Positions 1 through 64,000 of a DNA stretch of 64,000 bases are shown in pieces; within the stretch, counting starts at the first letter, position 1, and each line of letters begins with the position of its first letter. Source of the DNA: Actinacidiphila acidipaludis (lineage in GTDB: Bacteria; Actinomycetota; Actinomycetes; Streptomycetales; Streptomycetaceae). Location: the NCBI RefSeq assembly GCF_019890725.1, contig NZ_JAINZZ010000003.1, positions 248,001 through 312,000 on the forward strand, in the 5' to 3' direction. The notes under the pieces are model-generated. The model made no database searches, was not told where the DNA came from, and worked only from the letters and a program-made list of their open reading frames with translations. Position numbers and translations under genes: made by a program.

Positions 1-1
1 C

Positions 2-1204
2 CGCCTGCTCTGGCGGCCCGGAGAACTGGGCCTGGCCCGCGCCTGGGTGGCCGGTGACCTGGACATCGAAGGCGACCTCTTCCAGGCACTGGACCTGCTC
101 TCCGGACTCCTGTGGGAGCGGCCGGAAACCGGCCCCGCCCCCGGCCCCGTCCGCGGCACCGCCGAGGCGGTCCGCCGGGCCGCGACGGTGCTGCGCGACC
201 CGGGGACGTACCGGCTGGCCCGCAGCGCGCTGGCCCTGTCCGGCCCAGGGCTGCCACCCGCCGCGCCACCGGAGGAGGTGCGCCGCCGGACCGGCATCGC
301 GCACACCAAGCGCCGCGACAAGGCGGCCATCTCCCACCACTACGACGTCGGCAACGACTTCTACGAACTGGTCCTCGGGCCGACCATGGTCTACTCCTGC
401 GCGGTATGGGGCCCGGAGGCCGCCGAGGCGGGCCCGGCCGGCCTGGACGACGCACAGCGGGCCAAGCTCGACCTGGTCTGCCGCAAGCTGGACCTGCGGC
501 CCGGACAGCGACTGCTGGACGTCGGCTGCGGCTGGGGCTCGATGGTGCTGCACGCCGCCGAGCACTACGGGGTGCGCGCCACCGGCATCACCCTGTCCGT
601 CGAACAGGCCGCGTACGCCCGCAAGCGCATCGCCGACGCCGGGCTCACCGCGCAGATCGAGATCCGCGTCCAGGACTACCGCGACGTCAGGGACGGCCCG
701 TACGACGCGATCTCCTCGATCGGGATGGCCGAGCACGTCGGCAGCGAGCGCTACCTGGAGTACGCCCGCACCCTGTACGGGCTGGTGCGGCCGGGCGGAC
801 GGCTGCTCAACCACCAGATCGGCCGGCGGCCGCTGCGCGACGAGGAGGGCTACCACGTCGACGAGTTCATCGACCGCTACGTCTTCCCCGACGGGGAGCT
901 GTCGCCCGTCGGCACCACCGTGGCCCGGCTGGAGGAGGCCGGCTTCGAGGTGCGCGACGTGGAGGCGCTGCGCGAGCACTACGCCCGCACCCTGCGTGCC
1001 TGGGTGGCCAATCTGGAGGCCGGGTGGCCGGCCGCCGTCGCCGCGACCTCCGAGGGCCGGGCGCGGGTGTGGCGGCTGTACATGGCGGCCTCGGCTGTCT
1101 CGTTCCAGCGCAACAGGATCGGCGTGAACCAGGTGCTGGCGGTGCGCACCCCCGAGGACGGCGATTCGGGGATGCCGGCGACCCGCACGGCGTGGCTGTC
1201 CTGA
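2..1204 (+). CDS. Cyclopropane-fatty-acyl-phospholipid synthase family methyltransferase, 5' end outside window
   Basis: SAM-dependent methyltransferase of the cyclopropane-fatty-acid synthase family, which modifies unsaturated acyl chains of membrane phospholipids with a one-carbon group from S-adenosylmethionine. The frame is already open at the left edge (it reads RLLWRPGELG before the first possible GTG at 47), so the start lies upstream. About 400 residues are visible, near the usual family length. Seen: HHYDVGNDFYELVLG near visible residue 112, the SAM-binding loop LDVGCGWGS near 171, GMAEHVG near 241, and the family-like ending NRIGVNQVLAVRTP. No membrane segment is visible. It could act on another lipid, since tuberculostearate-type methylases share these motifs. 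The family is secure; the exact product is not. Confidence 0.88.
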   Translation, partial: RLLWRPGELGLARAWVAGDLDIEGDLFQALDLLSGLLWERPETGPAPGPVRGTAEAVRRAATVLRDPGTYRLARSALALSGPGLPPAAPPEEVRRRTGIAHTKRRDKAAISHHYDVGNDFYELVLGPTMVYSCAVWGPEAAEAGPAGLDDAQRAKLDLVCRKLDLRPGQRLLDVGCGWGSMVLHAAEHYGVRATGITLSVEQAAYARKRIADAGLTAQIEIRVQDYRDVRDGPYDAISSIGMAEHVGSERYLEYARTLYGLVRPGGRLLNHQIGRRPLRDEEGYHVDEFIDRYVFPDGELSPVGTTVARLEEAGFEVRDVEALREHYARTLRAWVANLEAGWPAAVAATSEGRARVWRLYMAASAVSFQRNRIGVNQVLAVRTPEDGDSGMPATRTAWLS

Positions 1205-1400
1205 CCGCCTGGGCCGCGGCGGCCCCCCGCGGCCCTCCAGCACCCCGCAGAATCGCGCCGCATCCCGCCGAACCAGGGAAAACGTTGCCCCCACGGTGGG
1301 TTCCCGCCCGGTCGCGGAGAGCGAAATCACGTCACTTGTGCGTAAGGGCTGTTGCTGCTGTGAAACTGCCCTGGGGTGCGGCGAGACCGCTCTGTTGCAC

Positions 1401-1434
1401 CTGACGTCGCGTCAGTAACCCCTAAAATAAGACA
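1401..1434 (+). promoter_or_regulatory. Putative bldA promoter with overlapping inverted repeat
   Basis: A -10-like TAAAAT lies at 1423-1428. A poor -35, CTGACG at 1401-1406, stands 16 bp upstream of it. The -35 region is a perfect inverted repeat, CTGACG-TCG-CGTCAG (1401-1415), which could be an operator. The 65 nt between the expected start near 1434 and the tRNA contain a 7-bp hairpin, AGGCGTC/GACGCCT (1447-1468), that would sit in the 5' leader of the precursor and be removed during maturation. Inferred from sequence only. Confidence 0.5.
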
Positions 1435-1499
1435 ACATGGCTACCGAGGCGTCCTGTTCACGACGCCTGAGACGGATACGCTTTCACTGCGCCCCGCCG

Positions 1500-1583
1500 G
1501 CCCGGATGGTGGAACGCAGACACGGCGAGCTTAAACCTCGCTGCCCCCACGTGGGCGTGCCGGTTCAAGTCCGGCTCCGGGCA
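1500..1583 (+). tRNA. bldA: tRNA-Leu(TAA), the bldA tRNA decoding UUA
   Basis: All arms fold: acceptor GCCCGGA with TCCGGGC, an anticodon stem GCGAG/CTCGC around the loop CTTAAAC with anticodon TAA at 1532-1534, a long variable arm typical of type II tRNAs, and the T arm GCCGG-TTCAAGT-CCGGC. The discriminator A is at 1583 and CCA is not encoded, giving 87 nt when mature. In Streptomyces this single tRNA reads the very rare TTA codon and controls differentiation and antibiotic genes, so the identification as bldA rests on anticodon plus genus. A small hairpin, GGCCC-TTTTCA-GGGCT (1591-1606), follows and overlaps the stop codon of the converging gene. Confidence 0.97.
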
Positions 1584-1598
1584 CTCGCAGGGCCCTTT

Positions 1599-2468
1599 TC
1601 AGGGCTCCGCGGACGCCCGGAGGCGGCCCGCGGACGCCACCGTCGCGGCCGCCTCCCGCTCACTGAGGCCGGTGTGCACCGCGGCCGTGACGAGGGCGGG
1701 AGCGAGCGCCGCACCGAAGCCGGAGTCGTACGCCCGGCAGGCCGCCCAGAACAGCCGGCCGTTGCGCTCTCCTTCGTGTGAATCGAGCACGAACCGCACG
1801 AGCGCGGCCGCGCGCTTCTCCATCGGATGACGCGGCCTTTCGTCCTCCGGCTCGCGGAGCGGCGGTGGAGGCGGCGCCGCCAACTGCAGCAAAGTCGGCG
1901 GCGCCTCGGCCAGCGGATGGGCCCCGGTCCCCGGCGCCAGCAGATACCGGCCGGCCACGGTCCGGGAGCCCGGCCCGACCACGTAACCGCCGGTTCCGCG
2001 GATGTCGATGCCCGGCGCCAGCCGGCCCGCGGAGTTGGGCACCGGGCCCGGCGCGGTGAACCACAGGTGCCGGCCGCCGCTCGGCGTCAGCACGGTAACC
2101 GTTTGCGGCACGGTGAAGCCGTGCGATTCGGCCAAGGTCCGCAAGGCGGTAACCCCGTCGGTGCCGTGCTTGACGTCCAGGTCGACCCCGACGAGATGCA
2201 GTGGCGCCCGGCCGCACGCTATCCCGTAACCCGTCGCCCAGGGCGCGACCGCGAACAGCGCGCGGACGGCGGCCGGATCGGTGGTCGCGTCGTGCACGCC
2301 GTGGCCGGGGCGGCCGCACTCGCCGCGGCAGGCGGTCGTCCGCGCCTCGTCGCGGTGCGGCGAGCGTACGGCGGGGAGTTTGCTGCGGGACAGGGGGATG
2401 ACGGGCAGGCCGCGCGCCGCCGTGATCAGGGCCGCGTGCAGCGCACGGGTGTGGTCGGGGCGTGGCAT
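1599..2468 (-). CDS. Bifunctional DNA primase/polymerase (prim-pol) domain protein
   Basis: A 289-residue protein with the primase-polymerase fold found in plasmid and phage replication proteins and, in actinomycetes, as stand-alone chromosomal proteins of unclear role. Seen: the metal-binding acidic motif VGVDLDVKHG near residue 97, followed by TPSGGRHLWF and IDIRGTGGYVVGPGS, the usual order of prim-pol motifs. There is no helicase domain; the C-terminal 80 residues are Pro/Arg-rich, then helical. I chose the ATG at 2468 because GGGAG sits just upstream; an in-frame start 13 codons earlier has no such site. Its stop codon falls within the hairpin behind bldA, so the two are convergent and nearly touching. 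Nucleotidyl transfer is inferred from the motifs; the cellular role is unknown. Confidence 0.8.
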   Translation of the reverse strand: MPRPDHTRALHAALITAARGLPVIPLSRSKLPAVRSPHRDEARTTACRGECGRPGHGVHDATTDPAAVRALFAVAPWATGYGIACGRAPLHLVGVDLDVKHGTDGVTALRTLAESHGFTVPQTVTVLTPSGGRHLWFTAPGPVPNSAGRLAPGIDIRGTGGYVVGPGSRTVAGRYLLAPGTGAHPLAEAPPTLLQLAAPPPPPLREPEDERPRHPMEKRAAALVRFVLDSHEGERNGRLFWAACRAYDSGFGAALAPALVTAAVHTGLSEREAAATVASAGRLRASAEP

Positions 2469-2722
2469 GGCCTGCTCCCTGGTGTTCGAACGCGTGTTCG
2501 TCTGCACTCCTCAGTGATACCGCGCCGGCCGCCTCACGTCCACCGCGTATGGCCGCGACGCGCGGGGGGCAGGGAAGCGGTGGCGAGGGGGTGGCCGGCG
2601 GGGGGGGGGGGTGACTGGGGGCCGTGACCGGGGGGAAGATCCTCCTCCAGGCGTACGCACGGCTTTTTGCCAAGCCATTACTCTTGAGGAACTGTCGCAG
2701 CACGCGGCCATGGAGGAGTGAG

Positions 2723-3610
2723 ATGAGGAGCAGCAACCCGGTCTTCTCCCGGCGGGGTTTCACCCGCGGGAACGAGTACGCCGGATTCGGCACGGGTGCC
2801 CCGCAGGGCGGCAACCCCCAGTACAGCGGCAACCCGTACGCCGCGCAGGGCGGCGGCCCCGCCCAGCCGCGCAACCCGTACGACCAGGCGCAGCCCCTGT
2901 CTCCCCAGCAGCTCGAGGAGATGTACACCGCTCCGGCGGCCGGCCCCGCGCAGACCGGCCGGATGACGATGGACGACGTCGTGGTGCGCACGGCGATGAC
3001 GCTGGGCACGGTGGTGCTCGGTGTGGTCGTCGGCTGGTTCGCGCTCGGCGACCACGTCGGGATCGCCTTCGGCGCGGCCTTCGTGGCCTTCGTGCTGGCG
3101 ATGGTCCAGTCGTTCAAGCGCGTGCCGTCGCCCGCGCTGATCCTCGGCTACGCCATTTTCGAGGGCGTCTTCCTCGGTGTGCTCAGCCGGGTCTACAACG
3201 ACGCCTGGCAGGGCGCGCCCGTGCAGGCCGTGCTCGGCACGATGGCGGTCTTCGCCGGCATGCTCATCGCCTACAAGGCGCGGATCATCCGCGTCACCGC
3301 CCGCTACCAGCGGATCGGCATGGCGATGGCCATCGGCTTCATCCTGGCCATGTTCGTCAACCTGCTGTTCGCCGCGTTCGGCAGCGGTGACGGCCTGGGC
3401 CTGGCCACCGGCGGCCTCGGCATCGTCTTCGCGCTGCTGGGCATCGCCCTGGGCGCGTTCTTCCTGTCGCTGGACTTCAAGCAGGTCGAGGACGGCATCC
3501 GTTACGGCGCCCCGCGCAACGAGTCGTGGCTGGCCGCGTTCGGCCTGACGCTCTCGCTGGTGTGGATCTACCTCGAACTGCTGCGGCTGATCGCGATCCT
3601 GCGCGACTGA
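2723..3610 (+). CDS. Bax inhibitor-1/YccA family membrane protein
   Basis: A 295-residue integral membrane protein of the BI-1-like superfamily, in which some members are pH-gated calcium leak channels; no function is settled for actinobacterial members. The first 75 residues are soluble and rich in Gly, Asn, Pro and Gln (repeats such as GGNPQYSGNPY), an actinobacterial N-terminal extension. About seven membrane segments follow. SLDFKQVEDGI near residue 250 and the C-terminal NESWLAAFGLTLSLVWIYLE match the conserved aspartate-bearing end of the family. The ATG is preceded by GGAGGAGTGAG, a strong ribosome site, which decides against longer upstream readings. A bidirectional hairpin follows the gene. 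Confidence 0.88.
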   Translation: MRSSNPVFSRRGFTRGNEYAGFGTGAPQGGNPQYSGNPYAAQGGGPAQPRNPYDQAQPLSPQQLEEMYTAPAAGPAQTGRMTMDDVVVRTAMTLGTVVLGVVVGWFALGDHVGIAFGAAFVAFVLAMVQSFKRVPSPALILGYAIFEGVFLGVLSRVYNDAWQGAPVQAVLGTMAVFAGMLIAYKARIIRVTARYQRIGMAMAIGFILAMFVNLLFAAFGSGDGLGLATGGLGIVFALLGIALGAFFLSLDFKQVEDGIRYGAPRNESWLAAFGLTLSLVWIYLELLRLIAILRD

Positions 3611-3663
3611 CACGCCGGCCGCGGCCGGACACTGGACGGACGGCCGTGCTGTTCGAACGGCGA

Positions 3664-3701
3664 ACGGGCCGCTGGGAAGCAGGTGCTTCCCGGCGGCCCG
3701 T
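3664..3701. terminator. Bidirectional hairpin terminator
   Basis: Inverted repeat with 17-bp arms (3664-3680 and 3685-3701, one mismatch) and a 4-nt loop AGGT, between the converging BI-1 gene and the DUF4287 gene. There is no long T run, as is common in Streptomyces. Confidence 0.75.
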
Positions 3702-3753
3702 CGGCGTCGGTGAGAGGGGTGTGTTCGGAGGAGGGGGCCCGGGGGGCCCGGTT

Positions 3754-3987
3754 CTACAGGAGGTTGCGGGCGGCCCGGCGCAGGTCGTACTCATGGACCA
3801 GAGCCTTGGCGTAGCCGTAGGAGAGGTCGTGCTCGCTGCGGAGCCAGCTCACCTTCTCGTCGAAGCGGAGGAACGACGGGCCGTCGGCGACGGCGCGCAG
3901 CCAGTCGCTGACCTCGCGGCCTGTGCATTGGGGAATGCGGTCGAGCAGGTTCCGGTGGGTTTCGTCGGAGAAGTGCGTTTGGGACAT
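3754..3987 (-). CDS. DUF4287 domain protein
   Basis: A 77-residue soluble protein of unknown function. The segment from CTGREVSDWL to WLRSEHDLSYGYAKALVHEYDLRR resembles the DUF4287 family (helical, with a conserved W, an LSYGYA-like turn and HEY). The ATG is preceded by GGAGG five bases upstream. The base composition is like its neighbours, and the small gene stands alone between two unrelated units. No catalytic residues are recognisable. Confidence 0.75.
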   Translation of the reverse strand: MSQTHFSDETHRNLLDRIPQCTGREVSDWLRAVADGPSFLRFDEKVSWLRSEHDLSYGYAKALVHEYDLRRAARNLL

Positions 3988-4108
3988 CGGCGCCTCCGGT
4001 ATGTGGTCCGGTCACCCCACCGTGCCCGAATGGTCGGGTGTTGGCAACCATCCGACGCCACCGGAAAGGCGTGCGGGTCGCGTCCCGCGCGCCGGTAAGG
4101 TCACCGGT

Positions 4109-4432
4109 ATGCCGGATCGCGCCACCTTGCACACCGCCGTCGAACGTCTCGCCGGCCGGCTGCGGTCGCTGCCGCAGCGCCGCCTGCAGGCGGGAGCGGC
4201 GGCCGAAGGACTCGAACTCGCCCGCTGGCTGGCGTCCCAGGCGCAGTCGCTGGAGTTCCCCGGGCGCGAGCCGTATGTCGTCCCGGACGACGGGATCTTC
4301 GTCGTCGGCGACCAGCTGGCCGTCGCCGGGCACGAGTTGAACGCGGCTCTGGAGGCGGGGCCGGAGGGCGGGGCCGCGGTGCTGACGGAGGCGCTGGAAC
4401 GCGTCGCGCGCGCCGCGAAGGCCGTGGGCTGA
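4109..4432 (+). CDS. Conserved hypothetical protein, 107 aa
   Basis: A short, mostly helical soluble protein (LHTAVERLAGRLRSLPQ, LELARWLASQAQSLE, then a central VVPDDGIFVVGDQLAVAGHE strand region and a C-terminal helix). I do not recognise a named domain. The start is supported by AAGG eight bases before the ATG. It converges on the next gene, with 64 bp between stop codons that hold only a short hairpin (GCAGGA-GG-TCCTGC, 4438-4451). Confidence 0.65.
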   Translation: MPDRATLHTAVERLAGRLRSLPQRRLQAGAAAEGLELARWLASQAQSLEFPGREPYVVPDDGIFVVGDQLAVAGHELNAALEAGPEGGAAVLTEALERVARAAKAVG

Positions 4433-4496
4433 GTCCGGCAGGAGGTCCTGCGACAGGTCCCGGGGGACGTCCGGCGGGGCCGGGTGCCGTCGCGCG

Positions 4497-5318
4497 TCAG
4501 AGCGAGGCGACGACCCGGTCGGCGAGGACGTACACGCTCTCCTCGCCCACGGCGAAGGTGAGCGCGTACGCGCCGGCTATCGCGGAGCCGCCGCGCAGCA
4601 CCGGCACCTCCCCGCGGTCCAGTGCCTCGGAGAGCCGCAGGGCGGTCTCGCGGTGGCCGGGGGTCATGCACAGCGTGGTGCCGTCGGCGAACACGTACAC
4701 GTCGAGGGTGCCGAGCGGGCCCGGCCGCACGTCGGCGAGCGGGATGCGCGCGTCGGCGAGATCCGAGAGCCGTTCCGCGGTCTGGTCGCGGGAGGCCACG
4801 ACCGAGGACGGTACGAAGTCCGGTCCCGACGGGTGCGGGATCATGCCGGGCTTGGGCAGCGTGGCCTCGGTCGCCTCCGGCTCCGACGCCGCGTCGGCGG
4901 CCGCCTCGGCGCCGGAGTCGAGCCCGGCGAAGTCCGCCTGGCGCGGCAGGTAGGGGAGCACCGGCGGGATCTCGTAGTCAGGGGAGTCCGGCAGGTCGGC
5001 GGGGTCGGGGAGGCCGGCCGAGCCGTACAGGCCGCCGCGGAAGAATCCGGTGTCACCGGCCGCCTCGCGGGCCTCCTGCTCGGCCCAGAACGCGCGGGCC
5101 TCCGTGAGTTCCCGCTCCCGCTCGTCGGCAAGGGCGCCGGCCACGGCGGCACGGATGTCGGTGGTGGCGTCCCGCGGGGCCGGCACGCGGAGGGCGGCGA
5201 GTTCGCGGCGCAGTGCGGACAGCTCACGGCGTACACCGCGGGCGGAAAGCAGCGCGGCGGAACCCGCGGCCACGGCGAGACCCGCGGCCACCAGCAGGAC
5301 GGTGAAGTTGACACTCAC
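4497..5318 (-). CDS. Membrane-anchored hypothetical protein
   Basis: A 273-residue protein with one N-terminal membrane segment (residues 5-24, NFTVLLVAAGLAVAAGSAALL), then a charged helical stretch (RRELSALRRELAALR) that could form a coiled coil, an acidic Pro-rich linker, and a C-terminal domain of about 90 residues rich in beta strands (LDVYVFADGTTLCMTPGH, SVYVLADRVVASL). No family recognised. I chose GTG at 5318 over an in-frame ATG 13 codons upstream because GGGAG lies eight bases before it and the longer form adds polar residues ahead of the membrane helix. The cell face is not determined, but the N-terminal anchor with few preceding charges suggests an Nout or signal-anchor arrangement. 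Confidence 0.7.
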   Translation of the reverse strand: MSVNFTVLLVAAGLAVAAGSAALLSARGVRRELSALRRELAALRVPAPRDATTDIRAAVAGALADERERELTEARAFWAEQEAREAAGDTGFFRGGLYGSAGLPDPADLPDSPDYEIPPVLPYLPRQADFAGLDSGAEAAADAASEPEATEATLPKPGMIPHPSGPDFVPSSVVASRDQTAERLSDLADARIPLADVRPGPLGTLDVYVFADGTTLCMTPGHRETALRLSEALDRGEVPVLRGGSAIAGAYALTFAVGEESVYVLADRVVASL

Positions 5319-5639
5319 TGACGTACTCCCGACTGATGCGACCCGAGCACTGCCCACCGTTTGGGTGGGTGAAACATTCCCTCACGTCACTCTGCCGGTA
5401 AACCCCTGGCCCGCGCAGTGCGGAACGTCATGAATTGAACGGGTCTGCGCCGACGGCCATGTGCCGACGGGAGTTCCTGACCTGCACAAACGAGTCGCCC
5501 CCGGGAGAAATGACGTCCCGGGGGCGATTTCATTGCGACTTATGTCACACCGCATGCGGCTTGCATGCGCACCATAACGGTGCGTGCAAAGGTGCAGGTG
5601 AAAGAGGAGGTGAACAAGGCTGCTCGGATGCCCTGCCCG
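5319..5639. other. Gene-free stretch upstream of the membrane-anchored protein gene
   Basis: Holds the promoter region of the gene to the left (minus strand), a strong hairpin (listed separately) and an imperfect inverted repeat, TGCGCACC-ATAAC-GGTGCGTG, near 5568-5588. I found no credible coding sequence. Confidence 0.5.
5496..5526 (-). terminator. Hairpin terminator downstream of the thiolase gene
   Basis: Perfect inverted repeat CGCCCCCGGGA/TCCCGGGGGCG with a 9-nt loop. It is placed to stop minus-strand transcription coming out of the thiolase gene and its repeat array before it reaches the next gene. Confidence 0.7.
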
Positions 5640-6010
5640 GCAGGTGGCGCCCTCGTTCCTCGGGCGACCCCTACCGTCCGCCGCGGCTCAGCTCAGCCGC
5701 TCCAGCTTTGTGGTCGCGTTGAGCTTCGCCTTCGCGTCCGGCAGGTGCCGCCCTCGTTCCTCGGGCGACCCCTACCGTGCGCCGCGGCTCAGCTCAGCCG
5801 CTCCAGCTTTGTGGTCGCGTTGAGCTTCGCCTTCGCGTCCGGCAGGTGCCGCCCTCGTTCCTCGGGCGACCCCTACCGTCCGCCGCGGCTCAGCTCAGCC
5901 GCTCCAGCTTTCTGGTCGCGTTGAGCTTCGCCTTCGCGTCCGGCAGGTGCCGCCCTCGTTCCTCGGGCGACCCCTACCGTCCGCCGCGGCTCAGCTCAGC
6001 CGCTCCAGCA
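5640..6010. repeat. 101-bp tandem repeat array, 3.7 copies, last copy overlapping the thiolase 3' end
   Basis: Copies begin at 5640, 5741, 5842 and 5943, exactly 101 bp apart and almost identical (differences include CCGTCCG/CCGTGCG and CTTTGTGG/CTTTCTGG). The fourth copy runs into the thiolase gene: each unit carries CTGGAGCGGCTGAGCTGA on the minus strand, the gene's last codons LERLS plus its stop. Each unit also holds the hairpin GCGGCT-GAGCTG-AGCCGC over the stop codon. The unit is not a multiple of three, so copies are out of frame with one another. Confidence 0.93.
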
Positions 6011-7211
6011 CCATCGCCATGCCCTGGCCGCCGCCCACGCACATCGTCTCGAGGCCGAACTGCTTGTCGTGGAACTGGAGGCTGTTGATGAGCGTGCCGG
6101 TGATGCGCGCGCCGGTCATGCCGAAGGGGTGGCCGACGGCGATCGCGCCGCCGTTGACGTTCAGCCGGTCGAGGTCGATGCCGAGGTCCCGGTAGGACGG
6201 GATGACCTGCGCGGCGAACGCCTCGTTGATCTCGACCAGGTCGATGTCGCCGATGGACATCCCCGCCCGCTTCAGGGCCTGCCGCGACGCCTCGACCGGG
6301 CCGTAGCCCATGATCTCCGGGGACAGCCCGGAGACGCCGGTGGAGACCACCCGGGCCAGCGGGGTGATGCCCAGCTCGCGGGCCTTGGTGTCGGACATGA
6401 CGACCAGCGCGGCGGCGCCGTCGTTCAGCGGGCAGCAGTTGCCCGCGGTGACCGTGCCGTCGGGGCGGAACACCGGCTTCAGGCCCGCCACGCCCTCCAG
6501 GGTGACGCCCGCGCGGGGGCCGTCGTCCTTCGCCACCACCGTGCCGTCCGGCAGCGTCACCGGCGTGATCTCGCGCTCCCAGAAGCCGTTGGCGAGCGCC
6601 GCCTCGGCCAGGTTCTGCGAGCGGACGCCGAACTCGTCCTGATCCTGCCGGGTGATGCCCTTGAGTGCCGCGAGGTTCTCCGCGGTCTGGCCCATCGCGA
6701 TGTAGGCGTCCGGCACGGCGCCGTCCTCGCGCGGGTCGTGCCACTCCCCGCCGCCCTGCTCGGCGCGCTTGGCGGTGCGCGCCTGGGCGTCGGCGAACAG
6801 CGGGTTCATCGTGTCGGGCAGGCTGTCGGAGTTGCCCTTCACGAACCGGGAGACCATCTCGACGCCGGCCGAGACGAACACGTCGCCCTCGCCCGCCCGG
6901 ATCGCGTGCAGCGCCATCCGGGTCGTCTGCAGGGACGAGGAGCAGTAGCGGGTGACGGTGCAGCCCGGCAGGTGGTCCATGCCCATCCGCACGGCCACGA
7001 TCCGGCCCAGGTTGAAGCCCTGCTCGCCGCCGGGCAGTCCGCAGCCCAGCATCAGGTCGTCGATCTCCCGCGGGTCCAGCTGCGGGACCTTGGCCAGCGC
7101 GGTCTGGATGATGGTGGCGGCCAGGTCGTCGGGGCGCAGCTCCTTGAGCGAGCCCTTGAAGGCGCGTCCGATGGGTGAACGGGCGGCTGAGACGATGACG
7201 GCTTCGGGCAT
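5991..7211 (-). CDS. Acetyl-CoA acetyltransferase (thiolase)
   Basis: A 406-residue thiolase of the beta-oxidation/acetoacetyl-CoA type that cleaves 3-ketoacyl-CoA with CoA or condenses two acyl-CoAs. Seen: the nucleophile cysteine in [10 protein letters not shown] near residue 91, the conserved NEAFAAQ near 330, the histidine in [16 protein letters not shown] near 365, and the second cysteine in [16 protein letters not shown] at the end. The full family length is present. It lacks a neighbouring acyl-CoA dehydrogenase or hydratase, so the pathway is not fixed by context. The last codons and stop are duplicated in the downstream tandem array. Confidence 0.92.
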
Positions 7212-7344
7212 CGCGGCACTCCTCGGCGGCTGCGGCGGGACTCGGTCGGCGGACTCCCCAGGAAGTTACCCGCAGGTATCGCGACGCGTCACCGGACGGT
7301 CGCTGTGATGCGGGCTACTTTCTGAGCGCTTGCTTACCCCGATG

Positions 7345-8433
7345 CTACGCCGACCGGTGCGCCGCACCCCCCGCCGCGTCCGACTCCGCCGTGTCCTGCC
7401 GCTCCGGCTCAGCGGCCGCCCCCGCGGCGTCCTGCTGCGGCTGCTCCTGGTCCAGCAGGCGGCGCCGCCGCCGCTTCAGCAGCGCCCAGCGGCCGCGCGG
7501 GCCGCTGCCGGCCGAGGCCGGGACGACCTCGGTGCCGCCCTCGGAGGCCGCCGCCGCGGCCGCCTGGGCGACCGGCAGGATGTCCTCGCCGCGCCGGGCG
7601 TCCAGCCGCTCGTCCGGCTCCGGCCAGAGCCCCAGCGAGGCGCACAGGGTCGGGAACACGGCCATGGCGGCCGTGGCGTAGCCCTCGGCCGAGGGGTGGT
7701 AGTTGTCCGGCCCGAACAGCTCGCGCGGCCGGGCCTCGAACTCGGGGCCCAGCAGATCCCCGAGCGACACCGTGCGCCCGCCCAGCCCGACCACCGCGAT
7801 GGTCTGTGCGGCGGCGAGCTGGCGGCTCGCCCGGCGGGCCAGCCAGCGCAGCGGCTGGTAGACCGGCTCGACGGAGCCCAGATCAGGGCAGGTGCCGACC
7901 ACCACCTCGGTGCCGGCCTCCCGCAGCCGCCCCACCGCGTCCGACAACAGCCGCACCGAGGTGGCCAGCCGCATCCGGTGGGTGACGTCGTTGGCGCCGA
8001 TCATGATCACCGCGACGTCCGGCGGCGGGACCGAGGAGTCCAGCAGCAGGGCCACCTGGCGGGCCAGGTCGTCGGACTTCGCGCCCGGCAGCGCCACGTT
8101 CACCAGCTTCACCGGCCGCTCGGCGACCGCCGCGAGACCCGACGCCAGCAGCGCCCCCGGGGTCTCCCGGGCCCGGCGCACCCCCTGGCCCGCGGCCGTG
8201 GAGTCCCCCAGGAAACCCAGCCGCAGCGCGGGCTCGTCGGTGCGGTCGGCGAACGCCGAGCCGTACCGGCCGTCCGCACGCGGCGGCGTCGCGTCGAAGC
8301 CGCCGACGACCCGCTTGGCCAGCCGCGCCTCGGTCAGCAGCAGCCCGACGGCCGCTCCGCCGAGCAGGCTGATCCCGCCACCGCCGTACGCCGCCGCGGT
8401 CGCGATCCGCCGTGCCACCCTCGCCCTCGACAT
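7345..8433 (-). CDS. SGNH/GDSL hydrolase, membrane-anchored
   Basis: A 362-residue esterase/lipase-like hydrolase. Blocks in order: GFLGDSTAAGQG with the nucleophile Ser (near residue 75), the oxyanion Gly in VALPGAKSDDL, the Asn block MIGANDVT, and the catalytic Asp-His in DNYHPSAEGY near 245. An N-terminal hydrophobic segment (AAAYGGGGISLLGGAAVGLLL) after Arg residues suggests a signal anchor, so it probably acts outside the cytoplasm on an unknown ester. The C-terminal 85 residues are low complexity (Ala, Arg, Gln). I prefer ATG 8433 over GTG 8445, whose ribosome site would touch the start codon. It is transcribed away from the cystathionine synthase gene. Confidence 0.87.
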   Translation of the reverse strand: MSRARVARRIATAAAYGGGGISLLGGAAVGLLLTEARLAKRVVGGFDATPPRADGRYGSAFADRTDEPALRLGFLGDSTAAGQGVRRARETPGALLASGLAAVAERPVKLVNVALPGAKSDDLARQVALLLDSSVPPPDVAVIMIGANDVTHRMRLATSVRLLSDAVGRLREAGTEVVVGTCPDLGSVEPVYQPLRWLARRASRQLAAAQTIAVVGLGGRTVSLGDLLGPEFEARPRELFGPDNYHPSAEGYATAAMAVFPTLCASLGLWPEPDERLDARRGEDILPVAQAAAAAASEGGTEVVPASAGSGPRGRWALLKRRRRRLLDQEQPQQDAAGAAAEPERQDTAESDAAGGAAHRSA

Positions 8434-8614
8434 CGACCAGGCCACCTTCCTGTGCTCGGGCCGTACACCAACCTGGTGCCCCGCGGAGCTTCGTCACCAA
8501 CGTCAACGCCCACCGGAGCGCGGACGTTTCGCGCGGCCCGCCGACTGCACCCATGCGGCCCGCCGACCGCACCAATAGGCTGGCCGCACCATCACGGAGA
8601 ACCCGGAGACTACG

Positions 8615-10003
8615 GTGCAGTTTCACGACTCGATGATCAGCCTTGTCGGCAACACCCCGCTGGTGAGGCTCAACAGCGTGACCGAGGGCATCCAGGCGAC
8701 GGTCCTGGCCAAGGTCGAGTACTTCAATCCCGGCGGTTCGGTGAAAGACCGCATCGCGCTGCGCATGATCGAGGCCGCGGAACGCAGCGGCGAGCTCAAG
8801 CCGGGCGGCACCATCGTCGAGCCCACCTCGGGCAACACCGGCGTGGGCCTGGCCATCGTCGCCCAGACGAAGGGGTACCACTGCATCTTCGTCTGCCCGG
8901 ACAAGGTCTCCATGGACAAGATCAACGTCCTGCGGGCCTACGGCGCCGAGGTCGTGGTCTGCCCGACCGCCGTCGACCCCGAGCACCCGGACTCGTACTA
9001 CAACGTCTCCGACCGGCTGGTCCGGGAGACGCCCAACGCCTGGAAGCCCGACCAGTACAGCAACCCCAACAACCCGCTGTCGCACTACCACTCCACCGGG
9101 CCCGAGCTGTGGGAGCAGACCGACGGCCGGATCACCCACTTCGTGGCGGGCGTCGGCACCGGCGGCACCATCTCCGGCACCGGCCGGTACCTCAAGGAGG
9201 TCAGCGACGGCCGGGTGCAGGTGGTCGGCGCGGACCCCGAGGGCTCGGTCTACAGCGGCGGCTCGGGCCGTCCCTACCTGGTCGAGGGCGTCGGCGAGGA
9301 CTTCTGGCCCACCGCCTACGACCGCGAGGTGGCGGACGAGATCGTGGCGGTCTCGGACAAGGACTCCTTCCAGATGACCCGCCGGCTGGCCAAGGAGGAG
9401 GGCCTGCTGGTCGGCGGCTCCTGCGGCATGGCGGTCGTCGCCGCGCTCGAGGTCGCCGAGCGGCTCGGCCCGGACGACGTGGTCGTCGTGCTGCTGCCGG
9501 ACAGCGGCCGCGGCTACCTGTCGAAGATCTTCAGCGACGAGTGGATGAGCTCGCACGGCTTCCTCGACGAGGGGGAGGGCGAGCCCCGGGTCGCCGACGT
9601 GCTGGCCAACAAGCAGGGCACCATCCCCAACCTGGTCCACATGCACCCCGACGAGACGGTCGGGCAGGCCATCGAGGTGCTGCGCGAGTACGGCGTGTCG
9701 CAGATGCCGGTGGTCAAGCCGGGCGCCGGGCACCCGGACGTGATGGCCGCCGAGGTGGTCGGCTCGGTCGTCGAGCGGGACCTGCTGCACGCGCTGTTCA
9801 CCAAGCGCGCCACGCTGGAGGACCCGCTGGACAAGCACATGTGCCGTCCGCTGCCGCAGGTCGGCTCCGGCGAGCCGGTGGGCGACCTGATGAGCGTCCT
9901 GGAGAGCGCCGACGCGGCGATCGTGCTGGTCGAGGGCAAGCCGACGGGTGTGGTCAGCCGGCAGGACCTGCTGGCCTTCCTGGCCGGTCACGGCGCCGCC
10001 TGA
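8615..10003 (+). CDS. Cystathionine beta-synthase
   Basis: PLP enzyme that condenses homocysteine with serine to cystathionine, the first step of reverse transsulfuration. The catalytic domain (about residues 1-320) shows the PLP lysine in NPGGSVKDRIALRM near 43, EPTSGNTGVGLAI, and the glycine-rich phosphate loop GVGTGGTISGTG. A pair of CBS regulatory domains fills residues 340-460. The 462-residue length fits actinobacterial enzymes with CBS pairs rather than cysteine synthases, which lack the C-terminal domains. The GTG start is preceded by GGAGA. No heme-binding N-terminal extension is present. Confidence 0.9.
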   Translation: MQFHDSMISLVGNTPLVRLNSVTEGIQATVLAKVEYFNPGGSVKDRIALRMIEAAERSGELKPGGTIVEPTSGNTGVGLAIVAQTKGYHCIFVCPDKVSMDKINVLRAYGAEVVVCPTAVDPEHPDSYYNVSDRLVRETPNAWKPDQYSNPNNPLSHYHSTGPELWEQTDGRITHFVAGVGTGGTISGTGRYLKEVSDGRVQVVGADPEGSVYSGGSGRPYLVEGVGEDFWPTAYDREVADEIVAVSDKDSFQMTRRLAKEEGLLVGGSCGMAVVAALEVAERLGPDDVVVVLLPDSGRGYLSKIFSDEWMSSHGFLDEGEGEPRVADVLANKQGTIPNLVHMHPDETVGQAIEVLREYGVSQMPVVKPGAGHPDVMAAEVVGSVVERDLLHALFTKRATLEDPLDKHMCRPLPQVGSGEPVGDLMSVLESADAAIVLVEGKPTGVVSRQDLLAFLAGHGAA

Positions 10004-10261
10004 GGCGCGGGGGAGGCGGGAGCCGCCGTCCGGGCCAGGGTTCGTGGAAGTGGTACACCCCCGACACGTCCGCGCAGCACGCGCTTAACAAGGCTCCGGC
10101 ACATTGGGTGATGTCGCACCGGGCGGTGAACACCGGGGGGCCGTGGGGGACCCGCGGTGATCCGGCCGGCGCGGCGCACCGACGGCACCAGGGCATCCGG
10201 AGCGGCTCCCGGACCCCATGGTCGCCCGGGACGCGCCCGGCCCTGACCGGCCCGCGTCCCC
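10004..10261. other. Gene-free stretch after the cystathionine synthase gene
   Basis: No coding sequence with a ribosome site and no RNA fold that I recognise. It leads into the terminator listed next. Confidence 0.4.
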
Positions 10262-10319
10262 GCGGGAACCGCCGTCGTCCCGTCCTCCGAGCGTGTCTCG
10301 GAGGTGCGGCGGTTCCCGC
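10262..10319. terminator. Two-part bidirectional terminator
   Basis: Two nested perfect inverted repeats: outer arms GCGGGAACCGCCG (10262-10274) and its complement (10307-10319), inner arms CCTCCGAG/CTCGGAGG (10284-10304) around the loop CGTGT. It lies between converging genes. Confidence 0.8.
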
Positions 10320-10336
10320 CTCCCTCCCTCCTGGTC

Positions 10337-10768
10337 CTACGACCAGTCGTCCCTGTCCTGCTTGGAGTCCTGCTTGGACCTCCGGCCGAACAGGCCGCCC
10401 ACGCTCTGGGCGACGTTGACGCCGACGATGCCCGCCCAGGTGATGAACAGCCCGGCCGCTCCCGCCTGGACCGCGCTGATGGCCGACAGCGGGATGGCCA
10501 GGATCAGGGTGAAGCCGGCGAACCCGTAGCGCGCGAAACCCGCTCCGGCCCGCGGCGGCCCGATCGGGCGGCGGTCGGCGCGGGCGAACGAGGTCTGCTG
10601 CTGGGCGAGTTCGCGGCGCACCCGCTGCTCGACATGGCTGTCGACACGCTGGGCCACTTTCTCCATGAACGAGTCGACCAGTTCCGACTCGTACTCCTCC
10701 CCGAGGGCCTTGCGCGCCTGCAAGGTGGCGGAGAGTTCCTTGTTCAGTTCCGGGTCGCGGGCGTCCAT
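10337..10768 (-). CDS. Small membrane protein with N-terminal helical domain
   Basis: A 143-residue protein. Residues 1-70 are charged and helical (LNKELSATLQARKALGEEYESE, then VAQRVDSHVEQRVRRELAQQ), a likely coiled coil. Two membrane segments follow (YGFAGFTLILAIPLSAISAV and AGLFITWAGIVGVNVAQSV), ending in a polar tail KQDSKQDRDD. Similar proteins are common in Streptomyces; I know of no assigned function. The ATG has only a weak GGTGGGG site, and the gene is followed by a strong bidirectional terminator. Confidence 0.75.
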   Translation of the reverse strand: MDARDPELNKELSATLQARKALGEEYESELVDSFMEKVAQRVDSHVEQRVRRELAQQQTSFARADRRPIGPPRAGAGFARYGFAGFTLILAIPLSAISAVQAGAAGLFITWAGIVGVNVAQSVGGLFGRRSKQDSKQDRDDWS

Positions 10769-10858
10769 GGCCCCACCGTAGGGACCGGGGGGTGTGGGCG
10801 ACACTGGGGTTAGCCCCCGACTTCCTCGGGGGTCTGCCGTCCTTGAGGAGGATCCGCG

Positions 10859-12199
10859 ATGCCCCACACGCCTGTGCTCACCGCGCTGCGGGCCGGCACG
10901 GACGGACGGGACCGGGAGGACGCCGTCACCGTCGACGGGCGCTCCTGCGGCTACGAGGAACTGCTGGGCGCGGCGGGCGCGGTCGCCCGGCGCGCCGCCG
11001 GCACCAAGGCGTTCGCGATCGAGGCCGGCCCGAGCCTGGAGACGGTGGCCGCCGCGGTCGGCGCGCTGCTCGCGGGCGTGCCGATGGTGCCGATCGCCCC
11101 CGACGCGGGCCCCGCCGAACGCGAGCACATCCTGCGCGACTCCGGCGCCGAGGTGCTGCCGGTGGACTTCCGCGAGCGCGCCGACTTCGCCGGGGAGCCG
11201 GCCGGACCGGCCGCGCTGGTGCTGTACACCTCCGGCACCACCGGTCCGCCCAAGGGCGTGGTCGTCGGGCGGGACGCCATCGCGGCCGACCTCGACGGCC
11301 TCGCCGCGGCCTGGGCGTGGACGGCGGAGGACACCCTGGTCCACGGACTGCCGCTGTTCCACGTGCACGGCCTGGTGCTGGGCGTGCTCGGCGCGCTGCG
11401 CACCGGCAGCCGCCTGGTGCACACCGGCCGGCCCACCCCCGCGGCCTACGCGGCCGCCGGCGGCAGCCTGTACTTCGGCGTGCCCACGGTCTGGCACCGG
11501 GTGGTCCGTGACGAGCCGGCGGCCCGGGCGCTGTCGGGCGCGCGCCTGCTGGTGTCGGGCAGCGCGGCCCTGCCGGCGCCGGTCTTCCACGGCCTGCGCG
11601 AACTCACCGGCCACGAGCCGGTGGAGCGGTACGGCATGACGGAGTCGCTGATCACGGTCAGCGCCCGCGCCGCCGGCCCCCGGCGGCCGGGCGCGGTCGG
11701 CACCCCGCTGCCGGGGATCACCACCCGGATCGCCGAGTCCGCGGACGGCATCGGCGAACTCCAGCTCCAGGGGCCCACCCTGTTCGACGGCTACCTGGGC
11801 CGCCCGGACGCCACCGCGGCCGCGTACACGCCCGACGGCTGGTTCCGCACCGGCGACATCGCGTCGATCGACGAGGACGGCACCCACCGGATCGTCGGCC
11901 GCGCCTCCACGGACCTGATCAAGTCCGGCGGTTACCGCATCGGCGCGGGCGAGGTGGAGAACGCCCTGCTGGCCCATCCCGCGGTCACCGAGGCCGCCGT
12001 CGTCGGCGCGCCGCACGCCGACCTCGGGCAGCAGATCGTGGCGTACGTGGTCGCCGAGGGTGTCGGGGAGCAGGAGCTGACGGACTTCGTGGCGTCCCGG
12101 CTGTCGGTGCACAAGCGGCCCCGCCAGGTGCGCTTCCTCGCCGCGCTGCCGCGCAACGCCATGGGCAAGCCACAAAAGAGGTTGCTGCCGCCGCTCTGA
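10859..12199 (+). CDS. Acyl-CoA synthetase (AMP-forming ligase)
   Basis: Activates a carboxylic acid to its adenylate and then to an acyl-CoA. Motifs in order: phosphate loop VLYTSGTTGPPKGVVV near residue 122, YGMTES near 260, GWFRTGDIASID near 328, GYRIGAGEVENALLAHP near 360, and the catalytic lysine in PRNAMGKPQK near the end. At 446 residues it is shorter than most acyl-CoA synthetases, mainly in the N-terminal part, and resembles short malonyl- or small-acid-CoA synthetases. The substrate is not deducible. GAGGA precedes the ATG. It is divergent from the small membrane protein gene on its left. Confidence 0.87.
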   Translation: MPHTPVLTALRAGTDGRDREDAVTVDGRSCGYEELLGAAGAVARRAAGTKAFAIEAGPSLETVAAAVGALLAGVPMVPIAPDAGPAEREHILRDSGAEVLPVDFRERADFAGEPAGPAALVLYTSGTTGPPKGVVVGRDAIAADLDGLAAAWAWTAEDTLVHGLPLFHVHGLVLGVLGALRTGSRLVHTGRPTPAAYAAAGGSLYFGVPTVWHRVVRDEPAARALSGARLLVSGSAALPAPVFHGLRELTGHEPVERYGMTESLITVSARAAGPRRPGAVGTPLPGITTRIAESADGIGELQLQGPTLFDGYLGRPDATAAAYTPDGWFRTGDIASIDEDGTHRIVGRASTDLIKSGGYRIGAGEVENALLAHPAVTEAAVVGAPHADLGQQIVAYVVAEGVGEQELTDFVASRLSVHKRPRQVRFLAALPRNAMGKPQKRLLPPL

Positions 12200-12233
12200 C
12201 CGGATAGGCGTAGGGCAGGCCCCGGAGTTTCTC

Positions 12234-12249
12234 CTTGCCGGTCGGCAAG
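12234..12249. promoter_or_regulatory. Palindromic operator candidate upstream of the MMPL gene
   Basis: CTTGCCG-GT-CGGCAAG, 7-bp perfect arms, 125 bp before the transporter start and 35 bp after the acyl-CoA synthetase stop. Size and symmetry suit a TetR-type dimer, but no TetR gene is adjacent. Confidence 0.5.
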
Positions 12250-12373
12250 TAGGCTTTGTGGCTCACCAACCGAACACGTCAACACCGGACGGCGACCCCC
12301 GTCCGGGTCGCCGATACCCGGGAACCGCTCCGAAGGGTGGCGGTGATACGTCCTGCCATGGAGGCAGCACCGC

Positions 12374-14545
12374 ATGTTCCACCGCATCGGACGCACTGTC
12401 GTCCGCCATCCCGTATGGACGATCGTGGCGTGGGTGATCGCCGCCGTCGCGATCGTCGCCACCGCGCCGAGCCTGCCGTCCAACAGTGACGAGAGCAGCT
12501 TCCTGCCGAGCAGCTACGAGTCGATCAAGGCGATGAACCTCCAGGAGAAGGCCTTTCCCCAAGCCTTCACCCCGGCCGCGATCGTGCTCTACCAGCGCAC
12601 CGACGGCAAGCCGCTGACCACCGCCGACAAGTCCGACGTCGCGCGGATCACCAAGGGCCTGACCGACAAGAAGATCGACCAGGTCCAGAAGATCGTCGAC
12701 GGCAGTCCCTCCAAGGACGGCAAGTACGACACCGCGCTGGTCCAGATGGACAAGAAGTCGGTGGGCCAGCCCAAGCAGGCCGACGCCGCCAAGGCGCTGC
12801 GCACCGACTCCACCCAACTGGCCAAGGGCACGGCCCTGAAGGTCCTCGTCGGCGGTCAGGCCGCACAGGGCCTGGACCAGCAGGACGCCGGCAAGACGTC
12901 GGACGCCGTCGCGCTGTTCGGCTCGCTGCTGATCATCATCGCGACCCTGTCGATCATCTTCAGGTCACCCTTGGTGGCGATCATGCCGCTTGTGCTGCTG
13001 ATCGGCGTGGTCTTCACGGTCGCCAACGCGCTGATCGCCGACGCCACCAAGATCTTCGGACTCCAGGCGAACAGCTCGATCCAGGCCCTGCTGATCGTGG
13101 TGGTGCTGGGCGTCGGCACCGACTACTTCCTGTTCCTGATGTTCCGGTACCGCGAACGGCTGCGCGCCGGTGACGAACCCAAGCAGGCGATGATCAACTC
13201 CGTCGCCCGGGTCGGCGAGGCGATCGCCTCGGCGGCCGGCGCGGTCATCATCGCCTTCTGCGCGCTGGCCCTGTCCACGCTCGGGTTCCTCACCCAGCTC
13301 GGCCCGGCGCTGGCCATCCTGGTGGCCGTCACCCTGGTCGCGGGTCTGACGCTCTTCCCGGCGATCTGCTCGCTGATCCCGCCGCGGGTGCTGTTCTGGC
13401 CCGGCAAGAAGTGGCGCGAGGAGCCCTCCGGCACCCGGTACGCGTCCCTCGGCCGCCTGATGGCCCGCAAGCCGGCGATGGTCGCGATCGTCTCCGGCGC
13501 GGTGATGCTGGTGCTGGCGATCGGCACCTTCGGCTACAAGGCGTCCTACGACCTGGCCTCCGGCTCCATCCCCAAGACCAAGGAGTCGATGGTCGTCCAG
13601 GACACCCTGTCCACGGCGTACTCCGCCGGCGCGGCCGAGCCGACCAACGTCTACCTCACCAGCAAGGACGGCAAGGCGCTGTCCGGCGACCTGAACGCCT
13701 TCGCCGCGCAGCTGCGCGGTGTGAACGGCGTGGCGAGCGTCGCCTTCGACCAGGCCAAGGACGTCAACAAGGCCGGCACCACCGCGAACTACACGGTGAC
13801 GCTGAAGTACGAGGCCTCCTCCGACCAGGCCATCGCCACGGTCGGCGACGTCCGCACGGTCGCGCACAAGGACGCGCCTCCCGGCACCGAGGCGCTGGTC
13901 GGCGGTTCGTCGTCGATCTTCAAGGACATCAACGCGGCGGTGAACCACGACTACCGCACGGTCTTCCCGGTGGCCGCGGTGCTCATCATGGTGATCCTCG
14001 GCCTGCTGCTGCGCAGCGTCGTCGCGCCCTGGTACCTCATCGCGTCCGTGGGTCTCGGCTTCGGCGCGACGCTCGGCACCACGGTGTGGATCTTCGGCCG
14101 CGGCGACGGGCTGATCTTCCTGCTGCCGATCATCATGTACCTGTTCGTGGTGGCGATCGGCACGGACTACAACATCCTGATGATCGCCCGGCTCAGGGAA
14201 GAGGCCCAGGAGGGCCGGCAGCCGCGTGAGGCGGCCAGCGAGGCACTCAAGCACGCGGGTCCGACGATCGGCGCGGCCGGCTTCATCCTCGCCGCGACCT
14301 TCGCCACCCTGATGCTCTCCGGCAACGACTTCCTGACGGAGATGGGCTTCACGGTCGCGTTCGGCATCCTGGTCGCCGCGTTCGTGATGGCCATGTTCTT
14401 CACGCCGAGCCTCACCGCCCTGATCGGGCACGCGGCGTGGTGGCCGGGCCACGCGGACCGGGCGAAGAGCGTGCCGCAGGCGGGTGCCGGGCACGGTCCG
14501 CAGGACCCGCGCGACCTGGAGCTGGACGAGTCCCAGCGCCGGTGA
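12374..14545 (+). CDS. MMPL family RND transporter
   Basis: A 723-residue export protein of the mycobacterial membrane protein large family, which moves lipids, peptides or drugs across the membrane using the proton gradient. Topology: a first membrane helix (VVRHPVWTIVAWVIAAVAIV), an external loop to about residue 175, five helices (GSLLIIIATLSIIF, IMPLVLLIGVVFTVANALI and on), a second single helix, a second external loop, and a final bundle of five. The duplicated GTDYFLFLMFRYRER and GTDYNILMIARLREE mark the two halves, carrying the conserved Asp-Tyr pairs of MMPL proteins. AGGCAGCACCGC lies before the ATG. A candidate operator is upstream and a strong terminator downstream. Confidence 0.92.
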   Translation: MFHRIGRTVVRHPVWTIVAWVIAAVAIVATAPSLPSNSDESSFLPSSYESIKAMNLQEKAFPQAFTPAAIVLYQRTDGKPLTTADKSDVARITKGLTDKKIDQVQKIVDGSPSKDGKYDTALVQMDKKSVGQPKQADAAKALRTDSTQLAKGTALKVLVGGQAAQGLDQQDAGKTSDAVALFGSLLIIIATLSIIFRSPLVAIMPLVLLIGVVFTVANALIADATKIFGLQANSSIQALLIVVVLGVGTDYFLFLMFRYRERLRAGDEPKQAMINSVARVGEAIASAAGAVIIAFCALALSTLGFLTQLGPALAILVAVTLVAGLTLFPAICSLIPPRVLFWPGKKWREEPSGTRYASLGRLMARKPAMVAIVSGAVMLVLAIGTFGYKASYDLASGSIPKTKESMVVQDTLSTAYSAGAAEPTNVYLTSKDGKALSGDLNAFAAQLRGVNGVASVAFDQAKDVNKAGTTANYTVTLKYEASSDQAIATVGDVRTVAHKDAPPGTEALVGGSSSIFKDINAAVNHDYRTVFPVAAVLIMVILGLLLRSVVAPWYLIASVGLGFGATLGTTVWIFGRGDGLIFLLPIIMYLFVVAIGTDYNILMIARLREEAQEGRQPREAASEALKHAGPTIGAAGFILAATFATLMLSGNDFLTEMGFTVAFGILVAAFVMAMFFTPSLTALIGHAAWWPGHADRAKSVPQAGAGHGPQDPRDLELDESQRR

Positions 14546-14616
14546 TCCCGCCGCGCCCGGCGGCGGTCCCCTGAACTCCCCCGGGAGGCGGGGCCGCTGC
14601 CGGTTCTGCGATCGAG

Positions 14617-14652
14617 TTTGTGGCCGGGTCTGCGGCCGGGTCTGCGGCCGGG
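14617..14652. repeat. 12-bp tandem repeat, 3 copies
   Basis: Units of the form TCTGCGGCCGGG, the first degenerate (TTTGTGGCCGGG), between the MMPL gene and its terminator. Non-coding. Confidence 0.85.
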
Positions 14653-14667
14653 ACGGGTTGTCCACAG

Positions 14668-14700
14668 GGGCCGGGCAGGTGTCGATCACCTGCCCGGCCC
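14668..14700 (+). terminator. Rho-independent terminator of the MMPL gene
   Basis: Perfect 14-bp arms GGGCCGGGCAGGTG/CACCTGCCCGGCCC with loop TCGAT, followed directly by TTT. Confidence 0.88.
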
Positions 14701-14877
14701 TTTCGGCTACTCTGACGGGACATCGGCGGTTGCACAGAGTGACGGCGGGTGCGCGGGGGCGAGCGTGAGGGTGAGCCCTCGCGCGGGGTCACGGACGCGG
14801 GCGCTCGGGCGCGGGTGTCCAGGGGATCCCGGGGGCTGGCGGTCACGGGGGAGCCGGGGAGAACGGGGGAGGGCGTG

Positions 14878-15390
14878 ATGGGGGATGTGACGCGGCGGGC
14901 GGAGAGCCGGGCCGGGCGCGGCCGGGCGGCGGAGCCCGCACAGGTGGCCGTGGCTGTCCCGGTGCCGGTGCCGGTGCCGGTGCCGGGGCCGCGCTGGCGG
15001 CGCTGGGTGCTGGTGGCGCCGGGGCTCGCCCTGGTGGGGGTGGTTCTGCTCCTCGCCACGGCGCTGGTGGACGACCGGCACGGCGAACGGGCCTCGGCGC
15101 TGTGCCACCACCTGCCGGTGCCATGGACGCTGTTCGCGACGGCGTGGATGTCGCTGGTGTGCGGCGTGGCGGCGGTCGTGGTGTGCGTGCTCTTCTTCAG
15201 GGCGGCGCGGCGGGCGGGTCAGCAGGGAGCGGAGTGCTGGCAGGGGACCCTGGCGGTCTGCATATGCGCGGGCGACGCGCTGGCCCTGCTCTTCGAGGCC
15301 GTCGCGGTCTACGGGGTGCACGCCGAGGCCGGGGAGCCGTACTGGAGTTGCGCGGGGGCGCGGGTGCTGGGCGCGGTGCTCGGGGGCTGA
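14878..15390 (+). CDS. Hypothetical membrane protein
   Basis: A 170-residue protein of unknown function. A basic N-terminal part (GDVTRRAESRAGRGRA) is followed by a Val-Pro run (VAVPVPVPVPVPGP, coded by GTGCCG repeats and so prone to slippage), then three membrane segments near residues 43-62, 83-108 and 122-140. A conserved-looking Cys pair (WSCAGAR, CHHLPVPW) is present but no family motif is seen. GGAGGG precedes the ATG. The 187 bp between the preceding terminator and this start hold no other gene. Coding status is supported by the ribosome site and the regular membrane segments. Confidence 0.62.
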   Translation: MGDVTRRAESRAGRGRAAEPAQVAVAVPVPVPVPVPGPRWRRWVLVAPGLALVGVVLLLATALVDDRHGERASALCHHLPVPWTLFATAWMSLVCGVAAVVVCVLFFRAARRAGQQGAECWQGTLAVCICAGDALALLFEAVAVYGVHAEAGEPYWSCAGARVLGAVLGG

Positions 15391-15430
15391 GCCCGGCGGG
15401 GTGCCGGGCGGGGTCGGCGGGCTTGCCGGA

Positions 15431-15448
15431 CTGCATATCTTCATGCAG
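15431..15448. promoter_or_regulatory. Operator candidate upstream of the RpiR-type regulator gene
   Basis: CTGCAT-ATCTTC-ATGCAG, 6-bp perfect arms, AT-rich for this genome, 64 bp before the regulator start. It could be an autoregulatory site. The TGCAT half-site also resembles, from memory, half-sites of Streptomyces ArgR boxes, so an arginine-regulator site is an alternative. Confidence 0.45.
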
Positions 15449-15511
15449 AGTCAAGGGCGACTGAATAGCAACCGGTGGCGGCCGGACGGACAAGGCCAGG
15501 GACGGACGACG

Positions 15512-16393
15512 ATGGGCAGCGGGGACGACGCCACGGGCGGTACGGACACCGGCGGTGGGACGGGCCAGGCATCGGGCCGCCTGCTGCGGCTGTTCGAGGC
15601 GCACCGGCTCACCCCGACCCAGCGGCGCATCGCGCACTGCCTGGTGCGCAAGGCGGACGAGGCGCCGTTCCTGTCCAGCGTCGAGGTGGCCGAACTCGCG
15701 GGCGTCAGCCAGCCGTCCGTGACGCGGTTCGCCGTCGCCCTCGGCTTCGACGGCTATCCCGCGCTGCGCCGGCACCTGCGGGAGGTCGCCCCGGTCGCGG
15801 CGGCGCCCGAGGCCGCCGGTTTCAACGAGTACCAGCAGGCCGTGCACGCCGAGATCGAGAACCTGCGGCTGCTCGCGACGCTGCTCGCGGACCCCGAGCC
15901 GGTCGCCCGGGCCGGGGCGCTGCTGGCCGCGTCCCGCCCGCTGCCGGTCGTGGGGCTGCGGGCGGCGGGCGCCCAGGCCCGCGGGTTCGCCTACTTCGCG
16001 GCCAAGGTCCATCCGGACGTGCGGCTGCTCGACGAGGGCGGCACGATGCTCGCCGACCGCCTCGACGCGGCGGTGCGGGCCGGGGCCAGCGCGCTGCTGT
16101 GCTTCGCCCTGCCGCGGCACCCGCGGGAGACCGTGGACGCGCTCGCCTACGCGCGGGAGTCCGGGCTGACCGTGGTCACGGTGGCCGACAGCGCCTTCGC
16201 GCCGGTGGCCGCGCACAGCGACCTGCTGCTGCCCGCGGCCGTCGGCACCGGACTGGCCTTCGACACCGCGTGCGCGCCGATGCTGCTGGGCCGGGTCCTG
16301 CTGGAGTCGATGTGCGACGACCTGCCGGACGCCCAATCCCGGCTGGAGGAGTTCGACGCGCACGCCGCCGCCCGCGGCGTGTTCGTGGACTGA
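15512..16393 (+). CDS. MurR/RpiR family transcriptional regulator
   Basis: A 293-residue regulator with an N-terminal helix-turn-helix (TPTQRRIAHCLVRKADEAPFLSS then VAELAGVSQPSVTRFAVALG, residues 33-80) and a C-terminal SIS sugar-phosphate-binding domain (LPVVGLRAAGAQARGFAYF to LTVVTVADSAFAPVA, residues 145-250). The family usually senses phosphosugars and often controls nearby catabolic genes. It lies about 3 kb from the hut operon with two unrelated genes between, so hut control is possible but unproven. The ATG was chosen where the residues before the HTH become short and polar; the ribosome site is weak (GACGGACGACG). The SIS fold matches but ligand residues cannot be read off. Confidence 0.85.
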   Translation: MGSGDDATGGTDTGGGTGQASGRLLRLFEAHRLTPTQRRIAHCLVRKADEAPFLSSVEVAELAGVSQPSVTRFAVALGFDGYPALRRHLREVAPVAAAPEAAGFNEYQQAVHAEIENLRLLATLLADPEPVARAGALLAASRPLPVVGLRAAGAQARGFAYFAAKVHPDVRLLDEGGTMLADRLDAAVRAGASALLCFALPRHPRETVDALAYARESGLTVVTVADSAFAPVAAHSDLLLPAAVGTGLAFDTACAPMLLGRVLLESMCDDLPDAQSRLEEFDAHAAARGVFVD

Positions 16394-16517
16394 GGTCCCG
16401 GCGCGCCGCGGCCCGCCGCCCGCCGCGGGCGGCGGTACTCCGTTTCCTCACGAGAATCTGAGAAACGCCCCGTACTCTCCCCAGCACACATGACGGTGAC
16501 GAAGGAGGGAGCGCGGC

Positions 16518-17057
16518 GTGGTGCGCGGGGCCTACACATTGGCACGGGTGGCCGTGACGGTACGCGCGGCCGGGAGCTGGCTGTGGTGGCTGGGCGTGGT
16601 CGCGGCGGTGCCGGGCACGGCGGTGACGTTCAGCCCGGCCGGGCGGCGGATCGGGGTGATGGCGGGCGCGGCCCTGTTCATCGTGGCCGCGGCGGCGGCC
16701 TACCTGATACGCGGCGGGCGGTACGAGGCGCGGGCCCGGGCGGCGTCCCGGGCCGCCAAGTCGGTGTACCTGCAGGACCGCAGGGTCACCGTCCGCACCT
16801 GGGTGCGGCGCCGCCGGTGGTGGCTGCTGCTGGTGTTCCTGGTGGCCCTGGGCTCCAGCGCGCTGCTGCCCTGCGCGGGCGGCATGCTGCTGGGCGGCGT
16901 CGGGGCGGGCCTGTGGGCCAGGTCGCTGCGCCTGGCCCGGCTGGAGCGGGCCCAGGACGCGCTGCTGTGGGTGCGCCCCGACGGCGACCGGACGGCCTAC
17001 CAGCTCACCGGCATCGCCGCCGGTGACGCGGGCCCCGGCGGCGGCCGCCGCCGCTGA
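16518..17057 (+). CDS. Hypothetical membrane protein
   Basis: A 179-residue protein with two N-terminal membrane segments (residues 17-37, WLWWLGVVAAVPGTAVTF, and 46-64, GVMAGAALFIVAAAAAYLI), a strongly basic cytoplasmic loop (RYEARARAASRAAK, VRTWVRRRR), two further hydrophobic segments, and a hydrophilic tail (LRLARLERAQDALLWVRPDG). No family recognised. GGAGGG lies a few bases ahead of the GTG start. It converges with the PLP decarboxylase-like gene with only 16 bp between stop codons. Confidence 0.7.
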   Translation: MVRGAYTLARVAVTVRAAGSWLWWLGVVAAVPGTAVTFSPAGRRIGVMAGAALFIVAAAAAYLIRGGRYEARARAASRAAKSVYLQDRRVTVRTWVRRRRWWLLLVFLVALGSSALLPCAGGMLLGGVGAGLWARSLRLARLERAQDALLWVRPDGDRTAYQLTGIAAGDAGPGGGRRR

Positions 17058-17073
17058 GACCCCGCGCGGGCGC

Positions 17074-18411
17074 TCAGTTGCCGCGGCGCAGCGGCGGCAG
17101 CGCGCCGCCGCTCTCCGCGATCAGCTCGGCCTCGGACTGCGCGGTGCGCACCGGCGCGAACTCCACGGTGCCGTCCGCACGGACGGCGTAGCCGTGGACG
17201 GCGGGGCGGGGCAGCGAGTTGTAGGCGAAGTGGTTGGAGAAGTAGTAGGCGCCGGTGTCCAGCAGGGCCACGTGGTCGCCGGCCTCCAGCAGCGGCAGCG
17301 GGCGCCCGGTGGCGACCAGGTCGCCGGCGAAGCAGCAGGGGCCGGCGACGTCCTGGACCACCGGGTCGCCGGATTTCTCCTGGCCCTTGGCGTCCAGCGC
17401 CAGCACCCGCAGCGGCCAGGCGTCGGGCACGAACACCGTGCGGGTGGCGACCTGGGCGCCGGCGTGTGTGACCGCGATCGGCCGCCCGCCCGCGGACTTG
17501 GCGTACTCCACGCGCGCCAGCACGGTGCCGTTCTTGGCCAGCAGGGAGCGGCCGAACTCGGTGACCAGGCCGTAGCGCCCGTCGAAGAGCCCGGGCACCT
17601 CGGCCCGCAGCAGGTCCGCGTAGTCCGCGAAGGACGGCGTCGTGTCGTCCGAGCCGAAGTTGACGGGCAGGCCGCCGCCGATGTCCAGGACGGTGACCTG
17701 CTGCCGGCGGGCCGCGGCGTTGATCCGCTCGGCCAGCTCGTACGCGGCCTTCACCCCGGCGGCCATCAGCTCCAGCGGCACGCCCTGCGAACCGGTGTGG
17801 GTGTGCAGGCGGTTGAGCCACGGGCGCTCGGCGTAGGCGCGCAGCACCCACTCCTCGGCGCCCGGGTCGCGCAGTGCCACGCCGAACTTCGAGGTGGCCG
17901 TCGCGGTGCTCATCGCGCCGATGCTGCCCGCGCCGATCTGCGGGTTGACCCGCAGCCCGACCGGGGAGCCGGAGCCTTCGGCTCCGGCGCGCAGGGCGTC
18001 GATGCGGGCGAGCTCCTCGGGGTTGTCGGCGTTGAGGGCGATGCCCAGGGCGAGGGCCTCGCGCAGTTCGGCGACGGTCTTGGCGGGGGAGTCCAGCACG
18101 ATGCGGTCGGCCGGGATGCCCGCGGCGCGGGCCAGCGCCAGTTCGCCGGGGCTGGCGACCTCGGCGCCCAGCCCGCACTCGCCGAGCAGGGCGAGCACCG
18201 GCACCAGGGACGCGGCCTTGACGGCGAAGGTGTGGGTGATCATCACGCCGGGCGTGGCGAACGCGGCGTGCAGGGACGTCGCCGACTCCTCGATGCCCGT
18301 GATGTCCAGCAGGCCCACCACCGGTTCCCGCTCGCCGACCAGCCCGTGCTCCACCGCGGCACGCAGCGCGTGCTCCCGCCGTATCCCCAGCTCACCGTTC
18401 ATGACCGCCAT
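17074..18411 (-). CDS. Type III PLP-dependent decarboxylase-like enzyme
   Basis: A 445-residue enzyme of the alanine racemase-fold decarboxylase group (diaminopimelate and ornithine/arginine decarboxylases). Seen: the PLP lysine in HTFAVKAASLVPVL near residue 55, HTHTGSQGVPLELM (His near PLP), the phosphate-binding DIGGGLPVNF near 250, EFGRSLLAKNG, GPCCFAGDLVATG with the Cys that in diaminopimelate decarboxylases comes from the partner subunit, and GAYYFSNHFAYNSLPRP. Substrate specificity is not evident; it is not a clear LysA. I chose the ATG at 18411 with GAGGTG five bases upstream. It is divergent from hutU across 116 bp, so it may be co-controlled with histidine catabolism. Confidence 0.8.
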   Translation of the reverse strand: MAVMNGELGIRREHALRAAVEHGLVGEREPVVGLLDITGIEESATSLHAAFATPGVMITHTFAVKAASLVPVLALLGECGLGAEVASPGELALARAAGIPADRIVLDSPAKTVAELREALALGIALNADNPEELARIDALRAGAEGSGSPVGLRVNPQIGAGSIGAMSTATATSKFGVALRDPGAEEWVLRAYAERPWLNRLHTHTGSQGVPLELMAAGVKAAYELAERINAAARRQQVTVLDIGGGLPVNFGSDDTTPSFADYADLLRAEVPGLFDGRYGLVTEFGRSLLAKNGTVLARVEYAKSAGGRPIAVTHAGAQVATRTVFVPDAWPLRVLALDAKGQEKSGDPVVQDVAGPCCFAGDLVATGRPLPLLEAGDHVALLDTGAYYFSNHFAYNSLPRPAVHGYAVRADGTVEFAPVRTAQSEAELIAESGGALPPLRRGN

Positions 18412-18474
18412 CCCATCACCTCGTCTCGCGGAGCCGCCACCCGGTCCACTGGGCGGACCTTGTTGACTAAAGCT

Positions 18475-18497
18475 ATTCACCGAACCAGGATGTGAAT
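18475..18497. promoter_or_regulatory. Inverted repeat in the divergent hut control region
   Basis: ATTCAC (18475-18480) and GTGAAT (18492-18497), 6-bp arms 11 bp apart, 30 bp upstream of hutU. A -35-like TTGACT sits at 18463-18468 but I see no convincing -10. It is placed to affect both hutU and the divergent PLP enzyme gene. Confidence 0.45.
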
Positions 18498-18527
18498 GGA
18501 CAACATCACGACGAGGAGGCCGGACCG

Positions 18528-20192
18528 ATGACGGGACCGAGGCCGGTGCGCGCACCGCGCGGCACGGAACTCAGCGCACAGGGATGGCAGCAGGAAGCCG
18601 CGCTGCGGATGCTGCAGAACAACCTCGACCCCGAGGTCGCCGAGCACCCGGACAAGCTGGTCGTCTACGGCGGCTCCGGCAAGGCCGCCCGCGACTGGAA
18701 CTCCTTCGACGCGATGGTCCGCACCCTGCGCGGCCTGAAGCAGGACGAGACGATGCTCGTCCAGTCCGGCCGCCCGGTCGGCGTCATGCAGACCCACGAG
18801 TGGGCGCCTCGCGTGCTCATCGCGAACTCCAACCTGGTCGGCGACTGGGCGAACTGGGAGGAGTTCCGCCGCCTGGAGGCGCTCGGCCTGACGATGTACG
18901 GGCAGATGACCGCGGGCTCGTGGATCTACATCGGCACCCAGGGCATCCTGCAGGGCACCTACGAGACGTTCGCCGCCGTCGCCGAGAAGAAGTTCGGCGG
19001 CAGCCTGGCCGGGACCATCACCCTGACCGCCGGACTCGGCGGCATGGGCGGCGCCCAGCCGCTGGCCGTCACCATGAACGGCGGCGTGGTGCTGTGCATC
19101 GACTGCGACCCGCGGGCCATCACCCGCCGCATCGAGCACCGCTACCTCGACGTGCGGGCCGACTCCCTCGACCACGCGCTGACCCTGGCCACCCAGGCCC
19201 GCGACGAGCGCCGGCCGCTGTCGATCGGCGTCCTGGGCAACGCCGCCGAACTGGTGCCGCAGCTCCTGGCGATGGGCGCCCCGATCGACATCGTCACCGA
19301 CCAGACCTCGGCCCACGATCCGCTGGCGTACCTTCCGCTGGGCGTCGACTTCGACGACATGGCCGCCCTGGCCGCCGAGAAGCCCGCCGAGTTCACCCAG
19401 CGCGCCCGGGAGTCGATGGCCCGGCACGTGGAGGCCATGGTCGGCTTCCAGGACGCGGGCGCCGAGGTCTTCGACTACGGCAACTCCATCCGCGGCGAGG
19501 CCCAGCTCGCGGGCTACGAGCGGGCGTTCGCCTTCCCCGGCTTCGTCCCCGCCTACATCCGGCCGCTGTTCTGCGAGGGCAGGGGCCCGTTCCGCTGGGC
19601 CGCGCTGTCCGGCGACCCCGCGGACATCGCGGCCACCGACCGGGCGATCCTCGACCTGTTCCCGGAGAACGAGTCGTTGGCCCGCTGGATCCGCATGGCC
19701 GGCGAGCGGGTCCACTTCCAGGGCCTGCCCGCCCGCATCTGCTGGCTGGGCTACGGCGAGCGCGACCGGGCCGGCGAGCGCTTCAACGAGATGGTCGCCG
19801 ACGGCACCCTGAAGGCGCCGATCGTCATCGGCCGCGACCACCTGGACTGCGGCTCGGTGGCCTCCCCCTACCGGGAGACCGAGGCGATGCTCGACGGCTC
19901 CGACGCGATCGCGGACTGGCCGCTGCTCAACGCGATGGTCAACGTCGCCTCCGGCGCCTCGTGGGTGTCCATCCACCACGGCGGCGGCGTCGGCATCGGC
20001 CGCTCGATCCACGCCGGGCAGGTCACCGTCGCCGACGGCACCGCGCTGGCCGGCGAGAAGATCCGCCGGGTGCTCACCAACGACCCCGGCATGGGCGTCA
20101 TCCGCCACGTCGACGCCGGTTATGACCGGGCCGACGAGGTCGCCGCCGACCGCGGGGTGCGCGTGCCCATGCGGGAGGGCGGCGGCCAGTGA
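18528..20192 (+). CDS. hutU: Urocanate hydratase
   Basis: Adds water to urocanate to give imidazolone propionate, the second step of histidine breakdown, using tightly bound NAD+ as an electrophile. The 554-residue length fits the family. Seen: [11 protein letters not shown] near residue 48, the Rossmann segment [17 protein letters not shown] with NAD-binding glycines near 170, the active-site Cys in [15 protein letters not shown] near 405, and the C-terminal [20 protein letters not shown] precedes the ATG. First gene of the hut operon; it overlaps the next gene by GTGA, indicating translational coupling. hutH (histidine ammonia-lyase) is not in this window. Confidence 0.96.
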
Positions 20193-21526
20193 CGGGCGGC
20201 ACGCACGACGCGGCGGGCAGCGGCGCGGGGGCCTCCTCCGCGCCGGAGCCCGCGGGCACCAGGGCCGCCGACGGCACCGGCACCGCCCACGGCACGGCGC
20301 CGGGCACGGGCGGCAGCGGCTTCCACCAGATGTGGCGGGACCTGCGCGCCATCGGCCGGCACGCCGGGTCCGGCGGCTACCGCCGCTACGCCTGGACCGC
20401 GGCCGACACCGACTGCCGGGCCTGGTTCCGCCAGGAGGCCGCCGCCCGCGGCCTCGCCCACGAGGTCGACCGCAACGGCAACCAGTGGGCGTGGCTCGGC
20501 GACCCCGCCCAGGGCGACGCCGTCGTCACCGGCTCGCACCTGGACTCGGTGCCGGACGGCGGTGCCTTCGACGGGCCGCTGGGCGTCGTCTCGGCGTTCG
20601 CCGCCGTCGACGAGCTGCGCGCCCGCGGAGCCCGCCCGGCCAGGCCGCTCGCCGTGGTGAACTTCGGCGACGAGGAGGGGGCCCGCTTCGGGCTCGCCTG
20701 CGTCGGCTCCCGCCTGACGGCCGGTCAGCTCACCCCGGAGCAGGCACGGGAGCTGCGCGACGCCGACGGCGTCAGCCTGCCGCAGGCGATGGAGGCCGCG
20801 GGCCACGACCCGGACGCGATCGGCGCGGACCCCGAACGCCTCGCCCGCGTCGGCGCGTTCGTCGAGCTGCACATCGAGCAGGGCCGCGCGCTCGACCTCG
20901 GCGACAGCCCGGTCGGCGTGGCCTCCGCGATCTGGCCGCACGGCCGCTGGCGGTTCGACTTCCACGGCCAGGCCAACCACGCCGGCACCACCCGGCTCGA
21001 GGACCGCCACGACCCGATGCTGACGTACGCCACCACCGTGCTCGCCGCCCGCAAGAAGGCGCGGCTGGCCGGGGCGCTGGCGACCTTCGGCAAGGTCGCC
21101 GTCGAGCCCAACGGCGTCAACGCCATCGCCTCCCTCGTCCGCGGCTGGCTCGACTCGCGGGCCGCCGACGAGGACACGCTGGCCGCCGTGGTCGGCGCCA
21201 TCGAGCAGGCGGCACGCGAACGCGGCGCCCGCGACGGCGTCGACGTGCAGGTCACCCGGGAGTCCTTCACCCCGGTGGTGGAGTTCACACACGAACTGCG
21301 TGACCGAATCGCCTGCCTGGTCAGCGGGGACGCCCCGGCACCCGTCCTGCCCACCGGCGCGGGACACGACGCCGGAATCCTCTCCGCGGCCGTGCCGACC
21401 GCCATGCTGTTCGTACGCAACCCCACCGGCATCTCGCACTCCCCGGCGGAATCGGCGGCCGAGGACGACTGCGTCGCGGGGGTGACGGCACTGGCCGACG
21501 TACTGGAGGGTCTCGCGTGCAGGTGA
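20189..21526 (+). CDS. M20-family amidohydrolase (allantoate amidohydrolase/carbamoylase type) in the hut operon
   Basis: A 445-residue zinc amidohydrolase. After a 45-residue Gly/Thr-rich leader come the metal ligands in [14 protein letters not shown] (near residue 117), [11 protein letters not shown] with the Glu-Glu pair (near 153), ELHIEQG (near 228), the dimer-domain [15 protein letters not shown], and the last ligand in [10 protein letters not shown]. These fit AllC/HyuC enzymes that cleave N-carbamoyl or related amide groups. It sits between hutU and hutF, overlapping both. No hutG is seen, so I infer it may hydrolyse N-formyl-L-glutamate, the product of HutF, in place of the usual HutG. 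A true allantoate role would be out of context here. Confidence 0.85.
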
Positions 21527-22875
21527 CGTACTGGCTGGAACACGCCTGGCTCGGCACTCATGTCGAACCGGGAGTGGCCCTGACCGCGGACGACGGACGG
21601 ATCACCGAGGTGCGCACCCAGGTGCCCGCCCCGCCGCCCGGGGCGACCGCGCTGCGCGGCCTGACCGTGCCGGGCCTGGCCAACGCCCACAGCCACGCCT
21701 TCCACCGCGCCCTGCGCGGCACCGTGCAGGTCGGCTCCGGGACCTTCTGGACCTGGCGCGAGATCATGTACTCGGTCGCGTTCCACCTCACCCCCGAGTC
21801 CTACTTCGAGCTGGCCCGGGCGGTGTACGGGGAGATGGCGCTGGCCGGCATCACCTGCGTCGGGGAGTTCCACTACCTGCACCACCAGCCCGACGGCACG
21901 CCCTACGGCGACCCCAACGCCATGGGCGAGGCGCTGATCGCCGCCGCCGCGGAGGCGGGCATCCGGATCACCCTGCTGGACACCGCCTACCTGCACGGCG
22001 GGCTGATCCGCGGCGGCTACCGCCCGCTGGAGGGCGCCCAGCAGCGGTTCGGCGACGGCACCGCCGACCGCTGGTACGAGCGCTGGTCCCAGCTCAAGGG
22101 CGCCGACCACGCCAGGATCGGCGCGGCCCTGCACTCGGTGCGGGCGTTCTCCGACCGCGACGGCTACCGGAAGTTCGCGCAGTGGACCCGCGAGGTGCCC
22201 ACCCACATCCACCTGTCCGAACAGCCGGCCGAGAACGAGGCGTGCGTCGCCGTCCACGGCCGCACGCCCGCCCGCCTGCTCGCCGACTCCGGCTTCTGGG
22301 GCCCGCACACCACCGCCGTCCACGCCACCCACCTCACCGGCGAGGACATCTCGCTGCTCGGGCGCGCCAACAGCACCGTGTGCATGTGCCCCACGACCGA
22401 ACGGGACCTCGCCGACGGCATCGGCCCGGCGCCGCAACTGCGGCGGGCCGGCGCCCGGCTGAGCCTGGGCAGCGACAGCCACGCGGTGATCGACATCCTG
22501 GAGGAGGCGCGGGCGCTGGAGCTCGACGAGCGGCTGCGCAGCCGCACCCGCGGCCACTGGACCTCCGCCCAGCTCCTGCGCGCCGCCACCGAGGACGGCC
22601 ACGCGTGCCTGGGCTGGCCCGAGGCCGGGCGGCTGGAGACCGGCGCGCTCGCCGACTTCACCACCGTCGCGTTGGACTCGGTGCGCACCGCGGGCCCGCG
22701 GCCCCGGCTCGCCGCCGAGGCCGTGGTGTTCGCCGCGAGCGCCGCCGACGTGCGGCACACCGTCGTCGGCGGCCGCCAGATCGTGCGCGACGGCGTCCAC
22801 CAGCTCATCGACGACGTGCCGGCCGCGCTGGCCACGGCGATCGCCGCCGCCACCGGCGGCGCCCCGACCCGCTGA
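21517..22875 (+). CDS. hutF: Formimidoylglutamate deiminase
   Basis: A 452-residue amidohydrolase-superfamily enzyme that deiminates N-formimidoyl-L-glutamate to N-formyl-L-glutamate and ammonia. Seen: the metal-binding HxH in [16 protein letters not shown] near residue 56, [18 protein letters not shown], the His in [14 protein letters not shown] near 230, [13 protein letters not shown] near 288, and the Asp in [11 protein letters not shown] near 320. These match HutF more closely than guanine deaminases. GTG start with GGAGG six bases upstream, inside the end of the preceding gene (10-bp overlap). It implies the five-step histidine route through formylglutamate. Confidence 0.93.
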
Positions 22876-22927
22876 CCCCACCCCGGGCGGGCCCCGCGGC
22901 CCGCCCGCGAAACGGAGAACGACGGCC

Positions 22928-24136
22928 ATGACGGCCAGCACGCTCATCACCCACATCGGCAGCCTGGTCACCAACGACCCGAACCTGCCCGGCGCCGATC
23001 CCGCCTCCGGTCCGCTCGGACTGCTGCGGGACGCCGCGGTCGTCGTCGACGGCGACCGCGTCGCCTGGGTCGGGCCGGCCGCCGGCGCGCCCGCGGCCGA
23101 CGGCGTCGACGACGTCTTCGACGCGGAGGGCCGGGCGATGCTCCCGGGCTTCGTCGACTCCCACTCCCATCTGGTCTTCGCGGGCGACCGCACCGCGGAG
23201 TTCGCCGCGCGGATGTCCGGCCGCCCCTACACCGCGGGCGGCATCCGCACCACGGTCGCCGCGACCCGCGCCGCCTCGGACGCCGAACTCTCCGCCACCG
23301 TCGGCCGGTTCCTGGCCGAGGCGCTGCGGCAGGGCACCACCACCGTGGAGACCAAGTCCGGCTACGGCCTCACCACCCACGACGAGGCCCGCGCCCTGCG
23401 CGTCGCCCGCGAGCACACCGACGAGACGACGTACCTGGGCGCGCACATCGTCGCCCCGGAGTTCGCCGACGACCCGGCGGGCTACGTGGCCCTGGTCACC
23501 GGCGAGATGCTGGACGCCTGCGCCCCGCACGCCCGCTGGGTCGACGTCTTCTGCGAGCGGGGGGCCTTCGACGGCGACCAGGCCCGGGCGATCCTCACGG
23601 CCGGCCAGGCCCGCGGGCTGACCCCCCGGGTGCATGCCAACCAGCTCACCCACGGCCCCGGCGTCCAGCTCGCGGTGGAGCTCGGCGCCGCGTCCGCCGA
23701 CCACTGCACGCACCTGACCGGCCAGGACGTCGACGCGCTCGCCGGCAGCGACGGCGCCACGGTGGCGACGCTGCTGCCCGGCGCGGAGTTCTCCACCCGC
23801 GCCGTCTACCCCGACGCCCGCCGGCTGCTCGACGCCGGCGTGACGGTCGCGCTGTCCACCGACTGCAACCCCGGCTCGTCCTTCACCAGCTCGATGCCGT
23901 TCTGCGTGGCCGTCGCCGTCCGCGACATGGGCATGACTCCGGACGAGGCGGTGCACGCCGCCACGTACGGCGGCGCGCGGGCGCTGCGGCGCACCGACGT
24001 CGGCGTGGTGAGTCCCGGCGCCCGGGCCGACCTGCTGCTGCTCGACGCGCCCAGCCACGTCCACCTCGCCTATCGCCCGGGGGTGCCCCTCACGAGCGCC
24101 GTGTGGCGGGCCGGGCAACTCGCCCACCGCGCCTGA
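22928..24136 (+). CDS. hutI: Imidazolonepropionase
   Basis: A 402-residue zinc amidohydrolase that opens the imidazolone ring to N-formimidoyl-L-glutamate, the third step of histidine breakdown. Seen: the metal HxH in [15 protein letters not shown] near residue 77, VETKSGYGL near 138, the His in [21 protein letters not shown], and the Asp in [18 protein letters not shown] near 318. Fifty-two bases separate it from hutF, with GGAG before the ATG, so it is probably in the same transcript. A strong terminator follows. Confidence 0.95.
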
Positions 24137-24150
24137 GCGGCCCCGCGGAC

Positions 24151-24189
24151 GCCGCGTGGGCCGGACCCCGAAGGGCCGGCCCACGCGGC
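24151..24189. terminator. Bidirectional terminator between hutI and the sigma factor gene
   Basis: Perfect 14-bp arms GCCGCGTGGGCCGG/CCGGCCCACGCGGC around an 11-nt loop. Confidence 0.88.
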
Positions 24190-24212
24190 TGGTGACGTGC
24201 TGGTGGCGCGCT

Positions 24213-25124
24213 CTACTCCTCGACCATCAGGCCGCGCCGCAGCCGCAGCAGCGTGCGGCTCAGCAGGCGCGAGACGTGCATCTGCGAGATGCCGAGCTCC
24301 TCGCCGATCTCGGACTGGGTGAGATTGCCCACGAACCGCAGGCTGAGGATCGTCCGGTCGCGCTGGGGAAGCTGCGCGATCAGCGGCCGGAGGGACTCGA
24401 CGTACTCGACGCCCTCCAGGTCGTGGTCCACATAGCCGATCCGGTCGGCGAGCGCCCCCTCGGGGTCGTCCTCGGTGGGCTGGGCGTCCAGCGAGCTCGC
24501 CGTGTAGGCGTTGCTCGCGGACATGCCCTCGATGATCTCGTGCTCCGGCAGGCCGAGGCGCTCGGCCAGCTCCTGCACGGTCGGGGTGCGGTCGAGCTGC
24601 TGGGCCAGTTCGTCCCCGGCCTTCGCCAGGTCCAGCCGCAGCTCCTGCAGCCGCCGCGGAACGCGGACCGACCAGCTGGTGTCGCGGAAGAAGCGCTTGA
24701 TCTCACCGACGATCGTCGGCATCGCGAAGGTGGGGAACTCCACCTCGCGGCTCAGCTCGAACCGGTCGATCGCCTTGATCAGCCCGATCGTGCCGACCTG
24801 GATGATGTCCTCCATCGGCTCGCTGCGGGTGCGGAACCGGGACGCGGCGAACTTCACCAGCGCGAGGTTCAGTTCGACCAGCGTGTTGCGGACGTAGGAG
24901 TACTCGTGCGTGCCCTCTTCGAGGGACTGGAGACGGGCGAAGAGCGTCTTGGACAGAGCACGGGCGTCGACCGGCCCGATCTCCTCGTACGGCGGGATCT
25001 CCGGCAGGTCCTCCAGACCCGCGGGCAGACCCGTGGGCGTCACCGTCGTCGTCGCGACGTCGCTGCGGACGGCCGCGTCCCCTTGCTGTTCCTGCTCGTG
25101 ATCCAGGCCGAGCCGGGGTGTCAT
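24213..25124 (-). CDS. sigI: RNA polymerase sigma factor, SigB/SigF family
   Basis: A 303-residue group 3 sigma factor. A short acidic N-terminal stretch precedes region 2 (MEDIIQVGTIGLIKAIDRFE near residue 104, SREVEFPTFAMPTIVGEIKR), region 3 (LDRTPTVQELAERLGLPEHE) and a region 4 helix-turn-helix (NLTQSEIGEELGISQMHVSR near 270). The length and VPRRLQELRLD segment are typical of Streptomyces SigB paralogues. Just across its promoter lie an antagonist and an anti-sigma-like ATPase gene, divergently arranged. This matches the sigI-arsI-prsI set described in S. coelicolor, also next to hutI as I recall; the symbol rests on that memory and neighbourhood. AGAGGG precedes the ATG. Confidence 0.9.
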   Translation of the reverse strand: MTPRLGLDHEQEQQGDAAVRSDVATTTVTPTGLPAGLEDLPEIPPYEEIGPVDARALSKTLFARLQSLEEGTHEYSYVRNTLVELNLALVKFAASRFRTRSEPMEDIIQVGTIGLIKAIDRFELSREVEFPTFAMPTIVGEIKRFFRDTSWSVRVPRRLQELRLDLAKAGDELAQQLDRTPTVQELAERLGLPEHEIIEGMSASNAYTASSLDAQPTEDDPEGALADRIGYVDHDLEGVEYVESLRPLIAQLPQRDRTILSLRFVGNLTQSEIGEELGISQMHVSRLLSRTLLRLRRGLMVEE

Positions 25125-25344
25125 GTGCTCATCCCTCTCTTGCCGCGGGCGGATGGCTGTGCCGTGGCTTTCGGCCTCCGTAAGCCGTACTCAACCCCTA
25201 CCCCGTTTCCTCCGCGTGGCGCAAGTTCCAGGGAGATCCGGGGAGAGACAGTGCAAGTTCGGCGGAGACAAGGTGCCGACTACCGTCCGGTGCGGTAAAC
25301 GCGTATGGTCAAAGCGCTTCACCGGGATCACGAAGGAGCGCAAC

Positions 25345-25713
25345 ATGGACCGCGAGGCCGTTGGCACGGCCGATCTCGGCAGGCTGCATGTCGAAGTGGG
25401 GCAGCACGGCCGGTCGGCGGTCTTCACGCCGTCGGGCGAGCTGGACCACCACACCGCAGAACTGCTCTCCGGGCCGCTGACCGCTGCCCTGGACGCCGGC
25501 ACCTCCCGGCTGGTGGTCGACTGCAGCAACCTCGTGTTCTGCGACTCCACCGGGCTCAACGTGCTGCTCGCCGCGCGCCTGCGCGCCGAGCAGATGGACG
25601 GCGGGGTCCACCTCGCCGGAATGCAGCCGACGGTCGCCCGAGTGTTCGAGATCACCGGCGCGGACGCCGTCTTCACCGTGCACGACACGCTTGACCAGGC
25701 ACTTCAGGAATAG
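25345..25713 (+). CDS. arsI: STAS-domain anti-sigma factor antagonist
   Basis: A 122-residue SpoIIAA/RsbV-like protein. The conserved phosphorylatable serine lies in NLVFCDSTGLNVLLAAR near residue 68; other STAS features are TPSGELDHHTAELL and MDGGVHLAGMQPTVARVFEI. When unphosphorylated it should bind the anti-sigma kinase and free the sigma factor. GAAGGAG precedes the ATG. It is divergent from the sigma gene and followed after 145 bp by the ATPase gene. The symbol follows the S. coelicolor SigI partner-switching set and is moderately certain. Confidence 0.9.
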   Translation: MDREAVGTADLGRLHVEVGQHGRSAVFTPSGELDHHTAELLSGPLTAALDAGTSRLVVDCSNLVFCDSTGLNVLLAARLRAEQMDGGVHLAGMQPTVARVFEITGADAVFTVHDTLDQALQE

Positions 25714-25858
25714 GCCGCCATACGGGGGTGGGGGCGTTGCGCAGGCTTGAGGTGATCCGCGCGGTACGGGCTTTTCTGCCGACGCGGACGTGTTCCCGGA
25801 GATCGACCGGGCAGGAGACAGACGGACCCACACCGGACATCCGTGAGGTGAGGCTGAG

Positions 25859-26365
25859 ATGAGCACCACCCGGCCCTACGCCGCGGACGACCGCGGTCCG
25901 GACACGGGCGACTCCGGTGAGGGACCCGGTATGGACGGACCAGGATCATCCGCACAGCGTCAGATGCTGCGACTGGCGCTCTCGGGTGAGAGCGGCATCG
26001 TCCCGCGAGCCCGGGACTTCACGCGCCAGGCGCTCCAGGAATGGGGCTGGCTGCCGGCCTCCACGGCCGACCGCCGGGCCGCCGCCGAGGACGTGCTGCT
26101 GGTCGTCTCCGAACTGGTCACCAATGCGTGCCTGCACGCCGGCGGCCCGGAGGAACTGAGACTCTGGCGCCACCCGAAGGCGCTGCGCCTCGAGGTCGTG
26201 GACGGCGGCAGCGGCGATCCGGCCCCGCGCACCCCGCACCGCTCGGGCCGCCCCGGCGGTCACGGCATGTTCATCGTGCAGCGCCTGTGCCTCGACTGGG
26301 GTGTGGTGCGCAACGCCGAGGGACCGGGCAAGACCGTGTGGGCCGAACTGGCCGCGCCCGCCTAG
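25859..26365 (+). CDS. prsI: ATP-binding anti-sigma factor (RsbW/HATPase type)
   Basis: A 168-residue serine kinase-like ATPase of the GHKL fold. After a 35-residue disordered start come the N box SELVTNACLHAGG near residue 82, the G1 box VVDGGSGDPAP near 118 and the G2 box RPGGHGMFIVQRL near 135. It lacks a dimerising histidine domain, so it is not a sensor kinase. Expected role: bind the neighbouring sigma factor and phosphorylate the STAS antagonist. GTGAGG precedes the ATG. Many Streptomyces proteins of this type are orphans; the adjacent partners support the assignment. Confidence 0.87.
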   Translation: MSTTRPYAADDRGPDTGDSGEGPGMDGPGSSAQRQMLRLALSGESGIVPRARDFTRQALQEWGWLPASTADRRAAAEDVLLVVSELVTNACLHAGGPEELRLWRHPKALRLEVVDGGSGDPAPRTPHRSGRPGGHGMFIVQRLCLDWGVVRNAEGPGKTVWAELAAPA

Positions 26366-26388
26366 ACCGGTTCTTCACCGAACGCAGG

Positions 26389-26414
26389 CGCGCGGGTCCC
26401 TGACGGCCCGCGCG
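26389..26414 (+). terminator. Hairpin after the anti-sigma gene
   Basis: CGCGCGGG/CCCGCGCG, 8-bp perfect arms, 10-nt loop, 23 bp after the stop codon. Confidence 0.6.
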
Positions 26415-26534
26415 GAGCCCGGGGGCCCGTGGGACGCCCCGCGGGCCTCAGCGCTGTTCCGAGGCCCGCCGGGCCCTCCAGAGTCGCCGAACCCCTTAAA
26501 TGTGCCGCGCCGGCCTGACCGGGCTCGTGCGGCC

Positions 26535-26574
26535 TCTGGGACCCCCTGGGACCCCCTGGGACCCCCTGGGACCC
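26535..26574. repeat. 10-bp tandem repeat CTGGGACCCC, 4 copies
   Basis: Perfect copies with a shortened last unit, in the space between converging genes. Non-coding, likely variable in number between strains. Confidence 0.9.
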
Positions 26575-26626
26575 GCACAGCGGCCCGGGACCCCGCTGCG
26601 GCCCCGGGGATGCCCCGGAACCCCCG

Positions 26627-28024
26627 CTACGGCCCCAGCACCCCCACCAGCGCGTTCACGGCCGCGGGATAACCGCCCTCGCCCGGGGTGCCGTAGCCGA
26701 CGATCAGGCCCTGCGGGCGGCCGGGCCCGGGTTCGTGCCAGTGGTCGCCGAGGGTGCCGACGGCCAGGCCCGCCCGTGCCGCCCGGGCCCGCACCTCCGC
26801 CTCGTCCGGGCCGCCCGGGCCCAGCCGCACCAGCGCCTGCAGGCCCGCCGCGATGCCGCTCGGCGCGTACCGGCCGGCCAGGCGGGACGCCAGCAGGTCG
26901 CGCCGGCGGCGATAGCGCAGCCGCCCCGCCCGCACATGCCGGTCGTAGCCGTGGTCGCGGATCAGCTCCGCCAGGGCGAGCTGCCCGATCGCGCCGGTGT
27001 GGATGTCGCTGTAGAGCTTCGCCTCCGTGACCGGTCCCACCAGCCGGGGCGGCAGCACCATCCAGCCCAGCCGCAGCGCGGGCCCCAGGGTCTTGGAAGC
27101 GGTGCCCAGGTAGACGACGTGGTCGGGGGCCATGCCCTGCAGCGCGCCCACCGGCTGCCGGTCGTAGCGGAACTCCCCGTCGTAGTCGTCCTCGATCACC
27201 AGGCCGCCCCCGCCGCGGGCCCAGGCGGCCAGGGCGTGCCGCCGCGCCGGATGCAGGGTGACGCCCGTCGGGTACTGGTGGGCGGGGGTGACCACGACCG
27301 CGTCGGCGGTCACCTGCGTGCCCAGCAGGTCGGTGCGGGCGCCCAGCCCGTCGGTGGGCAGCGCCACCACGCGCCCGCCGTTCCTGCGTACCACCTCCCG
27401 GTGGAAGGGCAGCCCCGGGTCCTCCATCGCCACCACCGGTCCGGCGACGGCGACCAGCAGCGCGAGACCCTGCACGTACCCGGAGGTCACGACGATCCGC
27501 CCGGGCTCGGCGACCACCCCGCGGGCCCGGCCGAGGTACTCCGCGAGCGCGGTGCGCAGCCGGACGCTGCCGCGCGGGTCGCCGTAGTCGAACGCGGCGG
27601 AGGGCGCCGCGGCCAGGGCGCGCCGGGTGGCGCGCAGCCACGCCGAGGCCGGGAACGAGGTGACGTCCGGGCTGCCCGGCCGCAGATCGTGCCGAGGGGC
27701 CTCGGCGGCCGTCGAGGACGGCGGGGGCGCGGGCGAGGAGGCGCCGGGGCGCTCGGCGACGACCGTGCCGGACCCCTGGCGCGCGGTGAGATAGCCCTCG
27801 GCGATCAGCTGGTCGTAGGCGGCCTTGACCGTGCCGCGGGACAGGCCGAGCTGCTCGGCGAGCCGCCGCGTGGAGGGCAGGCGGGCGGCCGGGGCCAGGC
27901 GCCCGGTGCGCACCGCGTCGCGCAGCGCCCGCTCCAGCGCGGCCCGGCGCCCCCCGGTGCCGGGCGGGGCGGAGACGTCCAGATGAAGGTCCACCCCGGG
28001 CGAAGTGGGCCAGGAATCAGCCAT
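26627..28024 (-). CDS. MocR/PdxR-type GntR-aminotransferase regulator
   Basis: A 465-residue fusion of an N-terminal GntR winged helix (RRLAEQLGLSRGTVKAAYDQ, ending YLTARQGSGTVV, residues 20-88) and a fold-type I aminotransferase domain that binds PLP as effector. The Schiff-base lysine is in YLGTASKTLGPALRLGW near residue 315; the PLP Asp region DDYDGEFRYDRQPVG is intact. Such proteins often activate pyridoxal or amino-acid genes, usually divergent ones. It is divergent from the AhpD-like gene with 47 bp between starts, so that gene is the likely target. ATG 28024 was chosen because the longer form has no ribosome site and would overlap the divergent start region. Confidence 0.88.
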   Translation of the reverse strand: MADSWPTSPGVDLHLDVSAPPGTGGRRAALERALRDAVRTGRLAPAARLPSTRRLAEQLGLSRGTVKAAYDQLIAEGYLTARQGSGTVVAERPGASSPAPPPSSTAAEAPRHDLRPGSPDVTSFPASAWLRATRRALAAAPSAAFDYGDPRGSVRLRTALAEYLGRARGVVAEPGRIVVTSGYVQGLALLVAVAGPVVAMEDPGLPFHREVVRRNGGRVVALPTDGLGARTDLLGTQVTADAVVVTPAHQYPTGVTLHPARRHALAAWARGGGGLVIEDDYDGEFRYDRQPVGALQGMAPDHVVYLGTASKTLGPALRLGWMVLPPRLVGPVTEAKLYSDIHTGAIGQLALAELIRDHGYDRHVRAGRLRYRRRRDLLASRLAGRYAPSGIAAGLQALVRLGPGGPDEAEVRARAARAGLAVGTLGDHWHEPGPGRPQGLIVGYGTPGEGGYPAAVNALVGVLGP

Positions 28025-28071
28025 GGAACTGGATCTTATCGGCGGTCCACCCGGCCCGTAGCGTCGAGGCC

Positions 28072-28593
28072 ATGAGCACACAGAGCATCGAGAACCCGCC
28101 CGCGGACGCCGCGGCCACCACCACCATGGGTACGGCTGCGGCGGCCGTCGTCCCGCCCGTCCGCCTCGCCGTCGACTCCCTCGCCCCGCACATCAACCGG
28201 GCCATGAACGCGCTGGACGCCGCCTCCCGCGAGGTCGGTCTGGAGGCGTCCCTGCTGGAACTGGTCCGCGCCCGGGCCTCGCAGCTCAACGGCTGCGCCT
28301 ACTGCGTCGACATGCACTCCCGGGACGCGCGGGAGGCGGGGGAGAGCGAGCGGCGGCTGTACGCGCTGGCGGTGTGGCGGGAGACGCCCTTCTTCACCGC
28401 GCGGGAACGGGCCGCCCTGGAACTGACCGAGGCGGCCACCCGGCTGTCCGAGGGGCCGGTGAGCGACGAGGTGTTCGCCCGCGCCGCCGCGCGGTTCGGC
28501 GAGACCGAGCTGGCCGAGCTGATCTGGACGATCACGGTGATCAACGCCTGGAACCGGCTCGGCGCCACCGCGCGGCCCTGGCCGCTGGGCTGA
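28072..28593 (+). CDS. Carboxymuconolactone decarboxylase/AhpD-like protein
   Basis: A 173-residue helical protein with the thiol-reductase motif CAYCVDMHSRDAREAG near residue 78, in which the CxxC pair and following His match AhpD-like alkylhydroperoxidases. The N-terminal 40 residues are Ala/Thr-rich. It probably acts in the cytoplasm in peroxide or thiol chemistry; the substrate is not known. It is divergent from the MocR regulator and probably regulated by it. The 25 bp containing its stop codon are tandemly duplicated. Confidence 0.85.
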   Translation: MSTQSIENPPADAAATTTMGTAAAAVVPPVRLAVDSLAPHINRAMNALDAASREVGLEASLLELVRARASQLNGCAYCVDMHSRDAREAGESERRLYALAVWRETPFFTARERAALELTEAATRLSEGPVSDEVFARAAARFGETELAELIWTITVINAWNRLGATARPWPLG

Positions 28594-28636
28594 GCCCCGC
28601 CGCGCGCGGCCGGGCTGAGCCCCGCCGCGCGCGGCC
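28587..28636. repeat. 25-bp direct duplication covering the AhpD-like gene stop codon
   Basis: The unit starting GGGCTGAGCCCCGCCG occurs at 28587 and again at 28612, immediately adjacent. The first copy includes the TGA stop (28591-28593). Confidence 0.9.
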
Positions 28637-28704
28637 GCGGCGGACGGCGCACGACGGGCGGGCACCGGTGACCGGTGCCCGCCCGTCCGTCGCGCGCGCC
28701 GGGG

Positions 28705-30234
28705 TCAGCGCACGTTGCCCATCAGGGCGGTGACGCGCTTGCGGTACATCCACACCGCGAAGCCCGCGACGCAGGCCAGCGCCGCCTCCATCGCCACGAT
28801 GCCGCTGCCGTTGAGGTCCACACCGGCCAGGGACAGCAGGCTGGTGGTGCAGTCGCCCGCGGTGACCGCGAGGAACCACACGCCCATCATCTGGCTGCCG
28901 TACTTCGCCGGCGCCATCTTCGTCGTCACCGACAGGCCCACCGGCGACAGGCAGAGCTCGCCGACGGTCTGGATCAGGTAGATCGACACCAGCCACAGCG
29001 GCGTGACCTTGGTGCCGCCCGAGGCGAGTGCCATCGGGATGACGAAGACGAAGAACGAGGCGCCGATCAGGATCAGGCCCATCGCGAACTTCACGGTGGT
29101 GCTCGGCTCCTGGTTGCGCCGGGCCAGCCAGGTCCAGCCCCACGCCATGACCGGGGCCAGCGCCATGATCCACAGCGGGTTCACCGACTGGTACCAGGAC
29201 GACGGGAAGCCGAAGCCGAACAGCTCGCCGGAGGCCTTGGTGTCGCCGAAGATCGACATCGTCGATCCGCCCTGGTCGTAGATCATCCAGAACACGGCGG
29301 CGGCGACGAAGAACCAGATGTAGCCGCTCATCTTCGACTGGTCGCCGGCCGACAGGTCGCGGTCGCGCTTGATCCGCACCAGGACGGCGACCGGGATGAG
29401 CAGACCGATGACCGTGATCGGCACCAGCGCCCAGTTCAGGGTGTAGCTGCCGCTGAGCACCACGACCGAGTAGAACGCGACCGCGGCGACCAGCCAGGCC
29501 AGGCCCTTGCGCAGCGTGGTGCGGCGCTCCTCGGCGGTCAGCGGCTTGGGCACCACGCTGCTGCGCGGGTTCAGGTGCCGCGTGCCGATCAGGAACTGCA
29601 GCAGGCCCAGGCCCATGCCGACCGCGGCCAGCGCGAAGCCGAGGTGCCAGCTGTAGTTCTGGCCGACCGTGCCGATGACCAGCGGCGCGGCGAAGGCGCC
29701 GATGTTGATGCCCATGTAGAAGACGGTGAAGCCGCCGTCCCTGCGCGGGTCGTCCGGCCCGTCGTAGAGGTGGCCCACCATCGTCGAGATGTTGGCCTTC
29801 AGCAGGCCGGAGCCGAGCGCGACCAGCGCCAGACCGGCGAAGAAGGGGCCCTCACCGGGCAGCGCCAGGGTGAGGTGGCCGGCCATGATGACCGCGGCCG
29901 AGACGGTGACGGTCTTGCGCGGCCCCCACACGCGGTCGCCGAACCAGCCGCCGGGCATGGCGAGCAGGTAGACCATCGCCATGTAGATGGAGTAGATCGC
30001 GGTGGCGGTCGCGGCGTTCATCGCCAGGCCGCCGGCCTGCGAACCCTTGTCGGCCGCCGGTCCGCCGGCGATCAGGTAGAGCGGGAGCAGCGCGCGCATG
30101 CCGTAGAAGCTGAAACGCTCCCACATCTCGGTCATGAAGAGGGTGGCCAGTCCGCGGGGGTGGCCGAAGAAGGTGGCGCCGGACGGAGCGCCGGTTGCGC
30201 GCTCGGGGGCGTCCTTCGTCAGGCTGGTCGCCAT
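28705..30234 (-). CDS. POT/PTR family proton-dependent oligopeptide transporter
   Basis: A 509-residue major-facilitator protein that imports di- and tripeptides with protons. Seen: the POT signature region MTEMWERFSFYGMRALLPLY in helix 1 (residues 34-53, containing ExxERFxYYG-like residues), GGWFGDRVWGPRKTV between helices 2 and 3, FYMGINIGAFAAPLVIG, and 12-14 membrane segments. The final helices include QTVGELCLSPVGLSVTTK, the conserved Glu region. It is preceded by a palindromic operator candidate (30388-30404). Peptide rather than nitrate or other substrate is the usual bacterial case. Confidence 0.93.
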   Translation of the reverse strand: MATSLTKDAPERATGAPSGATFFGHPRGLATLFMTEMWERFSFYGMRALLPLYLIAGGPAADKGSQAGGLAMNAATATAIYSIYMAMVYLLAMPGGWFGDRVWGPRKTVTVSAAVIMAGHLTLALPGEGPFFAGLALVALGSGLLKANISTMVGHLYDGPDDPRRDGGFTVFYMGINIGAFAAPLVIGTVGQNYSWHLGFALAAVGMGLGLLQFLIGTRHLNPRSSVVPKPLTAEERRTTLRKGLAWLVAAVAFYSVVVLSGSYTLNWALVPITVIGLLIPVAVLVRIKRDRDLSAGDQSKMSGYIWFFVAAAVFWMIYDQGGSTMSIFGDTKASGELFGFGFPSSWYQSVNPLWIMALAPVMAWGWTWLARRNQEPSTTVKFAMGLILIGASFFVFVIPMALASGGTKVTPLWLVSIYLIQTVGELCLSPVGLSVTTKMAPAKYGSQMMGVWFLAVTAGDCTTSLLSLAGVDLNGSGIVAMEAALACVAGFAVWMYRKRVTALMGNVR

Positions 30235-30656
30235 ATGGTGAGTCCTCGTGGGGAAGGTCCCGTGGGCCGGGAGGCCGGGAAGCCCCGGCGCCGGACGGCA
30301 CGGCATCATCGCCAGGCCCGGCTCCGCGGCAGGACTGCGCCGCATCCGGTCCAGTGCATGACTATCCGGAGACGGGCGTTTAAATACTGTATGGCATCCA
30401 TACATGTGGTATGAGCGCCTATGCGATCTGCATCACAGTGCGCGGCATGCGTCCCAAAGTACGCGGAAAGTCACGGTCATCAGCTTTGATAGGGGAAGTT
30501 CCCGGAACGTCGTCCGAGATCGCGTCATGATCGGGGAACCCCCCGGCGGGCAATTCCGTCAGGGTCCGGCGACCCGCGCGGCCGCCGTCCGTCCCCGCCC
30601 GTCCGCTGTCGCGACCTCCGGGTCGCGGCTGCTCCGTGCGGACTACCATCAAGCCC
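30235..30656. other. Divergent control region between the POT transporter and response regulator genes
   Basis: Contains the palindrome listed next and a short AT-rich patch (TTTAAATACTGTATGG, 30380-30395), notable in this genome. No further coding sequence is supported. Confidence 0.5.
30388..30404. promoter_or_regulatory. Palindromic operator candidate upstream of the POT transporter
   Basis: TGTATGG-CAT-CCATACA, 7-bp perfect arms, 154 bp ahead of the transporter start and next to the AT-rich promoter-like patch. Length and spacing would suit a GntR or TetR dimer; no such gene is adjacent. Confidence 0.6.
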
Positions 30657-31331
30657 ATGACCCGCGTACTTCTGGCCGAGGACGACGCATCCATCTCGGA
30701 ACCACTCGCACGCGCACTGCGCCGTGAGGGCTACGAGGTCGAGGTGCGCGAGGACGGACCCACCGCTCTCGAGACGGCGCTGCTGGGCGCCGTCGACCTG
30801 GTGGTGCTCGATCTGGGCCTGCCCGGCATGGACGGTCTCGACGTCTGCCGGCGCATCCGCACCGAGGGCCACTCCTTCCCGGTCCTGGTGCTCACCGCCC
30901 GCGCCGACGAGGTCGACACGGTCGTCGGCCTGGACGCCGGCGCCGACGACTACGTCACCAAGCCGTTCCGCCTGGCCGAACTCCTCGCGCGGGTCCGGGC
31001 GCTGCTGCGCCGCGGCACCACCGAGCCGGCCCAGCCCTCCACCCACGGCGTCCGCATCGACGTCGAGTCCCACCGCGCCTGGATGGGGGACGACGAACTG
31101 CAGCTCACCGCCAAGGAGTTCGACCTCCTGCGGGTCCTGGTCCGGGACGCCGGCCGGGTCGTCACCCGCGAACAGCTCATGCGCGAGGTCTGGGACACCA
31201 CCTGGTGGTCGTCCACCAAGACCCTCGACATGCACATCTCCTGGCTGCGCAAGAAGCTCGGTGACGACGCGGGCAACCCGCGTTTCATCTCCACCGTCCG
31301 CGGTGTGGGCTTCCGCTTCGAGAAGAACTGA
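30657..31331 (+). CDS. OmpR-family response regulator
   Basis: A 224-residue two-component regulator. Receiver domain residues 1-115: acidic pocket LLAEDDASI, the phosphorylated Asp in DLVVLDLGLPGMDGLDV near residue 52, and the Lys in DDYVTKPFRLAELL near 103. A winged-helix DNA-binding domain follows (LTAKEFDLLRVLVRDAGRVV, TLDMHISWLRKKLG, FISTVRGVGFRFE). Twelve bases upstream of the kinase gene, hence one operon. The stimulus is unknown. No strong ribosome site is visible before the ATG. Confidence 0.93.
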   Translation: MTRVLLAEDDASISEPLARALRREGYEVEVREDGPTALETALLGAVDLVVLDLGLPGMDGLDVCRRIRTEGHSFPVLVLTARADEVDTVVGLDAGADDYVTKPFRLAELLARVRALLRRGTTEPAQPSTHGVRIDVESHRAWMGDDELQLTAKEFDLLRVLVRDAGRVVTREQLMREVWDTTWWSSTKTLDMHISWLRKKLGDDAGNPRFISTVRGVGFRFEKN

Positions 31332-31343
31332 GCCCGCTCCTCC

Positions 31344-32612
31344 ATGAGACGCCGACTGATCGCCTCCACGCTGGCCGTGGTGCTCGTCGTCATCGGCGTC
31401 TTCGGCCTGTCCCTCGTCCTGGTGGAGAGCCGGACGATCCAGAGCAGCGCCAAGGACGGTGTGGAGTCCGAGGCGGTCCGGCTGACCGGGGTGGTGGAGA
31501 ACCGCATCGCGGCCGGCGAGTCCGTCAACGCCCAGGGCCTCGACCGGCAGATCGCCGACAACCGGTACGCCATCGTGCGCGTCCCCGGCCACCCCGAGGT
31601 ACGGCTGGGGGAGCGGCCCAAGGGGGCCGTGCTGTCCTCCACCGAGAAGGGCGACCACGGTGAGTCGGTCACCGTCGAGGAGTCCCGCTCCACGGTCAGC
31701 CAGGAGGTCGGGCGCACCCTGCTGGTGATCCTGGCCGTGGCGCTGCTGGCGGTCCTGGCCGCCATCGCCCTGGCCGTGCTCCAGGCCCGGCGGCTGACCA
31801 GCCCGCTCACCGACCTCGCCGAGACCGCCGAGCGCCTCGGCTCCGGCGACCCGCGGCCGCGGCACCGCCGCTACGGCGTACCGGAACTCGACCGGATCGC
31901 CGACGTGCTCGACGCCAGCGCCGAGCGCATCGGCCGCATGCTCACCGCCGAGCGCCGGCTCGCCGCCGACGCCTCGCATCAGCTCCGCACCCCGCTGACC
32001 GCGCTGTCGATGCGGCTGGAGGAGATCGTCGCCACCGCCAACGACCAGGAGACGGTCAAGGAGGAGGCGACGATCGCCCTCGGCCAGGTCGAGCGGCTCA
32101 CCGACGTCGTCCAGCGGCTGCTCACCAACTCCCGCGACCCGCGCAGCGGCTCCGCCGTCGACTTCGACCTGGACGAGGTGATCCGGCAGCAGGTCGAGGA
32201 GTGGCGGCCGGCCTACCAGGGCGAGGGCCGCTCCATGGTGCTCACCGGAGCCCGCCGGCTGCGGGCGGTCGGCACACCGGGCGCGGTCGCCCAGGTGCTG
32301 GCCACCCTGATCGAGAACTCGCTGATGCACGGCTCGGGCACCGTCACCCTGCACACCCGCGTGACCGGCACCCAGGCCGTGGTGGAGGTCAGCGACGACG
32401 GCCCCGGCGTGCCGCTGGACCTGGGCACCCGGGTCTTCGAGCGCTCGGTCAGCGGCCGCAACTCCACCGGGCTCGGCCTGGCGGTCGCCCGCGACCTCGC
32501 CGAGGCGGACGGCGGGCGGCTGGAACTGCTCCAGCACCGGCCGCCGGTCTTCGCGCTCTTCCTGGCGCAGGAGATCACCCCGCATCCGCGGGGGGACGAC
32601 CTCATCGGCTGA
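31344..32612 (+). CDS. Sensor histidine kinase
   Basis: A 422-residue membrane kinase paired with the preceding regulator. Two membrane segments (residues 5-27 and 126-150) bracket an external sensor region of about 100 residues. HAMP-like linker, then the H box with the phosphorylated His in ADASHQLRTPLTALSM near 213, N box TLIENSLMHG near 324, G1 DDGPGVPLDLG and G2 STGLGLAVARDLAEADGG. Intact catalytic boxes suggest an active kinase. Ligand not deducible. Confidence 0.92.
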   Translation: MRRRLIASTLAVVLVVIGVFGLSLVLVESRTIQSSAKDGVESEAVRLTGVVENRIAAGESVNAQGLDRQIADNRYAIVRVPGHPEVRLGERPKGAVLSSTEKGDHGESVTVEESRSTVSQEVGRTLLVILAVALLAVLAAIALAVLQARRLTSPLTDLAETAERLGSGDPRPRHRRYGVPELDRIADVLDASAERIGRMLTAERRLAADASHQLRTPLTALSMRLEEIVATANDQETVKEEATIALGQVERLTDVVQRLLTNSRDPRSGSAVDFDLDEVIRQQVEEWRPAYQGEGRSMVLTGARRLRAVGTPGAVAQVLATLIENSLMHGSGTVTLHTRVTGTQAVVEVSDDGPGVPLDLGTRVFERSVSGRNSTGLGLAVARDLAEADGGRLELLQHRPPVFALFLAQEITPHPRGDDLIG

Positions 32613-32614
32613 GC

Positions 32615-32679
32615 CCAGCGGCCCAGCGGCCCAGAGGCTCAGCGGCTCGAAGACCCCCAGCGGCCCAGCGGCCCAGAGG
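32615..32679. repeat. 23-bp direct repeat between converging stop codons
   Basis: CCAGCGGCCCAGCGGCCCAG plus AGG occurs at 32615-32637 and 32657-32679. Each copy itself contains the short unit CAGCGGCC twice. It fills most of the space between the kinase and GtrA genes; no separate terminator was found. Confidence 0.85.
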
Positions 32680-33207
32680 TCAGAGGTGCTTCTTCGTCGG
32701 CGCGCTCGGGTCGGGCCGGTCCTGCGGCAGGGCCTCGGCCAGTATCGCCTCGGCCTGCCCCACCGCCCCCGCGCCGGGCAGCGCGCGGAACACCCAGGAG
32801 CGGTACGACCAGAAGCGGAAGAGGGTCGCGACCCCGATGCCGACGAACTTGAAGATGTTGCTCTGCAGCCCGCTGTCCCAGCCGAAGCCGTAGGTCGTCA
32901 GGTACAGGATGCCGTTCTCGATCACCAGGCCGATCGCGCTGAACAGCAGGAACAGCCCCATCTCACGGGTGCGTCCGGCCTTGTCGCGGTCACGGTAGGT
33001 GAAGTACCGGAAACCCACATAGTTGAAGACGATGGACACGACCGTGGCGATGATGGACGCCCGGACGGTCTGCAGGCCGGTGTTGTTCCGGATCAGGTTG
33101 AAGACACCGATGTTGACCAGCACCCCGGCGCCGCCGACCGCGCCGAACTTGGCGATCTCCCGGCGGATCAGCATCACCCTCGAACGCAGCGTAAGCGGTC
33201 CGCTCAT
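32680..33207 (-). CDS. GtrA family membrane protein
   Basis: A 175-residue protein with four membrane segments (FGAVGGAGVLVNIGVFNLI, ASIIATVVSIVFNYVGF, GLFLLFSAIGLVIENGILY, FKFVGIGVATLFRFWSY). GtrA-like proteins are thought to help move lipid-linked sugars, such as polyprenyl phosphate-glucose, across the membrane for polysaccharide modification. The charged RDRDKAGRTRE loop and the RFWSYRSWVFR ending are typical. It is divergent from purK across 285 bp and could feed the envelope-glycan genes to the right; that link is inference. Confidence 0.88.
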   Translation of the reverse strand: MSGPLTLRSRVMLIRREIAKFGAVGGAGVLVNIGVFNLIRNNTGLQTVRASIIATVVSIVFNYVGFRYFTYRDRDKAGRTREMGLFLLFSAIGLVIENGILYLTTYGFGWDSGLQSNIFKFVGIGVATLFRFWSYRSWVFRALPGAGAVGQAEAILAEALPQDRPDPSAPTKKHL

Positions 33208-33362
33208 GGTGATCGTTCGGCCCTGTCTGTTGGGGATCTGGCGGGTTCTGCCGGGGTCTGCCGTGCGTCTGTCGTCCGTCTGGCGGGGTCCGTCGGCGGT
33301 CGCGCGCCGGGCCCGGCCCGGGTGCGCGGAAGAGTGCAGCCCCCACATGCTAACCGTCTCGT

Positions 33363-33381
33363 GCGATCGTACGGCGATCGC
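33363..33381. promoter_or_regulatory. Inverted repeat in the GtrA/purK divergent region
   Basis: GCGATCG-TACGG-CGATCGC, 7-bp perfect arms, 112 bp before purK. Possibly a purine-related or other operator; no consensus known to me matches. Confidence 0.35.
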
Positions 33382-33492
33382 GACTCGTTGTTCGTCGGGT
33401 CGTACGGCAGATACCCTGGTAAAAGCCATCCGGCGGGGCCGGGGCACGCACTGGTCCCCTCGTGCCACCCGCGTACCTTGGCAGGAAGAACC

Positions 33493-34644
33493 GTGACATT
33501 CCCCGTAGTCGGCATGGTCGGCGGCGGCCAGCTGGCCCGCATGACCCACGAGGCGGGCATCCCCCTCGGCATCCGCTTCCGCATCCTCAGCGACACCCCC
33601 CAGGACTCGGCGGCGCAGGTCGTCTCCGACGTCACCGTCGGTGACTACCGTGACCTGGAGACCCTGCGGGCGTTCGCCGCCGGCTGCGACGTCCTCACCT
33701 TCGACCACGAGCACGTGCCCACCGAGCACCTGCGCGCCCTGGAGGCCGACGGCATCGTGGTCCGGCCCGGTCCCGACGCCCTGGTGCACGCCCAGGACAA
33801 GGGCGTCATGCGGGCCCGGCTCGACGCGCTCGGCATCCCCTGCCCGCGGCACCGGCTCGTCGCCGACCCGGCGGACGTCTCCCGGTTCGCCGCCGAGGGC
33901 GCCGGCTACCCGGTCGTGCTGAAGACCGTGCGCGGCGGCTACGACGGCAAGGGCGTGTGGATCGCCCGCTCCGAGGCCGACGCGGCCGAGCCCTTCCGGG
34001 CCGGCGTGCCGGTGCTCGCCGAGGAGAAGGTCGACTTCGTCCGGGAACTGGCCGCCAACGTCGTCCGCTCGCCGCACGGCCAGGCCGTGGCCTACCCGGT
34101 CGTGGAGTCCATCCAGGTCGACGGCGTCTGCGACACCGTGATCGCCCCGGCGCCCGGACTGCCCGACGACGTGTCCGCGCACGCCCAGCACATCGCCCTG
34201 ACCGTCGCCCGCGAGCTCGGCGTCGTCGGGCACCTGGCCGTCGAGCTGTTCGAGGTGCGGCGGCCGGACGGCACCACCGCGGTGCTGGTCAACGAACTGG
34301 CGATGCGCCCGCACAACAGCGGCCACTGGTCGATGGACGGCGCCGTCACCTCGCAGTTCGCCAACCACCTGCGGGCGGTGCTCGACCTGCCGCTCGGCGA
34401 CCCGCGCCCGCGGGCCCGCTGGACCGTGATGGCCAACGTGCTCGGCGGCGACTTCCCCGACATGTACCCGGCCTACCTGCACTGCATGGCCCGCGACCCG
34501 GGGCTGAAGATCCACATGTACGGCAAGGACGTGAAGCCCGGCCGCAAGGTCGGCCACGTCAACACCTACGGCGACGACCTGGCGGACGTGCGCGAGCGCG
34601 CCGCCCACGCGGCCGGATACCTGCGAGGAACGATCGATGAGTGA
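33493..34644 (+). CDS. purK: N5-carboxyaminoimidazole ribonucleotide synthase
   Basis: A 383-residue ATP-grasp ligase that makes N5-CAIR from aminoimidazole ribonucleotide, bicarbonate and ATP in purine synthesis. Seen: [11 protein letters not shown] at the N-terminus, [12 protein letters not shown] near residue 66, ATP-grasp loop [13 protein letters not shown] near 145, [13 protein letters not shown], and [16 protein letters not shown] near 270. GTG start with AGGAAG four bases upstream. It overlaps purE by eight bases; the gene order purK-purE is common in actinobacteria. Confidence 0.96.
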
Positions 34645-35188
34645 AGCGTCCCAGGCGTCTCCTGCGGGCCGGCCGCTGGTCGGCATCGCGATGGGCTCCG
34701 ACTCCGACTGGCCGGTGATGGAGGCCGCGGCGCAGGCACTCGACGAGTTCGGCGTCGCCTACGAGGTCAACGTCCTGTCCGCGCACCGCATGGTGCACGC
34801 GATGGTCGAGTACGGCGAGCAGGCCGCCGACCGCGGGCTGAAGGCCGTCATCGCGGGCGCCGGCGGTGCCGCGCACCTGCCGGGCATGCTCGCCTCGGTG
34901 ACGCCGCTGCCGGTCATCGGCGTCCCGGTGCCGCTGAAGTACCTCGACGGCATGGACTCGCTGCTGTCCATCGTGCAGATGCCGGCCGGCGTGCCCGTGG
35001 CCACCGTCTCCATCGGCGGCGCCCGCAACGCCGGGCTGCTCGCGGTGCGCATCGTCGCCGCCCACGACCCCGAACTGCTCGCCCGCATGAAGGAGTTCCA
35101 GGCGTCGCTGACCGAGCAGGCCACCGAGAAGGGCCGGCGGCTGCGGGCGAAGGTGTCGGGCGCCGCCGGGTTCGGCTTCGCCCAATAG
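34637..35188 (+). CDS. purE: N5-CAIR mutase
   Basis: A 183-residue enzyme converting N5-CAIR to CAIR, working with PurK. Seen: [14 protein letters not shown] near residue 19, the active-site His in [11 protein letters not shown] near 50, and [13 protein letters not shown] near 76. The first 13 residues and the last 25 are extra relative to the minimal enzyme. ATG overlaps the purK end. Confidence 0.96.
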
Positions 35189-35198
35189 GCTCTCGGGC

Positions 35199-36392
35199 AT
35201 GGACCTTCACGCCCGTGCCCGTGACCTGCTCGCCGCCCACCCCGTCGTGGACGGGCACAACGACCTGCCCTGGGCCCTGCGCGTCCAGGTCGGGTACGAC
35301 CTCGACCGGCTGGACATCGCCGCCGACCAGAGCGCGCGCACCCACACCGACATCCCGCGGCTGCGGGCCGGCGGGGTGGGCGCGCAGTTCTGGTCGGTGT
35401 ACGTCAGCACCGAGCTGACCGGGGCCGACGCGGTCACCGCGACCCTCGAACAGATCGACGTGGTCCGCCGGATGACCGCACGCCACGACGGGGACCTGCG
35501 GCTCGCCCTCACCGCCGACGACATGGAGGCGGCTCGCGCCGCCGGCCGGATCGCCTCGCTGATGGGCGCCGAGGGCGGCCACAGCATCGACAACTCGCTG
35601 GGCGTGCTGCGGAGTCTGTACGACCTGGGCGTGCGCTACATGACGCTCACCCACAACGACAACACCGCCTGGGCCGGTTCCGCCACGGACGAGCCGGTGC
35701 CCGGCGGCCTCACCGCGTTCGGCGAGGAGGTCGTGCGGGAGATGAACCGCCTGGGCATGCTGGTCGACCTCTCCCACGTCTCGCCCGACACGATGCGGGC
35801 GGCGCTGCGGGTGGCCGAGGCGCCGGTGCTCTTCTCGCACTCCTCGTCCCGCGCGGTCTGCGACCACGTCCGCAACATCCCCGACGACGTGCTGGCCGCG
35901 CTGCCCGCCAACGGCGGCGTCGCGATGGCCACGTTCGTCTCGAAGTTCGTGCTGCCCGCGGCGGTCGAGTGGTCGGAGGGCGCCGACGCCCACATGCGGG
36001 CCAACGGCCTGCACCCGCTGGACATGTCCCCCGAGGGCATGGCGGTGTTCGGCGCGTACGAGGAGGCCCACCCGCGCCCGAAGGCGACCGCCGAGACGGT
36101 CGCCGACCACCTGGACCACATGCGCGAGGTCGCGGGCGTCGACCACATCGGCCTCGGCGGCGACTACGACGGCACCACCCTCACCCCCGCCGACCTGCCG
36201 GACGTCGCCTCCTATCCGCACCTGATCGCCGAACTCCTGCGCCGCGGCTGGTCCGACGACGACATCGCCCGGCTCACCTGGCGGAACGCCGTGCGCGTGC
36301 TGCGGGACGCCGAGACCGCCGCGGCCGGGCTGCGCGCCAAGCGCGGCCCGTCGGTGGCGACGATCGCGGCGCTGGACGGCACCGGCGCGTAA
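35199..36392 (+). CDS. Membrane dipeptidase-type peptidase (M19 family)
   Basis: A 397-residue zinc dipeptidase of the renal dipeptidase family, hydrolysing dipeptides including some D-residue ones. Metal and active-site motifs: [12 protein letters not shown] (HxD, near residue 17), [11 protein letters not shown] (Glu, near 127), [12 protein letters not shown] (His, near 149), [11 protein letters not shown], and [13 protein letters not shown] near 310. No signal peptide is visible, so it is likely cytosolic. Ten bases after purE and same strand, so possibly in the same transcript, though function does not connect. No ribosome site is evident ahead of the ATG. Confidence 0.92.
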
Positions 36393-36459
36393 CCGCGGCG
36401 CGCACCACGGCGGTCGCGGAAGCGTGGTCCGGCCGGCTCCACGGAGACCCCCCACCCCG

Positions 36460-36480
36460 GGCCGCCCGGGCCGGGCGGCC
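36460..36480. terminator. Hairpin between converging genes
   Basis: GGCCGCCC/GGGCGGCC, 8-bp arms, 5-nt loop. Confidence 0.5.
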
Positions 36481-36484
36481 GCCG

Positions 36485-37477
36485 TCAGAGCACCTTGCGC
36501 CGGATCAGCGCGGACAGCGCGACCACGGCCGGGACCAGCGGCAGCCACACGGTCACGATGCGGAAGCCGAGGACCGCGGAGGCCGCGGTCGCGGTCGGCG
36601 AACCGGCGGCGACCAGGGCCAGGCCCAGGGCGGCGTCCACGGACCCGATGCCGCCGGGGCTGGGCACCGCGGCGGCCACGCAGGTCGCGGCCAGGTAGGC
36701 GATCGCCACGTGCACGGCCGGCACCGGCATGTCCAGGGCCAGCGCCACCGCCGCCATCGACGCCGCCTGCAGCACGGGGAAGGCCAGTGACCCGCCCCAC
36801 AACGCCAGCACCCGCGAGGGGCGCGTGTGCAGCGAGCGCAGGTCGGCCAGCGCGGCGGTCAGGAAGCCGCGCACCGCCCGCCGTACCCGCTCCATCGCCG
36901 CGAGCACCACCACCGCGGCCGTCAGCCCGGCCACCGCGATCGCGGCGAGCAGCACCAGGCCCGAACGGGCGGGCAGCACACCGGGAGTGTGCAGCGCGTG
37001 CGGGAACGCGGCCAGCAGCACCAGCAGCAGGCCGACCCGGCTCGCCGACTCCGCGAGCGAGTACAGCGCGAGCGCCGCCGAAGCCCGGATCAGCGGCACG
37101 CCGTGCGCCCGCAGGAACCGCAGGTTGACCGCGCTGGCGCCGATCCCGGCCGGGGCGAGCTGGCCCGCCGCCGTGGCCGCGAACTGGGTCGCCACCAGGC
37201 GTGCCGGCGGCAGCGGTTCGAGCACGGTGCCCTGCCGGGCGCAGGCGTTGGCGACCCAGCCCAGCCCGGTGGCGGCCAGCGCGGCGAGCAGCCAGCCGGG
37301 GTGCGCGCCGAGCAGGTCGCGGCCGCCGTCGGCCACCACCGCCCAGTGCCCGGCCGTCCAGGCGCCGACCAGCAGGGCCGGCACCAGCCCGGCCAGGGCC
37401 CGCCACGGCACCCGGCGTCGCGTCCGCCGCGCGGGCGGGGTTGTCAGTACGGCCACCGCTGTCGGAGGTCCCCTCAT
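36485..37477 (-). CDS. Flippase-like integral membrane protein (UPF0104 family)
   Basis: A 330-residue membrane protein of the lysylphosphatidylglycerol synthetase transmembrane-region family, with a basic start (ARRTRRRVPWRALAG) and about eight membrane segments. Seen: TQFAATAAGQLAPAGIGASAVN near residue 95 and AVPSPGGIGSVDAALGLAL near 270, the two conserved inverted half motifs (PxGxG) of the family. It has no soluble synthase domain, so it is thought of as a transporter or flippase rather than an aminoacyl transferase. Substrate unknown; a role with lipid carriers of the glycan genes nearby is only inference. Confidence 0.85.
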   Translation of the reverse strand: MRGPPTAVAVLTTPPARRTRRRVPWRALAGLVPALLVGAWTAGHWAVVADGGRDLLGAHPGWLLAALAATGLGWVANACARQGTVLEPLPPARLVATQFAATAAGQLAPAGIGASAVNLRFLRAHGVPLIRASAALALYSLAESASRVGLLLVLLAAFPHALHTPGVLPARSGLVLLAAIAVAGLTAAVVVLAAMERVRRAVRGFLTAALADLRSLHTRPSRVLALWGGSLAFPVLQAASMAAVALALDMPVPAVHVAIAYLAATCVAAAVPSPGGIGSVDAALGLALVAAGSPTATAASAVLGFRIVTVWLPLVPAVVALSALIRRKVL

Positions 37478-37617
37478 CGGCTGCTCTGGAGGCAGCAGCA
37501 GCTTCCCTCCGCCGGGCTACGGTACGGCGTCCGGTGACCGACGGGCGGTGGAGGGGGCGGTGACCGGGCGGGGACGGACCCCGCCCGGTCGGCGGACCGA
37601 GCCGACGCGGGACGGGC

Positions 37618-37989
37618 TCAGTGGGCGCAGAGACAGAAGGGGTGGCCCTCCGGGTCCGCGTACACGCGCCAGTTGCGGGAGCCGTCGTCGTCTCCTTCCA
37701 GCAGCGTCGCCCCGAGGTCGAGGACGCGCTTCTCCGCCGCTTCGAGCTGGGCGCGCTCCACGCCGATGTCCAGGTGGAACTGCTGCGGGCGTTCGGGGTC
37801 CGGCCAGGCCGGCGGCTTCAGGCCGGGGGCGAGCTGGAAGGAGAGACGCTGTCCTCCCTCGCGCTCCAGGTCCACCCAACTGCCGTCCTCCTCGACCGAG
37901 ATGGTCCCGCCCACCAGCTCGGCGTAGAAGGCGGCCAGTGCCGTCGGGTTGTGGCAGTCCAGGACGACCGAGCCCAGTGTGCCGATCAC
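37618..37989 (-). CDS. VOC superfamily (glyoxalase-like) protein
   Basis: A 123-residue single-domain protein of the vicinal oxygen chelate fold: IGTLGSVVLDCHNPTALAAFYAEL, QFHLDIGVERAQLEAAEKRVL and RNWRVYADPEGHPFCLC show the paired beta-alpha-beta-beta units. Metal ligands are partly recognisable but the function (dioxygenase, glyoxalase, resistance) is not. GTG start with GAGGAG six bases upstream. It is divergent from the CGNR regulator gene across a region with repeated GTTAC/GTAAC sites. Confidence 0.87.
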   Translation of the reverse strand: MIGTLGSVVLDCHNPTALAAFYAELVGGTISVEEDGSWVDLEREGGQRLSFQLAPGLKPPAWPDPERPQQFHLDIGVERAQLEAAEKRVLDLGATLLEGDDDGSRNWRVYADPEGHPFCLCAH

Positions 37990-38118
37990 GGTGCACTCCT
38001 CTCGCTGAAGGTGTCGCCGGCCGGTCGCCGCCGACGGGGTGCCGTCGGCCGGGTGTCCCCGCGCACCGGAACGAGGGTGCCGGTGCGTGGCACCAGCGCC
38101 CGTTGCCCCCGTCACCCC

Positions 38119-38179
38119 GTTACCAGTGCAGGGCCACCAGCCGGTAACCGTTACTCCATGATGGCGGTACAGCGGTAAC
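38119..38179. promoter_or_regulatory. Cluster of GTTACC/GGTAAC sites between the VOC and CGNR genes
   Basis: GTTACC at 38119-38124, the palindrome GTAAC-C-GTTAC at 38144-38154 and GGTAAC at 38174-38179. The last lies 9 bp before the CGNR start, so binding there could block the regulator's own transcription. Confidence 0.55.
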
Positions 38180-38188
38180 GTGACAAGG

Positions 38189-38749
38189 ATGGAGCAGCCT
38201 GGAGTCCGCGATCCCGCGCCGGCCCCCCTCGATGTGGTGCAGGACCTCGTCAACACGGTCGACCTGGAGGGCGGGGACGAGGGGTGGCGGACGCCCGCCG
38301 ACCTGGCGGCCTGGCTCCGGGCGCGCGGGATCGTCCCCGGTGAACCGGACGCCGGCACGCTGGCCGCGGCCGTGGTGCTGCGGGAGGCGCTGCGGGACGT
38401 GTGCTCGGCGCACACCGGGGTGGACGTGCCGGCCGACGCGCTGCGGGACCTGAACGCCCTGCTGGCGGCGGCCCCGCTGCGACTGGTGGCCGACGCGGAG
38501 GGCGGCGCGCGGGTGCGGCCGGCGGCGGGGCTCACCGGCCTGCCGGCCCTCACCGCGGAGGTGGCCGCGGCGGTGTCGGCGGCCGTCGCCGAGGGCACCT
38601 GGCAGCGCCTCAAGGCGTGCGCCGCCGACACCTGCCGCTGGGTCTACTACGACCGCAGCCCGGCGGGCCGCAGTCGCTGGTGCACGATGGCGATCTGCGG
38701 GAGCCGGGCGAAGATGCGGACGTATCGCCGGCGCCGGTCCACCGCCTGA
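38189..38749 (+). CDS. CGNR zinc-finger/ABATE domain transcriptional regulator
   Basis: A 186-residue protein. N-terminal domain (VVQDLVNTVDLEGG to the central helices) matches the putative stress-induced ABATE domain; the C-terminal CGNR zinc finger holds four cysteines in CAADTCRWVYYD and RWCTMAICGSRAKMRTYRRR (residues 146-182). Presumed DNA-binding regulator of the divergent VOC gene. The usual fourth-cysteine motif CGNR is CGSR here. The ATG has AAGG immediately before it; a GTG three codons earlier is possible. Confidence 0.85.
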   Translation: MEQPGVRDPAPAPLDVVQDLVNTVDLEGGDEGWRTPADLAAWLRARGIVPGEPDAGTLAAAVVLREALRDVCSAHTGVDVPADALRDLNALLAAAPLRLVADAEGGARVRPAAGLTGLPALTAEVAAAVSAAVAEGTWQRLKACAADTCRWVYYDRSPAGRSRWCTMAICGSRAKMRTYRRRRSTA

Positions 38750-38782
38750 CGGCTGGGATCTGAACGGCGCCGGCGAAGGGTG

Positions 38783-39595
38783 TCAGGCGGCGGGCGCGGT
38801 CCTGCGGTGCTCGACCGCCAGGTAGCCCACCGCTATCACGATCAGGGCGGCCAGCGCGAGGCTGACCGGGCCGGTGCCCCATCCCAGGCCGCCGCGGTGG
38901 ACGGGCACGCCCATCCAGTCGGCGAAGGACGCGCCCAGCGGCCGGGTCAGCACGTACGCCCACCAGAACGCGGCGACCGCGTTCAGGCCCATCAGCCGGG
39001 CGAGCGCGGGCACCGCGATCGCCACGGCGAACAGCACGCCGGAGGAGAAGTAGCCCAGGCGCAGGGTGCCCGCGGTGAGGTCCCCGCAGGCCGTGCCGAG
39101 TGCGAAGGTGGTCAGGACCGTCGCCCAGTAGAACCGCTCCCGGCGGGGCGTGCCGATGCTGTGGATCGACAGCGTGCCCTCGCTGCGGTACCAGGCCACC
39201 AGCACCACGACCAGCAGCACCGAGAAGGCCGCGGTGGAGACCGCGTAGGGCACCCCCGCGATGACGTGGACGACGTCCGCGGCCATCGTCCCGAAGACGC
39301 TCACCATGACGACCGCGAACCAGTAGGTCCACGGGGAGTAGCGCGTCGCGCGCAGTTGGAGGGCGAGCGCGCCGACCAGGCCGAGCAGGCCGATGGCGCC
39401 GGCCACCACCGGGTTCAGCGCGCGGCCGAGGAAGTCCGAGGTGGTCTCGCCCATGCCGGTGGTGAGCACCTTGGTCAGCCAGAACCAGGCGGTGATCTGC
39501 ACCGGCACCTTGACCCCGGCCCGCGCCACCGCGGCACCGCGCCGGTGTCGTACCGGGCCTGCCGCGACCGTGTTGCCGTGTCCGGACTGTTCCAT
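38783..39595 (-). CDS. COG4705-like membrane protein
   Basis: A 270-residue protein with about eight membrane segments arranged as repeats. Repeated segments include VPVQITAWFWLTKVLTTGMG near residue 30, ERFYWATVLTTFALGTACGD near 140, AAFWWAYVLTRPLGASFAD near 205, each with a conserved W and T/G-rich end. Proteins with this repeat are widespread in bacteria with unknown role. The stop codon is followed by no clear terminator toward the CGNR gene. Upstream is a near-perfect 48-bp inverted repeat. Confidence 0.82.
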   Translation of the reverse strand: MEQSGHGNTVAAGPVRHRRGAAVARAGVKVPVQITAWFWLTKVLTTGMGETTSDFLGRALNPVVAGAIGLLGLVGALALQLRATRYSPWTYWFAVVMVSVFGTMAADVVHVIAGVPYAVSTAAFSVLLVVVLVAWYRSEGTLSIHSIGTPRRERFYWATVLTTFALGTACGDLTAGTLRLGYFSSGVLFAVAIAVPALARLMGLNAVAAFWWAYVLTRPLGASFADWMGVPVHRGGLGWGTGPVSLALAALIVIAVGYLAVEHRRTAPAA

Positions 39596-39625
39596 GGGGC
39601 ACCTGCCGCCTCTCCGGCGCAGGAT

Positions 39626-39673
39626 GCGCCGCCGCCGTTCGTCTACAGGACTGTAGACGAACGGCGGCGGCGC
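39626..39673. promoter_or_regulatory. 48-bp inverted repeat, 23-bp perfect arms, upstream of the COG4705-like gene
   Basis: Arms at 39626-39648 and 39651-39673 with a 2-nt centre GA. The core is CTACAG-GA-CTGTAG, flanked by GC-rich arms of GCC/CGG triplets. It stands 30 bp before the start on the minus strand and 100 bp after the end of the UDP-glucose dehydrogenase gene, which runs the same way. It may be an operator, a terminator, or both. The core resembles TACA...TGTA sites of BlaI/CopY-type repressors, but with four rather than two bases between half-sites. Confidence 0.75.
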
Positions 39674-39773
39674 CACGAACGCGGCTCCCACGGCTTTACC
39701 CGCTCTATGCCTGGGCGTTGACCTGCCCTGAACGTGCCGGCACCTGCCGCCGGCACCTGCTCCGTGCCTGCCG

Positions 39774-41114
39774 TCAGGCCTGGGGGCGGCCCATCGCGCG
39801 GAAGGTCCATCCGGCCTTGCGCCACAGCTCGGGGTCGAGGGCGTTGCGGCCGTCCAGGATCAGCCGCTGCCCGGCGACCTCGGCGAGCGCGGCGGGGTCC
39901 AGCTCGCGGAACTCCCGCCACTCGGTGAGGTGCAGCACGGCGTCGGCGCCGCGCACCGCGTCCAGCGCGGTCGGCGCGTAGCCCAGGGTGGGGAACAGCC
40001 GCTTGGCGTTCTCCATGCCCTTGGGGTCGTAGACGGTGACCTGGCCGCCCTGCAGCTGGATCTGCCCGGCGACGTTCAGCGCGGGGGAGTCCCGCACGTC
40101 GTCGGAGTCCGGCTTGAAGGCCGCGCCGAGGACCGCGATGCGGCGCCCGAGGAAACCGCCGCCGACCGCCTCGCGTGCCAGCTCCACCATGTGCGTGCGG
40201 CGGCGCATGTTGACGGAGTCGACCTCGCGCAGGAACGTCAGCGCCTGGTCGGCGCCCAGCTCGCCGGCCCGGGCCATGAACGCCCGGATGTCCTTGGGCA
40301 GGCAGCCGCCGCCGAAGCCGATGCCGGCCCGCAGGAACTTGCTGCCGATGCGCTCGTCGTAGCCGATCGCCTCGGCCAGCTTGGCGACGTCGCCGCCCGC
40401 CGCCTCGCACACCTCGGCCATCGCGTTGATGAAGGAGATCTTCGTGGCGAGGAACGCGTTCGCGGCGGTCTTCACCAGCTCGGCGGTCGGGTAGTCCGCG
40501 ACCACGAACGGCGTGCCCTCCGCGATCGGCCCGGCGTACACCTCGCGCAGCAGCGCCTCCGCGTGCTCGCTCGCGACCCCGACCACGACCCGGTCGGGGT
40601 GCAGGGTGTCCTGCACCGCGAAGCCCTCGCGCAGGAACTCCGGGTTCCACGCGAGCTGCGCGTCCTCGCCGGCCGGCGCCAGCTCCCGCAGGGTCTGCGC
40701 GAGGCGCTCGGCGCTGCCCACCGGCACGGTGGACTTGCCGACCACCAGGGCGGGCCGCCGCAGGTGCGGCGCCAGCATCGCGAAGGCGCTGTCCACGTAA
40801 CTCATGTCGCACGCGTACTCGCCGTGCTTCTGCGGGGTGTTGACGCAGACGAAGTGCACGTCGCCGAAGTCGGCCAGCTCCTCCCAGGAGTGCGTGAAGC
40901 GCAGCCGCCCGCTGGAGCCCTCCAGCCCGGCGACGTGCCGGGAGAGCAGTTCCTCCAGGCCCGGCTCGAACATGGGGGTCCGGCCGGTGGCGAGCAGATC
41001 GGTCTTCGCGGGGTCGATGTCGAGACCGAGCACCTCGAACCCGAGCTCGGCCATGGCGGCGGCATGGGTGGCGCCGAGGTAGCCGAGTCCGACGACAGTG
41101 AGCTTGAGAGGCAT
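39774..41114 (-). CDS. UDP-glucose 6-dehydrogenase
   Basis: A 446-residue NAD-dependent dehydrogenase making UDP-glucuronate from UDP-glucose. Seen: Rossmann start LTVVGLGYLGATHAAAMAE, VNTPQKHGEYACDMSYVDSA, the catalytic Cys in GFGGGCLPKDIRAFM near residue 262, KTAANAFLATKISFINAMAE with the catalytic Lys, and the C-terminal GAAFKPDSDDVRDSPALN. The family also contains GDP-mannose dehydrogenases; the sugar is best guessed from the cluster but not proven. It supplies an acidic sugar nucleotide, which suits the seven LCP genes to the right. It is divergent from LCP1. Confidence 0.9.
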   Translation of the reverse strand: MPLKLTVVGLGYLGATHAAAMAELGFEVLGLDIDPAKTDLLATGRTPMFEPGLEELLSRHVAGLEGSSGRLRFTHSWEELADFGDVHFVCVNTPQKHGEYACDMSYVDSAFAMLAPHLRRPALVVGKSTVPVGSAERLAQTLRELAPAGEDAQLAWNPEFLREGFAVQDTLHPDRVVVGVASEHAEALLREVYAGPIAEGTPFVVADYPTAELVKTAANAFLATKISFINAMAEVCEAAGGDVAKLAEAIGYDERIGSKFLRAGIGFGGGCLPKDIRAFMARAGELGADQALTFLREVDSVNMRRRTHMVELAREAVGGGFLGRRIAVLGAAFKPDSDDVRDSPALNVAGQIQLQGGQVTVYDPKGMENAKRLFPTLGYAPTALDAVRGADAVLHLTEWREFRELDPAALAEVAGQRLILDGRNALDPELWRKAGWTFRAMGRPQA

Positions 41115-41236
41115 GTGCCGAGCATAGTCGGCACAGGCTCGGCCAAATCAGGGGTGAGGTCGAAGCTCCGGGGCCACAATGCGTCCAGAGGCCGCAGGGT
41201 GGATCGGCGCGGCGGGCGCGGTGGGGGTGGCTGGGC

Positions 41237-42562
41237 ATGGACGAGTGCAGCGGCAGAGACGGCGACGGCCGGGACGAGCGTGACGAACACGACGCGGCGG
41301 GGACGGACGAACGCCGCGAAACCCTCGAAACGCTCATCACGAGCAAGGAACGGCGGGCCGCCGACCCCCAAGCCGCCGGCGTCGCGGGCCAGGGCGGGTC
41401 CGAGGCGGCGGACGGGACCCCGGCCCCGGCGGACCCCGGCGCCGCCGGCGAACCCGGTGAGCCCGGTGAGCCCGGTGAGCCCGAGCCGGACGACGGTTCC
41501 GCCGCACCGGACAGCCCGGACCGCAGGGCCAGGCGCAGGCGCCGCACCCGCCGGGTGCTCTACGCCGCCCTCGGCCTGCTGTGCACCGGCGTCCTGCTCG
41601 TCGCCGGAACGCTCTACTGGGCCTACGAGCACTACACCGGACGCGTCGAGCGCATCCCCAACGCGTTCCCGACGAACGTCCCGCAGGCCGCGCTGCCGCC
41701 GCCCTCCAAGGACGGCAGCGAAACGTTCCTCCTCGTCGGCGTCGACGCCCGCTCCGACCTGCCGACCACCGGCAAGGACGCCAAGGCCCCGGAGTGGAAG
41801 CCGGGCGCCCAGCGCAGCGACACGATGATGCTGGTCCACCTGCCCGCCGACCACAAGCACGCCTATGTGGTCTCCCTGCCCCGCGACTCCTGGGTGCCGA
41901 TCCCCGGTCACGGCAAGGCCAAGCTGAACGCCGCCTTCTCCTGGGGCGGCCCGCCGCTGCTCATCGACACCGTGCAGCGCCTGACCAAGGTGAAGATCGA
42001 CCACCTTGCGGTGATCGACTGGAGCGGCTTCAGGAACCTCACCAACGCAGTCGGCGGCGTCGACATCACCGTGGACAAGACGGTCAAGCGCTACAACGGC
42101 CCGGGCGGCTACTGGGTGGCCGGCACCCACCACATGAACGGCGACGACGCGCTGGACTACGTGCGCGAGCGGTACGGCCTGCCGCGCGGCGACCTCGACC
42201 GCACGCACCGCCAGCAGAACTTCCTGCGGGCCGTGCTGTCGAAGATGCTCTCCGGCGGGACGTTCTCCAACCCGCTGAAGCTGAAGCGCACGCTGGACCA
42301 GGTGACGTCCGTGGTGAGCGTCGACGACCGCCTCTCCGACGGCGACCTGCGCGGCCTGGTGTGGAACATGCGCCACCTGCGCTCCTCGGACATGGTCTTC
42401 ATGAACGCCCCGGTCGCCGGCTTCGACACCATCCAGAAGCAGTCCGTGGTGCTGCTCGACCCCAACGGCACGTCCGCGCTGTGGGAGGCGCTGCGCAACG
42501 ACACGATGGCCGACTACGTCGCGACCAACACCCTGGACACGCTCGGTGACCACGTCTCGTGA
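41237..42562 (+). CDS. LCP family protein (LytR-CpsA-Psr) 1
   Basis: A 441-residue glycopolymer transferase that moves polymer from a polyprenyl carrier to peptidoglycan. Cytoplasmic part of about 105 residues is acidic and carries an unusual GEPGEPGEPGEPEP collagen-like run; a basic patch [11 protein letters not shown] then precedes one membrane segment (VLYAALGLLCTGVLLVAGTLYW). The external LCP domain has all key motifs: LLVGVDARSD, YVVSLPRDSWVPIP, and RERYGLPRGDLDRTHRQQ. No LytR_C domain. It is divergent from UDP-glucose dehydrogenase. The role is family knowledge; its polymer is not identified. Confidence 0.92.
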   Translation: MDECSGRDGDGRDERDEHDAAGTDERRETLETLITSKERRAADPQAAGVAGQGGSEAADGTPAPADPGAAGEPGEPGEPGEPEPDDGSAAPDSPDRRARRRRRTRRVLYAALGLLCTGVLLVAGTLYWAYEHYTGRVERIPNAFPTNVPQAALPPPSKDGSETFLLVGVDARSDLPTTGKDAKAPEWKPGAQRSDTMMLVHLPADHKHAYVVSLPRDSWVPIPGHGKAKLNAAFSWGGPPLLIDTVQRLTKVKIDHLAVIDWSGFRNLTNAVGGVDITVDKTVKRYNGPGGYWVAGTHHMNGDDALDYVRERYGLPRGDLDRTHRQQNFLRAVLSKMLSGGTFSNPLKLKRTLDQVTSVVSVDDRLSDGDLRGLVWNMRHLRSSDMVFMNAPVAGFDTIQKQSVVLLDPNGTSALWEALRNDTMADYVATNTLDTLGDHVS

Positions 42563-42819
42563 CCGAGGGAACTGTCAACTCCTGTGACGAACGGCGCTGA
42601 TGGGGCTCCGTTCGTCTCAACTCTGTAATAAACCTCCGGGATGCCGTGACGTCTCGGCCATGTTTGCGCGGGTGAAGCGCCCGCATGGGTGTTTTGGTGC
42701 CAATTGACAAGCGCTCAGGCCCACTTGTAGAGCTGGTCCGTCATCTCCAGTGGACGGGGAGTTCTACGATCGCGCTGGGTGGCGACTCCGCATGAGATCC
42801 GATCCCGTGAAGGGAAGAC

Positions 42820-43488
42820 GTGTCCAAAAACCGCCGCACCGCCATAGCGGTGCGTTCCATCGGCGTTGCCTCCGCCGCAGCCGCGCTCGCGCTGGGCGTC
42901 GCAGGCAACGCGTTCGCGTGCAACGTCGCGGACTTCAGCGCCGGCATCAGCTGTGACCACCAGACCGGCAAGGGCAACCTGGTCGTCCACGACACGGACG
43001 GCACTCGCCCGGTGACCATCACGGTCAAGACCGACAGCGGCGAGCAGGTCGCGACGCAGGAGTTCGACCAGGGGAACGACTTCACCATCGCCGTGCCCTG
43101 GACGCCCGGGACGCACTACGTCGTCCTGGCCTCGGTCAAGGGCTACTTCCAGGACGAGCAGGTCACGAAGGGCAGCACCACGGTGCCCAGCGACGCGTGC
43201 TCCGCGCCCACCACCGCGCCTCCCACCACCCCGCCCACGACGCCGCCGACCACCGCGCCGACGACGACGCCGACCACCACCCCCACGACCTCGGCGAGCA
43301 GCACCACCTCCGCTCCGGCCGTCGCGGACACCAACGCGCCGTCCCAGGCGGCCGGCGGCAGCCAGAACCTGGCCGAGACCGGTGGCGGCAGCAACACCGG
43401 CATGATCGCCGGCATCGCGGCCGCGCTGGTGGCCGTCGGCGGTGGCGCGGTGTTCGCGCTGCGTCGCCGGAACCCCGCGCGCCACTGA
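42820..43488 (+). CDS. Secreted surface protein with LAETG sortase motif
   Basis: A 222-residue exported protein. Signal peptide: basic start then VASAAAALALGVAGNAFA, cleavage near residue 33. The mature part has a small beta-rich domain (residues 34-125, with single cysteines at its start and end, possibly a disulfide) and a Thr/Pro stalk of about 60 residues (PTTAPPTTPPTTPPTT). It ends with QNLAETGGGSNTG, a hydrophobic segment (MIAGIAAALVAVGGGAVFAL) and RRRNPARH, the pattern of sortase E anchoring in Streptomyces. Start GTG with GGGAAG ahead. It would be covalently linked to the wall made by the LCP neighbours. Confidence 0.9.
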   Translation: MSKNRRTAIAVRSIGVASAAAALALGVAGNAFACNVADFSAGISCDHQTGKGNLVVHDTDGTRPVTITVKTDSGEQVATQEFDQGNDFTIAVPWTPGTHYVVLASVKGYFQDEQVTKGSTTVPSDACSAPTTAPPTTPPTTPPTTAPTTTPTTTPTTSASSTTSAPAVADTNAPSQAAGGSQNLAETGGGSNTGMIAGIAAALVAVGGGAVFALRRRNPARH

Positions 43489-43538
43489 CGCGGCACCCGG
43501 GCCGCCGGTCCTCCGGCCGGTCCCGCGCCTGACACGCC

Positions 43539-43574
43539 TCGGGCCCGGCTCCCCCACGGGGGAGCCGGGCCCGA
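43539..43574. terminator. Bidirectional terminator
   Basis: Perfect 17-bp arms (TCGGGCCCGGCTCCCCC and its complement) with loop AC, between converging surface protein and LCP2 genes. Confidence 0.9.
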
Positions 43575-43595
43575 CGCGTGTCTGCGGCCGTGCGG

Positions 43596-44792
43596 CTAGC
43601 CGGCGCTGCCGCCGACGGTGACCTTGTCGTCGTTCTGCAGCTCGCCGAAGAGCGTCTTGGCCTTCGTCATGTCCCACTTCACGGCGTCGCCGTCGTTGGG
43701 GGTCATGTAGTTGGAGTTGGCGATCGGCACGGTGATGGAGTGGCCGCCGCCGCCCGTGACACCCTTCATCGCCCAGAACATGGACGTCAGGTCCCACAGG
43801 CTCATCTTCTTGTCCACGATCAGGGTGTCCAGGCCGGAACCGATGACCGGGTACAGCTTGAACGGGTTGAGGACCGTCGACGGCGACGCGGCCTGGTGGG
43901 CCAGCGTCGACAGGAACTTCTGCTGGTTGCGCATGCGGCCGAGGTCCTGGTCGGCCTCCTGGTGCCGCTGCCGGACGAACGCCAGCGACTGCTGGCCGTT
44001 CAGCTTCTGGCAGCCCGCCTTGAAGTCGGCGCCGGACGCCTTGTCGTGCACGGCCTTGTCCAGGCACATGTTCACTCCGCCGAGCGCGTTCACCAGGTTC
44101 ACGAACCCGGCGAAACCTATCTCCGCGTAGTGGTCGATGTGGATGCCGGTGTTGTACTCGATGGTGCGGGTGAGTAGTTCAGGGCCGCCGTCGGCGTAGG
44201 CGCGGTTCAGCTTGTGCGTGGAGGCCGCGTACCGCTTGTGCGACTGCTGACCGGTGAACGCCGGGATCGTGACGTACGAGTCACGCGGCAGGCTCAGCAT
44301 CGTGGTGCCGTTGCTGCCGGTGTGCAGGATCATCATCGAGTCCGTGCGCTGGCCCTCGGCGGCACCGGTGTGCAGGTTCTTCTCGTCCTGCTTGGTCAGG
44401 CCCTCGCGGCTGTCCGAGCCGACGATCAGGTAGTTCGTGCCCTTGCCCGTCGCCGGCCGGTCCTCGACCTTGCTGAGGTCGACCTCGCGCCGCACCTTGG
44501 AGTCCGCCCAGAAGTACGTGGACACGGAGACCACGAGCAGGACCACGACCAGGCCCAGCGCGGTGTAGCCGATCTTCTTGCGGGTGCTCCAGCGCGGCCG
44601 GCGTGCGCCGCCGCCCGGGCCGCCGCCCGTCGAGGGCGGCCCGTAGCCGCCCTGGGAGCCACCGCCCGGCTGGGGGCGGCGGACCTGCGACGGGACCCCG
44701 CCGGTGGCCGCGGCCCTGCGCGGCGACAGTTCGGGCGGCAGCGGCGGCTCGGAAAGCCGGCGCTGCTCGGTGTCATCGCTCCAACCGTTCAT
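43596..44792 (-). CDS. LCP family protein 2
   Basis: A 398-residue LCP protein. The cytoplasmic part (about 80 residues) is Gly/Pro-rich; membrane segment KKIGYTALGLVVVLLVVSVSTYF. Motifs: YLIVGSDSREGL, TMLSLPRDSYVTIP, and FVRQRHQEADQDLGRMRNQQKFL read as the RxRH and RxxxQQ active-site set. No LytR_C domain. I chose the ATG at 44792 because the longer form extends through TAA-free but unrelated sequence and lacks a ribosome site; none is strong here either. Divergent from the thioesterase gene. Confidence 0.9.
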   Translation of the reverse strand: MNGWSDDTEQRRLSEPPLPPELSPRRAAATGGVPSQVRRPQPGGGSQGGYGPPSTGGGPGGGARRPRWSTRKKIGYTALGLVVVLLVVSVSTYFWADSKVRREVDLSKVEDRPATGKGTNYLIVGSDSREGLTKQDEKNLHTGAAEGQRTDSMMILHTGSNGTTMLSLPRDSYVTIPAFTGQQSHKRYAASTHKLNRAYADGGPELLTRTIEYNTGIHIDHYAEIGFAGFVNLVNALGGVNMCLDKAVHDKASGADFKAGCQKLNGQQSLAFVRQRHQEADQDLGRMRNQQKFLSTLAHQAASPSTVLNPFKLYPVIGSGLDTLIVDKKMSLWDLTSMFWAMKGVTGGGGHSITVPIANSNYMTPNDGDAVKWDMTKAKTLFGELQNDDKVTVGGSAG

Positions 44793-44909
44793 GTCGGCCA
44801 GTGTGCCCGGACAGCGGCGACGACCCGCAATCCCCGGAGGTTCTGTAGCAGACCCGATGCATACGACCACGGGCCGCACCGGTTGTGTAACGGACATAAG
44901 GTGGAGGGC

Positions 44910-45491
44910 GTGATCGACTCATCCGCCGCTCAGGAGGGCATGCCGGACCCGCTGCCCACCCCGGCAGTCCCGGTGATCCCGGGCAAGCCGACCTCCGCCT
45001 CCCGCATCACGCTCTCCCACATCATGAGCGCCCACGACACCAATCTGCTGGGCACCGTGCACGGCGGCGTCGTGATGAAACTCGTCGACGACGCGGCGGG
45101 GGCGGTCGCCGGCCGCCACTCCGGCGGACCCGCGGTGACCGGCGCCATGGACGAGATGGCCTTCCTCGAGCCGGTCCGCGTCGGCGACCTGCTCCATGTG
45201 AAGGCCCAGGTCAACTGGACGGGCAAGACCTCCATGGAGATCGGCGTGCGGGTCGTGGCCGAGCGCTGGAACGAGTCGGGTCCCGCCAAGCAGGTCGCCA
45301 GCGCCTATCTGGTCTTCGTCGCCGTCGACACCGAGGGCCGGCCCCGCCGGGTGCCCGAGGTGATCCCGGAGTCCGACCAGGACCGCCGCCGCTGCCAGGA
45401 GGCCCAGATCCGCCGCACGCACCGCCTCGCCAGGCGCCGCGCCATCGTGGAGCTGCGCCGCGAGCGGGCCGCGGAGGGCCTCGACGACTGA
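44910..45491 (+). CDS. Acyl-CoA thioesterase, hotdog fold
   Basis: A 193-residue cytosolic enzyme that hydrolyses long-chain acyl-CoA. Seen: hotdog core HIMSAHDTNLLGTVHGGVVM near residue 37, DAAGAVAGRHSGGPAVTGAMD, and VSSAYLVFVAVDTEGRPRR-like region (VASAYLVFVAVDTEGRPR) near 130. The C-terminal 45 residues are basic and helical. I chose GTG at 44910 with AAGGTGG upstream; GTG at 44901 is the alternative. It is divergent from LCP2 and convergent with LCP3. Link to envelope synthesis is positional only. Confidence 0.88.
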   Translation: MIDSSAAQEGMPDPLPTPAVPVIPGKPTSASRITLSHIMSAHDTNLLGTVHGGVVMKLVDDAAGAVAGRHSGGPAVTGAMDEMAFLEPVRVGDLLHVKAQVNWTGKTSMEIGVRVVAERWNESGPAKQVASAYLVFVAVDTEGRPRRVPEVIPESDQDRRRCQEAQIRRTHRLARRRAIVELRRERAAEGLDD

Positions 45492-45515
45492 CCCGGACGC
45501 CGGGCGGTTGCTCCG

Positions 45516-45541
45516 GCGCCGGCGGCCCGTGCGGCCGGCGC
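45516..45541. terminator. Hairpin between converging thioesterase and LCP3 genes
   Basis: GCGCCGGC/GCCGGCGC, 8-bp arms with a 10-nt loop. Confidence 0.6.
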
Positions 45542-45633
45542 GCCGCCCTGACCCTTCACAGGTCCCGCCCGGGTCCCGCCCGGAATCCGCCCGGGCGCGG
45601 CCTCGGAAGGCCCGGGCACGGCCCGCGGCCGCG

Positions 45634-47490
45634 TCAGGCGCACACCTCCTGGTCCCCGGTGACCGCGGTGCCGGCCGGCTGCGGGCGGGCCTTCGGTGCG
45701 ACCGGGGTCACCTTCGTGAAGTCCGTGCCCAGCGTGACCTTCATCACCGCGCCCTGACCCGGGGCCGGCTGGAGCCGGGCGCCCGGCAGCGCGGTGGCCA
45801 GCGTCCGCGCCGAACGGTCCCAGCGCGGGTCGTACTGGATGATCGTGCGGCCGGTGCGCACCAGCGCGGTGGTGGCCGGGCCCGGCGTCGCGAACCCGGT
45901 GGCGTGCAGCGCCTTCTGCGTGGACGCGGCCAGGCCGTTGGTCGCGGTGCCGTTCAGGACCCGCACGCTGATCGTCGCCGGATCGACGTCCACCGGCGTG
46001 CCGGCGGCCGGCCGGTGCGGGGCGCTCTTCGGCGGCGGCGGGGCGATCGGCTGGTCGGCGCGGATCGCCGCCCACAGCCGGCCGGCCTTCGCCGGGTCCC
46101 ACTTCACGGTGGACCCGATCCCGGGCACGGGGTAGTCGAGGACGCTCAGCGGGACCGAGACGAACTCCGAGGAGCCCGGCGAGAAGCCCTTCATGCCCTG
46201 GGCGAGCGCGATCAGGTCCGAGGTGCTCAGGCCCTGGTCGACCCGCACCGAGTCCAGCACCGTCGAGGCGACCCGGCTCAGCTCCAGCGGGTTGCTCAGC
46301 ACCGACCCGCTGGTCATCTTGTGGATCACCTCGGCCAGGAACTTCTGCTGCCGCTGCATCCGGCCCAGGTCCGCCGAGCCGTCCACATGCCGGGACCGCA
46401 CGTACTGCAGGGCCTGGCCGCCGTCCAGCGTGGTGGTGCCGGCGGGCAGGTCCAGGCCCGTGAAGGAGTCCTTCAGCGGCGTCACCGTGCACACCGGTAC
46501 TCCGCCGATCACGTCCACGGCCTTCATGAAGCTGGTGAAGTCGACCTCCAGGTAGTGGTCGATGTGCACACCGGTGAGCTGCTCGACGGTGTGCACGGTG
46601 AGCTTCGGGCCGCCCAGCGCGTACGCCTGGTTGATCTTCGCCGGATGGGTCCCGGTGACCGCGGTCGGCACGGCCGAGGTCCCGGCGGCCGGGTCCGAGG
46701 GGGACGCCGATCCCGGGACGGGCGGCGCCGAACCCGCGGCGCCCGCCGTGGACCGGGACACCCGGGACCCGGGCGAGATCCGCAGCGTCGAGGCGTCGGG
46801 CAGCCGTACATAGGTGTCCCGCGGGATGCTCACCACGCTCGCCCGCCGGTGGTCCGCCGACAGGTGCACGAGCATGATCGTGTCCGTGCAGTGGCAGGGC
46901 GCGCCGCCCAGGTGGAACTCCCTCTTCTCGTCCGGCGCCAGCCCGTCCCGGCCGTCGGTGCCCACCAGCAGGAAGTTGGTGCCCTTCGTGCCGTGCGGAC
47001 GCCCCTCCATCCCACCGAAGGCGTCGACCCGGTCGATGGAACCGCTCACGTCGTCGACCACGGCGTGCCCGAGCCCGCTCGCGGTGATCACCAGCAGCGC
47101 CAGACCGCCGGCCAGCCGCAGACCCCAGCGCTGGGGACGCCGCTGCCGGGGAGCCGGCCGCGGCGCGGGCCGCCGCGGACCCCGCGGATCGGCGACCCGG
47201 CGGCCGCGCGGATCGGCCGGGGGACGGATCCGCGGGTCGGCGGTCTGCCGGCCCCGGGGATCGGCGGTCTGCCGGCCCCGGGGACCCGCCGTCGCCCGCC
47301 CTTGCGGGGCCCCGGCCCTGCGGACCCGCGGATCGGCCGGCGCCTGCCCGCGTCCGTCCGCCGGTGGCCTCCCCCGGCCCTCGACGGGCGGTCGCTCGCG
47401 GCGCGGTGCGGGCGGGCGGCCGCGGACATCGACGGACGGGGGACGTCGCCGGGTGGGCGGCACGGGCAGGACCTCCGGGGGAGGGGGCAC
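45634..47490 (-). CDS. LCP family protein 3, with long Arg/Pro-rich cytoplasmic part
   Basis: A 618-residue LCP protein. The first 120 residues are Arg/Pro/Asp-rich with repeats of the type RGRQTADPRGRQTADPR, unlike the other LCP proteins here. One membrane segment follows (LRLAGGLALLVITASGLGHA). The LCP domain has LLVGTDGRDGL, VVSIPRDTYVRLP and VRSRHVDGSADLGRMQRQQKF, all key residues present. An insert of about 45 Ser/Gly/Pro residues lies after the IPRD motif. A LytR_C domain (ISVRVLNGTATNGLA near residue 490) is at the end. It is divergent from the glycosyltransferase gene. GTG start is uncertain, with no clear ribosome site. Confidence 0.88.
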   Translation of the reverse strand: MPPPPEVLPVPPTRRRPPSVDVRGRPPAPRRERPPVEGRGRPPADGRGQAPADPRVRRAGAPQGRATAGPRGRQTADPRGRQTADPRIRPPADPRGRRVADPRGPRRPAPRPAPRQRRPQRWGLRLAGGLALLVITASGLGHAVVDDVSGSIDRVDAFGGMEGRPHGTKGTNFLLVGTDGRDGLAPDEKREFHLGGAPCHCTDTIMLVHLSADHRRASVVSIPRDTYVRLPDASTLRISPGSRVSRSTAGAAGSAPPVPGSASPSDPAAGTSAVPTAVTGTHPAKINQAYALGGPKLTVHTVEQLTGVHIDHYLEVDFTSFMKAVDVIGGVPVCTVTPLKDSFTGLDLPAGTTTLDGGQALQYVRSRHVDGSADLGRMQRQQKFLAEVIHKMTSGSVLSNPLELSRVASTVLDSVRVDQGLSTSDLIALAQGMKGFSPGSSEFVSVPLSVLDYPVPGIGSTVKWDPAKAGRLWAAIRADQPIAPPPPKSAPHRPAAGTPVDVDPATISVRVLNGTATNGLAASTQKALHATGFATPGPATTALVRTGRTIIQYDPRWDRSARTLATALPGARLQPAPGQGAVMKVTLGTDFTKVTPVAPKARPQPAGTAVTGDQEVCA

Positions 47491-47576
47491 AGAACCCGTT
47501 CAGGCTAGGGACAAATAGGACTGTCGGTCTTGACCCCACGCGCTGGGGTCCCTCGTAAGCGGTAACGTTTCCCGTG

Positions 47577-48650
47577 ATGAACGCCGCCACGAATCCCGCG
47601 CCCCCGGCCGTCTCCGTGATCATGCCGGTCCTCAACGAGGAGCGTCACCTGCGCAACTCGGTCCGGCACATCCTGGAGCAGGACTACCCGGGCGAACTCG
47701 AAGTCGTCATCGCCCTGGGCCCCTCCACGGACCGCACCGACGTCATCGCGGCGGAACTCGTCGCCGAGGACCCGCGGGTGCACACCGTGCCGAACCCCAC
47801 GGGCCGCACGCCCGCCGCGCTCAACGCGGCGATCAAGGCGTCCCGGCATCCCGTCGTCGTCCGCGTGGACGGCCACGGCATGCTCTCCCCGGACTACATC
47901 GCCACCGCGGTCCGGCTCCTGGAGGAGACCGGCGCGGCGAACGTCGGCGGCATCATGCACGCCGAGGGCGAGAACGACTGGGAGCACGCGGTCGCGGCCG
48001 CCATGACCGCCAAGATCGGCGTCGGCAACGCGGCGTTCCACACCGGAGGCGCGGCCGCCCCCGCCGACACGGTCTACCTCGGCGTCTTCCGGCGCGAGGT
48101 GCTGGAGCAGCAGGGCGGCTACAACGTCGAGTTCGTCCGCGCCCAGGACTGGGAACTCAACTACCGGATACGCGAGGCCGGTCACCTCATCTGGTTCTCG
48201 CCCGAACTGCGGGTGTCCTACCGGCCGCGGCCCAGCGTGCGCGCCCTGGCCAAGCAGTACAAGGACTACGGCCGCTGGCGCCGTGTCGTCACCCGCTACC
48301 ACCGCGGTTCGGTCAACCTCCGCTACCTCGCCGCTCCTGCCGCCCTGGTGGCCAACGCGGCCGGCGTGGTGGTGGGCGCGGCGCTGACGCCGTGGGCGCT
48401 GCTGGTCCCGGCCGCGTACCTCGCCGGCATCACGCTCGGCTCCCTCCCGGCCGGCCGCGGTCTGCCGTTCGCCGCCCGGCTGCGCATCCCGCTCGCCCTG
48501 GCCACCATGCACATGTGCTGGGGCTACGGCTTCCTGACCAGCCCCCCGTCGCTGGCCCGTCGGGTGATCGCCAGCCGGCGCCCGGCCGTCGTCGGCGATC
48601 CGGCGCCGCAGGCACGGGAGACGGCCGCGGAGACGACCGCCGACCGCTGA
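47577..48650 (+). CDS. Family 2 glycosyltransferase
   Basis: A 357-residue GT2 enzyme. Seen: AVSVIMPVLNEERHLRNSV at the N-terminus, the DxD-like VVVRVDGHGMLSPDY near residue 100, and the acceptor-site QDWELNYRIREAG near 200. Two or three membrane segments are in the C-terminal third (LVANAAGVVVGAALTPWALLVPAAYLAG), so it probably works at the inner face of the membrane on a lipid acceptor. A GTG immediately before the ATG is the alternative start. Divergent from LCP3, it is a likely polymer-building partner of the LCP enzymes. Confidence 0.88.
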   Translation: MNAATNPAPPAVSVIMPVLNEERHLRNSVRHILEQDYPGELEVVIALGPSTDRTDVIAAELVAEDPRVHTVPNPTGRTPAALNAAIKASRHPVVVRVDGHGMLSPDYIATAVRLLEETGAANVGGIMHAEGENDWEHAVAAAMTAKIGVGNAAFHTGGAAAPADTVYLGVFRREVLEQQGGYNVEFVRAQDWELNYRIREAGHLIWFSPELRVSYRPRPSVRALAKQYKDYGRWRRVVTRYHRGSVNLRYLAAPAALVANAAGVVVGAALTPWALLVPAAYLAGITLGSLPAGRGLPFAARLRIPLALATMHMCWGYGFLTSPPSLARRVIASRRPAVVGDPAPQARETAAETTADR

Positions 48651-48700
48651 CGACCGCCGACGACCGCGTTCACCCGCACCCGCGAGCACACCGAGCACCG

Positions 48701-48736
48701 AGCGCCGGGGAGCCCCGACCAGGGCTCCCCGGCGCT
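48701..48736. terminator. Bidirectional terminator
   Basis: Perfect 15-bp arms AGCGCCGGGGAGCCC/GGGCTCCCCGGCGCT, loop CGACCA, between converging glycosyltransferase and LCP4 genes. Confidence 0.9.
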
Positions 48737-48759
48737 TCTGCCCACGGCGGGGATCCGGC

Positions 48760-50523
48760 TCAGAAGCGGTAGGCCGGCTCGACGTACATGCAGTTCTTCG
48801 TGGAGTCCTCGGCGCCGTTCATCGCGTCCGAGTCCGTCGGCACGGAGCCCGCCGTCGGCAGCGTCTTCGCGTAGTCGGTGCCGGCCTTCCAGTCGGCGCC
48901 CACCGTCACGGTGATCGCCTGCACGTCGGCGGAGGCCTTGACGCTCTTGGCCGGGAAGCCCAGCGCCTTGGCGACGGACAGCGCGTCCGACTTCCCCTGC
49001 GCGCCGCCGCTCGTCGGGTAGACGACCGTGGTGGACGGGCTCGGCGCCTGCTGCTGGACCGAGGCCGCCTTCGCGAAGCCCTTGGCGATCAGGGCCTGGG
49101 AGACGTCGGCGGCCCGGTGCCCGGTCGGGACGCCGCCCGCGGTGCCCGCGGTGCCGTTGAGGACGCTGACGGGAATGGTCCCCGGGGCCTCGGCGGGCGG
49201 GCCCGCCGGCGTGGTGGGCGTCGGCTTCGCACCGGGCGTCGCCGCCTTGCCGTTGGCGTCCATCGCCACGTCGTTGCGCATCAGCGACCACACTGTGGAG
49301 GCGCTGGGCGCCACCACGTAGTGCGCCTGCGGGTCCTTGGGGTCCGCGACGTGCGGCATCGTCAGCATCGTGGTGCGGTCCGGCGGGATGCTCTTGAGCT
49401 GCATGCCGAGGTCGTAGAGCTTCTTGGGCGTGCCGATCTCGGAGGACACCTCGAAGGCCTCCATCGCCTTGGTGGCGATGTCGTTGAGCCGGCCCGGGTT
49501 GGAGAACAGGTTCTGGCTGCGCAGGTTGCGCAGCAGCGAACTCATGTACATGTGCTGCGCCTTGGAGCGCATCGCGTCACTGCCGAAGGCGTGCCGGGTG
49601 CGCAGCCACTGCAGCGCCTGCTGGCCCTTGACGGTGTGGGTGCCCTTGGTCATGTGCAGGTGGGAGCCGCCGGGCTGCGCCTTCGTCGGATGGTCGTCGA
49701 CGTTCTGCTGCACGCAGACCTGGGCTCCGCCGAGGACGTCGGCCATCTTGACGACACCGGCGAAGTCGATCTTCAGCCAGTGGTCGATGTACAGCCCCCC
49801 GGTCAGGTTCTGCACGGTGGCCAGGGTGCAGCCGGCGCCGCCGCGGGCCAGCGACGCGTTGATGATGTCGTTGGTCGCGGGGTAGTCGCGGTGCGTCTTG
49901 GGGTCGGTGCACCGGGGTATGTCCACCCGGGTGTCGCGCGGGATGCTGACGAGCGACATGTTGCTGCGGTCCGCCGACAGGTGGGCGATCATGATCACGT
50001 CGGCCCGTTCGCCGACGCTGTCCGACGCGCCGCCGAGCTTCTTGTCCTCGGGGTCCGCCCGCGAATCCGAGCCCAGGATCAGGATGTTGAGCGGGGTGTC
50101 GCCGTTGGCGTTGGCCTTGGACTTGATGGCGTGCGTGTCACCGCTGACGCGCTGGCCCTTGCGGATCTTGCTCGCCAGGTACTCGTAGTAGCCGAACGCG
50201 GCGCCCGCGGTGCCCAGCACGGCGACCGACGTGCCGATCGCCACCCACTTCAGCGCCCGGCGCTTCCCGCTCTTGGCCTTCCGGCGCCCGCGCTGGCCGC
50301 CCCTGCGGTGGCCGGGGCCGGTGAGCCCGTCCGGGCCGCCGGGACCGCCGTCGCCGCCGCCCGCCCGGTGCGACCCCGGACGCGGCGACCGCTGCCCGGG
50401 GATCCCGGGCGCCTCGGGGGCGTGGGCACGGGCGTCGTCGCGGAACAGCCCGTCGTCCCATCCCAGGTCACCGGGGTTCGGGGCGGTGCCGTAGCCGTCG
50501 CCTCCCATCGTCCCGTCGCGCAT
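48760..50523 (-). CDS. LCP family protein 4, with LytR_C domain
   Basis: A 587-residue LCP protein. The 90-residue cytoplasmic part is Gly/Asp/Pro-rich, then a basic patch (RRGGQRGRRKAKSGKRR) and one membrane segment (LKWVAIGTSVAVLGTAGAAFGYYEY). LCP motifs: ILILGSDSRADP, SLVSIPRDTRVDIP, and LQWLRTRHAFGSDAMRSKAQHM. The RxRH arginines are kept but the following RQQ motif is not (RSKAQH). The C-terminal LytR_C domain has IPVSVLNGTAGTAGG near residue 430. ATG preceded by GGGGGAGG, the clearest start in the cluster. Last gene of a four-LCP run on this strand. Confidence 0.9.
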   Translation of the reverse strand: MRDGTMGGDGYGTAPNPGDLGWDDGLFRDDARAHAPEAPGIPGQRSPRPGSHRAGGGDGGPGGPDGLTGPGHRRGGQRGRRKAKSGKRRALKWVAIGTSVAVLGTAGAAFGYYEYLASKIRKGQRVSGDTHAIKSKANANGDTPLNILILGSDSRADPEDKKLGGASDSVGERADVIMIAHLSADRSNMSLVSIPRDTRVDIPRCTDPKTHRDYPATNDIINASLARGGAGCTLATVQNLTGGLYIDHWLKIDFAGVVKMADVLGGAQVCVQQNVDDHPTKAQPGGSHLHMTKGTHTVKGQQALQWLRTRHAFGSDAMRSKAQHMYMSSLLRNLRSQNLFSNPGRLNDIATKAMEAFEVSSEIGTPKKLYDLGMQLKSIPPDRTTMLTMPHVADPKDPQAHYVVAPSASTVWSLMRNDVAMDANGKAATPGAKPTPTTPAGPPAEAPGTIPVSVLNGTAGTAGGVPTGHRAADVSQALIAKGFAKAASVQQQAPSPSTTVVYPTSGGAQGKSDALSVAKALGFPAKSVKASADVQAITVTVGADWKAGTDYAKTLPTAGSVPTDSDAMNGAEDSTKNCMYVEPAYRF

Positions 50524-50664
50524 CGAGTCCTCCCCCTGCTGCGGGCGTTCAGCCCTCTCACCGGCTGTCCGTTCGCAGCCATCCCTGTGTCAGACGGTCG
50601 AGAGGCACGCGAAGTTGCATCTCTGGCCCGGACTTCACAGGAACGCCGCGCCCCTCGCCGGAAC

Positions 50665-52425
50665 TCACCCCACGCAGGCGGTGCTGTCGGCGGTCGTCAG
50701 GGCGAGGTTCCTCGGCGGCGTGGACGGCAGCGCGATGGGAGTTCCGGGCGCGGTGTAGTCCTTGCCCAGGGTCAGCGTCATGTACGTCAGCGCGGGCACG
50801 TTCTTGGCGCCCTCGTGCAGGGCGGACGCGGGCAGGCCCATGATCGCGGCCAGCGACCGCGCCTGGTCGGCCTGGTTGGGCGCGTAGTCCAGCCGCGTGG
50901 TGGCCAGGGTCGCGCGCGCGTCGCCGCCGTTGGCCGAGCGGTTGACCCCCTTGTCGTTCTGCAGCCAGAGCAGCACGTCCTGGGAGGCGCCGAAGGAACC
51001 GGTGCCGTTGAGCACGGTCACCCGGGTGTTGTGCGGGGTGGCCTTCGGCCCGGTGAGCCGCGGGTCCGGCGCCGCCGGGGGCGCCGACAGGGAGATGTCG
51101 CGGGAGATCAGGGAGAACACCTGCTTGGCGGCGGGCGCGTCCAGCGTGACCGCGCCGCCGCTGCTCCCGGAGGCCACCGGCACCGTGGCGAACGTGATGT
51201 GCCGCAGGTCCACCTTGCCGATCTCCGCGGCCAGTTCGCCGAGCGCGCGGGTGCTGCCGAGCGCCGGGTCCACGGTCAGCGAACGGGCCGCCGCGTCCGG
51301 GAGCGCCTTGGCCGCGGCGCCCCCGGCCCGGGACTGCCGCAGCAGCGCCGCCAGGTAGGCCTGCTGGAGCCGGGCCCGGTCCACCGCGCTGTTGCCGGGC
51401 GGGGCACTGCGGGTGGTGAGGAAGGCGGGGGCCTGCGCGGCCGTCAGCCGGTGCTGGCCCGCGGGCAGGTCGAGGTGCGCGGCCGGGTCGGACAGCGGGT
51501 CCTTCAGGCACACCTGGACGCCGCCGGCCGCCGTGGTGAGCTGCTGGACCGCCGCCGCGTCCGCGAGGACGACATGGTCGACCTTCACGCCGGTCAGCAG
51601 GTCGACCAGGCGCATCGTGCAGGCGGCGCCCCGCCCGTCGACGCCCATGCTCTGCCGGAACGTCGGCGACGCGCCCTTGACGGGCGTGGCCGGGACCACC
51701 TTCGCCGTGCCGGTCTGCGGGCCGACCGGGCAGTCGGGGATGGCGGTGACGAGGTCGCCGGGGATGGTCAGCGCGGTGGCGTTGCCGCGGTCGGCGGACA
51801 GGTGCAGCAGCACCGCCGAGTCGGCCTGGCCGGCCGCGCCGCCGCTCTGCCCCGCCGTGCCCTGCCCGGTCGTGCCGATCAGCAGCACGTTGAGGGGGCC
51901 GCTGGTGGACAGCGTGGCCGCGGCCGCCTGCCCGACGTCGACGGTGTGCACGCCGCTTCCGCCCGAGCCGCGCTGCGCGACGGCGAACCCGACCCCGCCG
52001 ACGACCAGCGCCAGCCCCAGTGCCCCGGCTCCCAGGACCACGCCCCGGCTGCCGGACGCACGCGTCTTGGGCTTGCGGCGGCCGGAGTTCGGGGCGGCCC
52101 TGCGACCTCCGCGCCGGGCCGCGGCCCGGCCGCCGGGGGCGGGCGCCGCGCCGCTGCCGGACGTCGCCGGAGCGGGGCCTGCGGCCGGGCCGCCGGTGAA
52201 GGGCTGCTCGGTGAAGGGCGCCTCGGCGAAAGGCGCCTCGGCGAAAGCAGCCTGCGGGGAGGAGGACGCGGCGGTGCCGTCGGCGTGCCCGCCGGACCCC
52301 GGCGTGGCGGGGTACCGCTCGGGGGCCGGGGCCGGCGGGTCCATCCGCAACTGGTACTCGCCGGTCACCGGGTCCAGTACCCACTGGTCCGCCGGGTCCA
52401 CGGCCTCGGGGCCTTGTGTGTCCAC
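50665..52425 (-). CDS. LCP family protein 5, degenerate active site
   Basis: A 586-residue LCP paralogue. It begins with a segment also found in LCP6 (WVLDPVTGEYQLRMDP) and a FAEAPFAEAPF repeat; a basic patch and one membrane segment (VVLGAGALGLALVVGGVGFAVA) follow. The LCP domain is recognisable but altered: the usual DSR motif reads TTGQ, the conserved SIPRD reads TIPGD, and the RxRH region reads FLTTRSAPPGNSAVDRARLQQ. These are positions where arginines hold the pyrophosphate of the lipid substrate. LytR_C is kept (VTVLNGTGSFGAS). Probably not a normal transferase. RBS weak; GGAGGACCC lies upstream. Confidence 0.88.
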   Translation of the reverse strand: MDTQGPEAVDPADQWVLDPVTGEYQLRMDPPAPAPERYPATPGSGGHADGTAASSSPQAAFAEAPFAEAPFTEQPFTGGPAAGPAPATSGSGAAPAPGGRAAARRGGRRAAPNSGRRKPKTRASGSRGVVLGAGALGLALVVGGVGFAVAQRGSGGSGVHTVDVGQAAAATLSTSGPLNVLLIGTTGQGTAGQSGGAAGQADSAVLLHLSADRGNATALTIPGDLVTAIPDCPVGPQTGTAKVVPATPVKGASPTFRQSMGVDGRGAACTMRLVDLLTGVKVDHVVLADAAAVQQLTTAAGGVQVCLKDPLSDPAAHLDLPAGQHRLTAAQAPAFLTTRSAPPGNSAVDRARLQQAYLAALLRQSRAGGAAAKALPDAAARSLTVDPALGSTRALGELAAEIGKVDLRHITFATVPVASGSSGGAVTLDAPAAKQVFSLISRDISLSAPPAAPDPRLTGPKATPHNTRVTVLNGTGSFGASQDVLLWLQNDKGVNRSANGGDARATLATTRLDYAPNQADQARSLAAIMGLPASALHEGAKNVPALTYMTLTLGKDYTAPGTPIALPSTPPRNLALTTADSTACVG

Positions 52426-52467
52426 GGGCGCTCGGGTCCTCCATGCTTCGGCGTTCTGAACCGCAAG

Positions 52468-54210
52468 CTACCCCACGCAGGTGGCGCTGTCCGCCTCGGT
52501 CTTCTGCAAGCCGCCCGGGAGGGTGGCCGGTGCGTCGATCGGGGTGCCCGCGGCGGTGAAGTCGCCACCGAGTGTGAGGGTCATGGGGGCCGACGTGCCG
52601 CTGTCCACGGTGGGGTGCAGCGCGGCGGCGGGCAGGCCCATCATGGCGGCCAGCGTGCGGGCCCGGCCGGCCTGGGCGGAGGTGTAGCGCAGGGTCGTCG
52701 TGGCCTGCGGCGCGGGCGCGTTGCCGCCGTTGTCGGCCCGCCCGACGCCCTCGACGTCGTGCAGCCACAGCACCGTGCTCCGCACGGCGCCGTTGATCCC
52801 GCTGCCGTTGACCACCGTGACGGCGACATCGGCCGGAGCCGCCTTGGGGCCGCTCAGCCGGGGGTCCGGGGTCCGCTTCGGTGCGGCCTTGGCCGGCCGC
52901 CCGATCGGGACGTCGTCGCGCAGGGCCGCCAGCAGCCCCGGCGCCCGCGTGCGGTCGACCACCACCGTCGCGTGCACCTTCTCGTTCGGGTTGTCGACGA
53001 CGGGCAGCGTGGTGAACGTGATGTGCTTGGGGTCCACCTGGGCGAGATTGCGGGCCAGGCTGCTCAGCTTGCTCACCGAGCCGATGGAACTGTCCACCGT
53101 GAGGGCCTTGGTCGCCGTGTCGGCCAGCGTGAACAGCTTGGCCGGACTGGTCAGCGTCCCCTGGGACTTGATCCTGCGGATCAGCGCCCCGAGGAAGTTC
53201 TGCTGCAGCTTGATGCGGTCGAGGTCGCTCTGGTCGCGGAGCGCGTGCCGGGTGCGGACGAACTCCAGGGCGGTCTCACCCTCCAGACGGTGCCTGCCGG
53301 CGCCGAGGTCCAGATGCGACTTGGGGTCGACCAGGGGGCGTGACAGGCAGACGTCCACACCGCCGACCGCGGTCGACAGCGTCTTCACCGCCTCGAAGTT
53401 GACCATCATGAAGTGGTCGATCCGCAGCCCGGTCATCTGCTCCACCAGCCGCATCGTGCAGCCCGGGTCGCGGCCGTCCTGCCCCAGGCTCTCGTTGAAC
53501 TTGGGCGCGGTCAGCCCCTGGGGGACGCCCGGGATGACCCGGACCGAGCCGTCCTTCTGCTTCGTCGGGCAGGCGGGGATGGCGGTGACGATGTCGCGGG
53601 GGATGCTTACCGCCACAGCGTCGGAGCGGTCGGCGGAGACGTGGAAGAGGATCGTGGTGTCCGCGTGGCCGACACTGCCCGCGTCCCCGTACGTGTCGCC
53701 CATCCCCTGCCGGCTGTCGGTGCCGATGACCAGGATGTTCATCGGGCCGTCGTGGGTGACGCTCTTGCTGCCGGCGTCGCCGACGTCCACCGTCGTCAGG
53801 TTGCCGTTGAGGTGCTCGTAGAGCAGATAGCCCCCGACGCCGGTCGCCGTCAGGATCAACCCGAGGGCGCCCGCGGTCCAGATCAGCGCCTTCTTCCGGC
53901 GTGACACCCCGGGCCTGACCTTGCGCCGGCCGCTGCCGCGCCTGCGCGGACCAGGCACCGAGGGCGGCGCCGTCCGGCCCGGGCGCGGCGTGGTCCGGCC
54001 GGGCGGCGGCAGCGTTCTGGACCGGGGGGTCGCGGTACCCGCCGGGCCCGGGCCCGCGGTCCGGCTCCGCGCCTGCGCCGGCACTCCCCGGGCCGCCGCC
54101 GGCCGCCGTCCGTCCTGCGCGGGGTCCGGCCGCAACTGGTAGGTCCCCGTGCGGGGATCGAGGACCCAGCGGTCCGCGGGGTCCGTGCTCCTACCGCCGT
54201 GCGTGTCCAA
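52468..54210 (-). CDS. LCP family protein 6, with LytR_C domain
   Basis: A 580-residue LCP protein and the closest paralogue of LCP5. Cytoplasmic N-terminus has WVLDPRTGTYQLRPDP, a Pro/Arg-rich region, a basic patch (RRRGSGRRKVRPGVSRRKK) and one membrane segment (ALIWTAGALGLILTATGVGGYLLY). LCP motifs intact: LVIGTDSRQGM, VSIPRDIVTAIP, VRTRHALRDQSDLDRIKLQQ. LytR_C: VAVTVVNGSGING near residue 440. Ends SATCVG, as LCP5 ends STACVG. Start is TTG at 54210 by alignment to the ATG of LCP5 (LDTHGG against MDTQGP), with GAGGAA upstream; a longer reading is less likely. Confidence 0.88.
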   Translation of the reverse strand: MDTHGGRSTDPADRWVLDPRTGTYQLRPDPAQDGRRPAAARGVPAQARSRTAGPGPAGTATPRSRTLPPPGRTTPRPGRTAPPSVPGPRRRGSGRRKVRPGVSRRKKALIWTAGALGLILTATGVGGYLLYEHLNGNLTTVDVGDAGSKSVTHDGPMNILVIGTDSRQGMGDTYGDAGSVGHADTTILFHVSADRSDAVAVSIPRDIVTAIPACPTKQKDGSVRVIPGVPQGLTAPKFNESLGQDGRDPGCTMRLVEQMTGLRIDHFMMVNFEAVKTLSTAVGGVDVCLSRPLVDPKSHLDLGAGRHRLEGETALEFVRTRHALRDQSDLDRIKLQQNFLGALIRRIKSQGTLTSPAKLFTLADTATKALTVDSSIGSVSKLSSLARNLAQVDPKHITFTTLPVVDNPNEKVHATVVVDRTRAPGLLAALRDDVPIGRPAKAAPKRTPDPRLSGPKAAPADVAVTVVNGSGINGAVRSTVLWLHDVEGVGRADNGGNAPAPQATTTLRYTSAQAGRARTLAAMMGLPAAALHPTVDSGTSAPMTLTLGGDFTAAGTPIDAPATLPGGLQKTEADSATCVG

Positions 54211-54363
54211 GGTTCCTCGGGTCCTCCCGTCCGGGATCGTCCGATCGACCACCCTAGCGGCACAGTTGACGGGAGATGTCCGTGTTCGAATGCTCTGCGC
54301 CGCGCAGACCAGGACATAGTCCCGCAAGGCGCCGAAGGTTTGAGCTCGGCTTTCAGCAGGTTT

Positions 54364-55698
54364 TCACTCGTCTTTGCCGCAGATGTCGCGATCGGCCGTC
54401 GTTCCGTCGAAGGTCGGCGTGGACGGCGGCGTCGAACCCGCCGAGGGGGAGGCCGTACCCGAGGGGGGACTTGAGGGCGAGCCGGTGGGGGAGTCCGTGG
54501 GCGAGGCGGTCGGGGAGACCGTCGGGGACGAGGGCGAACCGGGCGTGCCACCCGACACGTTGACCGGCTGGTCGGCGCGCAGCGCGGCGAACAGCTGGTC
54601 GGCGGCGGGCTGGAGGAGCTGGTCGCGGTTGTGATCCGCGGCGTACGGCTCGCGCGGCGCGGTGAGGAAACGTATCGCCCCGGTCGGCGTCTTCTGCAGA
54701 CTCTGCGCCAGGCCGTACAGCTCGGACAGCGAGTCCAGACCCGGGTCGGCGGTCAGCGACTTGGTGGCCGCGTCGAGCAGCGGGTACAGCTTCACCGGAT
54801 TCAGCAGCACGCCGTCGCTGCGCACCTTCTTCACCAGCGAGGCCAGGAACGCCTGCTGGCGCTGCATCCGCTCGGTGTCACTGCCGTCGCCCAGGCTGTA
54901 CCGGGCGCGGACGAACCCCAGCGCCTGCTCGCCGTCGAGCTTCTGCCGGCCGGCGGGCAGGTCGAGGTGCGCCTTCTGGTCGTGCACCGGCGCGGCCAGG
55001 CACACCTCGACGCCGTCCACCGCGTCGACCATGTTCTTGAAGCCGGTGAAGTCCACGATCAGATGGTGGTCGACGCGGATGTGCGTCATCTCCTCCACCG
55101 TGCGGATGGTGCAGGCCGCGCCCGCCGCCTCGAACGCCCAGTTGAACTGTTCGAGGCGGGGCCGGGTGGTGCTGCCGTCGGGCTTGGTGCACTCCGGGAC
55201 GTGGACCATGAGGTCCCGCGGGATGCTGACCGCCGTGGCGTTGCCGCGGTCGGCCGACAGGTGCAGCAGGATCGTGGTGTCCGAGCGCTGGGTGCCGCTG
55301 TCCTGGCCGTACTTCTCGTTGCCGTTGCCCCGGTTGTCGGAGCCGATGAGCAGGATGTTCTCCGCGGCGGTCGGCGTCTCCGGCGGACGCTGCGACGCCT
55401 GCACCTTCAGTTCGGTCTCGGTCACCGTGTCCGTGGTGATGTTGCCGTCGAGGTGGCGGTAGAGGTACCAGATGCCGCCGGCCAGGGCCAGCACCGTCAG
55501 GGACGTGCACAGGGCCAGGATCCGCAGCCAGCGGTGACGGCGGCGGGGCGGCGGGCCGGCCGCGGCGGGAGAGTCCGGGAGCGGGGAGTCCGCGGCGGCC
55601 GCCGGGGTGCCGGCGGGGGTGGAGTCGCCGTTCGGGGGCTCTGCTGGCGTGGTCACGTCGTGGCCGTCCCTGAGTAGGTCACCGATGCCGGTGCCCAC
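54364..55698 (-). CDS. LCP family protein 7, with Ser/Pro-rich tail
   Basis: A 444-residue LCP protein. Short cytoplasmic part (Pro/Ala-rich), membrane segment WLRILALCTSLTVLALAGGIW, LCP domain with LLIGSDNRGNG, VSIPRDLMVHVP, and VRARYSLGDGSDTERMQRQQ, so the catalytic arginines are present (H to Y in RxRH). No LytR_C; instead a Ser/Pro/Thr-rich tail (SPTASPTDSPTGSPSSPPSG) of about 60 residues that ends DICGKDE, with a Cys near the end as in LCP5 and LCP6. GTG start chosen with GGGAGGA upstream. Confidence 0.88.
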   Translation of the reverse strand: MGTGIGDLLRDGHDVTTPAEPPNGDSTPAGTPAAAADSPLPDSPAAAGPPPRRRHRWLRILALCTSLTVLALAGGIWYLYRHLDGNITTDTVTETELKVQASQRPPETPTAAENILLIGSDNRGNGNEKYGQDSGTQRSDTTILLHLSADRGNATAVSIPRDLMVHVPECTKPDGSTTRPRLEQFNWAFEAAGAACTIRTVEEMTHIRVDHHLIVDFTGFKNMVDAVDGVEVCLAAPVHDQKAHLDLPAGRQKLDGEQALGFVRARYSLGDGSDTERMQRQQAFLASLVKKVRSDGVLLNPVKLYPLLDAATKSLTADPGLDSLSELYGLAQSLQKTPTGAIRFLTAPREPYAADHNRDQLLQPAADQLFAALRADQPVNVSGGTPGSPSSPTVSPTASPTDSPTGSPSSPPSGTASPSAGSTPPSTPTFDGTTADRDICGKDE

Positions 55699-55855
55699 CG
55701 GGGTTCCTCCCGGGGATCGGATCCGAATGCCCGACCGGCATTCGTTCAGACTGTCGAGCGGCCCGGTTGGTTGCCTCAGTTCCCTTGTCCGATAGGGGAG
55801 TTGCGCAGGTGAGAGACGTGGCGGGGGTGACGGGGGAGCGGCCGGACCGCCGTCG

Positions 55856-56629
55856 TCAGGCGGTGTGGGTGACCCGCTCGGCTTCCTCGCGCTTGGCCAG
55901 GGCCTCGGCCGGGAGCCGGTCGAGATGACGGCACAGCACGACGGAGGCATCGGCGGCCAGTGGTGCCAGCAGGCCGGCGGCCAGACCCTCCCAGCCGTCG
56001 TACGGCAGTCCCGACAGCAGCCGCGAGCCGCGCTCCAGGCCGCGCGCGGCGGCGTCAGCGCGGGCCCGGGCGGTCACCTCGGCGCCCGTGAGCGTCTCGC
56101 CACCCGGCAGACGCAGGGCGGGCGCGTCCGGACGCGGCGGCTCGTACGCCACGAACCGGTCGCCCTGGCTGGGCACTTCGAGCGCGTAGTCCGCGAACCC
56201 GGCCGGCGGCTGCGGGAACCGGCCGCCGAGGGGCCGCAGCGCCAGAGCCACCCGCTCGCCGCCGCAGGCCCGTGCCGCGTCCAGCGTGTCGGGGCCGCTC
56301 ACCACCAGATCGGCCGCCGCCGGGTCGCCCCCCATCTCGACGACCACTCCGACGGAGAAGCCCGCCAGCACCCACACCGCGGTCTGCCAGTGCGCGGGCA
56401 GCAGCAGCGCGAGGCGGTCGCCGGGCTGTGCGCCCAGGTCGTCCTGGAGCAGGTTCGCCGTCTTCGCCACCCAGTTGGCGAAGGTCGCCACCGACAGTTC
56501 GACGCGCTCACCGGTCGCATCGTCGTAGAAGGTGATCAGCGGGCGGCCGGGGTCGGCGCGCAGGGCGTCGGAGAGGAGGTCCGCGGGCGTCGGGGAGGTG
56601 GCTGTCACGACCGCCAGGCTACCTGGCAT
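55856..56629 (-). CDS. TIGR03089-like protein (adenylating-enzyme-related)
   Basis: A 257-residue protein of the TIGR03089 group, found in actinobacteria next to LCP-type genes and related to the N-terminal part of AMP-binding enzymes (GRPLITFYDDATGERVELSVA, NLLQDDLGAQPGDRLALLLPAHW). It lacks the P-loop TSGTTGxPKG and the later motifs of ligases, so no adenylation is expected. Start uncertain: ATG 56629 (used here) or GTG 56608. It is first in the run of minus-strand genes leading into LCP7-4, 157 bp before LCP7. Confidence 0.72.
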   Translation of the reverse strand: MPGSLAVVTATSPTPADLLSDALRADPGRPLITFYDDATGERVELSVATFANWVAKTANLLQDDLGAQPGDRLALLLPAHWQTAVWVLAGFSVGVVVEMGGDPAAADLVVSGPDTLDAARACGGERVALALRPLGGRFPQPPAGFADYALEVPSQGDRFVAYEPPRPDAPALRLPGGETLTGAEVTARARADAAARGLERGSRLLSGLPYDGWEGLAAGLLAPLAADASVVLCRHLDRLPAEALAKREEAERVTHTA

Positions 56630-56641
56630 GATCGGACCCCC

Positions 56642-56685
56642 GTCCGGCCCCCGTGCGTCCGCCGTCCGGCCCCCGTCCGTCCGCC
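56642..56685. repeat. 22-bp tandem duplication upstream of the TIGR03089 gene
   Basis: Two copies beginning GTCCGGCCCCCGT at 56642 and 56664, one mismatch (G/C). Low-complexity C-rich. Confidence 0.85.
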
Positions 56686-56841
56686 GCCAGACCGGCACCC
56701 GCACCGCGCCGTCCGGCCGCCGCGCCCGTCCGATGGCGGTACGCCCGGACGGGTCATGGGGTGGGGCGTTCGTGACGGCATGAGTGACGGATCATCAGAT
56801 AGTGATTCATCAGCTTTGTGGCTTATGTCAAGATCTCCCCC

Positions 56842-57972
56842 ATGCGTGCACCCCGTGAGGCGACGACAGCCCCTTCCCCGACGGCCCCGGCCACCGAAGC
56901 CGTCCTTCTCGTCGGCGGCAAGGGCACCCGGCTGCGGCCGCTGACCGTCCACACCCCCAAGCCGATGGTCCCCGCGGCGGGCGTGCCGTTCCTCACCCAC
57001 CAGCTGGCACGCGCCCGGGCCGCCGGCATCGAGCACATCGTGCTCGCCACGTCCTACCTCGCCGAGGTCTTCGAACCGTACTTCGGCGACGGCTCCGCGC
57101 TCGGTCTGCACCTGGAGTACGTCACCGAGACCGACCCGCTCGGCACCGGCGGCGCCATCCGCAACGCCGCCCACCGGCTGCACTCCGCCCCGGGCGACCC
57201 CGTGCTGGTCTTCAACGGCGACATCCTGACCGGGCTGGACATCCGCGCTCTCGTGGCCACGCACCGCGGCGCCGGCGCCGACGTCTCCCTGCACCTGACC
57301 CGGGTCCCGGACCCGCGGGCCTTCGGGCTGGTGCCCACCGACGCCGACGGCCGCGTCACCGCCTTCCTGGAGAAGCCGCAGGCGCCCGAGGAGATCGTCA
57401 CCGACCAGATCAACGCCGGCGCCTACGTCTTCACCCGGTCCGTCATCGACGCCATCCCCGCCGGGCGGCCGGTCTCCGTGGAGCGCGAGACGTTCCCCGA
57501 CCTGCTCGCGGCGGGCGCGCACCTGCAGGGGATGGTCGACTCCACCTACTGGCTGGACCTGGGCACCCCGCAGGCGTTCGTCCGCGGCTCCGCCGACCTC
57601 GTCCTGGGACGGGCGCCCTCGCCCGCGGTGCCCGGCCGCTGCGGTGAACGGCTCGTGCTGCCCGGCGCCGACGTCGCCGAGGACGCCAAGCTCTCCGGCG
57701 GCACCTCGGTCGCCGCCCGCGCCGTCATCGGTGCCGGCGCCCGAGTCGACGGCAGCGCGATCCTGCCCGGCGCGTGGATCGAGCCGGGGGCCGTGGTCAA
57801 GAACTCCCTGGTCGGCGCGGGCGCCCGGGTCGGCAGCCGAACGATCCTGGACGGCGTGGTCGTCGGCGACGGCGCCCACGTCGGCCCCGACAACGAACTG
57901 CGCGACGGCGTCCGCGTGTGGTGCGGGGCGCGGATCGAGCAGGGGGCGATCCGCTTCTCGTCCGACATGTAG
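56842..57972 (+). CDS. Sugar-1-phosphate nucleotidyltransferase (mannose-1-phosphate guanylyltransferase type)
   Basis: A 376-residue enzyme with an N-terminal nucleotidyltransferase domain (LLVGGKGTRLRPLTVHTPKP near residue 22, GTGGAIRNA near 102, VFNGDILTGLD with the metal Asp near 125, INAGAYVFTRSVID) and a C-terminal left-handed beta-helix of hexapeptide repeats (residues 265-370, such as VIGAGARVDGSAILPGAWIE). The architecture fits GDP-mannose pyrophosphorylases, but glucose-1-phosphate enzymes look alike. It would supply a sugar nucleotide to the envelope cluster. Divergent from the TIGR03089 gene. No ribosome site is evident ahead of the ATG, so the message may be leaderless. Confidence 0.88.
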   Translation: MRAPREATTAPSPTAPATEAVLLVGGKGTRLRPLTVHTPKPMVPAAGVPFLTHQLARARAAGIEHIVLATSYLAEVFEPYFGDGSALGLHLEYVTETDPLGTGGAIRNAAHRLHSAPGDPVLVFNGDILTGLDIRALVATHRGAGADVSLHLTRVPDPRAFGLVPTDADGRVTAFLEKPQAPEEIVTDQINAGAYVFTRSVIDAIPAGRPVSVERETFPDLLAAGAHLQGMVDSTYWLDLGTPQAFVRGSADLVLGRAPSPAVPGRCGERLVLPGADVAEDAKLSGGTSVAARAVIGAGARVDGSAILPGAWIEPGAVVKNSLVGAGARVGSRTILDGVVVGDGAHVGPDNELRDGVRVWCGARIEQGAIRFSSDM

Positions 57973-58117
57973 TGCCGGCGGCGCGGCCGCGCCGCCGGGG
58001 GACGGGGGCGGGCCCGGATCGGCCGAGGCCGACGCGGCAAGGGGTTCCGGGCGGGACGGGTCGGTGGACGCCGGTTTCGGGGCCGGGCTGTCGGAGGGGA
58101 CGAGTACGCTCGGCTGC

Positions 58118-59068
58118 GTGCCAGCCATCCCCGCCAGCCGCGCCGGTGGTACGTCCACCGCCACGCGTCGGTGGGTGCCGTCCGGGCCGCTCGACGTCCG
58201 CCGCACCGTCATGCCGCTGCGCCGCGGCGGGACCGACCCGGCGTTCCGCATCACCCCCGACGGCGCGGTGTGGCGTGCCAGCCGCACCCCCGCCGGCCCG
58301 GCCACGCTCCGCATCACCGGCAGCCCCGCCGCACTGGAGGGCCACGCGTGGGGGCCCGGCGCGGACTGGCTGCTCGACGCGATGCCCGGCATGCTCGGCG
58401 CCCACGACGACCCTTCGGCCTTCGCCCCGCGCCACCGCGTCGTCCACGCGTCGCACCGCCGCAACCCCGGGCTGCGGCTCACCCGCACCGGTCTGGTCCT
58501 GGAAGCGCTCATCCCGGCCGTCCTGGAGCAGAAGGTCACCACCATCGAGGCCTACCGGGCGTGGAAGCTGCTGCTCTTCCAGCACGGCGAGCCGGCGCCG
58601 GGCCCCGCGCCCGCCGACCGGATGCGCGTCATGCCCGACGCCCGCGGCTGGGCCCGTGTGCCCTCGTGGGACTGGCACTGCGCGGGCGTCGACAACAAGC
58701 GCGCGTCCACCGTGATGCGGGCCGTCCGCCTCGGCGCCCGGATCGACGCGCTGGCCGCGCTGGAACCGGCCGAGGCGTCGCGCCGCCTCCAGTCGGTCCC
58801 CGGGATCGGGCCGTGGACGGCGGCGGAGACGGTGCAGCGCAGTCACGGCGCGGCCGACGAGGTGACGGTCGGCGACCTGCACCTGCCGCATCACATCGGT
58901 TTCGCGCTCACGGGGGAGCGGCGGTCGGACGACGAGACGATGCTGGCGCTGCTGGAGCCGTACGCCGGGCAGCGGCATCGGGCTGCCCGTCTGATCGTGC
59001 TGGGGGCGCCCAGTCCGCCTCGGCGGGGGCCGCGGCTCGCCCCCAATCCGCCGAGCTGGCGGTCCTGA
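58118..59068 (+). CDS. DNA-3-methyladenine glycosylase-like HhH-GPD protein
   Basis: A 316-residue base-excision repair enzyme of the AlkA type. Seen: helix-hairpin-helix LQSVPGIGPWTAAETVQRS near residue 225 and the Asp-bearing VTVGDLHLPHHIGFAL near 250, where the Asp sits at the catalytic position of the GPD motif. N-terminal third is beta-rich as in AlkA. The GTG start at 58118 lacks a clear ribosome site, and the coding frame is open further upstream, so the start is uncertain. The gene ends 31 bp before a nested palindrome. Confidence 0.82.
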   Translation: MPAIPASRAGGTSTATRRWVPSGPLDVRRTVMPLRRGGTDPAFRITPDGAVWRASRTPAGPATLRITGSPAALEGHAWGPGADWLLDAMPGMLGAHDDPSAFAPRHRVVHASHRRNPGLRLTRTGLVLEALIPAVLEQKVTTIEAYRAWKLLLFQHGEPAPGPAPADRMRVMPDARGWARVPSWDWHCAGVDNKRASTVMRAVRLGARIDALAALEPAEASRRLQSVPGIGPWTAAETVQRSHGAADEVTVGDLHLPHHIGFALTGERRSDDETMLALLEPYAGQRHRAARLIVLGAPSPPRRGPRLAPNPPSWRS

Positions 59069-59099
59069 GGCACGTTGGGCCCGTGCGTGTGGGGTGCCC

Positions 59100-59403
59100 C
59101 TGTCCATAGGCTCGGGCAGCCCGGGCCCGGCTTGTTTTCCCACCCACCCACCCGCCCGTGACCGTCGTCCGTCAGGTGTGGGTCACTTGTTCATGGGTCG
59201 GTGCCAGTCCGGGAGTGCCCCCGCAGGAACTGTGCACCCGCCCGCGTCGAGGAGTGGACGAACGCGGCACGCACAGTTCCGAGGAGGTGCTCCCGGACTG
59301 GCCCCGACCCACCCACCAGAGACCCGAGCCTGACGTAAGGGAGCAACGGGTGGGCGGGTGGGTGAAAAAAGCCCTAGGCAGGGCTGCCCGAGCCGATGGA
59401 CAG
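59100..59403. repeat. 304-bp nested imperfect palindrome between converging genes
   Basis: Outer arms 59100-59122 and 59381-59403 match at 22 of 23 positions (CTGTCCAT, one mismatch, then GGCTCGGGCAGCCC). Next come C-rich/G-rich arms (CACCCACCCACCCGCCCGT against the complement of ACGGGTGGGCGGGTGGGTG). Inner arms 59195-59235 and 59271-59310 share GGGTCGG, GCCAGTCCGGGAG and GGAACTGTGC in the same order. The centre is 59236-59270. No open frame with a ribosome site lies inside. The right arm ends three bases before the fbiB stop codon. Confidence 0.9.
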
Positions 59404-59405
59404 GC

Positions 59406-60728
59406 TCAACGCACCGCCAGGAACGCCTCAGGACCCCGCCCCACCCGCGCCGGAGGCGAACCCGCGGGACGGCCGACGGCCACCGCCCCCATGGGATCCC
59501 AGTCCGACGGCAGATCCAGAACCTCCCGCACCACGTCGCGGCAGAACATCGTCGAGGACACCCAGGCGGAGCCGAGCTGCTCGCCGGCCAGCGCCACGAG
59601 GAAGTTCTGCACGCCGGCCCCGGTGGCCACCACGAACATCTCGCGTTCGGCGGCGGCCCGGCGCTCGTCGGGATAGGGGTGGGCGCCGTCGGCGACCAGG
59701 CAGGGGACCACGAGGTAGGGGGCGCGGCGCAGCACGTCCCCGCGGCGGAGCCGCTTGGTGACGCTGGACTCGGAGAAGCCGTCGCGGCGCAGGTCCGCCT
59801 CCCAGGCGTCCCGCATGGCGTCGAGGAGCCGGGTCCGGACCTCGGGCGTCTCCAGGAGGACGAACCGCCAGGGCGTGGTGTGGTGCGGGGCGGGCGCGGT
59901 GACCGCGAGGGCGACGGCCCGGCGCACGGCCGCGGGGTCCACCGGTTCGTCGGTGAACTCGCGGACGGTGCGGCGCAGCGAGACGGCCTCGCGGACCGCC
60001 TCGGAGGTGCCGAGCCGGAACATGTCGTCGGCGGCCCGCCGGACCAGCGGGCGGGCTCCGGGGTCGTCGGCGCCGGGGTCGGTGTCGACCGTGCCGGGCA
60101 GGCCGCGGACGACGGCCACCGGTACGCCGGAGGCCTTGCCCTTGACGAGGTCGCCGGCGGCGGCGAGTTCGTCGGCGGTCGCGGTGACCGTCACGTTGAG
60201 CTCGTTGCCGTGGCTGTCCCGGGCGCCGCGCAGGTCGTCCAGGACGTGTACGCCGGAGGCCCCGACGGCCACGTCGGTCAGGCCGTTGCGCCAGGGGCGG
60301 CCGAAGGTGTCGGTGACGACGACGCCCACGCGGACGCCCAGCTCCTGGTGCAGTCCCTCGCGGATGCGCCGCGCCGAGGCGTCCGAGTCCTCGGGGAGCA
60401 GCAGGACCGTGCCGGCCGCGGTGTTGGAGGCGTCGACGCCGGCCGCGGCCATCACGAAGCCGTGCCGGGTCTCCACGATCCGGGTGGGGCCGCGGCGGGC
60501 GACCAGGCGGACCGCCTCGGCGTCGATGGCCGCCTCGCGGTCCTCGGCGTGCATCACGCGGCCCTCGGCCTTGCTGACGATCTTGGAGGTGACGAGGAGC
60601 ACGTCGCCGTCGGCCAGGTTCACCCCGGTCGCGGCGATCAGCTTGGCGATGTCGTCGCCGGGCTGCACCTCGCCGATGCCGGGGACGCCGAACACCTCGT
60701 AGCGGGCGCCGGACGCGGGGGCGTTCAC
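59406..60728 (-). CDS. fbiB: Bifunctional F420 gamma-glutamyl ligase/reductase FbiB
   Basis: A 440-residue two-domain enzyme of coenzyme F420 synthesis. N-terminal CofE domain ([53 protein letters not shown], residues 1-235) adds glutamates to F420-0. C-terminal nitroreductase-like domain ([19 protein letters not shown] near 250, [28 protein letters not shown]) binds FMN and reduces dehydro-F420-0 in actinobacteria. GTG start overlaps the fbiA stop by GTGA, so they are translationally coupled. Confidence 0.94.
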
Positions 60729-61681
60729 GCGCGTACCTCCTCGGCCAGGGTGAGCGCCTCGCGGGCCATCCGCGTGGCCGCGGCCAGGTCGCTCATCAGC
60801 AGTGGGACGGCCCGGCAGCGGATGCCGGCCTCTTCGACCTCGGCGACCGCGCCCGCGTCCACGGTGTCCACGAGCCAGCCGTCGAGCAGTCCGGAGCCGT
60901 AGTGGGCGGCCACCGCGGCGGCGGTGGACTCGACGCCGACCGCGGCCAGCACCTTGTCGGCCATGCCGCGCACGGGGGCGTCCCCGACGATCGGCGACAG
61001 GCCCACCACCGGCACCCCGGCCTCGGCGATGGCCTCGCGGATGCCGGGCACGGCGAGGATGGTGCCGATGCTCACCACGGGGTTGGACGGCGGGAAGACG
61101 ATCACGTCGGCCGCGGCGATCGCCTCCAGCACGCCGGGGGCGGGCTTGGCCGCCTCGGCGCCCACCGGCACCACGGCGTGCGCGGGGACCGCGGCGCGCA
61201 GCCGCACCCAGTACTCCTGGAAGTGCACGGCCTTGCGTTCGCCGTCGGTCTCGACCAGCACGTGGGTCTCGACGCGGTCGTCGGACATCGGCAGCAGCCG
61301 CACACCGGGCTGCCAGCGGGCGCAGAGCGCCTCGGTGACGGCGCTGAGCGGGTAGCCCGCGCCGATCATCTGGGTGCGCACGATGTGGGTGGCGAAGTCG
61401 CGGTCGCCGAGCCCGAACCACTCGGGTCCGACACCGTAGGCGGCCAGTTCCTCCTTGACCGCGAAGGTCTCGTCGGCCCGGCCCCAGCCCTGCTCCTCGT
61501 GGACGCCGCCGCCCAGGGTGTACATGACGGTGTCGAGGTCGGGGCAGACCTTGAGCCCGAACAGGTGAATGTCGTCACCGGTGTTGCCGACGACGGTGAT
61601 CTCCGCCTCCGGCGCCGCTGCCTTGAGGCCGCGCAGGAAGCGCGCACCTCCGATACCTCCGGCCAGAACCACGATTCGCAT
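60725..61681 (-). CDS. fbiA: 2-phospho-L-lactate/phosphoenolpyruvate transferase FbiA (CofD)
   Basis: A 318-residue enzyme that joins the Fo deazaflavin to the phospholactate or phosphoenolpyruvate part carried on GDP, making (dehydro-)F420-0. Seen: N-terminal [38 protein letters not shown] near residue 31, and [22 protein letters not shown] near 190. Length typical. First gene of the fbiA-fbiB pair; fbiC is not in this window. Confidence 0.95.
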
Positions 61682-61720
61682 GGGCCCCAGTCTTGCAGCA
61701 GCGCCGGCCGTGCGGGCGGG

Positions 61721-62245
61721 TCACACCCTGCTGGGGGCGCTCGCCGGGCGCCCGGGCGCCGCCGGCGTGCAGGCGTAGGGGGTCATCTCGGTGAGGCCGG
61801 GGAAGTAGACGTGCAGGCTGACCGCCGGTTCGAGGGAGTCGTTGACCACCTCGTGGACGTACCCCGGCGCGAACACCCGCTGCGCGCCGGGGGTCAGGGC
61901 GCGGCCGGTCTCGCCGCGCGGGGTCAGGGCCCGCTCGCGCAGGCCGCCGTCCAGGACCGTGAGCACGCCGGAGGAGCGGCCGTGGTCGTGCAGTCCGCTG
62001 CTCTGGCCGGGCAGCCAGCTCAGCAGCCACACCTCATAGCCGGGTCCGGTCTGCAGGCGGGCGTACCAGCGGGTGGTGGCGTCGTAGCGCACCAGCGGCG
62101 CCCAGCGCGCGCGGTCGGCCGCGACGGAGCGGGCGAGTCCGGCGAACTCGGCCACGGTGGCGGGGTGTTGGGGCACCGGGGGGAGCAGGTGGGGCAGCGC
62201 GAGCGGGTCACCGGCGATCGCGACGTCGGAGTACGCGGAGTCCAT
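61721..62245 (-). CDS. Cysteine dioxygenase
   Basis: A 174-residue cupin enzyme that oxidises L-cysteine with O2 to cysteine sulfinate, the first step of cysteine breakdown. Seen: iron ligands in SGLHDHGRSSGVLTVLDGGL (His-x-His, near residue 84), and the third His in FAPGYVHEVVNDS near 134. The Arg of RYDATTRWYARL near 58 fits substrate binding. AAGGAA precedes the ATG by eight bases. A 32-codon cysteine-rich leader lies 67 bp upstream, so expression is probably tuned by cysteine supply. Other thiol dioxygenases share the fold. Confidence 0.9.
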   Translation of the reverse strand: MDSAYSDVAIAGDPLALPHLLPPVPQHPATVAEFAGLARSVAADRARWAPLVRYDATTRWYARLQTGPGYEVWLLSWLPGQSSGLHDHGRSSGVLTVLDGGLRERALTPRGETGRALTPGAQRVFAPGYVHEVVNDSLEPAVSLHVYFPGLTEMTPYACTPAAPGRPASAPSRV

Positions 62246-62312
62246 GGGGTGCGTTCCTTGTGATGCGCGTGATGCGGACGGTGCCGGGTCCGGAAGACGG
62301 CCCGGGCAGGGA

Positions 62313-62411
62313 TCAGCGGCAGCGACAGGAACAACAACAGCTCGGCGCGAGCGCGACGCAGCAGGACTCGCCCAGGCGAGTCCGGAGGGGTGCGTGCAGC
62401 TCGGCGTACAT
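62313..62411 (-). CDS. Cysteine-rich leader peptide of the cysteine dioxygenase gene
   Basis: A 32-residue open frame not expected as a functional protein. It contains seven cysteines of which five fall in the last eight residues: ESCCVALAPSCCCSCRCR, then TGA. Three consecutive TGT codons and further Cys codons make ribosome progress depend on charged tRNA-Cys. ATG is at 62411 with no Shine-Dalgarno; a -35-like TTGACA at 62443-62448 places transcription start at or near the ATG, so translation may be leaderless. Poly-cysteine leader frames that act as cysteine-responsive attenuators are described in mycobacteria. Mechanism here is inferred. Confidence 0.75.
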   Translation of the reverse strand: MYAELHAPLRTRLGESCCVALAPSCCCSCRCR

Positions 62412-62442
62412 GCGGTCAAGGAGACCGGGATGATGGACCACT

Positions 62443-62448
62443 TGTCAA
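62443..62448 (-). promoter_or_regulatory. -35-like TTGACA upstream of the Cys-rich leader
   Basis: A perfect TTGACA, 31 bp before the leader ATG on the minus strand, the distance expected if transcription starts at that ATG. No good -10 hexamer is seen at the right spacing. Confidence 0.4.
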
Positions 62449-62715
62449 ACTGATGTCCGCTATGTCCCGCAACTTCACCTGATCCGGTAACCGGCAGTGC
62501 TGAAAGGTTTGTGCATGGCATGGTGGGGATAGGTGGTGCGGCATCCGTGCAGATTCCTTGCAGATCCGCATCCGGTCCGGGAGAACGCGCCGCTCCGTGT
62601 GACGTTGTACTTCCGTGATCGAAATGTGATCCACAACGCTTCTCGCCGGAGGGCGGAACGCGGCGGCCGGCCGCGGCGTCTGACGGAGTGTGAGCGTGGC
62701 TCTGCCGGAGTCGGG

Positions 62716-62744
62716 TTGACACATGCGGGTTTTTGGGCTGATTT
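62716..62744 (+). promoter_or_regulatory. Candidate upstream promoter of whiB
   Basis: TTGACA at 62716-62721 with a poor -10, TGATTT at 62739-62744, 17 bp away. The sequence TTGACACATG also contains GACAC, the pentamer recognised by WhiA-type regulators as I recall. Confidence 0.4.
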
Positions 62745-62807
62745 CAACACTTTCTGTCACCTCTTGGTTCAGCGGAGTGAATAACGGGCCCAATAGCAGA
62801 TCTCCGC

Positions 62808-62837
62808 TTGACTGGCCCGGATCCACGCACTTGTAAT
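62808..62837 (+). promoter_or_regulatory. Candidate main promoter of whiB
   Basis: TTGACT (62808-62813) and TGTAAT (62832-62837) are each one mismatch from consensus with 18-bp spacing. Predicted start is near 62844, giving a leader of about 70 nt. Confidence 0.6.
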
Positions 62838-62913
62838 TTCACTCGTGTCGTTTCAGCCGGACAGGGTGACGGCAGGCAACATCACGGGGAAGCACAACAG
62901 ACGAGGGGCGCGC

Positions 62914-63177
62914 ATGACCGAGCAGTTCCAGTTGCTGCTGGCCGAGGAGGCCGACGAGGAACTCGGCTGGCAGGAGCGCGCGCTCTGTGCGCAGACCGAC
63001 CCCGAGTCGTTCTTCCCCGAAAAGGGCGGATCCACGCGTGAGGCGAAGAAAGTCTGCCTTGCCTGTGAAGTCCGTTCCGACTGCCTGGAGTACGCGCTCG
63101 CCAACGACGAGCGCTTCGGCATCTGGGGCGGCCTGTCCGAGCGCGAGCGCCGCCGCCTGAAGAAGGGTGTCGTCTGA
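62914..63177 (+). CDS. whiB: WhiB, iron-sulfur developmental regulator
   Basis: An 87-residue Wbl-family regulator needed for sporulation septation in Streptomyces. The four cluster-binding cysteines are in RALCAQTDP (residue 25), KKVCLACEV (50, 53) and RSDCLEYAL (59); the beta-turn GIWGGLSERERRRLKK follows, the region that contacts the sigma factor and DNA. Only a few residues differ from what I remember of S. coelicolor WhiB. ATG preceded by GAGGGGCGCGC. An in-frame GTG at 62845 would lengthen the protein by 23 residues. Two candidate promoters lie upstream. The 23 bp containing the stop codon are duplicated downstream. Confidence 0.97.
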   Translation: MTEQFQLLLAEEADEELGWQERALCAQTDPESFFPEKGGSTREAKKVCLACEVRSDCLEYALANDERFGIWGGLSERERRRLKKGVV

Positions 63178-63211
63178 CGTCCGCACCGGCCACCGTCTGA
63201 CGTCCGCACCG
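63171..63211. repeat. 23-bp tandem duplication covering the whiB stop codon
   Basis: The sequence CGTCTGACGTCCGCACCG occurs at 63171 and again at 63194, in tandem with period 23. The first copy includes the TGA stop (63175-63177). Confidence 0.88.
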
Positions 63212-63520
63212 TTCACCGGTTGATGTCACCGGTTGACGCGGCCGGCGCTCCCTCCGGCGTCCCGGGGGCCACGCCAGGCGTCCCGAGGTGTCCCGCCGTG
63301 CCTTTCCCGTCCGCCCGACGACCGCGCCCGGACGCCGGAATCCCCTGCCGCAGCCCGTGCTGCCCGCCCTCCGGCGGGGCAGGCGGGCTGCCGTTGTTCT
63401 CACACCCGGACGGCGCCGGCTGTGTGAGCCGTTAGTGTGGGGGGCCGTCCGAGACGTCCGCCGTGCGCCAGTGCCGCGGCCGCGTCCACCGCAGTCCAGC
63501 GAACCGGGGCCCGAACCTCG
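63178..63520. other. Gene-free stretch between whiB and the glycosyltransferase gene
   Basis: Holds the duplication above, a second short direct repeat (CACCGGTTGA near 63214 and 63228), and the promoter region of the gene to the right. No coding sequence with a ribosome site is visible. Confidence 0.45.
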
Positions 63521-64000
63521 ATGTCCGTGAACAGCCCAGCACCGGCCGCCCATCCGGCCGGCACCCCTGAGTTCCCGCGCCACGTCGTCACCGCGGTGCT
63601 CGTCGCCCACGACGGCGCCCGGTGGCTGCGCCAGGCCCTCGACGGGCTGCTCACCCAGGACCGCCCGGTCCAGGACGTCATCGCCGCCGACACCGGCAGC
63701 GCCGACGAGTCCGCGCGCCTGCTCGTCGACGCGCTCGGCGACCAGCGTGTGCTGCACCTCGCCCGTCGCACCGGCTTCGGCGCCGCCGTCGACGAGGCCG
63801 TGCGCACCGTCCCGGCGCCGACCCCCGAACAACTGCCCTACCTCGCGCCCCACAGCAGTGGCTGGGATCCCGTCAGCCGCACCTGGAACGACGAGCCTTA
63901 CGACGAGGGGGACCGGCCGCACGGCGAGCCCGTCCAGTGGCTCTGGCTGCTGCACGACGACTGCGAGCCCGACCCCGGCGCCCTCGCCGCGCTGCTGCGA
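63521..64000 (+). CDS. Family 2 glycosyltransferase, N-terminal part (runs off right edge)
   Basis: A 160-residue fragment, open to the window end. N-terminal GT2 strand VVTAVLVAHDGARWLRQAL near residue 22, the sugar-nucleotide segment VIAADTGSADESARLL near 56, and the DxD-like WLWLLHDDCEPDPGAL near 145. An insert of about 30 residues (PEQLPYLAPHSSGWDPVS) separates the two halves, as in large multi-domain actinobacterial GT2 proteins. ATG follows CGAACCTCG with no clear ribosome site. Its position beside whiB resembles what I recall of S. coelicolor. Full length and acceptor are unknown. Confidence 0.85.
   Translation, partial: MSVNSPAPAAHPAGTPEFPRHVVTAVLVAHDGARWLRQALDGLLTQDRPVQDVIAADTGSADESARLLVDALGDQRVLHLARRTGFGAAVDEAVRTVPAPTPEQLPYLAPHSSGWDPVSRTWNDEPYDEGDRPHGEPVQWLWLLHDDCEPDPGALAALLR

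Follow-up and report, generated by a model that had tools for sequence, protein, structure and literature searches.

A Nested Palindrome beside fbiB in Actinacidiphila acidipaludis as a Probable Remnant of a Dispersed Foldback Repeat

The gap between fbiB and a convergent gene in Actinacidiphila acidipaludis, studied here within a stretch of 64,000 nucleotides (the window), is filled by a large nested palindrome. We take this palindrome, with modest confidence, to be a partly deleted copy of a non-autonomous and non-coding dispersed foldback repeat, which has been spread and homogenised by a putative trans factor. The unit common to the repeat family, which has copies in both Actinacidiphila and Streptomyces, is a 97-nt hairpin, here called H, with an asymmetric internal loop in which CCCCGCAG faces CGAGGAG, as defined by an alignment of 38 copies. 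Although few bacteria have been studied as thoroughly as the streptomycetes, we found no description of the H repeat in the open literature, a scope outside which most subscription papers fall, so that an earlier description is possible. The repeat offers a REPIN-like population without a RAYT, its invariant loop could be used as bait for the putative factor, and its series of nested palindromes shows growth and decay of long foldback DNA.

Results

Geometry and Folding of the Palindrome

The two converging genes end with stop codons at 59068 (+) and 59406 (−), and the single imperfect palindrome at 59089–59414 therefore occupies nearly the whole of the 337-bp gap between them (Table 1). Two long pairs of inverted arms, one of 51 nt with 76% identity (the outer arms) and one of 88 nt with 74% identity (59135–59222/59283–59370), are nested in mirror order, and the predicted fold is one rod, in which every one of the 129 pairs is placed around the same centre (mean position 59252). 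The folding energy is −127.6 kcal/mol for DNA (z = −13.3) and −238.1 for RNA (z = −15.4), and in neither case was it reached by any of 100 dinucleotide shuffles. With z values of −13 to −15, a chance origin of the palindrome is ruled out. The raw energy alone is unexceptional, because a GC-rich stretch in another gene gap of the window (47091–47431, 86% GC), which forms several hairpins and is non-palindromic, folds equally low (−238.9), and raw energy was dropped as sole criterion.

A preliminary description of the window, made from the sequence alone, had reported a large nested imperfect palindrome at this place, and the shuffled controls and the one-rod fold bear this out. Its blocks and coordinates were correct, the outer pair that it put at 59100 and 59403 falling inside the 51-nt arms. 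It had also named the neighbours: fbiB is confirmed by its two Pfam domains, and the glycosylase, with no Pfam match at 1e-3, is unconfirmed.

Four terminator-like sites were found in the region, where 0.2 are expected. A GC hairpin with a T-tract is present in the outer arms only, and H itself has no T-tract. Each outer arm has a terminator-like hairpin that reads inward, so transcription of the two neighbouring genes is probably also terminated by the window copy. In this it resembles the bidirectional intrinsic terminators; it differs from them in that the inner 97-nt hairpin and the family to which it belongs far exceed what termination needs. Between other converging genes of the window (28594–28704) there is a perfect 17-bp terminator-like hairpin, GACGGGCGGGCACCGGT/ACCGGTGCCCGCCCGTC, of ordinary appearance.

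Table 1. Parts of the window copy and neighbouring genes (positions in the window)
Feature	Positions	Strand	Basis or remark
Whole nested palindrome	59089–59414		Arm search and folding
Left outer arm	59089–59139	+	Recurs in own genome at C87 and C127
Right outer arm	59364–59414	−	Mirror of left outer arm
Intrinsic-terminator-like hairpin and T-tract, inward from glycosylase-like gene	59109–59137	+	Terminator scan
Intrinsic-terminator-like hairpin AGCCCtgccTAGGGCTTTTTTC, inward from fbiB	59361–59385	−	Terminator scan
Left C-rich hairpin layer (CCCACCCACCCACC...)	59140–59200	+	
Right C-rich/G-rich hairpin layer (CCGACCCACCCACC...GGGTGGGCGGG), mirrors left layer	59303–59362	+	Kept in A. rubida, where H is gone
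Hairpin unit H, conserved core of the repeat family	59205–59303	+	Covariance model R1, 90.9 bits
CCCCGCAG, 5′ side of conserved internal loop	59219–59226	+	
CGAGGAG, 3′ side of internal loop	59280–59286	+	
Inner stem GAACTGTGC, covarying	59227–59235	+	
Inner stem GCACAGTTC	59271–59279	+	Pairs with 59227–59235
GGGAGT, putative deletion junction (H1 and centre lost)	59212–59217	+	Sequence comparison with C87
Convergent neighbour, DNA-glycosylase-like by reading	58175–59068	+	No Pfam match at 1e-3
Convergent neighbour fbiB	59406–60728	−	PF01996 and PF00881

Structure and Covariation of H

On the 3′ side of the loop, all 38 copies of one alignment (A1) have CGAGGAG without change, and all 20 of another (A2) have CGAGGA. 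Distant copies from sister genera have kept the CCCGCAG/CGAGGA loop, in one copy as CCCACAG, while their stems are rewritten. Over the 97 positions of H there are 20 predicted pairs with 96.4% of the cells paired; changes on both sides have occurred in 11 of these pairs, and a covariation as high was obtained in none of 500 shuffles. This alone does not prove selection, because template switching from arm to arm can also keep the arms of a palindrome complementary. A search of Rfam gave no family at gathering score, only sub-threshold matches such as MIR8670.

Copy Number and Distribution

With the palindrome as a 341-bp query, at least ten further places were found in the own genome, and many others in its relatives, H being common to nearly all. 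By covariance model, with at most 118 candidates scored and with rough E-values, there are 48 copies in the own genome and at least 102 and at least 99 in two relatives, and H is absent from 14 of 35 congeners. A second model found H in 45 of 200 Streptomycetaceae genomes, patchily and in 5 of 17 genera; the first model found none in 15 genomes from two other families of the order. One carrier, A. rubida, belongs to the same GTDB genus as the window genome (Actinacidiphila), not to Streptomyces sensu stricto, and it was the only species matched by a pattern scan with fixed stem length, that stem length being absent from the others. A plasmid or phage origin was rejected, as no phage or plasmid record matched the repeat. 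Since many copies lie less than about 200 bp from contig ends in three genomes (G012, G014, G015), the repeat probably breaks short-read assemblies, and it may be a practical cause of the breaks seen in drafts.

Dispersed copies with inverted repeats and without an open reading frame are what a conventional MITE, moved by a DDE transposase and bounded by terminal inverted repeats and target duplications, would give, and H is like MITEs and larger palindromic repeats (e.g., ERIC and NEMIS) in being a short, non-coding, dispersed foldback in intergenic DNA. It is unlike them in that its conserved part is central and that the family is without demonstrated fixed termini or target duplications. 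The outer layers differ between genomes and between copies, which speaks against fixed termini; several sites of A. rubida have counterparts without H in the own genome, and at the H-free sites examined, where the flanking intergenic DNA is too diverged for the ends to be placed, no target duplications were found; and no matching autonomous copy occurs in the loci read. A conventional MITE is thus very improbable. The preliminary description had suggested a MITE-like dispersed element and a search for dispersed copies with target duplications. The dispersal holds, with 48 own copies, more than 90 in relatives and a site that is empty in most of the genus, and the many copies expected from such a search were found, but not the duplications.

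Architecture and Genomic Placement

All 77 tested sites are intergenic and none lies inside a gene, where genes beyond the window were called by a simple codon-usage caller and the names of neighbours, except the Pfam-supported fbiB, are readings. When two H units form a cluster they are arranged head-to-head (36 of 36 clusters), never in the opposite order, and most paired units are separated by about 85 bp. Such a pair is the usual form both in the window genome and in A. rubida. A further early proposal, a fused pair of tail-to-tail elements, was right insofar as full-length versions contain two H units and wrong as to their orientation; the window copy keeps one of them.

The H pair is enclosed by further mirrored layers, which differ between genomes. 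At C87 and in the window these layers are terminator-like arms; A. rubida and most pairs of the own genome have arms of the GGGGCGCGGGGAACTGCGCG type. The full-length element at C87 folds as a single rod of about 540 nt. The whole looks like hairpins set in one another's centres. H1 is missing from the own-genome singles, in which the left arm passes straight into the centre at GGCAGT, the six nucleotides with which H1 also starts.

A second very common dispersed hairpin, GGGGCGCGGGGAACTGCGCGACAAGCC, forms mirrored arms flanking most H pairs (in G012 and at own-genome loci such as L191, L192 and L055); in many cases a different hairpin, GGTCCCCCAGACTTCGTCCGGGAGGTGCCCCC, has taken the place of its loop. 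In two genomes (G027 L238, 3002–4931; G024 L247, 3001–4850) two H units face each other across a gene, 1.7 kb apart and in the reverse of the usual head-to-head order. This gene reads as alpha/beta-hydrolase-like, and the gene between two H units at C85 as lipoprotein-like; both were rejected as transposase candidates.

Replication template switching typically yields mirrored layers nested in one another and deletions at short repeats, and together with gene conversion acting on GC-rich terminator hairpins it could generate the palindromes as a by-product, with neither an element nor selection. The replaced loops of the accessory S hairpin would also fit. Local errors alone would, however, not be expected to produce a fixed head-to-head pairing, an internal loop invariant across two genera, or copies that are dispersed among unlinked sites and yet up to 95% identical along about 420 bp, and we regard an origin of this kind as improbable.

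Shared Sites and Concerted Evolution

Some positions of H are shared between species. Five species have it between genes read as tmk and holB, five next to a pepA-like gene, four next to a def-like gene and three at the window locus. At four orthologous loci H is 85% identical, compared with 56–67% for the 120-bp flanks, which is close to the 51–59% of shuffled partners. At the same time, the closest relative of an H copy is found in the same species for 141 of 142 copies, and orthologues resemble each other less than do the most similar non-orthologous copies within one genome. From this follows that the H copies evolve in concert: their positions are inherited, while the sequence comparisons indicate that the copies themselves are overwritten or replaced within each genome.

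The main rival explanation is a role in gene regulation or termination, with H as a selected RNA structure (a 3′-UTR stabiliser, a processing site or a terminator) that is kept site by site and whose loop is bound by an RNase or another protein. It accounts for the strong covariation of the stems, for a conservation of H far above that of its flanks, for the terminators in the outer arms and for the enrichment of copies in convergent gaps (22 of 77 copies, against 9 of 107 other long gaps). On the A-to-B strand of H there are, moreover, 45 cells with G-U pairs and 14 with A-C mismatches, cells which were counted from the same alignment and are not independent of the covariation. An RNA function does not readily explain why orientation relative to tandem genes is near random (12 co-directed, 9 opposed), why H is inverted in G030 at pepA-cobS in relation to its relatives, why the copies of a whole genome are homogenised, or why some species have at least 99 copies and 14 of 35 congeners none; nor was there an Rfam family to which H could be assigned. 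Of the folded structural RNA put forward in the preliminary description, the covariation has been substantiated, and the near-random orientation and the flip at an orthologous site speak against it. We consider an RNA function rather unlikely.

Discussion

Comparison with REPINs and a Possible Mechanism

REPINs occur as doublets, are placed between genes, evolve in concert and decay to singles (PMC3116915). H resembles these elements and the REP-BIMEs of Pseudomonas and E. coli in several respects: the inverted doublet is its apparent unit, it is intergenic and homogenised within species, its stems show compensatory changes and its singles appear as decay products. It differs from them in its invariant asymmetric internal loop, in its nesting within other palindromes and in its actinomycete host. 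A REP is defined by a body of 20–40 bp with a GTAG or CGTC tag (PMC3733652), whereas the H unit is several times longer, 97 nt, and has neither tag in the aligned consensus. In a search for Y1_Tnp (PF01797), control genomes were positive and none of the H-rich genomes G000, G012, G014 and G015 was. The head-to-head doublets, single remnants and compensatory changes notwithstanding, a REPIN moved by a RAYT is rejected for these genomes to the extent that PF01797 is a guide, and we hold it to be scarcely credible. The H family is REPIN-like in architecture and not a REPIN by the tests of RAYT, size and tag.

The dispersed foldback repeat, which is our preferred explanation, would work as follows. 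Pairs of H would be copied, and would replace one another, in the form of folded single-stranded DNA, and a putative trans-acting host factor would recognise the folded H through its CCCCGCAG/CGAGGAG loop, in a REPIN-like manner but without a RAYT. Single copies would be decay products that arise by deletion between short direct repeats. As a tentative extension, to which we attach distinctly less confidence, H may be the substrate of an undescribed non-RAYT system that recognises the folded hairpin by its loop. Such a system would copy or overwrite the head-to-head pairs throughout the chromosomes of streptomycetes and insert them into the centres of existing palindromes to give nested foldbacks.

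In integron attC sites it is the fold and the bases left unpaired, and not the sequence, that are recognised. Recognition of H by fold and unpaired bases, as proposed here, would be analogous in mechanism only; no integron boxes were noticed in H by eye.

Several observations weigh against a dispersed element. No mobilising enzyme was found, and no transposase family recurs beside H copies in the loci read, where the recurrent neighbours are syntenic housekeeping loci only. At the sites examined no target duplications could be made out in the diverged flanks. Sites kept by three to five species, with H so much better conserved than its flanks, are what a selected function would give; ordinary gene conversion could homogenise the copies, and arm-to-arm template switching could imitate compensatory change.

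History of the Window Site

The window site can be followed through the genus, as fbiB is present in 35 congeners, of which about 30 loci were fetched and checked. At this locus G015 has a full-length version with two H units, the more distant G002 has one H in the same orientation, and A. rubida has a 130-bp remnant in which H is missing and the flanking C-rich layer is kept. Most other congeners have a short gap and no element. At C87, H1 and H2 both begin with GGGAGT, and in the window the left arm joins H2 at GGGAGT. The simplest reading of this junction is a deletion between direct repeats, and the window copy looks like what remained after loss of H1 and the centre at the GGGAGT repeat. 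The copy would then sit inside the outer terminator-like arms of the two converging genes, and the later loss would have spared one H, the C-rich layers and the outer arms that mirror each other, which together make up the nested palindrome. In G010 (L101), the orthologous gap between the glycosylase-like gene and fbiB contains a gene that, by reading only, is transposase-like.
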